21,397 nt of DNA from a virus, in IMG/VR virus record IMGVR_UViG_3300035698_021598, positions 1 to 21,397 of that record, one strand, 5' to 3'. Below the pieces are notes generated by a model that was not told the origin of the DNA, did not search any database, and saw nothing but the letters and a program-made list of their open reading frames with translations. Both the position numbers and the translations under genes were made by a program. Positions 1 through 21,397 of this stretch are shown here, one piece after another. Numbering within the stretch: position 1 is the first letter of the stretch; each line of letters starts with the position of its first letter.

Positions 1-105
1 ATAAAAACGCAATATTGATGTATGATATGTATATATGTTTATATTATTAGTTTATAGTAATTTTTAAGATTATCTTTACATTAGTTAGATACATACACAC
101 CTAAC
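1..105. repeat. 105-bp terminal direct repeat, left copy
   Basis: Bases 1-105 are identical to 21293-21397. The copy begins inside the left arm of a 26-bp inverted repeat and stops two bases before the right arm at 107-132. The complete inverted repeat only exists when the two ends are joined, which favours a circular or terminally redundant molecule. An assembly overlap, or a dispersed repeat on which a larger genome was misclosed, cannot be excluded from sequence alone. Confidence 0.95.
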
Positions 106-106
106 C

Positions 107-132
107 TCAATATTGCGTTTTTATTGCGTTTT
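107..132. repeat. 26-bp inverted repeat, right arm
   Basis: Bases 107-132 are the exact reverse complement of 21285-21310. After joining the termini the arms are separated by 88 bp. Each arm contains two direct copies of a TTGCGTTTT-like core. The spacing is too long for a terminator hairpin, so binding of a dimeric protein, replication initiation or strand folding are the plausible roles. Confidence 0.9.
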
Positions 133-215
133 GAGTTTTTAATAATTCATAACATATAATAGAATGATACATTTAACATTTTAGAAAATTTCAAAAAATG
201 ACCTAACCTCTTTAA

Positions 216-267
216 AACAACGTATTTAATATTTAATCAACGTAATATCAACGTAATTCATACGTAT
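216..267. repeat. Iteron-like repeats around ACGTA
   Basis: ATCAACGTAAT occurs twice in perfect tandem at 236-246 and 247-257. A related copy AACAACGTATT is at 216-226 and a degenerate copy follows at 258-267. Centre spacing is 11 bp for the tandem pair, about one helical turn, which would place bound proteins on one face of the DNA. This resembles plasmid or phage iterons, but no dedicated initiator protein was recognised. Confidence 0.55.
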
Positions 268-302
268 AATATAATACAATTTCAAACAATAATCAATAAA
301 AA

Positions 303-1187
303 TCAAGAAATTCTTTTAAGGAACTCATCTCGTGTTGCTGCATCCTCTCTAAAGGCACCTAATAAAGATGTGGTAGTAAATACTGAATTTTGACTCCTAA
401 CACCTCTCATAAGCATACAAAGGTGCTGTGCTTCAACTACTACACCCACTCCTTCTGGATATAAATCTTCCATTAATTGAGAAGAAATTTGAGAAGTAAG
501 ACGCTCTTGAATCTGTAATCTACGACTAAATACTTCTACTAATCTAACAAGTTTTGATGTACCTACAATACTACCTTTTCTGGGTATATATCCAATATGA
601 ACTTTGCCAAAGAAAGGTAACATATGATGCTCACACATTGAATAAAAATTAATGTCTTTTAATATAATCATTTGATCAGCATTTGGCTCTGTAAAGGTAG
701 TTAATTTTACTTCTTCCTCATAACCTCTATATAACTCATTCCATGACTTTAAAACACGTTTAGGCGTATCAACAAGTCCTTCTCTGGATGGATCTTCACC
801 TATATACTCCAGTTGTCGCACGATTAAATCTTCGGCATCTTTCTGTTCATCTTCCCAAGGAAATACCAACCACGTTCCCGGCTCATCTTTCGCATCATAC
901 AAAGATATAAATTCCGCATTAGGATTTAGTGCCATGTATTTATCCCGAGTACGCCCTGAGGCAACAATATCATCAAGAATAATATCAACACATTCTTGAT
1001 GATCATAACAGCGTATAATAGATCTATTCAAATAAGAAGCAAATCCAAGTAATATCATTCCATTTTTAGGAATACCATACACATTTTTATTATTCATTTG
1101 ATCTAAATAAGGAGAAATTTTCTGTCTAATCTCTTCCCAACTTACTTTACGTTTATTAGTTTTTGCAACTGCAGGCTTAGTCTCCAT
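303..1187 (-). CDS. folE: Phosphoribosyltransferase-like domain fused to GTP cyclohydrolase I (FolE)
   Basis: 294 aa. Residues about 117-294 form a full GTP cyclohydrolase I, which converts GTP to dihydroneopterin triphosphate, the first step of 7-deazaguanine synthesis. The zinc and active-site signature CEHHMLPFFG (C185, H187/H188) and the second cysteine in QHLCMLMRGVR (C257) are present. Residues about 36-112 look like a type I phosphoribosyltransferase: GIPKNG at 39-43, the PRPP-binding DIILDDIVASGRT at 68-80, and a closing FPWE. Ordinary FolE is about 180-220 aa, so the front domain is a real addition. The domain order suggests salvage of a purine base to a nucleotide that feeds GTP to FolE; that is inference. 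The start follows GGAGG with 7-bp spacing. The gene is last in the operon and overlaps the 3' end of queE by 46 nt. Confidence 0.93.
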   Translation of the reverse strand: METKPAVAKTNKRKVSWEEIRQKISPYLDQMNNKNVYGIPKNGMILLGFASYLNRSIIRCYDHQECVDIILDDIVASGRTRDKYMALNPNAEFISLYDAKDEPGTWLVFPWEDEQKDAEDLIVRQLEYIGEDPSREGLVDTPKRVLKSWNELYRGYEEEVKLTTFTEPNADQMIILKDINFYSMCEHHMLPFFGKVHIGYIPRKGSIVGTSKLVRLVEVFSRRLQIQERLTSQISSQLMEDLYPEGVGVVVEAQHLCMLMRGVRSQNSVFTTTSLLGAFREDAATRDEFLKRIS

Positions 1188-1738
1188 CTTGGATCCTCCA
1201 TAATGATATTAGTTAATTGTTTCATTGTATGATTAAATGGGGTAGTTATACCACTCACATAACCCCACTCTGGTTGAAGAAAATAATAATGAAAATCAGA
1301 ATCAAAATATTTTTCTAATTCTTCAGCGGTTTGTCCATTCCATATTACTTTGAGTTCATGACCAGATGTTAAAATCCAATTTTTTTTCGGTGAAACAGTT
1401 ACCCAAGAAAGATGTTTTTTTATTTCTTTAGATAAAGGAATAGTTCCATTTGTTTCAATATGTATATGATAACGTTCTAAAATAAGATAATGAAGTAAGT
1501 TTAAATCAATATGTAGTGCTGGTTCACCTCCGGTTAAACAAATATGTTTTATACTACTTCCCCTAATTCGATCAATTAACCCCTCCGCTGTCAATTCTAA
1601 ATTAACTTTATCATGATTAGTATCACACCACTGACATTTTAAATTACATCCAGAGAACCGGATAAATATCATAGCAGTTCCAGCCCACAATCCTTCTCCT
1701 TGTACACTCTGGAATATTTCATTAATTTTATAGTTCAT
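1142..1738 (-). CDS. queE: 7-carboxy-7-deazaguanine synthase QueE (radical SAM)
   Basis: 198 aa from the ATG at 1738; GTG 1750 and TTG 1747 lie too close to the AAAGGAAG ribosome site. QueE is a radical SAM enzyme that contracts the ring of CPH4 to give 7-carboxy-7-deazaguanine. The sequence shows the early FQSVQGEG motif, the cluster-binding CNLKCQWC (CX3CX2C, C31/C35/C38) and the glycine-rich TGGEP (69-73) that contacts SAM. The C-terminal LSLQLQK is a conserved QueE feature. The 5' end overlaps queD and the 3' end runs 46 nt into folE, so translation is probably coupled. Length fits the compact QueE type. I see no missing key residue. Confidence 0.95.
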   Translation of the reverse strand: MNYKINEIFQSVQGEGLWAGTAMIFIRFSGCNLKCQWCDTNHDKVNLELTAEGLIDRIRGSSIKHICLTGGEPALHIDLNLLHYLILERYHIHIETNGTIPLSKEIKKHLSWVTVSPKKNWILTSGHELKVIWNGQTAEELEKYFDSDFHYYFLQPEWGYVSGITTPFNHTMKQLTNIIMEDPRWRLSLQLQKLINVK

Positions 1739-2075
1739 AAATTGCAACACTTCCTTTCGTTTCTTCTACAGCAACTCGGTAACATACAGCATGTAATGAC
1801 TCAATAGCAACATTTACTTCTTCATGTATTAATCTGGCAAAATGCTCTGCAGTTGGCTGTCCCATATAGTCATTCAAATTCTGATGATCAAATTTCATAA
1901 CTGCTTTTTTAAGCAAAGCAAAATCCATGACCATACCTTCAGAATTTAATTTTTCAGCATGTAAATAAACAGTCACATAATAATTATGACCATGCATATT
2001 TTCACAAGGAGAATCATATGGTAATACCAAATAATGACTCGCTGAAATTTGAACAGTTTTCCTAAGTTTGTACAT
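1728..2075 (-). CDS. queD: 6-carboxytetrahydropterin synthase QueD
   Basis: 115 aa. QueD converts dihydroneopterin triphosphate, the FolE product, to 6-carboxy-tetrahydropterin. The zinc histidines appear as SASH (H14) and HGH (H28, H30), the catalytic cysteine is C24 in CENMHGH, and DHQNLNDY (63-70), PTAEHFA and the C-terminal VEET glutamates match the family. I chose the ATG at 2075 because GGAG lies upstream and the protein then begins at the usual place; an upstream ATG at 2132 would add 19 basic residues but has only a weak ribosome site. It sits between queF and queE with a 168-bp gap upstream, the largest in this operon, so some independent expression is possible. Confidence 0.95.
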   Translation of the reverse strand: MYKLRKTVQISASHYLVLPYDSPCENMHGHNYYVTVYLHAEKLNSEGMVMDFALLKKAVMKFDHQNLNDYMGQPTAEHFARLIHEEVNVAIESLHAVCYRVAVEETKGSVAIYEL

Positions 2076-2170
2076 TATTTTAAATCTCCTTTCAAATTGC
2101 CTTAAAGCACGTTTAAACAGTATCTGCTGCATTTTACTTTACTTAAGGTATGTTTATATGCCTCACTCCC

Positions 2171-2190
2171 TGAAACGATAAGTCGTTTCA
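2171..2190. other. Perfect hairpin in the queF-queD gap
   Basis: TGAAACGA (2171-2178) and TCGTTTCA (2183-2190) form an 8-bp perfect stem with a TAAG loop. No run of T follows on the minus strand, so it is not a standard intrinsic terminator; an RNA processing or stability element fits better. A TATAAT-like hexamer lies nearby on the minus strand, upstream of the hairpin, but without a good -35. I compared the gap with the preQ1-I riboswitch layout and did not find the C-rich loop and A-rich tail. Confidence 0.5.
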
Positions 2191-2243
2191 ACTCAATAGG
2201 ATACAAGCATTATACTTTAACTATATATAGAACGTACTATTAT

Positions 2244-2705
2244 TCAATCTCCTATTAAAACTTCATGTTTTTTTACTGGAAATTCATCAATAATTTCAAA
2301 ACCACCTTTAACTAATCTGGTACTAATTCCACCCCTCACAGCCACATTAATTTCAACACGAAGTTTTAGCGGTTTGACAGCCCTGAAGAAATCATCATAG
2401 ATTTTATTAATCAAATGTTCGTGCAAGATTGGCAAGTCACGGTACTCAATAAAATACAATCTAAGACTCTTCAATTCTGGTATGTACTTATTAGGCGTCC
2501 AGATAATTTTTAATTCATAATTATCCGGTAAACCAGTCATTGGACAAACACCTTCAAGTTCATTATAATTATATGTGACTTCTGTATTACTATCCTTTAA
2601 AAAATCAAGTGCAGTAATGGCACGAAGCGATGTATTTAAAATTTCTTCTTGCATTTTTCTAACATCTTCAACAGACATGTCTTCAATGTGTTTCCACTTT
2701 TCCAT
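2244..2705 (-). CDS. queF: NADPH-dependent 7-cyano-7-deazaguanine reductase QueF
   Basis: 153 aa, the size of unimodular QueF. The enzyme reduces the nitrile of preQ0 to the aminomethyl of preQ1 using NADPH. Visible hallmarks are the nucleophilic cysteine in EGVCPMTGLPD (C54, with D61 seven residues later), the diagnostic QueF NADPH motif ELKSLRLYF (77-85), and the HE pair at 95-96. Presence of the NADPH motif argues against the archaeal QueF-like amidinotransferase, which lacks it. The start at 2705 has AAGGAGG 8 bp upstream. Lying between queC and queD in a dpdA operon, it implies that the DNA mark is preQ1 or a derivative rather than preQ0. QueF could alternatively serve tRNA queuosine, but the context favours DNA. 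Confidence 0.94.
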   Translation of the reverse strand: MEKWKHIEDMSVEDVRKMQEEILNTSLRAITALDFLKDSNTEVTYNYNELEGVCPMTGLPDNYELKIIWTPNKYIPELKSLRLYFIEYRDLPILHEHLINKIYDDFFRAVKPLKLRVEINVAVRGGISTRLVKGGFEIIDEFPVKKHEVLIGD

Positions 2706-2748
2706 CGTAACTTCCTCCTTAAGGTGGTATAACCTAGTTAAGTTTGCA

Positions 2749-3414
2749 TTATTCTATATAATCTGTATGATCATGTACACCTGCTTTTTTAAATGCGCTA
2801 CGTCGTTCTCTACACGTTCCGCAAACCCCACAATGTTTTTCACCACCTTTATAACAACTATATGTAAGATGTAATGGAACTTTCATTATAAATCCTTCAT
2901 TTACAATTTCTGCTTTATTCATATGAAGAAATGGTGATTCTAAAGATACTTTTCTATTTGTACCAATATTTATAGCATTAAACATATTAGATATAAAAGT
3001 AGGTGTGCAGTCTGGATATAGAGTATGATCACCAGCATGATTGGCAATAGCAATATGGTAGCAATTTATACTCTCGGCATAACCAGCAGCGATGGACAGC
3101 ATTATCCCATTACGAAAAGGAACTACTGTACTGCCCATATTGTCTCTATCATATGAACCATCTGGAATATCATCTCCACCTTCTAATAAAGCTGATTTAA
3201 AAAGTTGCCCAATAAAAGGTAACTCAATTGAAATTAAATTTTCATTCTTTAACTTATAATGTTTGAATATTCTTCTTACAGCAAGATATTCCCTGAAATG
3301 ATGTTTCTGCCCATAATTAAAATGAAGTGCAGTAACATCATAATCTAAATCTAAATAATGAGTAAGCAAAACTGTACTATCTAAACCGCCTGAATAAATC
3401 AACACCGTCTTCAT
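2749..3414 (-). CDS. queC: 7-cyano-7-deazaguanine synthase QueC
   Basis: 221 aa. QueC is an ATP-dependent ligase that turns 7-carboxy-7-deazaguanine and ammonia into preQ0. The PP-loop SGGLDST is at 8-14, and the C-terminal zinc cysteines are C187, C195, C198 and C201 in the CYKGGEKHCGVCGTC region. The family's RNG(I/M) active-site segment is visible as PFRNGIML. The ATG at 3414 has GGGAG 6 bp upstream; an upstream ATG at 3444 lies within dpdA and has no better site. The 5' 38 nt overlap the 3' end of dpdA. Nothing is missing. Confidence 0.96.
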   Translation of the reverse strand: MKTVLIYSGGLDSTVLLTHYLDLDYDVTALHFNYGQKHHFREYLAVRRIFKHYKLKNENLISIELPFIGQLFKSALLEGGDDIPDGSYDRDNMGSTVVPFRNGIMLSIAAGYAESINCYHIAIANHAGDHTLYPDCTPTFISNMFNAINIGTNRKVSLESPFLHMNKAEIVNEGFIMKVPLHLTYSCYKGGEKHCGVCGTCRERRSAFKKAGVHDHTDYIE

Positions 3415-4303
3415 GAATAACTCCCTTCTCCATCCAGTGATCATAAATGTTTAGAACCCTTTGAGCAACCTGTATCCCAACGGCTAAGTGAAATTTAATT
3501 TTATGATGCAGATAAATATCAATAGCATACAGTATCCATGCCTTCATGGTTATCTGACCCATGAATGATTCTAAACCATCCCTTCCCCACCAATTCTCAT
3601 CCTTCAAGATTTCACGATAATCAATTCCATATACTTGAAGAGTTTTTTGTATCTTTTTACTCGGAACTCCCATGGAAGGAACGTCCCGCCGTTTCAATAC
3701 CCACCATTGAGCACCGCCTAAATATACTTCTAATGAGCCCCATTGTGCTCCTCTCATGAAATTAGTATTATCCACACTATATGGTTTATAATAATACATC
3801 AATGGTTTGTTCACATAACCGAGCCAGTGTACTTTTCGTTTGCCAATCTCCCGCATCACTCGTTTAATATATCCCATTTCAATTTTAGCAAAACCACCTT
3901 CAAGAGCACCTATTGCAACTAAAGGATTTAAGTCATACAATCCATCTATTTCCTTTATTTTTTCTCCTTTCGTAAAAATAGGAATTGGATGTAATCCAGC
4001 ATCATACATAATATTAAGATTCTTTTTTGTAATAACTGGATTACCAAGAACATCCAATTGAAAATATCCATCAACTGGGAAAGGGATTCTTTTTATGTAT
4101 GAAATATAATCTTGTAATCCAGTTTCTAAATTTCCACTCTGGACTGAAAATGCACCACAGTCAATTATCAGACTAATATCTTTTGCTCGATCCTGAAAGA
4201 GTTTAATGCACGTTTCAAGCTTCCCGGATGATCTTTTATTTTTGCTTTTCAGATGCTGATAACTCATGAGCAAATTCAATTTCATTTTAGGAGACTTTGA
4301 CAT
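3377..4303 (-). CDS. dpdA: DpdA-like DNA 7-deazaguanine transglycosylase
   Basis: 308 aa. DpdA proteins are tRNA-guanine transglycosylase relatives that exchange guanine in DNA for a 7-deazaguanine base. The TIM-barrel TGT-like strands are visible: IIDCGAFS (46-53), GYFQLDVLGNP (79-89, with the aspartate expected in substrate binding or catalysis), HPIPIF, VAIGALEGG and VHWLGYVN. I recognise the overall pattern of phage DpdA; the precise subfamily cannot be fixed by eye. The ATG at 4303 is preceded by GGGGGA with 8-bp spacing. Its 5' end overlaps the ParB-like gene by 17 nt and its 3' end overlaps queC. Being in one operon with all preQ0/preQ1 genes makes a DNA role far more likely than tRNA modification. 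Confidence 0.87.
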   Translation of the reverse strand: MSKSPKMKLNLLMSYQHLKSKNKRSSGKLETCIKLFQDRAKDISLIIDCGAFSVQSGNLETGLQDYISYIKRIPFPVDGYFQLDVLGNPVITKKNLNIMYDAGLHPIPIFTKGEKIKEIDGLYDLNPLVAIGALEGGFAKIEMGYIKRVMREIGKRKVHWLGYVNKPLMYYYKPYSVDNTNFMRGAQWGSLEVYLGGAQWWVLKRRDVPSMGVPSKKIQKTLQVYGIDYREILKDENWWGRDGLESFMGQITMKAWILYAIDIYLHHKIKFHLAVGIQVAQRVLNIYDHWMEKGVIHEDGVDLFRRFR

Positions 4304-4913
4304 CTTTATATTCCCCCAATACTCCATTGAGTTTTTCAACAATCTCGTCTTTAAGCAGGAATGGACATCTTATCTTTATAAAACAAGTAAGACCATCTTC
4401 ATTCTCCTTCAAATCTTCAATTGTTTTAAAATCAGAATCCCATAACAATTGAGCTTCTTTAAATTCCTTTTCTGTATATCCGGTATTCTCAGCAGTTAAA
4501 TCAAGATCCTCATTCTGCATGAGCATGCTCAAAACATCAGCATCCCATTCAGCAAATTCACTGGCTTTATTATCTGATAAGGCATAAGCAGTTGCTGCTG
4601 ATTTCGATTTGAATTTATGGAACACCACAGGAACCTTAGCATATCCCAGATACTTCAATGCTTTTAATGTCAAGTTACCTTTATAAATACACATGTTATC
4701 TTCCCAGGCAATTAACGGTGAGGGAATACCGTGCATCTTTATAAGTTGTGCTAATTTCTCAACCATTGAAGTAGTATGCACTCGTGGATTACCTTCCCAG
4801 TTATGCACATCACCTATTGGTACATTTAAGATCACTGGAAGAGTGGTATCAATCTTTTTCGTTTTTTTGCTGATCATCCGTGTTTTAATTTTCTTTATCT
4901 TCATTATATACAT
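4287..4913 (-). CDS. ParB/Srx-fold protein upstream of dpdA
   Basis: 208 aa. The N-terminal 20 residues are very basic. Residues about 27-125 form a ParB/Sulfiredoxin-type domain: NVPIGDVHNWEGNPRVH (ParB box I-like, NPR at 42-44), IYKGNLTLKALKYLG in the box II position, and SDNKASEFAEWD, a signature common in phage ParB-like proteins next to DNA-modification genes. These are not partition ParBs; some are nucleases or CTP-dependent DNA clamps, and here a role in guiding or licensing DNA modification is only inferred. The ATG at 4913 directly follows the upstream stop; the in-frame ATG at 4904 is an alternative start. The 3' end overlaps dpdA by 17 nt. Confidence 0.8.
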   Translation of the reverse strand: MYIMKIKKIKTRMISKKTKKIDTTLPVILNVPIGDVHNWEGNPRVHTTSMVEKLAQLIKMHGIPSPLIAWEDNMCIYKGNLTLKALKYLGYAKVPVVFHKFKSKSAATAYALSDNKASEFAEWDADVLSMLMQNEDLDLTAENTGYTEKEFKEAQLLWDSDFKTIEDLKENEDGLTCFIKIRCPFLLKDEIVEKLNGVLGEYKDVKVS

Positions 4914-5111
4914 TTACCTTTCTTTAAAATGTTTACAAACTACTTCATGAATAAAATGTACCCCTACACTTATTGGATCAATTTGTTCATCATGATATGC
5001 ACAAAATCTTGCTACATTTTCACCATTACCATCAATGCAAGGATTATCACGATCTGAAATTTCAAAATGGCATGTGGCACAACTATTTGTATCAACTATT
5101 CGTAAATTCAT
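4914..5111 (-). CDS. Small Cys/His-rich protein
   Basis: 65 aa, unrecognised. C11, C14, C25, C37 and H40 (CATC, then NPC, then CAYH) suggest one zinc site of a treble-clef or ribbon type. The start overlaps the stop of the upstream gene as ATGA, and its own stop abuts the ATG of the ParB-like gene, so the three are translated as a chain. Placement at the head of the modification operon could mean a DNA-binding accessory, but no sequence evidence fixes a function. Confidence 0.7.
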   Translation of the reverse strand: MNLRIVDTNSCATCHFEISDRDNPCIDGNGENVARFCAYHDEQIDPISVGVHFIHEVVCKHFKER

Positions 5112-5404
5112 CCTCTTTTCTGTCTCCTTCCTTTCCGTTGTAACTTTACTGGTTTCTTTACTGGTCGTGTTTTTCCTGCATAACTCATGCTGTCAATTAA
5201 AGAATCTTGTGCTTGCACATCACTTCCAAGTTTACGAAAATAAGCACGAGTACGCTGTCTTGACCACCCTGCCTTTTTCATCATTGACCTCATCCGCTCA
5301 ACCATTTCTCCTGCCCGTCTCATTCTCCAACTATAATACTTCTGATATGGACGAGCAACAAACCATATGATCCTACATTTCATTCTGAACCACCATAATT
5401 TCAT
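5108..5404 (-). CDS. Small, highly basic protein of unknown function
   Basis: 98 aa with abundant Arg and Lys, an aromatic-rich N-terminus (MKLWWFRMKCRIIWF) and a basic tail PVKKPVKLQRKGRRQKRG. The composition suggests nucleic-acid binding; a short hydrophobic N-terminal stretch could alternatively contact membrane. AGGGA precedes the ATG at a good distance. It overlaps the next gene by ATGA. I do not recognise the family. Confidence 0.65.
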   Translation of the reverse strand: MKLWWFRMKCRIIWFVARPYQKYYSWRMRRAGEMVERMRSMMKKAGWSRQRTRAYFRKLGSDVQAQDSLIDSMSYAGKTRPVKKPVKLQRKGRRQKRG

Positions 5405-5414
5405 TTTACTTCCC

Positions 5415-5906
5415 TCACTTAAAAGGATTTTTGAACATCTTTCTTAATTGAGTAGCTTGTGCAGACCGAGCAGACCAAGCAGCAGACTCAGCAGCAGACC
5501 GAGCAGCAGACCAAGCAGCAGACTCAGCGGCAAACTCAGCAGCAGACCGAGCAGCAGACCGAGCAGCAGACCAAGCAGCAGACCAAGCAGCAGACCGAGC
5601 AGCAGACCCGGCAGCAGACAACTCTTCTCTTGTGGCTTGACCATTAGCAAATTTTTCCGCTACATCACAAGCCTCAATGCTTCGCTTGTCCGTATCTTTG
5701 GTAAAGGTTTGTCTTGCGTCCCACACCGCAAATAATCTTAACTGCTTATCTGTTCCATAATCAAGTTCATCCATAACCCAGAGCATCCAGTCTGAGCGTT
5801 CACATTTTTCCCATGCTTCGTGCATAGTTTGAATATTGTTTTCTTTAATCCATTCTATCGCTTCACTACAAGCCTTATGTTTTTTGCACCATGTTATAGC
5901 TTTCAT
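5415..5906 (-). CDS. Imm5-like protein with Ala/Ser-rich repeat domain
   Basis: 163 aa. The first 70 residues (MKAITWCKKHKACSEAIEW, then AWEKCERSDWMLWVMDELDYG) resemble the start of the putative immunity protein family Imm5, often seen in phages. Residues about 97-150 are a low-complexity array of SAAWSAARSAAE-type repeats encoded by 12-nt DNA repeats, followed by a short basic tail. The array should form one long amphipathic helix. Such repeats vary in number between related phages; repeat expansion by slippage is likely. AGGGG lies at a good distance from the ATG. Function is unknown; immunity-protein homology does not show that it protects from a toxin here. Confidence 0.8.
   Translation of the reverse strand: MKAITWCKKHKACSEAIEWIKENNIQTMHEAWEKCERSDWMLWVMDELDYGTDKQLRLFAVWDARQTFTKDTDKRSIEACDVAEKFANGQATREELSAAGSAARSAAWSAAWSAARSAARSAAEFAAESAAWSAARSAAESAAWSARSAQATQLRKMFKNPFK
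5461..5620. repeat. 12-nt tandem repeat array inside the Ala-rich gene
   Basis: About thirteen degenerate copies of a 12-nt unit of the form AGCAGACCRAGC, in frame with the minus-strand gene (Ser-Ala-Ala-Arg/Trp/Glu). The purine/CAG-rich sequence gives long open frames in several other frames; these are artefacts of the repeat. Confidence 0.9.
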
Positions 5907-5923
5907 TACTTATCCCCTCGCTT

Positions 5924-6001
5924 GATGTGGTTTAATGCGCTCAGAATTAGCTCAACACAGAATGCACGGTATATTCCAGTCATTTGTCATTTGCCACCCG
6001 T
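5924..6001. repeat. 78-bp direct repeat, copy 1
   Basis: Matches 6524-6601 except for a six-base block (AGAATT here, TGGACA there). The copies lie exactly 600 bp apart. The repeat carries the 3' end of a zinc-ribbon gene plus the intergenic DNA leading to the next gene. Confidence 0.95.
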
Positions 6002-6080
6002 TGCCGGTATATCCGGCTGTGTTAAAATCCCGTAAATTCTGACAAGTTGTTATACTTTCTCCATCAGTGATATTTTCCAT
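5952..6080 (-). CDS. Short protein sharing its C-terminus with the Lar-like zinc protein
   Basis: 42 aa if it starts at the ATG at 6080. The last 15 residues (GWQMTNDWNIPCILC) are identical to the end of the protein at 6552-6800 because the DNA is duplicated. The N-terminal half (MENITDGESITTCQNLRDF) is unrelated to that protein and I do not recognise it. The ribosome site is weak. It may be a chimeric remnant created when a cassette inserted, rather than a working gene. A 14-codon frame starting at 6094 with a better ribosome site overlaps its start. Confidence 0.4.
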   Translation of the reverse strand: MENITDGESITTCQNLRDFNTAGYTGNGWQMTNDWNIPCILC

Positions 6081-6093
6081 TTATCAAATTGCA

Positions 6094-6249
6094 TTATTCT
6101 CTCCCTTCCGGTGTAACTCGTGGCTTCACCCCTCTAAATAGAGCGCAATCATCGCAAGTGCCATAATCTTTATCCCAACACCACTGGCACACTCTTTCCT
6201 TATGTTCATCATCCCAATCTTGTACTTTTTCAGCAGTATATGTAGGCAT
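6094..6249 (-). CDS. Small zinc-ribbon-like protein (51 aa)
   Basis: 51 aa beginning MPTYTAEKVQDWDDEHKERV. CQWC (21-24) and CDDC (32-35) form a CX2C-X7-CX2C knuckle that should bind one zinc. AAGGAG precedes the ATG with 6-bp spacing, strong evidence for translation. The family is not recognised; similar small zinc proteins are common in phage accessory regions. It lies within the 600-bp cassette between the 78-bp repeats. Confidence 0.7.
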   Translation of the reverse strand: MPTYTAEKVQDWDDEHKERVCQWCWDKDYGTCDDCALFRGVKPRVTPEGRE

Positions 6250-6251
6250 CA

Positions 6252-6416
6252 CTAACTCCTTTCAATTAAATCCATCAACCAGTACACGCCATTGTCAAAG
6301 GCGTACAGGACTAATCGGTACACATCATGTAACCACCAGAACCACGCTATCACTATGATTGCTATACCGGAAATCCACAGACCGATACAGCTAGTCGCAT
6401 AGACTGCCTTAATCAT
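6252..6416 (-). CDS. Small membrane protein (54 aa)
   Basis: 54 aa. Residues about 8-30 (SCIGLWISGIAIIVIAWFWW) form one transmembrane helix; the rest, HDVYRLVLYAFDNGVYWLMDLIERS, is amphipathic. GGGGG lies 6 bp upstream of the ATG, and the start overlaps the stop of the preceding gene as ATGA. Unrecognised; could act at the host membrane (superinfection exclusion or lysis control), but that is speculation. Confidence 0.65.
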   Translation of the reverse strand: MIKAVYATSCIGLWISGIAIIVIAWFWWLHDVYRLVLYAFDNGVYWLMDLIERS

Positions 6417-6508
6417 AATTTACCCCCAATTAGAAATACAATAAGCATTAACATCCCAACTATTATTCCAATAAATAATCCTGCAATAAATGCAGCTTGT
6501 CCATACAT
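6413..6508 (-). CDS. Single-pass membrane micro-protein (31 aa)
   Basis: 31 aa, almost entirely one hydrophobic helix (residues 5-27, rich in Ile, Leu, Gly and Met). AAGGA precedes the ATG with suitable spacing and it is coupled to the next gene through ATGA. No family recognised. It is the first gene of the 600-bp cassette in transcription order. Confidence 0.6.
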   Translation of the reverse strand: MYGQAAFIAGLFIGIIVGMLMLIVFLIGGKL

Positions 6509-6523
6509 ATTCACTTTCCTTCT

Positions 6524-6601
6524 TATGTGGTTTAATGCGCTCTGGACAAGCTCAACACAGAATGCACGGTATATTCCAGTCATTTGTCATTTGCCACCCG
6601 T
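6524..6601. repeat. 78-bp direct repeat, copy 2
   Basis: Partner of 5924-6001. This copy contains the authentic 3' end of the Lar-like gene, so it is probably the parent copy. Confidence 0.95.
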
Positions 6602-6800
6602 CTGTTCCACGCATTAACAAGGTTTTTTTCCGTGTGTAGTTCCGGTCAATACCCACAGGACATTTTCTACATTCAAGAGTATATATCCCTTTTGGAAATC
6701 CCGGATTTATTGATTTTGTTATCTGTGCACGGCTGCCACAAAACGGGCATGGTTTTAATTTGGCTTTCACCATCTCAGCAAACTCCATTCTACTGTTCAT
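6552..6800 (-). CDS. Lar-like zinc-ribbon protein
   Basis: 82 aa. KLKPCPFCGSRAQI with a second pair in LECRKC gives a four-cysteine zinc ribbon, and the C-terminal GWQMTNDWN matches the conserved tryptophan/asparagine end of the Lar (restriction alleviation) family. Lar of the Rac prophage lowers type I restriction by enhancing modification, but most phage homologues are untested. AAGGAGG with 7-bp spacing selects the ATG at 6800 over a GTG one codon upstream. The start overlaps the stop of the upstream gene (ATGA). Confidence 0.72.
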   Translation of the reverse strand: MNSRMEFAEMVKAKLKPCPFCGSRAQITKSINPGFPKGIYTLECRKCPVGIDRNYTRKKTLLMRGTDGWQMTNDWNIPCILC

Positions 6801-7471
6801 CACAATACCTCCTTCTTAATCACCTTGATCACCTGAATGTAGGGGTTAACATGGATTGTTAGAGATTTACCCTTGTAAGTATGTTCTGACGCCATCCACC
6901 AATCTTCAGGCATAGCCCCTTTCATACTATAAGGATATATGACATACCCATCACCTTTGCGGACCGGTTTGGCATGAAGGGCGTTCCAGTGGTCTGATAA
7001 CTCTTTTGCAATATCTTCCTGTGGGCATATATTATTATAAATCCCTATATCATACATATCTTGAACACTCAACTCCTGCACCCTCTTAACCGTTGTCTCA
7101 ACCGTCACCTTATACCTAACGACAGATAAGGGCATTGTGACAGGGGAGTTCCAATATCCTTTTTCGTGGGATGTATTTTCCGGTAAGTCGTCTGCCAAAT
7201 AAACATACCCTTCATCAATATCCCATTGCCAAGCTTCCTTCACCAGATACTCACCTGATGGGAACTGGAGAGGAATGTCACATCCAAATACAGGCTCTTG
7301 TAGTATTAGCTTTGTTGGTTGATGGTATTTCTTTTTCCATTTGACAAAATGAGCCTTCTCATGATATATGCAATCTAATGTTTGTCCTTCTGGTGGCTGT
7401 TTCTTCAACACTCTCAGCAAAACCGAGCCAACATCCGGTGATTCACCTTTTTTGAGATTTATATGCTTCAT
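6800..7471 (-). CDS. ASCH/PUA-like phage protein
   Basis: 223 aa. The pattern YLVKEAWQWD, then a YWNSPVTMPLSVVRYKVTVE segment, then KRVQELSVQDMYDIGI, then ELSDHWNALHAK and a closing IQVIKV is that of a widespread phage family with a PUA/ASCH-like barrel. ASCH domains bind RNA or modified nucleotides; some cleave modified nucleosides. Here a link to nucleic-acid modification is tempting but unproven. GGAGGG stands at a good distance from the ATG. The 3' end is coupled to the Lar-like gene. Confidence 0.68.
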   Translation of the reverse strand: MKHINLKKGESPDVGSVLLRVLKKQPPEGQTLDCIYHEKAHFVKWKKKYHQPTKLILQEPVFGCDIPLQFPSGEYLVKEAWQWDIDEGYVYLADDLPENTSHEKGYWNSPVTMPLSVVRYKVTVETTVKRVQELSVQDMYDIGIYNNICPQEDIAKELSDHWNALHAKPVRKGDGYVIYPYSMKGAMPEDWWMASEHTYKGKSLTIHVNPYIQVIKVIKKEVL

Positions 7472-7511
7472 TTTACTACCCTCCTATTAAACGCACGGTA
7501 TAAGCCTTTCA

Positions 7512-7664
7512 TTACTTTTTGGCTTTAAAATTGACAATAATATCAATAACAACTAAGGTTGCACCCAACGAAAGTCCATATAAAATTGGGACATCCCATT
7601 TAATAGCAAATGCTAATAATGCTGATGGTACAGTTAATATTATCGCTTTACCTAAATCAGTCAT
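7512..7664 (-). CDS. Small membrane protein (50 aa)
   Basis: 50 aa with two hydrophobic stretches (residues about 6-20 and 27-45) and a basic end NFKAKK, consistent with a hairpin of two short membrane helices. GGAGG lies 7 bp before the ATG. Unrecognised. The short segment between its stop and the next gene contains GCACGGTATA (7493-7502), a 10-mer also present in both 78-bp repeats. Confidence 0.65.
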   Translation of the reverse strand: MTDLGKAIILTVPSALLAFAIKWDVPILYGLSLGATLVVIDIIVNFKAKK

Positions 7665-7707
7665 CACACATCCTCCTTAACATTAATAATCGCAACATTT
7701 GACAAGT

Positions 7708-7860
7708 TCATTTTTCTTTTAGTGTAATAGTTACCCTAACACCTTTTGTACAACATATTTCTGCAAGCTCTTCTATTGTAGTATTTAGTGGAAGAGTCTC
7801 AGGGTTTATAGGGAGTTCTTTATCTGCGCCAATTTTAACTTTTCCTTTAATTTTAGGCAT
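7708..7860 (-). CDS. Small hypothetical protein (50 aa)
   Basis: 50 aa beginning MPKIKGKVKIGADKELPINP and ending VRVTITLKEK; soluble, with a CC pair at 36-37. The start overlaps the primase-helicase stop (TGATG), pointing to translation by re-initiation. Its stop overlaps a 15-codon frame (7664-7711) that links to the next membrane protein, perhaps just a coupling leader. No family recognised. Confidence 0.6.
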   Translation of the reverse strand: MPKIKGKVKIGADKELPINPETLPLNTTIEELAEICCTKGVRVTITLKEK

Positions 7861-9848
7861 CATTTCTTATACACCTCCGCAATTTCAGTTATATGAATAA
7901 TGCCATCAGTTAAACTCCATTTTGTTTTAATACTGCTTAATTGTTGTTTCTTTAAAACTTGTAACATATATAAATTTTCAATTAATCTTTTTGTAGTGCT
8001 GGAAGGTAATTCAATCATATTGGCAATTTCTGCATCTGAATAACTCGCTGTGATACTTTGGTTATATATACCGCTTATAATGCGCTCAGTACGTGTAGGA
8101 ACGGTGTTTAATGCTATTCCTTTAACAATATTATATTCTGCATCACCCACTTTTTTAAGTCGTCTGAATAAGGATATACCAAAAATCAATTTTTTAAACT
8201 GTTTTGCTAATCGAGTTCCTAATTCATCTGATGGATAATGAAGTACTTCTTTAGTATATTTATCCCGAGTAACAGATGATCTTAGAAGTGAAGTCCACAT
8301 TGCCAGACCATTTATTTTTCTTTCAATCTCTGGCGATATTTCAGGTAGTTCACCAAAATCATAATTAAGAATTTTAAGGACTAAATCAGACAATTCTTTT
8401 CTCATTGTATCTTCGCTTGCCACATTGCTCATTGCTTTGAAAATTATTTCCATACGGTCATCCAAATCTCTTGATATTGGTATTTTATATCTGATAAACC
8501 TTTCTCCTAATGCTACATGTTCTTCCGTAAACTCATCTATCTTTGGAGTAACTCCTGCAAGTATACCAAACTTACTTTTATACACTCTAAATATTCCATT
8601 ACCAAATTGCTTCTCAGAATGTCCATCGTAACAATCCCTTAAAATTCCAAATATTTCTTCCCGATCATTTGAGTTCATACTTAAGATTACCGTAAAATCT
8701 TTAACTACAAATACCTTTTTGTTTAATTTAGGCACTAAACTCGGATCTCCTCCTGTACCAAAATTAGCCCCACTTATTAAAGCATGAGGTGATATAGAAG
8801 ATGCTGAAAAAATTTCTTTAGCTTCAATTAATGTCATTAGTAATTCCGATTTCATACCGCCAGAGGGAGCAACAATAAACATCCAGAGCGGTTCACCTGG
8901 AAAACGATTTGCTATGATCACACCAAACAATACATCAAGAACCGTAGTATCATCTTTAGGAAATTTTAGCCATTTTTTATATGTTTTATAAACTGCCTCA
9001 GGGCGTACTCCCTTACCTTTATATTCTAATTTTTCCACTTCTGGTACTTCGGCACCATCTGGATACATTTCCATTATTGATGTAAGGCTCTTAATCAATT
9101 TATCTTTCTTCAGATGATAATAGTCTCTAATGTCAAAACCAACTCCATATTTAGCAGGCCAATTTATAAATTTTAAACTATCCGCTACAGCATTTAACAT
9201 GTTATAAACTTTGATGGCTCCCTCACGACCGGCTTCATCATTATCATATAATACATGTACTGCCTTGCCTCTAAATATATTTACCCATTCACCTTTAAAA
9301 GTGTTAGCTCCAGGCACTGCTAATACCGTTTGTTTTATTCCAACTTTTTCAAGCACTTCTCTCATTGCTATTGCATCCCATTCACCTTCACATAACCAAA
9401 TAGTATCACTGTTTATATTATCCCATCCAAATAATCCTACTTTACAGTCTTTAGTTGAGATAACATTTTTACCTAATTTACATAAACGTACATCTTGAAT
9501 TTCTTTTTCATCTGGAGATTTTATAGGGATTATATATGTATCAGTATTTGAATTATATCCGAGTCCAGCTTTCCTCAAAGTATTAATTTTTAATCCTCGT
9601 TCTCTACTAAGAGCAATAGCCGGTTTTTGTTTAAAATATTGCTGACAATGATTAACTATTTCTTGCAAGAAAATTTGAAATCCACCTGCTTTTCCACACG
9701 ATTTACAATCCCATTGTTTCGTTTCTATATTAATATAAAAATGACTCGTTCTCAGGCAGAAAGGGCATTGTCCAAATATTTGGTTTTCCACTTCTCCTGC
9801 TTGTACAAATCCATGTTGTTCAAACATGCTGAGAGATTTCTTTTTCAT
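7860..9848 (-). CDS. Phage primase-helicase with zinc finger and Toprim domain
   Basis: 662 aa. An N-terminal zinc ribbon (C28, C31, C48, C51) is followed by a Toprim catalytic core with the acidic glutamate in WLCEGEWDAIAM (E155) and the DXD in YDNDEAGREG (202-204). A P-loop ATPase domain follows, with Walker A-like APSGGMKSE (327-335), and the C-terminus is predicted to be winged-helix-like (SDAEIANMIELPSSTTKRLI). This is the layout of proteins that make primers and unwind DNA at phage forks. The exact helicase superfamily is not clear by eye, since the Walker A is unusual. AAAGG lies 6 bp before the ATG. Confidence 0.87.
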   Translation of the reverse strand: MKKKSLSMFEQHGFVQAGEVENQIFGQCPFCLRTSHFYINIETKQWDCKSCGKAGGFQIFLQEIVNHCQQYFKQKPAIALSRERGLKINTLRKAGLGYNSNTDTYIIPIKSPDEKEIQDVRLCKLGKNVISTKDCKVGLFGWDNINSDTIWLCEGEWDAIAMREVLEKVGIKQTVLAVPGANTFKGEWVNIFRGKAVHVLYDNDEAGREGAIKVYNMLNAVADSLKFINWPAKYGVGFDIRDYYHLKKDKLIKSLTSIMEMYPDGAEVPEVEKLEYKGKGVRPEAVYKTYKKWLKFPKDDTTVLDVLFGVIIANRFPGEPLWMFIVAPSGGMKSELLMTLIEAKEIFSASSISPHALISGANFGTGGDPSLVPKLNKKVFVVKDFTVILSMNSNDREEIFGILRDCYDGHSEKQFGNGIFRVYKSKFGILAGVTPKIDEFTEEHVALGERFIRYKIPISRDLDDRMEIIFKAMSNVASEDTMRKELSDLVLKILNYDFGELPEISPEIERKINGLAMWTSLLRSSVTRDKYTKEVLHYPSDELGTRLAKQFKKLIFGISLFRRLKKVGDAEYNIVKGIALNTVPTRTERIISGIYNQSITASYSDAEIANMIELPSSTTKRLIENLYMLQVLKKQQLSSIKTKWSLTDGIIHITEIAEVYKK

Positions 9849-9857
9849 ATTATACCT

Positions 9858-10472
9858 TTATTTATAATCTACATTTATAAGTTCTAAAATTTTATTCAAA
9901 CCTAATGTAAAAATACAATATTTATATAACTGTGGATGTGTTTGCTTCATCAATTGAAAACGATTTGGATATTTATCAAAATGTACCCCAAACATACAAA
10001 ATATACAACCTGTATTTTTATATCCCATATTATAAATCTTTGAATAAGGTACATTAAATTGTTTTATATAATCCCATATATCCTTTTCTGTCCAAAATGC
10101 TAAAGGATTTGAGCGAGGATGCTCACTTATAAAATTATTACAACCACCTCTTTTATAAGCAAAAGCTCGGGATGAAGAATCAATTGCTTTCAATCCAATA
10201 AATGGTTTCTTCCTACTTCTTTTTTCATACTCACGTGCCGGGTTTATTTTGAGTATATTGCAACATTTTTTAGAAAATTTAAAATCTGCATCAATTAAAT
10301 ATCTCCATTTCTGTGCTAATTTAACATCTTCCCATTTAGCAAAAGTACCATCTCTTTTTTCACCTGTTAGAATATATCTCCGTATATTAACATTTTTATC
10401 AGAAGGATTCTGTAAATATTCCAATTGCTGACAGATTTTTTTTTGATAATATAGGATAACCATAAGTTTCAA
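9858..10472 (-). CDS. PAPS reductase-like protein, C-terminal part after a frameshift
   Basis: Carries the C-terminal two-thirds of a phosphoadenosine-phosphosulfate-reductase-like protein: the KKCCNILKINPAREYEK segment, IGLKAIDSSSR and GCIFCMFG with paired cysteines. It overlaps the N-terminal part by 74 nt in another frame. Continuity of the family pattern places the junction at nine adenines (minus strand of 10436-10444). One base fewer there, or a +1 slip, would fuse the two parts into about 300 aa. An ATG at 10472 exists but has no convincing ribosome site and would leave an enzyme without its PP-loop. Confidence 0.72.
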   Translation of the reverse strand: MKLMVILYYQKKICQQLEYLQNPSDKNVNIRRYILTGEKRDGTFAKWEDVKLAQKWRYLIDADFKFSKKCCNILKINPAREYEKRSRKKPFIGLKAIDSSSRAFAYKRGGCNNFISEHPRSNPLAFWTEKDIWDYIKQFNVPYSKIYNMGYKNTGCIFCMFGVHFDKYPNRFQLMKQTHPQLYKYCIFTLGLNKILELINVDYK

Positions 10473-10764
10473 GTACCTTTTTAAAAGTCATTTTTGGTTT
10501 TAACCAACGTACATTTTTTATAGTTTTTACAAATTCTCTTATCTCCGGGAATTCTAATCCTGTATCATTAAATACACCCCAAACTCGTGGATATAATTTA
10601 CGTACAAGATGCAATAATACAGTACTATCTTTTCCACCAGAAAATGCTACATAAATTAAACCATCCCAGTGATCATACCACTCTCTAATACGTTTTTCAC
10701 TCATTAATATTTTAATATCTAATGGTAATGATTGTCTTTGTTTTAATTGCCAATTTTCTAACAT
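10399..10764 (-). CDS. PAPS reductase-like protein, N-terminal part with PP-loop
   Basis: 121 aa as read. VAFSGGKDSTVLLHLV is a textbook PP-loop of the PAPS reductase/ATP sulfurylase family, and NDTGLEFPEI is the second conserved block. After YGYPILSKK the frame runs into unrelated residues and stops at 10399, while the expected continuation is in the overlapping frame. Phages often carry these proteins near replication or modification genes; substrates are mostly unknown. The ATG at 10764 overlaps the polymerase stop by 7 nt. The break at an A9 run may be an assembly or sequencing indel, a real mutation or programmed slippage. Confidence 0.75.
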   Translation of the reverse strand: MLENWQLKQRQSLPLDIKILMSEKRIREWYDHWDGLIYVAFSGGKDSTVLLHLVRKLYPRVWGVFNDTGLEFPEIREFVKTIKNVRWLKPKMTFKKVLETYGYPILSKKNLSAIGIFTESF

Positions 10765-12500
10765 ATTTTATAGTTCCTTGCCTTATCCCACGTTGTAGTA
10801 GACATCTTCCATTCCACTGATAAGAGTACTTTAATTTCTGGCATGGTAGTCATTATATTACCAATTTCAGATAATATTTCCGGAGCATATCTTAATAATT
10901 TTCTGGGATAATTTAAAATAATTTCATCATGTATTGGTAATATAATTCTAATATCATTATTCCATACATTTTTAAGATACTCTGCTGCCACCCTGACTTG
11001 TGCTCGTTTAAGAATCCCAGCAGCAGTTCCCTGAATAAGATAATTTGCTCCGGCATATGTTTTATTTGCCGGTAAATGAAGTTTACGACCAAATGGTGTT
11101 ATTATATATCCAAATTCTTGAACTTGTTTTGATATTATAGATGAAAAATATGCTATATTTGGATGTTTTGATTGATATGCTTTTAATCCTGGATTAGTTA
11201 CTTCCAATGATAATCCTAAGGCATGAGCAACGGAGGCTAATCCTGCACCATATGGTATAGCAAAATGAGCATTTTTTGCAGCATCACGTTGTATTTTTTC
11301 TCCAGTAAATAAATCACCATAAAGTATTCTGGAAGCAATCATATGTACATCTTCATTTTTTCGGATAGCCTCTAACATAATTTCATCATGAGCAGCATCT
11401 ACAATTAAACGCATCTCAATACCGGCGTAATCACCAAAGAATAAAACATGTCCAGGAAAGGAAGTAAAACAACGCCTTGCAGGTACGGCAAAAGGAACAA
11501 GTAAAACTTCTTCTTTTGATACAGTTTGAAGTGGAGGATTAGTTACTGATTCTCTTCCTGTTCGTGCTTGATTAGTATTTATTTTAGGATGAATAATACA
11601 ATTATCATCCATACTATTAAGGTATTTTTTAATCATAGCAATACCTTTAGTATATGATCGGTGTTTTAATATTAAATTGAAAATCGGATTATTATTTTTA
11701 CTGGCAAAATCCATTAAAACATTTTTATCAACAGAAGCCTGTTTACCTTTGGTAGTAAAAGTAAGAACTGGGAGATTCATCGTACCAAAAAGAATTTTTC
11801 GTACTTGTGGCTCACTGCTGAGATTTACAAATTCTCCAAGAAGTTCATATGTTTTATCTCTCACCGTTTCAACCTCTATCTCAAGCCATTCTATAAGTTT
11901 ATTTGCCTCCTTTACACTTACTTTAATACCATGATCTTCCATCTGCTGTGTGACTTTAATAAGTGCAATCTCATTCAGATAATCTTCATACAATTTTTTA
12001 TCTGCTTTTATTTCCTCATACCATAACTGGAATAAAAGCATTGTACGTTCACCATCTGATACCTGGTAAGGTTTCATTATATACTCTGGAATATGCTGAT
12101 AACCACCGAGCTTATTTCCCAATATTTTTACTTTAATATCTAATGCTCGACTATACCCACCTAAATTCCAACATAAAGCATCCAGAGAATGACTTGGTGC
12201 AAGGTTATATAATAATTGACTCATGATCATTGTATCATGCCAAACCGTTTCTTCTGGAATTGGGATATTATGTGATTTAAGGAAAGATAATTCAAAATGA
12301 TAATTATGACATATTTTGGCAATATTAGTATCTGCAAAAAATGCCTTTTGTTTTTCTTGATTAATAGCATTTGTTTTTCTATCACGATCCACTCGATATA
12401 CACCTACACTGCCATCCCAATTACCAATACAATATGAAAAAATTGTATCTTCACGAGGATTAAATCCGGTAGTTTCAATGTCGAATGTTTTAAAAAGCAT
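10758..12500 (-). CDS. Family A DNA polymerase with 3'-5' exonuclease
   Basis: 580 aa. The exonuclease has FDIETTGF (D7, E9) and CHNYHFEL (64-71). Polymerase motifs are all visible: RTGRESVTNPPLQT (311-324), motif A FFGDYAGIEMR (D355), motif B RDAAKNAHFAIPYG (403-416), LIQGTAAGILK (487-497) and motif C IHDEI (521-525). There is no 5'-3' exonuclease domain, as usual for compact phage replicative polymerases. The frame is open up to 12617, but that would start inside the tRNA-like RNA; GGAG with 6-bp spacing picks the ATG at 12500. It lies between the tRNA-like RNA and the PAPS-reductase-like gene, coupled to the latter. It must copy, and its product receive, 7-deazaguanine if the operon is active. 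Confidence 0.95.
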   Translation of the reverse strand: MLFKTFDIETTGFNPREDTIFSYCIGNWDGSVGVYRVDRDRKTNAINQEKQKAFFADTNIAKICHNYHFELSFLKSHNIPIPEETVWHDTMIMSQLLYNLAPSHSLDALCWNLGGYSRALDIKVKILGNKLGGYQHIPEYIMKPYQVSDGERTMLLFQLWYEEIKADKKLYEDYLNEIALIKVTQQMEDHGIKVSVKEANKLIEWLEIEVETVRDKTYELLGEFVNLSSEPQVRKILFGTMNLPVLTFTTKGKQASVDKNVLMDFASKNNNPIFNLILKHRSYTKGIAMIKKYLNSMDDNCIIHPKINTNQARTGRESVTNPPLQTVSKEEVLLVPFAVPARRCFTSFPGHVLFFGDYAGIEMRLIVDAAHDEIMLEAIRKNEDVHMIASRILYGDLFTGEKIQRDAAKNAHFAIPYGAGLASVAHALGLSLEVTNPGLKAYQSKHPNIAYFSSIISKQVQEFGYIITPFGRKLHLPANKTYAGANYLIQGTAAGILKRAQVRVAAEYLKNVWNNDIRIILPIHDEIILNYPRKLLRYAPEILSEIGNIMTTMPEIKVLLSVEWKMSTTTWDKARNYKIC

Positions 12501-12560
12501 TTTACTCTCCAGGAGCATGGTTTTGGTCATATTTGAGCATTTGTAATATACTTCCTCAAT

Positions 12561-12670
12561 CTCAAGGGACTGGCAAGATTCGAACCTGCACGATGAATAG
12601 TAGGCTTTATCATCCACTCATTGTAGCCTACAAGAGTGTGCGTTTACCAGTTTCGCCACAGTCCCTTGAG
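12561..12670 (-). ncRNA. Leu-tRNA-like RNA with aberrant anticodon and variable arms
   Basis: On the minus strand GGGACTG/CAGTCCC form an acceptor-like stem that continues perfectly to 12 bp (12659-12670 with 12561-12572). TGGCGAAACTGGTAAACGCA is nearly the D-arm of Firmicute tRNA-Leu, and GCAGG-TTCGAAT-CTTGC is a normal T-arm. The anticodon stem CACTC/GAGTG (12634-12638, 12615-12619) encloses 14 nt instead of 7. The long variable arm GATGA/TCATC has a 13-nt loop. GTAGGCT in the anticodon loop is exactly complementary to AGCCTAC in the variable loop (12625-12631, 12600-12606), so the loops could kiss. No usual 7-nt anticodon loop can be drawn; a GUA triplet follows a U but with the wrong loop size. 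It may be a degenerate tRNA, a tRNA mimic, or a tRNA needing processing. Confidence 0.75.
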
Positions 12671-12684
12671 ATAAAAATTAAAGG

Positions 12685-13578
12685 TTATGAATTATTTTTT
12701 CTTTTTGCTTTTGCTGTTGACTTTTTTGGAGTCCTTATAATGTCAGACTCCAAGCCGAGATTTTCAAGAAGAGTAACTTCATCATCAGTAATTTCATCTT
12801 CCTTATACTGGTACTCATCAATATACTGCTTGATGGCATCGAGATCATCGGTCTCTTCAACAGGTATGTCCTGACCAGTACAAAATTCCCGAATGGCTTC
12901 TAATAATGCTATTTCAGCATCATCTACAGATTCAGTTTCTTCTACTTCCTCAACTTCTTCCTCGGCTTCTTCCTCGGCTTCTTCGGCCTCTTCTTCATCG
13001 GAAGGTGTGCCATTAAGTGCCTCAATAATAGCATCCTGTAATTCCTTGAGACTGAAATCATCGGGATCAATATCTGATAATTTTTCTTCTTCAATAACAT
13101 TAACTAAAGAGCCGCGATTCATTGCTTTTATTTCTTCTACTGCATACCCACCGGCATTTTCTTCACTGAGATTTTCCATAACAGTAACATTAGTGAAATT
13201 ACCAGAATGAGATACCTTTATTTTAACAGCAGGAGCAGCTTCAGCAATTGCCTCACAGACATTTGGTAAATCTTCCATTTTAGCTGGGCACTCATATCCG
13301 TAGGAGTCAATTTCCCTGCGGGCAAATGCTAAAGATAATTCAGAAGTTTCAAGTTGAAGATTATCATATACAGTAACACCTCCAAACTCACCTTCCGTGA
13401 TCAAGTGCTGACGTTTGATTTGGAGATTACCTGAACCAGATTCTCCAATCTCAAACTTCTGTAATGTTGCAATATAAACACCTGCCTCAACTTCGGCAAA
13501 CATCTCTTTTGCTTGTTTCTTTGATTCTTTCCACTGACTATCCATTTTTTTCAAACGTGCTTTGAATTTTGAAACCAT
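12685..13578 (-). CDS. Single-strand DNA-binding protein (DUF669-like) with acidic tail
   Basis: 297 aa. Residues about 28-140 resemble the DUF669-type OB-fold proteins of phages: AGVYIATLQKFEIGESGSGN, then QIKRQHLITEGEFGGVTVYD. A run of almost only Glu and Asp (193-220) follows, a larger version of the acidic tail by which SSBs recruit partners, and the protein ends with a basic KKSTAKAKRKNN. It lies between the Sak4-like ATPase and the polymerase, the usual setting for such an SSB. GAGG precedes the ATG at 13578; the upstream ATG at 13620 lacks a ribosome site. Assignment to DUF669 is by pattern and context. Confidence 0.75.
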   Translation of the reverse strand: MVSKFKARLKKMDSQWKESKKQAKEMFAEVEAGVYIATLQKFEIGESGSGNLQIKRQHLITEGEFGGVTVYDNLQLETSELSLAFARREIDSYGYECPAKMEDLPNVCEAIAEAAPAVKIKVSHSGNFTNVTVMENLSEENAGGYAVEEIKAMNRGSLVNVIEEEKLSDIDPDDFSLKELQDAIIEALNGTPSDEEEAEEAEEEAEEEVEEVEETESVDDAEIALLEAIREFCTGQDIPVEETDDLDAIKQYIDEYQYKEDEITDDEVTLLENLGLESDIIRTPKKSTAKAKRKNNS

Positions 13579-13616
13579 GTTTTCACCTCTTTTTCTTAAT
13601 TCGTTATTGGTTATGA

Positions 13617-14489
13617 TCACCTAATTTTCTTCAACTTGGCCACTACCTTTCGTACCTTTCTTTTGACCAGCGGTTTGAATGTTTCAATTTGCTCATTGTT
13701 AAAAGCACTTACTAAATTATTATAAGCTTCTTCTGAATTATTACCCATTGGTATGCGATAAATAGACTCTCCAGAAGTAGTAATAAAATTTTTCTCACAT
13801 CGAGTTCCAGCATCCACAAATTCACTTCCTCGTATGGTCAAAAATCTTTGATTATTTTCATATTCATAATAAAAGATATTATCGGTTGAACCTGCATAAT
13901 ATTCATTTGCTTGTCCACTCAATAACGGCATTATTTTTTCAATCTTTGTACCATCCATTTTTTCAACTTCTATAATCTTTTGATGTGCAATAACTAATAT
14001 ACCCAAACCACAAGATGCTAATCGGGCATGTGCTGTTTCAAATTCAGTAGAAACCATACTCCATGTAGCACCATAATCTTTACGATCACTGGGATGATTA
14101 AGGCCTTCTTTACTGCATATGTACTTTAAACACCTATTATATGCAATTGCTCCTGTATCAATAGTTACATTTAAAAATTCATGTTTTCCTTCTTCAAGGA
14201 GTTTAATATATCCAAGAAAATGTTCCCAAGTTGGAACTAATCTATCAAAAATTGCCAGTGCCTTACTTCCTGCCTCGAACATGAAATGCAGAGTACCCGG
14301 AAAATGACTTGAAAGAGTTGTCTTACCAATCTTCTTAGCACCGAAGATAAGATTGGTATAATCCCTCAAATTAGTTGATGGTACAGATCGTTTCGTTGGC
14401 AATGTCAATTCTAATCGTGTAAATGCTTTTTTCTTAATTACTGTTTTTTTTGCTACTGTTTTCTTTACTAATTTTTTTACTACTGCCAT
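13617..14489 (-). CDS. Sak4-like RecA-fold ATPase (single-strand annealing/recombination)
   Basis: 290 aa. Walker A GAKKIGKT is at 50-57 and the Walker B-type VTIDT at 108-112 (D111), with FEAGSKAL after Walker A as in the phage AAA ATPase/Sak4 group. These are RecA-core proteins working with the phage SSB in annealing and recombination-dependent replication. The first 22 residues are a basic Lys/Val/Thr repeat (KKLVKKTVAKKTVIKKK) and the end is again basic, both outside the usual domain and probably DNA-contacting. GGGG with suitable spacing supports the ATG at 14489. The SSB gene follows directly. Confidence 0.82.
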   Translation of the reverse strand: MAVVKKLVKKTVAKKTVIKKKAFTRLELTLPTKRSVPSTNLRDYTNLIFGAKKIGKTTLSSHFPGTLHFMFEAGSKALAIFDRLVPTWEHFLGYIKLLEEGKHEFLNVTIDTGAIAYNRCLKYICSKEGLNHPSDRKDYGATWSMVSTEFETAHARLASCGLGILVIAHQKIIEVEKMDGTKIEKIMPLLSGQANEYYAGSTDNIFYYEYENNQRFLTIRGSEFVDAGTRCEKNFITTSGESIYRIPMGNNSEEAYNNLVSAFNNEQIETFKPLVKRKVRKVVAKLKKIR

Positions 14490-14492
14490 GAT

Positions 14493-14630
14493 TTACCCCT
14501 CTGCTTTAATTATAATTTTTTTGATATATTTTCCAATAAAAAATCCTACAACTAACCCAATACAACATCCAATTGATGCTGACAGGATGCAAATAAAAGA
14601 ATATATAAATAGCATACTTATTCCCATCAT
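14493..14630 (-). CDS. Small membrane protein (45 aa)
   Basis: 45 aa. One long hydrophobic helix covers residues 5-34 (with a glycine-zipper-like SIGCCIGLVVGFFIG), followed by a basic KYIKKIIIK. AAAGGAG precedes the ATG with 6-bp spacing and the stop lies three bases before the Sak4 ATG. Unrecognised; its position between replication genes is unusual for a membrane protein and could mean tethering of replication to the membrane, which is speculation. Confidence 0.62.
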   Translation of the reverse strand: MMGISMLFIYSFICILSASIGCCIGLVVGFFIGKYIKKIIIKAEG

Positions 14631-14648
14631 TTAATTCTCCTTTATCGG

Positions 14649-14760
14649 TGGGAGTGGACGGTGTCCTTCAGCTCCTAATGGCAGACACACATGTCAGAGA
14701 TTTAATGAGGTACGGCTACCCCAATTAGGATTCATACAGCTTTCACTGCTTCCACTCCCA
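14649..14760 (-). ncRNA. Candidate structured RNA, 112 nt, multi-hairpin
   Basis: A 10-bp perfect stem (14649-14658 with 14751-14760) closes the element. On the minus strand it contains TCCTAAT/ATTAGGA extended by GG/CC with a one-base bulge, and inside or beside it the small hairpins GGTA-GCCG-TACC, GACA-TGTG-TGTC and GGAC-ACC-GTCC. No ribosome-led frame of useful length crosses it. It ends a few bases before the ribosome site of the 45-aa gene, so a cis-regulatory or processing role is possible, as is a free RNA. I compared it with tRNA, tmRNA, preQ1 and guanidine riboswitches, SRP and 6S RNA from memory and found no match. Confidence 0.55.
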
Positions 14761-14781
14761 AATTAGTTATTAAATTAATTA

Positions 14782-15741
14782 TTAGTCTAACTCCATAAAT
14801 AAATGTGGTTTCTTTTTATATCCTGCCAATGTACCAGTTCCACAAGCTGATAAATAATCACATTTATATTGACTTACACAACTGGTACAATTTCTATAGG
14901 GAACAATTTTGCCATTGAGTAATAAATATATCTCTCGTAGGATACAATCTAATTCATAACCAAATCGTCTTTTATCTGGAACTGTATAAGGTATTTCAAA
15001 TCTTTTGAAAAAATGCTCAGGATCCTTTTGTATGTTCAATCGTAATTTATCCAGATACTGCTTTAAAGATTCATCCTTAAGTGGTTTAGAGCTGGGATTT
15101 CTGATCACATTATAAAGAACACCCTGTACATCTTGCTTTTTCTCTAACTCACTTGCCAGAATGTAAAATAGATTTTGGAAGTCAAAATTTAATATTAGTA
15201 ATAAAGCAGCTTCTTCAATTCTACCTTTTGTCTTATGTTCCATTATCCATAATTTATTTTTAACAAGAAAACGAAGATCAATCTTTCCGCGAAGTTTGGC
15301 ACCTTTAAAATCAACAGCAAAAGTATGTTCTGCATCAGTAAAATTTTTAGTTTGAAAATCATCATGATAATAACTCATGTATTCGGTCATAACAACATAT
15401 ATTTTACCTTTAGTGAGTTCATCTATTTTAAATCCCTTAACCCATTTTTCAATAAGAAAAGAAGAACTAATAGTTTTCTTCTTGATTGCTTGCGTGTATA
15501 TTCTATCCAGAATCTCATGCACAATAGTTCCAAAAACCATACTTTTTTCTCGTGCAGGATCATACCAACGATTTAAAGCAAGTAAATATCCAATTCTACA
15601 TTGGAGATATTTGGCTATAAGGCTCTGAGTAGTTCCCGTTTCTTCTAAAGAATATCCAGCAGGAATCCTAATTTGTTCAACCGTTTTAGATACTTTTACT
15701 TTTTTAATCTTTCCAACTTTTACAATTTTTTTAATTTTCAT
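14782..15741 (-). CDS. PD-(D/E)XK nuclease with Fe-S cysteines (Cas4/AddB-like)
   Basis: 319 aa. GTIVHEILD (71-79), LRGKIDLRF (D155) and IMEHKTK (E168, K170) are the H-D-ExK signature of RecB-type nucleases. C48 plus the C-terminal C285, C288, C294 and C300 make the four-plus cysteine iron-sulfur site seen in AddB and Cas4-like nucleases. Such proteins process ends in phage recombination. The N-terminal 20 residues are a basic KIKK-type extension. GGAGG sits 6 bp before the ATG at 15741; a start further upstream would overrun the preceding gene. No CRISPR array or Cas1/2 is present, so this is a replication nuclease, not CRISPR adaptation. Confidence 0.85.
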   Translation of the reverse strand: MKIKKIVKVGKIKKVKVSKTVEQIRIPAGYSLEETGTTQSLIAKYLQCRIGYLLALNRWYDPAREKSMVFGTIVHEILDRIYTQAIKKKTISSSFLIEKWVKGFKIDELTKGKIYVVMTEYMSYYHDDFQTKNFTDAEHTFAVDFKGAKLRGKIDLRFLVKNKLWIMEHKTKGRIEEAALLLILNFDFQNLFYILASELEKKQDVQGVLYNVIRNPSSKPLKDESLKQYLDKLRLNIQKDPEHFFKRFEIPYTVPDKRRFGYELDCILREIYLLLNGKIVPYRNCTSCVSQYKCDYLSACGTGTLAGYKKKPHLFMELD

Positions 15742-15742
15742 T

Positions 15743-15919
15743 TTAGTCCTCCGGTTCAATCTCGATAGTGAGACCGTTCTTTTTAACAAGGTCTTCTAAT
15801 TTGCCCTCACAATCATCATCATCCCAGAAAGGACAATCTTCACAATTCGGCACTAAATAACATAGTGGTATTGCACCGAAACCCGCTACACTACATTTTA
15901 TAACTTTGCGCTTTGCCAT
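15743..15919 (-). CDS. Small Cys-rich protein (58 aa)
   Basis: 58 aa beginning MAKRKVIKCSVAGFGAIPLC. Cysteines at 9, 20, 26, 29 and 37, with CEDC and an acidic WDDDDC, suggest a zinc or iron-sulfur site. GAAGG lies 6-7 bp upstream of the ATG. It overlaps the glycosylase gene by 22 nt and ends at the ribosome site of the nuclease. Unrecognised; partner of the neighbouring Fe-S enzymes is a guess. Confidence 0.68.
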   Translation of the reverse strand: MAKRKVIKCSVAGFGAIPLCYLVPNCEDCPFWDDDDCEGKLEDLVKKNGLTIEIEPED

Positions 15920-16413
15920 TTTAATCCTTCTTTCAATCGTCTTAAATTAACTCGATAATAAGGACTTCTAACACCACCTTGCCCTGCTAAAAATCCCGGA
16001 TGTTGTAAACATATTGCATCAGGAAATTCTTTAAAATAATATTTTTTTGCTATCTTACCAAGTAGTACTATATGATTGGGATTAACTTTCTTTATTATGT
16101 TCATAACATTTAAAGTACAAGCAAGGACTTCTTTCAATAAAGGATCTCTATTATTACCACACAGAGAGTCTGTTGTACGGCATAGAATGCAGTTTATTAT
16201 ATAAAATGACACAATACTCGTTGAAGAAATTAAATCGTTTAGAACGTGTTTTTGCCGTCCCACACATGGTACTCCTATTAAATCCTCTGAACGATCAGGA
16301 GCTTCACCAATAAACAGTACATCTGCTGGTATAGATCCCCTGCCTATAACTACATTTCTTCTGTATTTATACAAATCACATTTCATACAATTTTTTATTT
16401 TAGACTGTTTCAC
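15898..16413 (-). CDS. Uracil-DNA glycosylase, family 4-like
   Basis: 171 aa. CMKC (C9, C12) with C85 and C99 as likely partners matches the iron-sulfur arrangement of family 4. FIGEAPDRSED (35-44) and GVPCVGR are the motif 1 region, and HPGFLA (138-143) replaces the usual HPSAL-like motif. The enzyme removes uracil from DNA. Family 4 normally has GEAPG; the D and the HPG variant are mild deviations that might tune specificity. The start is GTG, overlapping the resolvase stop as GTGA and preceded by GGGAG. A phage with a hypermodified genome keeping a uracil repair enzyme is unremarkable. Confidence 0.83.
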   Translation of the reverse strand: MKQSKIKNCMKCDLYKYRRNVVIGRGSIPADVLFIGEAPDRSEDLIGVPCVGRQKHVLNDLISSTSIVSFYIINCILCRTTDSLCGNNRDPLLKEVLACTLNVMNIIKKVNPNHIVLLGKIAKKYYFKEFPDAICLQHPGFLAGQGGVRSPYYRVNLRRLKEGLKWQSAKL

Positions 16414-16895
16414 AATTCTCCCAAAAAATGTAAACCAATGCCAACAGCATCAGTAATATGAGGATTTGGATAATGATTACCATTAGCTCTGAATACTCGT
16501 TGTCGTACCATTTCATCGTTCAGTTGACCTTTCCACTTCGTTGGTAGGATTATTTGAAATCCAACGCCGTGTTGCTGACAGACTCTACAATAGCCACCAA
16601 TCAAAAGAGTGAGTTTAGTAAGGCTACCTGATTTTGATGCTACATTGGATCTCAAAGAACCTGCCCACACTTCAACTCCTTCAATGTAGCAGGTACTTAC
16701 TTTTTCGTATTTTTTAAGTAAGACATTGAACATATGCCACATATATTCTAATTGCTCCTCAAGTGGTCTGGTCTTAATACGATTATTAGTAAAACTACCT
16801 GTCTTAGGATATATATCTGTACCCCATTTAGCCCAAGCTGTAACATTGCCAGGATCAACTGTAATTCTATTAAATAAATTATCTATATCATTCAC
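16410..16895 (-). CDS. RuvC-like Holliday junction resolvase
   Basis: 161 aa. The RNase H-fold catalytic acidic residues can be placed at D14 (ITVDPGNVTAWA), E72 (CYIEGVEVW) and D149 (HITDAVGIG). The size and the PTKWKGQL block match phage RuvC-like nucleases that cut branched DNA before packaging or during recombination. Start is GTG with AAGGAG 8 bp upstream; the start lies within the end of the helicase gene. It forms a coupled chain with the helicase and glycosylase. Confidence 0.83.
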   Translation of the reverse strand: MNDIDNLFNRITVDPGNVTAWAKWGTDIYPKTGSFTNNRIKTRPLEEQLEYMWHMFNVLLKKYEKVSTCYIEGVEVWAGSLRSNVASKSGSLTKLTLLIGGYCRVCQQHGVGFQIILPTKWKGQLNDEMVRQRVFRANGNHYPNPHITDAVGIGLHFLGEL

Positions 16896-18219
16896 TTGGT
16901 AAACTCCTTATAATCCTTTTGATCATTTCTTGTTTAGATTCTTTAGATTTTAGACTTTTTAATATTTTTTCTTCAATGGTATCCTCTATGATTAAATCAA
17001 TAATTAAGGCCGATGATTTTTTTAAATTAATGATGCGATCTTCCGTTTGTAATCTTGATTCTAATCCAAGTGGAGTTGAATAATATATCATTGTATCTGA
17101 TATGGAGAGGTCAGTGCCATATTTAAAACATTCTGGTTGAGCAATCAGGACTTTGGTTTGCCCTGCCTGAAATCTTTGTAAGCTTGCTTCTCGCTCTTTG
17201 GGCTTGACCCCCCCATATATAACTTCTGAATTTTTAATTTTACTGTGTAAAAATTTTATTTCTTGAATAAACGTACACCAAATAATTAAGTTCTCACCAT
17301 ATAATTCTCCTTCCATAAGATAATTAAGTTCATCCCATTTGCCACTGAAGATATATTTATCCTCAACAAATCCGCCAAATAACCGCCGCATCCAGATAAA
17401 TTTTGTGACAGCAAAAATAGTTGTATCCAAAACTTTTCCCTCAAGTTCAAGAATAAATTCTTCCTTTAATGTCTCATATACTTTTTTTGCTTGATCATTT
17501 AATTTAATAAAACGAGGTTCATATATTTTAATATTTTTTAATCCAGCATCTTTACGACTTAAAAAGAAACAATTTCTTTTTAATATTCGTGCAAATTTTT
17601 TCCGATTCTTTACAGGCATATAAAATATAGAAGCTTGCTCAAATGGAATTTCACTAAACCATCTATGCCTAAAAGTCCAATAATCTTTTATATTGAGTAT
17701 GTCCAGATTTAGAAATTGTAATTGCTGGAAGTAATTTAGTTCATCTTCTGGTGCAGGTGTTCCGGTGAGTAAAATACGATGAGGTACATCTCTAAAATGT
17801 TTCACGAAAAACTTTGATGTAATGGTTCGAGGTTCTTTTATAAAAGTAGATTCATCCAGAATAACAACGTCCCAATGCTTATCTTTTAATTGAGGTAACC
17901 ATTGAAATCCTTCTTTATTAATTATATACCATTTTTCTGATGTGTGAAGATTTACGGATCGTTGTTCCCAAGTACCTGTAAGTTCTACTGGTGCAGATTC
18001 ACCTTCTAAACGTAGTTCTCTTTTCCATCCGTAAAAGGCTGAGTAAGGACATACGATTAATATACGTTGTAGCTCTGGATGGTGTTTAGCCCATCTAACT
18101 GTAATGAGAGTTTTGCCAAGTCGCATTTCAATAAATAAGGCAGAATGCTCTTGCTTATTCATATATTTAAGGGCAGTTTTTTGATAATCTCGTAGGATTC
18201 GCCGTTTTCGTATTTTCAT
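16888..18219 (-). CDS. SNF2/DEAD-type superfamily 2 helicase
   Basis: 443 aa. Q-like LRDYQKTAL, Walker A EMRLGKT (31-37), LIVCPYSAFYGWKREL (motif Ia region), Walker B DEST (122-125), motif III LTGTPAPE (151-158) and motif VI RLQTEDRI show a complete two-RecA-domain SNF2-like ATPase. Phage members are thought to remodel branched DNA or assist replication. It is preceded by a recognisable promoter at 18260-18288 and a terminator at 18320-18359, so it heads the replication operon. The ribosome site is weak (GGTTATGAG), unlike its neighbours. Confidence 0.9.
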   Translation of the reverse strand: MKIRKRRILRDYQKTALKYMNKQEHSALFIEMRLGKTLITVRWAKHHPELQRILIVCPYSAFYGWKRELRLEGESAPVELTGTWEQRSVNLHTSEKWYIINKEGFQWLPQLKDKHWDVVILDESTFIKEPRTITSKFFVKHFRDVPHRILLTGTPAPEDELNYFQQLQFLNLDILNIKDYWTFRHRWFSEIPFEQASIFYMPVKNRKKFARILKRNCFFLSRKDAGLKNIKIYEPRFIKLNDQAKKVYETLKEEFILELEGKVLDTTIFAVTKFIWMRRLFGGFVEDKYIFSGKWDELNYLMEGELYGENLIIWCTFIQEIKFLHSKIKNSEVIYGGVKPKEREASLQRFQAGQTKVLIAQPECFKYGTDLSISDTMIYYSTPLGLESRLQTEDRIINLKKSSALIIDLIIEDTIEEKILKSLKSKESKQEMIKRIIRSLPSE

Positions 18220-18259
18220 CTCATAACCAATTAAGGTATTGTTTTTTTTGAATTAATAC

Positions 18260-18288
18260 AATATAACATAAGTAAAAATGAAATGCAA
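18260..18288 (-). promoter_or_regulatory. Promoter of the replication operon (TTGCAT-N17-TATATT)
   Basis: On the minus strand TTGCAT (18283-18288) and TATATT (18260-18265) are 17 bp apart and lie just downstream of a terminator and about 40 bp before the helicase start. The same pattern with the same spacing precedes two other gene blocks, which supports it as a real phage promoter, probably for host sigma-70/A. Confidence 0.65.
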
Positions 18289-18319
18289 TAAAAAAATATA
18301 AATTCAATATTAACATATA

Positions 18320-18359
18320 ATAAAAACAGGATCCTAATATCTTACTATCAGGATCCTGT
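18320..18359 (-). terminator. Intrinsic terminator after the H1-like gene
   Basis: ACAGGATCCT/AGGATCCTGT gives a 10-bp perfect stem (18326-18335 with 18350-18359) with a 14-nt loop, followed on the minus strand by TTTTTATTAT. It separates the small-gene block from the replication operon. Confidence 0.85.
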
Positions 18360-18382
18360 GTAAGTAATGTACGCCGGGAATG

Positions 18383-18970
18383 TTATATCGTATAATACTT
18401 GTTGTTTCGGGTTTCAACAACTTTCAGATCAACAGCGAAGGATAAGAGAAGTTTCACGTCCCATTTGTTCACGCCGGACTGTTCAATTAACTGCTCAACA
18501 GTTTTTCCTGCTTTCGGGAGTGCAAGAAGAATCTGAGCAAGCTTTGTTTTCTTTGTAACTTTCGGAGTTTTGTCAACCTTGACTGCAGGAGTGGTTTTTG
18601 CTGCCACTGTTGCGGTGGTTTTCTTGATCTTTATGACCGGGTCAGTTTTTGCGGTTTTTGCTACTGCTGCTGTTTTTTTTGCTTTTGCCATTGTATTGTC
18701 CTTCATTTTGAGTTCATATTTTATTTGCCCATCAACATCCACCCTAAATAACCTACAAGCACTTCCTCCTCTTATTTTATGAATTATTAATGTGGTTGCT
18801 AATTCAATAGCTTTAAACCATTCCGTATGATCGCTCCCAACTTCCATATTATCCATAATAAATGTGAATTGAATCTCATGCCTATTATAAATATGTACTT
18901 TTGTAGTCCTCCTTTTAGCTTTACCGGATTTAATGTGTCTGTCTGGAATGTTCATTTTTTTAATTTTCAT
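18383..18970 (-). CDS. Histone H1-like DNA-binding protein with N-terminal domain
   Basis: 195 aa. Residues 94-145 are a Lys/Ala/Thr-rich H1-like segment (AKAKKTAAVAKTAKT, then repeated KTT/KTP), and 146-195 look like a winged helix (LAQILLALPKAGKTVEQLIE, then SGVNKWDVKLLLSFAVDLKV). The N-terminal 90 residues form an unrecognised mixed domain. An in-frame ATG at 18691 has AAGGA 8 bp upstream, so a second product consisting only of the H1-like half is likely, or this was once two genes. Suggested role: compaction or coating of phage DNA. The start at 18970 has only a distant AGG. A terminator follows. Confidence 0.7.
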   Translation of the reverse strand: MKIKKMNIPDRHIKSGKAKRRTTKVHIYNRHEIQFTFIMDNMEVGSDHTEWFKAIELATTLIIHKIRGGSACRLFRVDVDGQIKYELKMKDNTMAKAKKTAAVAKTAKTDPVIKIKKTTATVAAKTTPAVKVDKTPKVTKKTKLAQILLALPKAGKTVEQLIEQSGVNKWDVKLLLSFAVDLKVVETRNNKYYTI

Positions 18971-18988
18971 TTTTTTAATTACCTGACA

Positions 18989-19165
18989 TTAAACTGCTTT
19001 GTAAAGATTCAACCCGAGTTTAATTTCGTCTTTGCCAATACCAACATTTCCTTCCGTGCTGGCAATAACTTTCGATTTGCCACTTTTGCTCGTCCTGGTT
19101 TTCGCACTCAAATCAATAGTGAGTGTGTAAACATTACCTTTGAGATTTTCTTTAATGTTAAACAT
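18989..19165 (-). CDS. Conserved small phage protein (58 aa)
   Basis: 58 aa: MFNIKENLKGNVYTLTIDLS, then TSKSGKSKVIASTEGNV and KLGLNLYK. I recognise this as a common small phage protein of unknown function found next to early and replication genes; the SGKS-VIASTEGN core is the conserved part. Despite the SGKSK motif it is far too short to be an ATPase. AGGAGG lies 5 bp before the ATG and a matching promoter is at 19223-19251. Confidence 0.8.
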   Translation of the reverse strand: MFNIKENLKGNVYTLTIDLSAKTRTSKSGKSKVIASTEGNVGIGKDEIKLGLNLYKAV

Positions 19166-19222
19166 GTGAACCTCCTGTATTAAGATAAATGAAATTTAAA
19201 TGATGTAACAATCGACAACTTT

Positions 19223-19251
19223 AATATACGAAATTTTTTAGCATAATACAA
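19223..19251 (-). promoter_or_regulatory. Promoter TTGTAT-N17-TATATT
   Basis: Minus-strand TTGTAT (19246-19251) and TATATT (19223-19228) are separated by 17 bp in the AT-rich gap before the 58-aa gene. Same architecture as 18260-18288 and 20217-20245. Confidence 0.6.
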
Positions 19252-19262
19252 ATGATTTTTTA

Positions 19263-19445
19263 TCAAGCATACATAACATCAAGAAACAAGGACTCATTAA
19301 CTTCCTCATTAAGGCGGTCAGATTCGCCTGTGTATGCCTCAATTGCCGTAAATGGATCGTTTACCTGCTGAGAATCATCACAACGCTCTATGAACATTTT
19401 AAATGATATATGACCATTCTGGAAAGCTTCTAATAATTCATCCAT
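19263..19445 (-). CDS. Small acidic protein (60 aa)
   Basis: 60 aa, MDELLEAFQNGHISFKMFIE..., strongly acidic with likely helices; unrecognised. The ATG at 19445 follows GGAG inside a 20-nt leader that is identical to the leader of the gene at 19527-19901. Preceded by a three-hairpin region. Acidic small phage proteins often inhibit host enzymes, but nothing specific is visible. Confidence 0.65.
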   Translation of the reverse strand: MDELLEAFQNGHISFKMFIERCDDSQQVNDPFTAIEAYTGESDRLNEEVNESLFLDVMYA

Positions 19446-19462
19446 TTTCAATTCTCCGTGTT

Positions 19463-19526
19463 GTGAGTTGACTTTGGACAACTCTTGTCCCTTAACAGTC
19501 CCGAAGGACTGCCCATCAGGAAAATG
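19463..19526 (-). promoter_or_regulatory. Leader with a UUCG hairpin and two mutually exclusive hairpins
   Basis: On the minus strand CAGTCC-TTCG-GGACTG (19496-19511) is followed by GGACAA-GAG-TTGTCC (19476-19490) and GAGTTG-8 nt-CAACTC (19465-19484). The last two share 19476-19484 and cannot coexist. Only weak T runs follow, so these may be an attenuator-like switch, RNA processing sites or translation control of the 60-aa gene, whose ribosome site lies directly downstream. Confidence 0.5.
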
Positions 19527-19901
19527 TTATTTAATTTTATCAAGTGCACGTTCAGCATCTTCAAATTTTTCAAGAAAAAGAAACCAATTTTGATTTTTTT
19601 TAATATGAAGTACAGAAGGACTATCTCCACTATTTTGATACTCCCTGAGGATCACCGAGTGTAAAGATTTCATACGTTTTTTTAATTCATTCAACATATT
19701 TTTGTTATATCGATTTAAGGTATCTTTTGCTACCAACTGAGCTTCTTTTTTATCCTCACAAAAACTATCTGAGTCATCATCTTCACCAATATGTTCACCA
19801 CCTAAAAAATATTGAACAACATACTCATTCCATTCTGAATCTTTCAAAATCCTCGCCGTAAAACTTCCAACCTTAATTTCATCAACTTTTCTTCGTGACA
19901 T
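19527..19901 (-). CDS. Hypothetical early-type protein (124 aa)
   Basis: 124 aa: MSRRKVDEIKVGSFTARILK, a middle EYVVQYFLGGEHIGEDDDSD, and an amphipathic helical C-terminus. I read the first half as a small beta-sheet domain, by pattern only. No family recognised. ATG at 19901 has GGAG at a suitable distance in the duplicated 20-nt leader; a TTG two codons upstream is less likely. Confidence 0.7.
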   Translation of the reverse strand: MSRRKVDEIKVGSFTARILKDSEWNEYVVQYFLGGEHIGEDDDSDSFCEDKKEAQLVAKDTLNRYNKNMLNELKKRMKSLHSVILREYQNSGDSPSVLHIKKNQNWFLFLEKFEDAERALDKIK

Positions 19902-19931
19902 TTTCAATTCTCCGTGTTTTGACTGTTTAAA

Positions 19932-20174
19932 TTACATTACATTATAATGAACATAATGGGCACAAGTTCTATTTCTAATTTCCTTCATAAATTTACCTTC
20001 ATCTTCAAATCCATTTTTTACAACAAATTCTTTTCGGATTATATCAAATTGTTCTGAAACATCTCCATGACATTCTGAAGGTGCCCCCCAAGCAGAAACA
20101 TCATCATGATAATCTTCTTCGGTTCTACGAATCTCATTCCATTCAGTTACTAAAACTCCTAAATTCCGTTTCAT
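19932..20174 (-). CDS. Hypothetical small protein (80 aa)
   Basis: 80 aa: MKRNLGVLVTEWNEIRRTEE, acidic middle, end RNRTCAHYVHYNVM. Unrecognised. GGGGAG precedes the ATG at 20174 with 4-bp spacing; the open frame extends further upstream but only through the promoter region. First gene after the terminator at 20270 and controlled by its own promoter at 20217-20245. Confidence 0.68.
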   Translation of the reverse strand: MKRNLGVLVTEWNEIRRTEEDYHDDVSAWGAPSECHGDVSEQFDIIRKEFVVKNGFEDEGKFMKEIRNRTCAHYVHYNVM

Positions 20175-20216
20175 GATACTCCCCTTGTTTTTTGTGTTTG
20201 TATTGTTCATATACCT

Positions 20217-20245
20217 AATATGTAGGATAGATAAACAAAATGCAA
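20217..20245 (-). promoter_or_regulatory. Promoter TTGCAT-N17-CATATT
   Basis: Minus-strand TTGCAT (20240-20245) and CATATT (20217-20222), 17 bp apart, between the UUCG terminator and the 80-aa gene. Third member of the promoter set. Confidence 0.55.
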
Positions 20246-20269
20246 GCATTATTTTCACTTTTTTCAAAA

Positions 20270-20308
20270 TAAAAAAAAACTGCCACAATTCCGAAGAACT
20301 ATGACAGT
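20270..20308 (-). terminator. Strong intrinsic terminator with UUCG loop
   Basis: On the minus strand ACTGTCATAGTTC (20296-20308) and GAATTGTGGCAGT (20279-20291) pair over 13 bp with three G-U wobbles around a TTCG tetraloop, followed by a run of nine T. It closes the three-gene block 21263-20345. Confidence 0.93.
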
Positions 20309-20313
20309 TTTCC

Positions 20314-20343
20314 CACTGGTGATTGAAGGACGAGGAACCAGTG
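20314..20343. other. Hairpin immediately after the holin-like gene
   Basis: CACTGGT (20314-20320) and ACCAGTG (20337-20343) form a 7-bp perfect stem with a 16-nt loop, two bases after the stop codon and just before the terminator. It has no T tail; probably an mRNA 3'-end stabiliser or processing site. Confidence 0.55.
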
Positions 20344-20344
20344 T

Positions 20345-20644
20345 TTATTCTTTCTTTTTCATATCTACAATAACAGCCATCCCGGCTGGATATAAATCTT
20401 TTAATTCAGTTATAATTTTAGTCATTTCTGCAGATGTTATAGCTTTACCGCCATCACTATCCTTATCGACCGCTTTCATGATCACCTGCACACATTCAAC
20501 AACTTCTTTTAATAAATTTGCTCGCCGTTTCCAGATAATACCACCAATTACTCCAATACCGGAAATTATGGCAGCAGTTATTATCTGCATGACACCTTGG
20601 GCAAACAATCCAGAAATATTACTTAAAATTTCTCCCACAATCAA
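20345..20644 (-). CDS. Holin-like single-pass membrane protein
   Basis: 99 aa. Residues about 14-38 (GVMQIITAAIISGIGVIGGI) form one glycine-rich transmembrane helix, followed by a basic WKRR stop-transfer and a soluble, charged C-terminal domain. Size, topology and position next to a DUF5675 gene fit a small holin or lysis accessory; no diagnostic signature is present. The frame begins with TTG at 20644 overlapping the upstream stop (TTGA). A GTG two codons later has a better AGGAG spacing and may be the true start. A terminator follows. Confidence 0.65.
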   Translation of the reverse strand: MIVGEILSNISGLFAQGVMQIITAAIISGIGVIGGIIWKRRANLLKEVVECVQVIMKAVDKDSDGGKAITSAEMTKIITELKDLYPAGMAVIVDMKKKE

Positions 20645-21087
20645 TACTCCTCTTTAATAGTTAAATGAAACTTATCCACACCTTCCATTAATTGCATAAA
20701 ATTTAAAAAAGTTTTACCTGAATTTAAAATAGCTTTATTTCCTTTTAATTTACCAATACTTTCCCCAAGTAAAATACAAGCATCAGTATGTTCATCTATA
20801 TTTCCTGGATGTATTTTCACATTATATCTATTTGGTACATCCATTATTTCAAATGTTTCATTTATACCTAATCTTAATACACATGATAAACCCGTAAATA
20901 CACGTCTGCATGTATATTGTTGAGCAGGTATGGAACTAATAAAAGAAGCATTTTCTTCATCACATGGTTCTAAGGTAAAACAAAATATTTGACTATCAAT
21001 CAACCATATACCAAAGGTTCCTTGTTCATAGCTTTCCTCCACTCTAAGTAAATCTATTGTAGTTTGTAATTTAATTAAATTACTCAA
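20641..21087 (-). CDS. DUF5675 family protein
   Basis: 148 aa. TFGIWLIDSQIFCFTLEPCD, SSIPAQQYTCRR, MDVPNRYNVKIHPGN and TDACILLGESIG follow the DUF5675 pattern, including the His-x-Gly-Asn and the conserved Cys-Ile-Leu-(L)-Gly. The His and Cys recall an L,D-transpeptidase-type active site, which is my inference, not an established function. The family is common in phages and prophages, often near lysis genes. Start is TTG with AAGGAA upstream, overlapping the stop of the preceding gene as TTGA; there is no earlier ATG. Confidence 0.83.
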   Translation of the reverse strand: MSNLIKLQTTIDLLRVEESYEQGTFGIWLIDSQIFCFTLEPCDEENASFISSIPAQQYTCRRVFTGLSCVLRLGINETFEIMDVPNRYNVKIHPGNIDEHTDACILLGESIGKLKGNKAILNSGKTFLNFMQLMEGVDKFHLTIKEEY

Positions 21088-21263
21088 AATTTCTTTCCTT
21101 TTTTTATTGGCGCAGTCTTAGTGGGTATAATTGGTTGTTTAGATATTATTTGCTCAAGTATAAAAATCTGATTACTTAAAGCAATTTCTTGATTACTCAA
21201 TAAGTATAATTGCTCCCGTACATACATCATTTGACCTTTTAATTTTTGTAATTCATCCTTCAT
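21084..21263 (-). CDS. Short coiled-coil protein (59 aa)
   Basis: 59 aa: a helix with hydrophobic heptads over residues about 3-43 (LQKL, MMYVREQLYLL, IFILEQII) and a basic, proline-containing tail. The ATG at 21263 has AAAGGAGG 7 bp upstream; the ATG ten codons earlier would encode the ribosome site itself. First gene downstream of the control region. Unrecognised; could be a lysis or membrane-associated accessory of the next two genes. Confidence 0.68.
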   Translation of the reverse strand: MKDELQKLKGQMMYVREQLYLLSNQEIALSNQIFILEQIISKQPIIPTKTAPIKKGKKF

Positions 21264-21284
21264 CTTTAATCCTCCTTTTTTTGT

Positions 21285-21310
21285 AAAACGCAATAAAAAC
21301 GCAATATTGA
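21285..21310. repeat. 26-bp inverted repeat, left arm
   Basis: Exact reverse complement of 107-132. Its first eight bases lie outside the 105-bp terminal repeat, so the complete arm is found only at this end of the window. Confidence 0.9.
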
Positions 21311-21397
21311 TGTATGATATGTATATATGTTTATATTATTAGTTTATAGTAATTTTTAAGATTATCTTTACATTAGTTAGATACATACACACCTAAC
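21293..21397. repeat. 105-bp terminal direct repeat, right copy
   Basis: Identical to 1-105. On the minus strand it lies upstream of the coiled-coil gene and probably includes its promoter. Confidence 0.95.

Follow-up and report, generated by a model that had tools for sequence, protein, structure and literature searches.

A phosphoribosyltransferase domain ahead of GTP cyclohydrolase I in phage 7-deazaguanine DNA modification clusters

The described phage pathway of 7-deazaguanine DNA modification comprises FolE, QueD, QueE, QueC and DpdA, together with tailoring enzymes; DpdA exchanges guanine in DNA for preQ0 or a derivative, and one guanine is released per base exchanged. FolE of phages 9g, Dp-1 and CAjan, the same enzyme at the same pathway position as the one considered here, has been described without a phosphoribosyltransferase (PRTase) domain, and no PRTase domain on FolE is mentioned in the 2019 account of phage 7-deazaguanine pathways by Hutinet (PMC6884629). 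The architecture reported below is nevertheless present in Nipunavirus and related phages (PaMx25, NP1, MMDA13 gp31 and VpKK5), where the protein is annotated as GTP cyclohydrolase only. In tubercidin biosynthesis, the CDG-specific PRTase TubE and its homologue ToyH are encoded alongside homologues of GTP cyclohydrolase I, QueD and QueE, as in the phage clusters, but TubE, which we compared by description only, is a separate 194-aa protein acting on CDG (PMC6112128).

With regard to the domain itself, the Gpt enzymes of E. coli and Yersinia (1a95, 5xtk) and the P. horikoshii protein 1vdm share with the phage domain the fold, the TW/SW start at the N-terminus, the PPi loop, the PRPP motif DDxxDSGxT, in most copies the purine Lys, and the W...PW end, but the phage domain has no flexible loop II, a shorter hood, a length of ~105 residues and the fusion to FolE. 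The copy in the window (the whole stretch analysed here, a 21.4-kb virus record of 33.8% GC) further differs from Gpt in having Ala for the general-base Asp. Stand-alone phage PRTases of the family phrog_8995 ('phosphoribosyl transferase') are the same short PRTase and also occur in 7-deazaguanine clusters, but they are separate genes with a longer hood and the usual motif DDIADTGKT; all the separate phage PRTases that we scanned match this family, the best at 1.8e-14. The literature searched, which covered few subscription papers, yielded no description of a PRTase-FolE fusion, the MMDA13 paper included, and no paper with both DpdA and a phosphoribosyltransferase. In the annotation and literature covered, the PRTase is thus unconnected so far with phage 7-deazaguanine DNA modification.

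The fusion gene and its neighbourhood

The minus-strand genes of the cluster are tightly packed in the order dpdA-queC-queF-queD-queE, with the fusion ORF last:

303..1187 (-), PRTase-FolE fusion gene, 294 aa (ORF list; full-length relatives in phages)
306..839 (-), GTP cyclohydrolase I (FolE) domain, aa 117-294 (Pfam 4.1e-69)
849..1160 (-), N-terminal XGPRT-like phosphoribosyltransferase domain, aa 10-113 (profile against PDB, AlphaFold2, Foldseek)
852..872 (-), purine-pocket end WLVFPWE, aa 106-112 (conservation in 84 fused domains)
948..986 (-), PRPP-binding motif DIILDDIVASGRT, aa 68-80 (D72 and D73 invariant; Ala76 at the general-base Asp position)
1059..1076 (-), PPi loop GIPKNG, aa 38-43; family consensus G(V/I)PRGG (alignment of fused domains)
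1142..1750 (-), QueE, radical SAM, 7-carboxy-7-deazaguanine synthase (phrog_2076 8.5e-33)
1728..2132 (-), QueD, 6-carboxytetrahydropterin synthase (PF01242 4.8e-28)
2244..2705 (-), QueF or QueF-like protein, 153 aa (PF14489 1.3e-17)
2749..3444 (-), QueC, preQ0 synthase (PF06508 1.8e-58)
3377..4342 (-), DpdA-type DNA-guanine transglycosylase (phrog_887 1.3e-19)

The adjoining que and dpdA genes bear out the DNA-modification context proposed in a first-pass annotation of the sequence. The fusion ORF starts with an ATG at 1187, preceded by GGAGG 7 nt upstream (1195-1199), and its 5' part overlaps the 3' end of queE by ~46 nt. Since the last Met residues before the FolE border are Met44 and Met84 and the border itself has no nearby Met, the two domains are most likely produced as a single polypeptide. 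The FolE domain matches PF01227 (GTP_cyclohydroI) at 4.1e-69 over aa 122-293, and its zinc and catalytic residues C185, H187, H188, H255 and C257, invariant in 24 fused homologues, are all present, so that FolE is, judged from these residues, intact, as first annotated.

The N-terminal domain alone had no match in a Pfam search and a weak match to phrog_8995 (1.6e-4) among the PHROG families. A profile of 30 relatives of the domain, by comparison, matched the purine PRTase 1vdm of P. horikoshii in the PDB at 8e-16 and the Yersinia and E. coli XGPRTs at 8e-14 to 2e-12. AlphaFold2 modelled the domain with a pLDDT of 94.3, and the whole fusion chain with a pLDDT of 90 and a pTM of 0.64, leaving the packing of the domains uncertain. 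Foldseek searches with the domain model returned 45 matches at E<=0.001, all of them PRTases and nearly all of the XGPRT/1vdm type, headed by 1vdm and XGPRTs with probability 1.00 and a TM (query) of ~0.6-0.7; the domain had to be searched alone, as the whole chain gave FolE structures only. Profile, model and structural matches rule out a chance resemblance and confirm, at the level of sequence and prediction, a type I phosphoribosyltransferase alpha/beta fold of XGPRT-like character. The first-pass annotation had proposed this fold for residues 36-112 on the strength of three motifs, DIILDDIVASGRT (68-80), GIPKNG (38-43, within YGIPKNG at 37-43) and FPWE (109-112). All three are present and lie inside that segment, but the domain is larger, spanning aa ~10-113 and including a predicted strand (11-14) and helix (17-31).

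Elsewhere in the window, a 17-bp inverted repeat, noted by eye, lies 3' of folE at the contig end (1-17, ATAAAAACGCAATATTG; ~107-123, CAATATTGCGTTTTTAT). A PAPS-reductase-like gene at 9858-10764 is spread over two overlapping frames (N-terminal half 10399-10764, C-terminal half 9858-10472), for which a frameshift, an assembly error or programmed frameshifting are candidate causes. An ORF at 5415-5906 carries a long Ala/Ser/Trp repeat (SAAWSAARSAA...), and other frames are open there too.

Spread of the domain and its association with the pathway

The first-pass annotation knew of no described PRTase-FolE fusion; the literature searched agrees, but the arrangement is widespread in phage records. 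A PRTase domain precedes FolE in 33 GenBank phage records, comprising 31 found by tblastn (35 less four Flavobacterium records with a separate PRTase gene) and two MMDA13 records added on motifs plain in the alignment, as well as in ~100 IMG/VR loci. The GenBank phages, among them PaMx25, NP1, MMDA13 and VpKK5, infect Pseudomonas, Vibrio, Stenotrophomonas, Xanthomonas, Variovorax and Sphingomonas, and their fused proteins are annotated, where at all, as GTP cyclohydrolase (FolE) only. In PaMx25 (JQ067084.3; L083:7902-8792), the annotated folE begins at a start inside the fusion, whose reading frame is already open at 7902, and a hypothetical ORF has been called in another frame across the PRTase domain. 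Within a set of 167 loci, made up of IMG/VR loci, the window and seven stretches from GenBank phages and including some duplicates, 109, counting the window, have both domains in one frame, and 49 have FolE without a PRTase in the sequence stretch examined. Other fused copies are 17-39% identical to that of the window.

Two Enterococcus phage records with at least 80% cover were dropped as fusions; the judgement was made on one of the two, OR846612 (L086), in which the frame upstream of FolE is no PRTase and resembles an HPPK-like gene of folate synthesis. With FolE beside such a frame, OR846612.1 may contain host sequence that entered the phage assembly. Three further loci have unusual architectures. 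At L148:9845-11647, the FolE part of a PRTase-FolE is split by an intein that carries an HNH domain (PF14890 3.7e-15); the insertion adjoins the Cys that serves as zinc ligand in the ..HxCM..RG motif. At L006:7341-8843, a HAD/LNS2-like domain (PF24694 5e-5, under its cut-off) lies in frame upstream of PRTase-FolE and may either belong to a true three-domain protein or sit in a stretch that is simply open ahead of the actual start codon. At L120:9887-13652, a FolE with an N-terminal HNH domain (PF01844 3.9e-8) is flanked by two different PRTases.

In a tree of FolE domains (118 rows; bootstrap not fully settled), 22 changes between fused and unfused states are required, of which 7 or more fall on supported branches. 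A single origin of the fusion was rejected on this count, and the tree indicates repeated gains of the fusion, repeated losses, or both. The window groups with a fused locus (L089) and with L004, in which a separate PRTase gene lies immediately upstream of folE.

In a set of 35 distinct fused loci flanked on either side by 6 kb or more of sequence, QueD and DpdA were each found in 34, QueE in 32 and QueC in 26. The search seeds were taken from que/dpdA clusters, which biases these percentages; more weight attaches to the fact that the association recurs in different arrangements. Those large fused contigs that were run against phrog_887 also contain DpdA. The Pfam TGT family (PF01702) was abandoned as a DpdA detector, and its negatives discarded, because it missed contigs in which phrog_887 matches DpdA.

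Separate PRTase genes recur in the same clusters, between queC and dpdA in L040 and L056 and beside folE or queE in further loci. Flavobacterium phage immuto has the order QueD-QueE-PRTase-FolE-DpdA-QueF, Synechococcus phage BUCT-ZZ01 the order QueE-XGPRT-QueD-FolE with a loop spacing of 46, and two Brevundimonas phages, whose genomes also encode QueC and QueD, have FolE next to a full-loop XPRT (spacing 56). No que gene was seen in the stretch examined at six separate-PRTase loci; however, two of these (L173, L182) have the same PRTase as the que-bearing loci L169-L172 and L183, QueC is present elsewhere on the contigs of L200 (the contig of L141), L181 and L196, and QueD on that of L189. The L141 contig carries the PRTase with QueD, QueC and DpdA and has FolE2 (PF02649 1.4e-73) in place of FolE; since this phage keeps the PRTase, the domain need not be physically joined to FolE. 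As a control, the same profile was used to retrieve 53 cellular loci, of which 50 have an XGPRT and no pathway genes within up to 8 kb on each side. Most matches of a profile search of genome contigs were ordinary alphaproteobacterial XGPRTs; fused matches were limited to L201 and L202, both with a complete que-dpdA cluster.

Taken from gene content, the PRTase, fused or separate, looks like an unrecognised component of phage 7-deazaguanine DNA modification. It is dispensable for the pathway, being missing from many phages that have both FolE and DpdA. That it follows the pathway through phages unrelated to one another, in three or more gene arrangements, points towards a step still to be assigned: what becomes of the ejected guanine, and how the cell pays one GTP per modified base. 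Culturable carriers are available among Nipunavirus, Vibrio, Stenotrophomonas and Flavobacterium phages.

Searches with phrog_887 and phrog_7068 gave no clear DpdA in several separate-PRTase contigs. Three ORFs near separate PRTase genes in such contigs were considered as divergent DpdA- or TGT-like candidates: L175 8366-9574 has a weak match to PF01702 (0.0027), L004 13499-14722 matches none of the profiles tried, and L192 10158-10949 has its best match in phrog_19058 (unknown function) and a weak one in phrog_20335, with no other. The immuto gene at the corresponding place is annotated as DpdA.

Conserved and missing parts of the active site

Across 84 distinct fused PRTase domains, the PRPP aspartates D72 and D73, together with G78, T80 and E112, are present in 100%, so the aspartates central to the first proposal have not been lost in homologues. 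S77 (96%), the PPi-loop residues G42/G43 (94/98%), W106 (98%), P110 (96%) and W111 (92%) are nearly as constant; D76, at the position of Gpt D92, is found in 83 of the 84 (98%), and a Lys at the position of Gpt K115 in 72 (86%). We take D76 to be the N7 general base, the Lys to be the O6 contact and the Trp to line the purine pocket, roles known from E. coli XGPRT and transferred by alignment. The invariance of D72, D73, G78 and T80 and the retention of W106, P110, W111 and E112 in 84 divergent copies argue for purifying selection on the fused PRTase.

The window copy departs from the family at three conserved places, N42, A76 and A99/K100. Its PPi loop reads KNG rather than RGG, its PRPP motif reads DDIVASGRT, making it the sole exception at D76, and in Ala99-Lys100 the purine-O6 Lys is shifted by one relative to the Gpt K115 position. 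The missing general-base Asp and the shifted Lys suggest that this copy is possibly impaired, its catalysis weak or lost, with perhaps a binding role left.

The family as a whole is also reduced. The spacing from the PPi loop (GG) to the PRPP motif (DD) has a median of 23 (range 20-48) in fused domains, compared with 52 in 51 cellular XGPRTs, and the hood is shorter by ~11 residues (26 versus 37 in cellular XGPRTs). Nearly all fused and most separate phage PRTases lack flexible loop II, which in HPRT shields the active site while catalysis proceeds (PMC6783271); since the separate forms mostly lack it too, its loss is not simply due to the fusion. Ligand binding by the fused family is likely on these alignments, and catalysis uncertain, with the window protein the weaker candidate. 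The conserved Asp expected to face N7 would fit a true purine better than a 7-deazapurine. As a natural PRTase that lacks loop II, the domain would also lend itself well to studies of PRTase mechanism.

Candidate roles of the domain

We lean, tentatively and short of calling it probable, towards the family PRTase converting DpdA-ejected guanine and PRPP to GMP. FolE would spend one GTP for each guanine that DpdA releases; the domain, which in the family at large would bind PRPP and a purine, would turn the ejected guanine into GMP, and host kinases would bring GMP to GTP, the substrate of FolE. Removal of guanine would also take away a product competing in the exchange reaction, as freed guanine can by general TGT chemistry. 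A more specific proposal is possible and somewhat more doubtful: the minimal PRTase without loop II, whether fused or encoded separately, would be a component of DpdA base exchange dedicated to recycling guanine (or to removing the product), closing a guanine-GMP-GTP-preQ0-DNA cycle in the infected cell. Salvage fits because the purine-site residues are conserved, because the association follows the pathway and not one FolE type, and because other phages place longer-loop XGPRTs there. The salvage role offered by the first-pass annotation accordingly gains weight from the separate PRTase genes in que clusters, the longer-loop XGPRTs beside FolE or QueE in three isolates and the conserved guanine contacts. 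It is weakened by the absence of loop II and of part of the hood, by Ala76, the KNG loop and the displaced Lys of the window copy, by the 49 FolE loci without a PRTase domain and by the fact that most hosts own a guanine PRTase. The annotation's interpretation as a whole is partly supported: fold, fusion, FolE and pathway context hold, and catalysis, guanine as the substrate and any channelling are conjectural.

Ranked second, and on balance unlikely, is a regulatory ligand-binding module for PRPP, GMP/GTP or (p)ppGpp tuning flux through FolE, or an oligomerisation scaffold, in which efficient catalysis was lost with loop II. The near-general absence of that loop speaks for such a role, as does the window copy, which retains the PRPP aspartates and not the general base; in addition, the HPRT loop-III motif EDIIDSGLT, which binds PRPP and (p)ppGpp (PMC6783271), nearly equals the DDIIDSGxT of the phage family. 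Yet the general-base Asp in 83 of 84 domains suits base chemistry more than sensing, and the purine Lys is kept in 72. Regulation of FolE cannot explain the whole role of a PRTase that is also encoded away from FolE and in a FolE2 phage, and longer-loop XGPRTs fill the same niche in three phages. Third in the ranking, and improbable, is a TubE-like 7-deazaguanine phosphoribosyltransferase, which would join PRPP to CDG or preQ0 to give a 7-deazaguanine nucleotide. Such an activity would be in keeping with the cluster partners of TubE and ToyH (PMC6112128) and with the PRTase gene adjoining queE in some phages (immuto, BUCT-ZZ01). However, the transglycosylases in 34 of 35 fused loci are of the DpdA type, which uses free bases, no genes for nucleotide-level insertion were seen with the PRTase, and the Asp expected to face N7 is kept, although 7-deazaguanines have carbon there.

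A decayed or accidental fusion, leaving a functionless relic, is the least probable explanation and a very improbable one. The window copy, with no general base and a KNG loop, and the identity of only 17-39% between other copies and the window are what a relic would lead one to expect, but residues conserved or invariant over 84 very divergent copies indicate purifying selection, and the PRTase recurs as a separate gene. A second context for the short PRTase is possible: in the large phage contigs of L189 and L196, it lies near ORFs that, by eye, resemble nicotinate PRTase and NAD synthetase.

Follow-up and report, generated by a model that had tools for sequence, protein, structure and literature searches.

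The stretch at positions 303-4913 of the window (the whole 21,397-base IMG/VR fragment) is very probably a viral operon for DNA modification with 7-deazaguanine, of the predicted preQ1 type, and the FolE protein of this operon carries an N-terminal phosphoribosyltransferase (PRT) domain that most likely converts the guanine expelled from DNA to GMP. We give the whole statement, modification operon plus guanine recycling by the PRT domain, a probability of about 0.5. In the proposed scheme, FolE, QueD, QueE, and QueC would convert GTP to preQ0, and QueF would convert preQ0 to preQ1. DpdA would swap guanine in the phage DNA for preQ1, or for preQ0 that is later reduced in place by QueF, probably with the assistance of a ParB-like protein at the DNA, and the modified DNA would escape host restriction enzymes. 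Each exchange would use one GTP and expel one free guanine; the PRT domain would combine this guanine with PRPP to form GMP, and kinases would turn GMP into GTP, on which the FolE domain acts. QueF-type operons as such are already known and are not new.

All seven genes from the ParB-like gene to folE that the first-pass annotation had placed here were found, and all of them lie on the minus strand. They encode a ParB-like protein of 208 aa (4287..4913; PHROG 620, 9.6e-27; Pfam ParB_N 1.3e-3, under its cut-off), the predicted DNA guanine transglycosylase DpdA (3377..4342; PHROG 887, 1.3e-19; TTG start, internal ATG at 4327), the preQ0 synthase QueC without a Gat domain (2749..3444; Pfam QueC 1.8e-58; TIGR00364 above cut-off), a unimodular-type NADPH-dependent preQ0 reductase QueF (2244..2705; Pfam QueF 1.3e-17; TIGR03139 85.4 bits vs a cut-off of 86.9), the 6-carboxytetrahydropterin synthase QueD (1728..2132; Pfam PTPS 4.8e-28; TIGR03367 79.5 bits, under the cut-off of 89.25), the radical SAM 7-carboxy-7-deazaguanine synthase QueE (1142..1738; Pfam Radical_SAM 5e-12; PHROG 2076, 1.5e-32; TIGR04508 9.5e-37, under cut-off), and a Gpt-type phosphoribosyltransferase–FolE (GTP cyclohydrolase I) fusion of 294 aa (303..1187), whose two domains share a single open frame. 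The FolE catalytic domain covers residues 121-292 (312..827; Pfam GTP_cyclohydroI 4.1e-69). The genes are contiguous and mostly overlapping, as had been described: four of the six junctions overlap, and gaps of 43 and 111 bases separate QueC/QueF and QueF/QueD. Pfam, PHROG, and TIGR profiles showed that the preQ0 biosynthesis genes folE, queD, queE, and queC are all present, and, ParB_N aside, the Pfam and PHROG matches of the operon genes lay far beyond chance. Together with the fold of DpdA, these profiles bear out the earlier claim that a full GTP-to-preQ1 route and a DNA-type guanine transglycosylase are encoded; folE itself was also recognized correctly, but its PRT domain at residues 9-118 had been overlooked. 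Further tailoring genes may lie downstream of FolE, because the record stops 302 bases past it. PADLOC gave no match to a dpd system in the window, and no virus closely related to this one turned up when searches were made with the nucleotide sequence.

The DpdA profile matched no PDB sequence, and the protein was therefore assessed by its fold. The AlphaFold model (pLDDT 89.5) has the TGT fold, with a VIA Z of 14.5 against 2ash, and all 50 matches listed were TGTs. The alignment showed that D61, D97, D191, and H172 are conserved, and from TGT motifs we take the three Asp residues to be catalytic. The tRNA-acting TGTs carry a CxCxxC zinc site; this motif is absent from the DpdA ORF, which has three Cys in total. 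Pfam gave no match for DpdA, and its top matches were phage DpdA proteins. By profile, motif, and best matches, this protein does not appear to group with the tRNA-acting enzymes, a grouping that the first-pass annotation had named as refuting its reading. One study reportedly describes further DpdA subfamilies and preQ1 derivatives. In the DpdA2 subfamily (Vibrio phage nt-1), the conserved DpdA His (His196) is missing, and the window DpdA has an invariant His172, possibly its counterpart. When DpdA, QueF, or the N-terminus of FolE served singly as the query, IMG/VR yielded no relatives; alignments were needed to reach them.

The ParB-like gene overlaps the start of dpdA. A gene of this kind lies no more than 1 kb from 49 of 99 distinct class-1 DpdA ORFs and from none of the 15 second-class ORFs, and in one case (L028/L162) DpdA and ParB are fused in a protein of 511 aa. 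These results suggest that the ParB-like protein is likely a DNA-binding, NTP-dependent partner of DpdA, and its recurrence beside class-1 DpdA offers a starting point, open to experiment, for learning how DpdA locates DNA or opens it.

In QueF, the alignment showed that the active-site Cys, Asp, and Glu are kept (C54, D61, and E96). The NADPH motif of QueF is E(S/L)K(S/A)hK(L/Y)(Y/F/W), and the window has ELKSLRLY; the motif, previously called intact, is present but appears only nearly so, with one K-to-R change at a position where 18 of the 19 other aligned QueF proteins have K and the window alone has R (n=20). The solved structure nearest to the window QueF was B. subtilis QueF (1.4e-9), well before archaeal QueF-L at 1.1e-3. 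Published work reports dPreQ1 by mass spectrometry in the DNA of Dp-1 (~1.7% of G) and HVTV-1 (~30% of G), both with QueF of the same group. A preQ1-type mark is the best prediction from the sequence, in keeping with the preQ1 or derivative proposed earlier as the inserted base; both the product and its place in the DNA are what we infer. It is very unlikely that QueF is instead an amidinotransferase (QueF-L) and the mark archaeosine (dG+): the change in the NADPH motif would fit, and Hutinet 2019 considers sequence alone a poor guide to the choice between QueF and QueF-L, but the motif still reads as given above, the window protein is closer to QueF than to QueF-L by sequence, and Dp-1 DNA had dPreQ1 and no dG+. 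That the operon raises the host queuosine precursor for tRNA, with phage DNA not the target, is highly improbable. The precursor pathway is identical, and such a role has been proposed for phages without DpdA; here, however, a phage-type DpdA without the tRNA-TGT zinc motif is present, and the gene searches run on the window returned no queA, queG, or queH. The preferred preQ1 mark would make this virus a further dPreQ1 candidate, useful for deciding whether QueF acts before or after insertion.

The PRT domain of FolE (residues 9-118; 834..1163, minus strand) was recognized by a leave-one-out HMM with 86.8 bits (E 4e-24), compared to 3.9 bits for the best of 200 shuffles. Searched against PDB, PRT profile A1 matched XGPRT and other purine PRTases over the whole domain at 6e-12 to 1e-9, and the alignment without the window gave a weaker match (8.7e-6); phmmer with the window domain alone returned only noise from PDB, whereas the seven-row profile succeeded. 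On these profile matches, the N-terminal domain is assigned as a purine phosphoribosyltransferase of the Gpt/XGPRT family. Its PRPP motif, LDDIVASGRT, has the acidic pair and the small loop. The codon GCC at 960..962 (minus strand) encodes Ala76; at this position, Asp is found in 100 of the 103 related domains and Glu in one. We take this Asp to be the catalytic residue. In the PPi loop, GIPKNG, PKNG replaces PRGG, and Lys41 stands at the Arg position. W106 occupies a Trp position common to 100 of the 103 domains, the purine-stacking one. Because the catalytic Asp is Ala, the window PRT domain may be weak or dead, and this loss speaks against recycling.

The Gpt–FolE fusion recurs: 96 proteins carry it, always with PRT N-terminal to FolE, and at 70% identity they form 56 clusters, the one of the window included. 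The fusions nearly always adjoin 7-deazaguanine genes, and usually DpdA. Among 103 distinct PRT domains, the acidic pair is conserved in every one, the catalytic Asp and the Trp in 100 each, and the PPi-loop Arg and Lys in 88 and 86, respectively; the Asp is missing in the window and in L046. The 80 PRT-profile loci, picked by similarity to fused domains, include FolE in 74, QueC, QueD, or QueE in 73, and a FolE-fused PRT in 60. When fused loci had 3.5 kb on both flanks, DpdA was within the locus in 29/30, and in the 30th it was elsewhere on the contig. One locus (L013) has PRT–FolE, QueC, QueF, DpdA, and ParB consecutively. Stand-alone PRT genes accompany second-class DpdA in eight loci and in phage immuto, and another occurs in Brevundimonas phage MaInes. 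The PRTase of Cellulophaga phage phiST is distant from the 7-deazaguanine genes, and QueC was not found in that record. Six records of the PRT scan are without FolE, all possibly fragments.

Of 80 FolE loci found irrespective of PRT, 45 are without it, and no PF00156 PRTase was detected in these 45 records. PRT is not required, since many DpdA operons are without it, which also counts against recycling. A first association of PRT with DpdA (17/17 fused vs 19/28 PRT-less loci, p 0.009) was rejected: with the second DpdA class counted, the contrast was gone (17/17 vs 25/28, p 0.28), and PRT therefore tracks the operon, not DpdA specifically. One study is reportedly an early overview of systems that modify DNA. 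Our literature searches, whose coverage was partial, gave no paper on phages that connects a phosphoribosyltransferase to FolE or DpdA; in PMC7824862, the matching words occur in unrelated passages.

Two other roles of the PRT domain were weighed against recycling. Type I PRTase folds act as regulators elsewhere, for example PurR and PyrR, and the window and L046 are without the catalytic Asp, so the domain might be a non-catalytic regulator or assembly part of FolE sensing PRPP or purine nucleotides. We regard this as unlikely, as the active-site positions counted above are conserved in most of the 103 domains and stand-alone PRT genes exist in such operons. Alternatively, PRT might act on a 7-deaza base such as preQ0 or preQ1 and furnish it with ribose phosphate, and the product would become a dNTP and be polymerised, alongside or in place of base exchange. 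The Asp position that is Ala76 in the window contacts the purine N7 in HGPRT/XGPRT enzymes, and 7-deaza bases are without N7, so the change would suit this route. The fusion of PRT to the first enzyme of the pathway and the dNMP kinase and ribonucleotide reductase nearby in Brevundimonas phage MaInes point the same way, and Hutinet 2019 cites such a proposal for Campylobacter phages. Nevertheless the dNTP route is decidedly improbable: the Asp is kept in nearly all domains, DpdA of either class accompanies PRT in most adequately flanked loci, and Campylobacter CP220 also has a second-class DpdA homologue.

Returning to guanine recycling, we propose tentatively, with somewhat less than even confidence, that the Gpt-type PRTase, FolE-fused in many unrelated viruses and encoded by a neighbour gene in others, belongs to viral 7-deazaguanine systems as a component that has escaped notice and would feed DpdA-released guanine back to FolE through GMP and GTP, so that the operon is partly self-fuelled by displaced bases. 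Where a virus exchanges a large share of its guanine, the flux of guanine and GTP would be considerable. If the proposal is true, the FolE-fused salvage domain would mean that phages manage the displaced-guanine waste, and the PRT active site would give a direct experimental handle on the modification. Hosts commonly possess purine salvage of their own, which weighs against recycling.

Among known systems, Streptococcus phage Dp-1 (HQ268735; queF-queC-queD-queE-folE-queT-dpdA) resembles the window in having QueF, the full preQ0 set, and DpdA, and dPreQ1 was measured in its DNA; it differs in gene order, in the presence of QueT, in having no PRT domain, and in the absence of an annotated ParB partner from the stretch read. 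Cellulophaga phage phi38:2 (KC821629), known here from its genes alone, likewise clusters FolE, QueF, DpdA, a ParB-like gene, QueC, QueD, and QueE, but in another order and with no PRT domain in the record. The PRT–FolE fusion itself occurs in Pseudomonas phage Quinobequin-P09 and Vibrio phage VpKK5 (Queuovirinae), immediately upstream of DpdA and with QueE, QueC, and QueD; unlike in the window, QueF was not found in the stretch read, no ParB-like gene is annotated next to DpdA, and Quinobequin-P09 has a Gat-QueC. A single stretch of Flavobacterium phage immuto brings together, as in the window, a PRTase, FolE, QueF, and a gene annotated as DpdA, but immuto is a 160-kb phage with a separate PRTase gene, a second-class DpdA, and a 306-aa QueF. 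E. coli XGPRT (Gpt, PDB 1a95) is like the window domain in the profile match and in the positions of the PRPP motif, PPi loop, and Trp; it is a stand-alone protein of 152 aa, whereas the viral domain spans about 110 aa and is joined to FolE, with the Asp replaced in the window copy.

The first-pass annotation had placed a seven-gene operon for 7-deazaguanine DNA modification at 303-4913, describing its genes as contiguous and mostly overlapping. We found this operon on the minus strand between 4913 and 303, where the genes for ParB-like, DpdA, QueC, QueF, QueD, QueE and FolE follow one another in that order, with overlaps at four of the six gene junctions. Family searches assigned all seven genes well above chance: FolE (4e-69), QueC (1.8e-58), QueD (PTPS family, 4.8e-28), QueF (1.3e-17), QueE (radical SAM, 5e-12; PHROG QueE, 1.5e-32), DpdA (PHROG 887, 1.3e-19) and the ParB-like gene (PHROG 620, 9.6e-27). 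QueE, QueD and QueF scored under the strict NCBI cut-offs (QueF 85.4 versus 86.9 bits), which may reflect divergent phage copies. The operon finding is real and mostly right.

The window is a fragment of 21,397 bases from an IMG/VR virus record and has a G+C content of about 29-43% in 1-kb windows. Its minus strand also carries phage genes for DNA polymerase A, a Toprim primase-like protein, an SNF2 helicase, a PD-(D/E)XK nuclease, a uracil-DNA glycosylase-like protein and an AAA ATPase. A PAPS-reductase-like gene on this strand (9858-10764) is broken into two reading frames, 10399-10764 and 9858-10472, which overlap close to nine consecutive A at 10436-10444; an assembly slip, a frameshift or decay could each explain the break. 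The small zinc-ribbon protein at 6552-6803 (-) matches PHROG 599 (Lar-like restriction alleviation, 2.3e-7) and is a possible second anti-restriction gene. A 163-residue protein at 5415-5906 (-) has a long Ala/Ser/Trp/Arg repeat tail (SAAWSAARSAA) and matches PHROG 18326, a family of unknown function, and the non-coding left end (1-130) contains AACGCAATA(TTG) copies in both orientations.

DpdA of the window had no Pfam match, and the DpdA profile found no match among PDB sequences. A tblastn search found phage relatives annotated as DpdA or as queuine tRNA-ribosyltransferase, among them one in Enterobacteria phage 9g (28.6% identity, with 48% of the query covered). Using a structure model (pLDDT 89.5, from an input alignment of 46 viral sequences), we found that all 50 matches listed by a structural aligner were tRNA-guanine transglycosylases (TGTs), the best of those listed aligning 240 residues with a Z of 14.5 and 12% identity; Foldseek gave a weaker match (E 8e-4). 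Across 40 sequences D61, H172 and D191 were invariant and D97 nearly so; going by TGT motifs, we take the three aspartates to correspond to the catalytic ones of TGT and H172 to a DpdA-specific histidine. The CxCxxC zinc motif is absent from the ORF, which has three Cys in all. The model and motifs indicate a TGT-fold protein of the phage DpdA family that, by motif, is not a tRNA-type TGT. Of 99 distinct DpdA ORFs of the window's type (class 1), 49 have a ParB-like gene no more than 1 kb away, as does none of the 15 second-class ORFs, and at 10885-12417 of viral locus L028 (same contig as L162) a 511-residue frame fuses DpdA (5-219) to a ParB-like domain (280-450). The ParB-like protein probably has a part in bringing DpdA to DNA.

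FolE of the window (303-1187) has 294 residues, and its catalytic domain starts near residue 121. The first 118 residues, unremarked in the first-pass annotation, resemble a Gpt-type phosphoribosyltransferase (PRT). A seven-row alignment of phage domains, the window's included, matched PDB entries for purine PRTases and XGPRT (6e-12 to 1e-9), and a six-row alignment without the window matched XPRT more weakly (8.7e-6). Against a model of 102 related domains from which it was left out, the window domain scored 86.8 bits, the best of 200 shuffles reaching 3.9. Among 103 distinct domains, the acidic pair was kept in all (with Glu in a few stand-alone copies), the catalytic Asp and the purine-stacking Trp in 100 each, the PPi-loop Arg in 88 and a Lys in 86; these roles we take from XGPRT/HGPRT. 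Such conservation would be expected if the family comprises active purine PRTases. The window domain itself has Ala in place of the catalytic Asp, seen otherwise only in viral locus L046, and PKNG instead of PRGG in the PPi loop, and may be impaired or altered in specificity.

The domain recurs. We scanned IMG/VR with the seven-row alignment and kept 80 loci: PRT was fused in frame to FolE in 60, FolE was present in 74 and at least one of QueC, QueD and QueE in 73. Thirty of the fused loci had 3.5 kb or more of flank on both sides; DpdA lay within the locus in 29 of these and elsewhere in the contig in the 30th. A second scan of 80 loci, queried with FolE and thus blind to PRT, gave 32 fusions, 3 separate PRT genes and 45 loci without PRT; a PF00156 search of these 45 records found no PRTase and was positive in 14 of 14 control genomes. 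The domain is therefore optional in these operons. Across all loci, which are not independent (19 FolE ORFs were each present in two loci), the fused proteins numbered 96 and formed 56 clusters at 70% identity, with PRT N-terminal in all 96 and DpdA in a locus for 49 of the clusters. Named phages with the fusion include VpKK5, Quinobequin-P09, PSASB_03, MMDA13 and Vibrio phage 1.207.B. Of 60 pattern matches in a narrow scan of bacterial genomes, made with a close alignment of six rows, one was a relative; it adjoins a partial QueE in a Lewinella MAG. Nothing in that scan suggests that a bacterial form is widespread. A literature search of partial coverage found no paper describing the fusion in viral 7-deazaguanine operons. 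We regard it as a recurring component of these operons, more interesting than the QueF-type gene set.

PRTase genes also stand alone. Eight loci (L075, L076, L080, L083, L088, L090, L091 and L165) and Flavobacterium phage immuto have a separate PRTase near the pathway together with second-class DpdA, which our first DpdA profile missed. In Brevundimonas phage MaInes, which has QueC, QueD, QueE and second-class DpdA, FolE adjoins the PRTase; in Pseudomonas phage MIJ3, gpt adjoins queE. A 2023 paper reportedly gives phages such as Campylobacter phage CP220 a later-named DpdA subfamily. In CP220, CPT_0182 (L180, 5870-6283) is a Gpt-like PRTase (E 1.5e-8; the record notes a purine phosphoribosyltransferase domain), and the 'hypothetical' CPT_0056 (L178, 8995-9771) shares 44% identity with the annotated second-class DpdA of immuto; the Campylobacter phages were grouped as without DpdA in the 2019 report (PMC6884629). 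Cellulophaga phage phiST is a counter-example: its PRTase lies away from the pathway genes, FolE is elsewhere in the record, and QueC was not found there.

In a TGT-like exchange one guanine is expelled per base inserted, each inserted base costs one GTP, and Gpt-type enzymes convert guanine and PRPP to GMP. A PRT domain joined to the GTP-consuming FolE would return the expelled guanine to the start of the pathway. The substituted active site of the window's own copy and the lack of the domain in 45 FolE loci count against this proposal. PRT at first appeared tied to DpdA (17 of 17 fused versus 19 of 28 without PRT, p 0.009), but the contrast was gone once the second DpdA class was counted (17 of 17 versus 25 of 28, p 0.28), so PRT accompanies the operon rather than DpdA in particular, and the case for its tie to base exchange specifically is a chemical one, not one made by this count.

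QueF of the window retains C54, D61 and E96. Its NADPH motif, annotated earlier as intact, is kept as ELKSLRLY, with Arg at a position where 18 of 19 other aligned QueF proteins, some of them identical copies, have Lys. Among PDB sequences B. subtilis QueF (1.4e-9) is a closer match to it than archaeal QueF-L (1.1e-3) is. The preQ1-type mark proposed in the first-pass annotation is the probable predicted product; derivatives of preQ1 are also possible final bases, since the window ends 302 bases past FolE, a stretch without an ORF of at least 60 aa on the operon strand. Phages like immuto are described as having a preQ1 formyltransferase, and immuto has a formyltransferase-like gene between DpdA and QueF (L008, 12091-12618). 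The novelty implied for the QueF-type set did not hold. The dPreQ1 measurements of Hutinet and co-workers (PMC6884629) gave about 1.7% of G for Streptococcus phage Dp-1, with no dG+ detected, and about 30% of G for HVTV-1; both phages encode QueF of the window's group, and the authors left the order of QueF action and insertion undecided. Together with the motif, the PDB affinity and Cellulophaga phi38:2, in which all seven operon genes are also present, these phages make the preQ1 reading probable and place it among known systems.

Follow-up and report, generated by a model that had tools for sequence, protein, structure and literature searches.

A class of phage RNAs with a tRNA-Leu body and a replaced decoding end, possibly acting outside codon reading

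Our analyses place a tRNA-Leu-shaped RNA, recognised by sequence and fold prediction on the minus strand (12671-12560) of a phage fragment, in what is very probably a class comprising no fewer than 119 distinct phage elements with a tRNA-Leu shell, a hypervariable interior and no ordinary anticodon arm. The fragment, a virus record in IMG/VR analysed over its whole length of 21,397 nucleotides, is hereafter called the window. To the complete reading, in which this phage RNA class joins a tRNA-Leu body and a replaced decoding end to a non-decoding acceptor or decoy role, we assign a probability of about 0.5, while its functional part taken separately is tentative. A more specific version, in which phages, several with Bacteroidota hosts, encode a large, unrecognised anticodon-less tRNA-Leu-like family, with a pseudoknot or kissing-loop module in place of the decoding end, whose members are mostly leucine-charged, barred from decoding and engaged in a role outside codon reading, falls slightly short of an even chance in our estimation.

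The whole element (12560-12671, minus strand, as are all its parts below) matches the generic Rfam tRNA model RF00005 at 12565-12665 with 39.9 bits (gathering score 29), and no tRNA was called there by ARAGORN. Its fold energy is -43.3 kcal/mol, compared with -26.8 kcal/mol in dinucleotide shuffles (z -5.2). The acceptor stem is formed by GGGACTG (12659-12665) and CAGTCCC (12566-12572), and the leader side of its extension, TCTCAA (12666-12671), makes six more pairs with 12560-12565. The original prediction of a closing stem longer than 7 bp was right in kind, its uninterrupted length being 13 bp (12671-12659 with 12572-12560) rather than the 12 bp proposed; among the 119 elements, L084 is the sole other case with six extra acceptor pairs. 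The D arm GCGAAACTGGTAAACGC (12640-12656), with a 3-bp stem GCG/CGC and GG at positions 18-19, carries A14, A15, G18, G19 and A20a, and we take it to be of the tRNA-Leu type. The T arm GCAGG-TTCGAAT-CTTGC (12573-12589) is recovered by both the Rfam match and the fold, and the linker GT (12590-12591) contains U48, kept class-wide, so that the Levitt pair A15-U48 and G18G19 are both present in the sequence. The discriminator (12565) is U73, where tRNA-Leu has A, and in place of a leucine anticodon in a 7-nt loop the window copy has a loop of 14 nt. Judged by its D arm and A15-U48, the Leu-like assignment of the window copy is correct despite U73; the predicted family is upheld by these features and not by the discriminator. 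A tRNA-Tyr hidden in the anticodon loop was considered and discarded, the D arm being of the tRNA-Leu type.

In the anticodon arm (12615-12638), the stem CACTC/GAGTG encloses the 14-nt loop TTGTAGGCTACAAT (12633-12620), double the usual size as had been proposed. The variable arm (12592-12614) consists of the stem GATGA/TCATC and the 13-nt loop TAAAGCCTACTAT (12609-12597), and the 3' strand of its stem, followed by GT, stops 2 nt before the T stem, which is the class-wide position. The perfect 7-nt complementarity claimed between the two loops was recovered, GTAGGCT (12631-12625) making seven Watson-Crick pairs with AGCCTAC (12606-12600). A loop-loop run of at least seven such pairs occurred in 0.75% of shuffled loop pairs (P = 0.0075), and the best crossing helix pair of the window interior was unmatched in 60 shuffles. 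The alternative TTGTA/TACAA fold of the same arm also proved real: at -42.7 kcal/mol, the hairpin TTGTA-GGC-TACAA (12621-12633) improves on the open loop (-39.0 kcal/mol) by 3.7 kcal/mol and precludes the kiss. The isolated 7-bp kissing duplex has an energy of -9.8 kcal/mol, a value from a different model than that of the hairpin, and the two give no choice between the forms. In our reading, the window copy probably adopts two hairpins with kissing loops. The same topology, two hairpins with loops able to pair, is seen in L088, L152 and L178, in which the kiss AGTTG/CAACT is invariant and both flanking stems covary. L084, which resembles the window copy in having a closing stem of 13 bp and a loop that is palindromic, has no kiss, a warning that the nearly palindromic anticodon-like loop of the window, which is able to fold on itself, might simply be an extended hairpin. 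This loop also includes UGU, the triplet of tRNA-guanine transglycosylase, probably a coincidence.

The element follows an ORF that ends at 12685 and precedes, on the same strand, the gene for a family A DNA polymerase. The most likely start of the polymerase is the ATG at 12500, which has GGAG upstream; the listed GTG start at 12617, which would overlap the element, has no such upstream support. Neither a terminator-like T run after the 13-bp stem nor a neighbouring tRNA within the window was found. Elsewhere on the minus strand of the window, positions 303-4913 hold a 7-deazaguanine cluster, comprising GTP cyclohydrolase I, a radical SAM protein at the QueE position, a QueD-type PTPS, QueF, QueC, a DpdA-like transglycosylase match and a ParB-like protein, which suggests modified DNA bases. 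A PAPS-reductase-like gene (9858-10764) is divided between overlapping frames at 10399-10764 and 9858-10472, through a frameshift, a programmed shift or a sequencing error, and a protein encoded at 5415-5906 has a long run of SAAW/SAAR/SAAE-type repeats.

Close homologues of the window copy were not found by exact or blast searches. The exact 16-mer of the loop had seven matches in viral contigs, none in a tRNA context; exact peptides retrieved no relatives of the polymerase, megablast of the window against phages gave no match, blastn of the element against phages returned tRNA fragments only, and a scan for a Leu D arm followed by AGCCTAC was empty. Relatives of the shell were recovered with a pattern combining the end of the Leu D loop with the T loop, separated by a gap longer than an ordinary tRNA-Leu would allow. 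This first pattern was matched by at least 120 viral stretches, with a common shell and very different interiors. The set was enlarged by two more scans and a scan of genomes, then filtered for acceptor and T-stem pairing and cleared of near-duplicates to give the 119 distinct elements, window included. Their interiors are 42-103 nt long, and the window copy fits the class in its Leu-type shell, long interior and absence of a 5-7-5 anticodon arm. The hosts named by the genome scan include Sphingobacterium strains and other Bacteroidota; the 301 genomes screened around Sphingobacterium gave six matches, and the element is therefore rare and prophage-like there. A distinct subfamily (L144, L145, L146 and L159) has in common a Leu-like element with a conserved AACCGAAAGGAG in a long anticodon loop, and two of these phages exceed 200 kb.

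Since the search patterns themselves specify portions of both the D and the T arm, conservation there is uninformative, and we focused on positions absent from every pattern, of which U48 is kept in 115 of the 119 elements and A73 in 94. A14 and A15, lying outside the first pattern and partly within later ones, are both present in all 69 elements with a standard D arm. The leucyl-tRNA synthetase (LeuRS) of Escherichia coli requires A73, A15-U48, G18G19 and A20a and dispenses with the anticodon and variable arms; E. coli tRNA-Leu deprived of both is still charged (reviewed in PMC9976931). By its sequences, the class is one that retains the predicted requirements of LeuRS and sheds those of the ribosome. 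The original prediction had held that homologues with an ordinary 7-nt loop would speak against it, and long-interior relatives carried no ordinary anticodon arm beyond chance: arms of 5 bp, 7 nt and 5 bp were observed in 8 of 119 elements (8.8 expected), under a length filter that drops ordinary tRNA-Leu by design but would let through an ordinary arm accompanied by a long variable one. The predicted tRNA mimic devoid of a usable anticodon is strongly supported, as one of at least 119 phage elements in which other structure, often a covarying pseudoknot, has replaced the anticodon region.

The interior is structured in a recurrent manner. A helix (cut-off below -7 kcal/mol) with its 3' strand stopping precisely 2 nt short of the T stem occurs in 50% of the elements and in 10% of shuffles, and the enrichment peaks at exactly this offset. 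In the 90 elements with a strong helix, the 5' strand mostly lies 5-20 nt into the interior, at the normal site of the anticodon arm. Crossing helices average -6.4, compared with -5.0 in shuffles; individually, only 20% of the elements fall below the shuffled 5th percentile, and pooled statistics of crossing versus nested helices show only a modest crossing excess. Not every member forms a clear pseudoknot, and the interior is often knotted. Across four pairs of diverged homologues, 17 of 25 base pairs of the crossing helices, themselves picked after inspection, have changed on both sides and none is broken: 4/6 in L030/L114 (offsets identical in both members), 5/7 in L020/L082, 4/5 in L012/L104, where one bulge is removed, and 4/7 in L031/L095. 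The covarying helix forms a pseudoknot in these pairs. The original prediction had regarded covariation between the loops as decisive. The crossing helices of relatives do covary; for the kiss of the window copy, the complementarity stands and the covariation proof does not, as no homologue was found and the kiss of L088, L152 and L178 is invariant, which leaves its own 7-nt kiss unproven. That U48, A73 and a covarying helix in the interior persist from phage to phage indicates that the lack of an anticodon arm is being maintained.

For 38 of the 119 elements there is a further tRNA no more than 1 kb away, compared with 15 at random positions, and these neighbours are co-oriented with the class elements (92 on the same strand, 0 on the opposite one). 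Only two elements lie inside an ORF of at least 100 codons, and clustering of gene neighbours revealed no protein family recurring consistently beside them, which argues that the RNA itself is the unit. Altogether, tRNA proximity, strand, ORF and neighbour data point to free-standing RNA genes in RNA clusters. Phage tmRNAs are uncommon, and the occurrence of tmRNA genes in the same stretch as the elements L016, L029, L033, L114 and L010 (the last permuted), often within about 200 bp, may therefore be meaningful; phage tmRNA genes close to tRNA-Leu-like elements were also noticed at L012 and L113.

Several other tRNA-like sequences came to light in these surveys. A second type (L053 836-992, L038 12256-12431 and L113 5819-5974) has an ordinary-looking anticodon hairpin and an insert of about 75 nt with a common GGGTTGACCAC and nearby motifs. 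Chromosomal tRNA arrays of Aquimarina (L129, L130, L134, L135 and L136) include a tRNA-Leu-type gene missed by ARAGORN, with a long variable arm, an ordinary 7-nt loop and an apparent anticodon that varies by species (AGA, TTT, TAG, GAA). Tenacibaculum phage pT24 bears two near-identical genes annotated as tRNA-Undet (L189 5790-5868 and 6157-6235) with an odd anticodon arm GGGTATATTACCC, the crAss-like phage cr4_1 has an unannotated, intergenic small tRNA-like sequence (L188, about 2940-3030), and the virus contig L028 combines a Sphingobacterium-type element with matches to the Pistol ribozyme and RT-17 RNA (6614-6684 and 10857-10940).

In the mechanism that we propose for this widespread class, the tRNA body is kept (acceptor, D and T arms, elbow and A15-U48) and the anticodon and variable arms are swapped for a self-contained fold, usually an H-type pseudoknot. 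The RNA would be produced as a small stable RNA, processed and bearing CCA, and its body would be recognised by host proteins that handle tRNAs, namely LeuRS for members with A73, the CCA-adding enzyme and perhaps EF-Tu. Members with A73 could then be charged with leucine yet be unable to decode, while the locked loop would keep the RNA off mRNA and offer no anticodon loop to anticodon nucleases, leaving a role as a non-decoding leucine acceptor or as a tRNA decoy. For the window copy, the most likely function is that of a non-decoding RNA bound via its tRNA body. Its leucylation and normal end processing are doubtful because of U73 and the 13-bp stem, two features whose presence suggests that both are reduced or changed; A73 is the principal determinant for leucine, and the stem could hinder processing by RNase P and RNase Z.

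These same two features make a role inside the polymerase transcript the main rival for the window copy. The element would then be a cis-acting structure of the 5' UTR, retained in the mRNA of the DNA polymerase gene and controlling its processing or translation, possibly as a switch whose two states are the TTGTA/TACAA hairpin and the kissing loops. The location between the ORF end at 12685 and the ATG at 12500 with its GGAG on the same strand, the oddity of a 13-bp stem and U73 in a processed tRNA, and the presence of two mutually exclusive folds are in keeping with this scenario, which we nevertheless judge unlikely, given that relatives occur in many gene contexts and beside tRNAs, share no common neighbour gene, and that the ribosome-binding site (about 12507-12510) is outside the fold. 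It is likewise improbable that the element is a tRNA-Leu pseudogene in decay that has gained a few bases and whose 7-nt loop match arose by chance. Such decay would accommodate U73, the self-folding capacity of the nearly palindromic loop and the failure to find a homologue of the window copy, and the loop match alone is just a 0.75% event spotted after the fact; yet every stem of the shell is intact, and U48, A73 and the covarying interior helix are kept across phages in the class. Phage genomes also retain little dead sequence, which counts against decay.

As the specific explanation, a decoy against tRNA-cutting defences, which the original prediction had envisaged among other roles, or a stand-in in the face of such defences is quite unlikely. 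The hypervariable interiors and the lack of a cleavable anticodon loop across the class speak for it, as does the proposal that phage tRNAs evade anticodon nucleases via loop changes (PMC10264068). A decoy for an anticodon nuclease, however, should display an anticodon loop, which the class does not, and a stand-in must decode, which the element cannot. The 14 nt of the loop could also be read as 7 + 7, that is, as a tRNA with a 7-nt intron in its anticodon loop, excision of which could leave the ordinary loop TTGTAGG with U33 and anticodon GUA. This we hold to be highly improbable, as the window has no match to the group I intron model (RF00028), the 42-103 nt interiors of relatives are not flanked by a canonical arm, and we know of no bacterial machinery for so tiny an intron.

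The non-decoding RNA that we favour resembles several known systems in part. Bacterial tRNA-Leu, of class II, is alike in its 7-bp acceptor (here within a longer stem), Leu-type D arm, G18G19, A15-U48, T arm, long variable region and match to the generic Rfam tRNA model, whereas the element differs by its 14-nt anticodon loop, lack of a usable anticodon, U73, 13-bp closing stem and loop-loop pairing. Minimal E. coli tRNA-Leu constructs (PMC9976931) indicate that the shell of the class suffices for leucylation given A73; they are artificial deletions, whereas in the element structured RNA takes the place of the arms, and its discriminator is U73. The tRNA-like domain of tmRNA, whose genes adjoin several class members, also has a tRNA body and an anticodon arm replaced by other RNA with pseudoknots, while the element has no tag reading frame, a G-C instead of G3-U70 at pair 3-70, a normal D stem and a length of about 100 nt, and the window has no match to the Rfam tmRNA model (RF00023). 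Plant viral tRNA-like structures are likewise viral RNAs that mimic tRNA with pseudoknots; in these, the pseudoknot makes the acceptor arm at the 3' end of the genome, whereas the class has an ordinary acceptor and a knotted anticodon/variable region. Phage tRNAs with altered anticodon loops (PMC10264068) are similarly phage-borne RNAs of tRNA type with a changed loop but, unlike the element, remain decoding and have an arm of normal size.

Annotation bears few traces of the class. ARAGORN called 11 of the 119 elements, most as unknown or misidentified, one such element in MW202828, a phage record of GenBank, goes without any RNA annotation, and Rfam offers just its generic tRNA model. We found no description of the class in the open-licence literature, a scope that makes this weak evidence of novelty; the class is apparently undescribed, tRNA-like RNA as such being known, and there is a fair chance that it merits the status of a separate family.

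It has been asked for decades what phages gain from their tRNA genes, the usual answers being codon use or the replacement of cut tRNAs. Neither accounts for a class that is maintained with a tRNA body and no anticodon, and that suggests roles exerted via that body, through the synthetase, EF-Tu, the CCA enzyme or stress sensing, by elements largely invisible to annotation. If this reading is true, most of its members would be natural tRNA-scaffold RNAs with a role outside codon reading.
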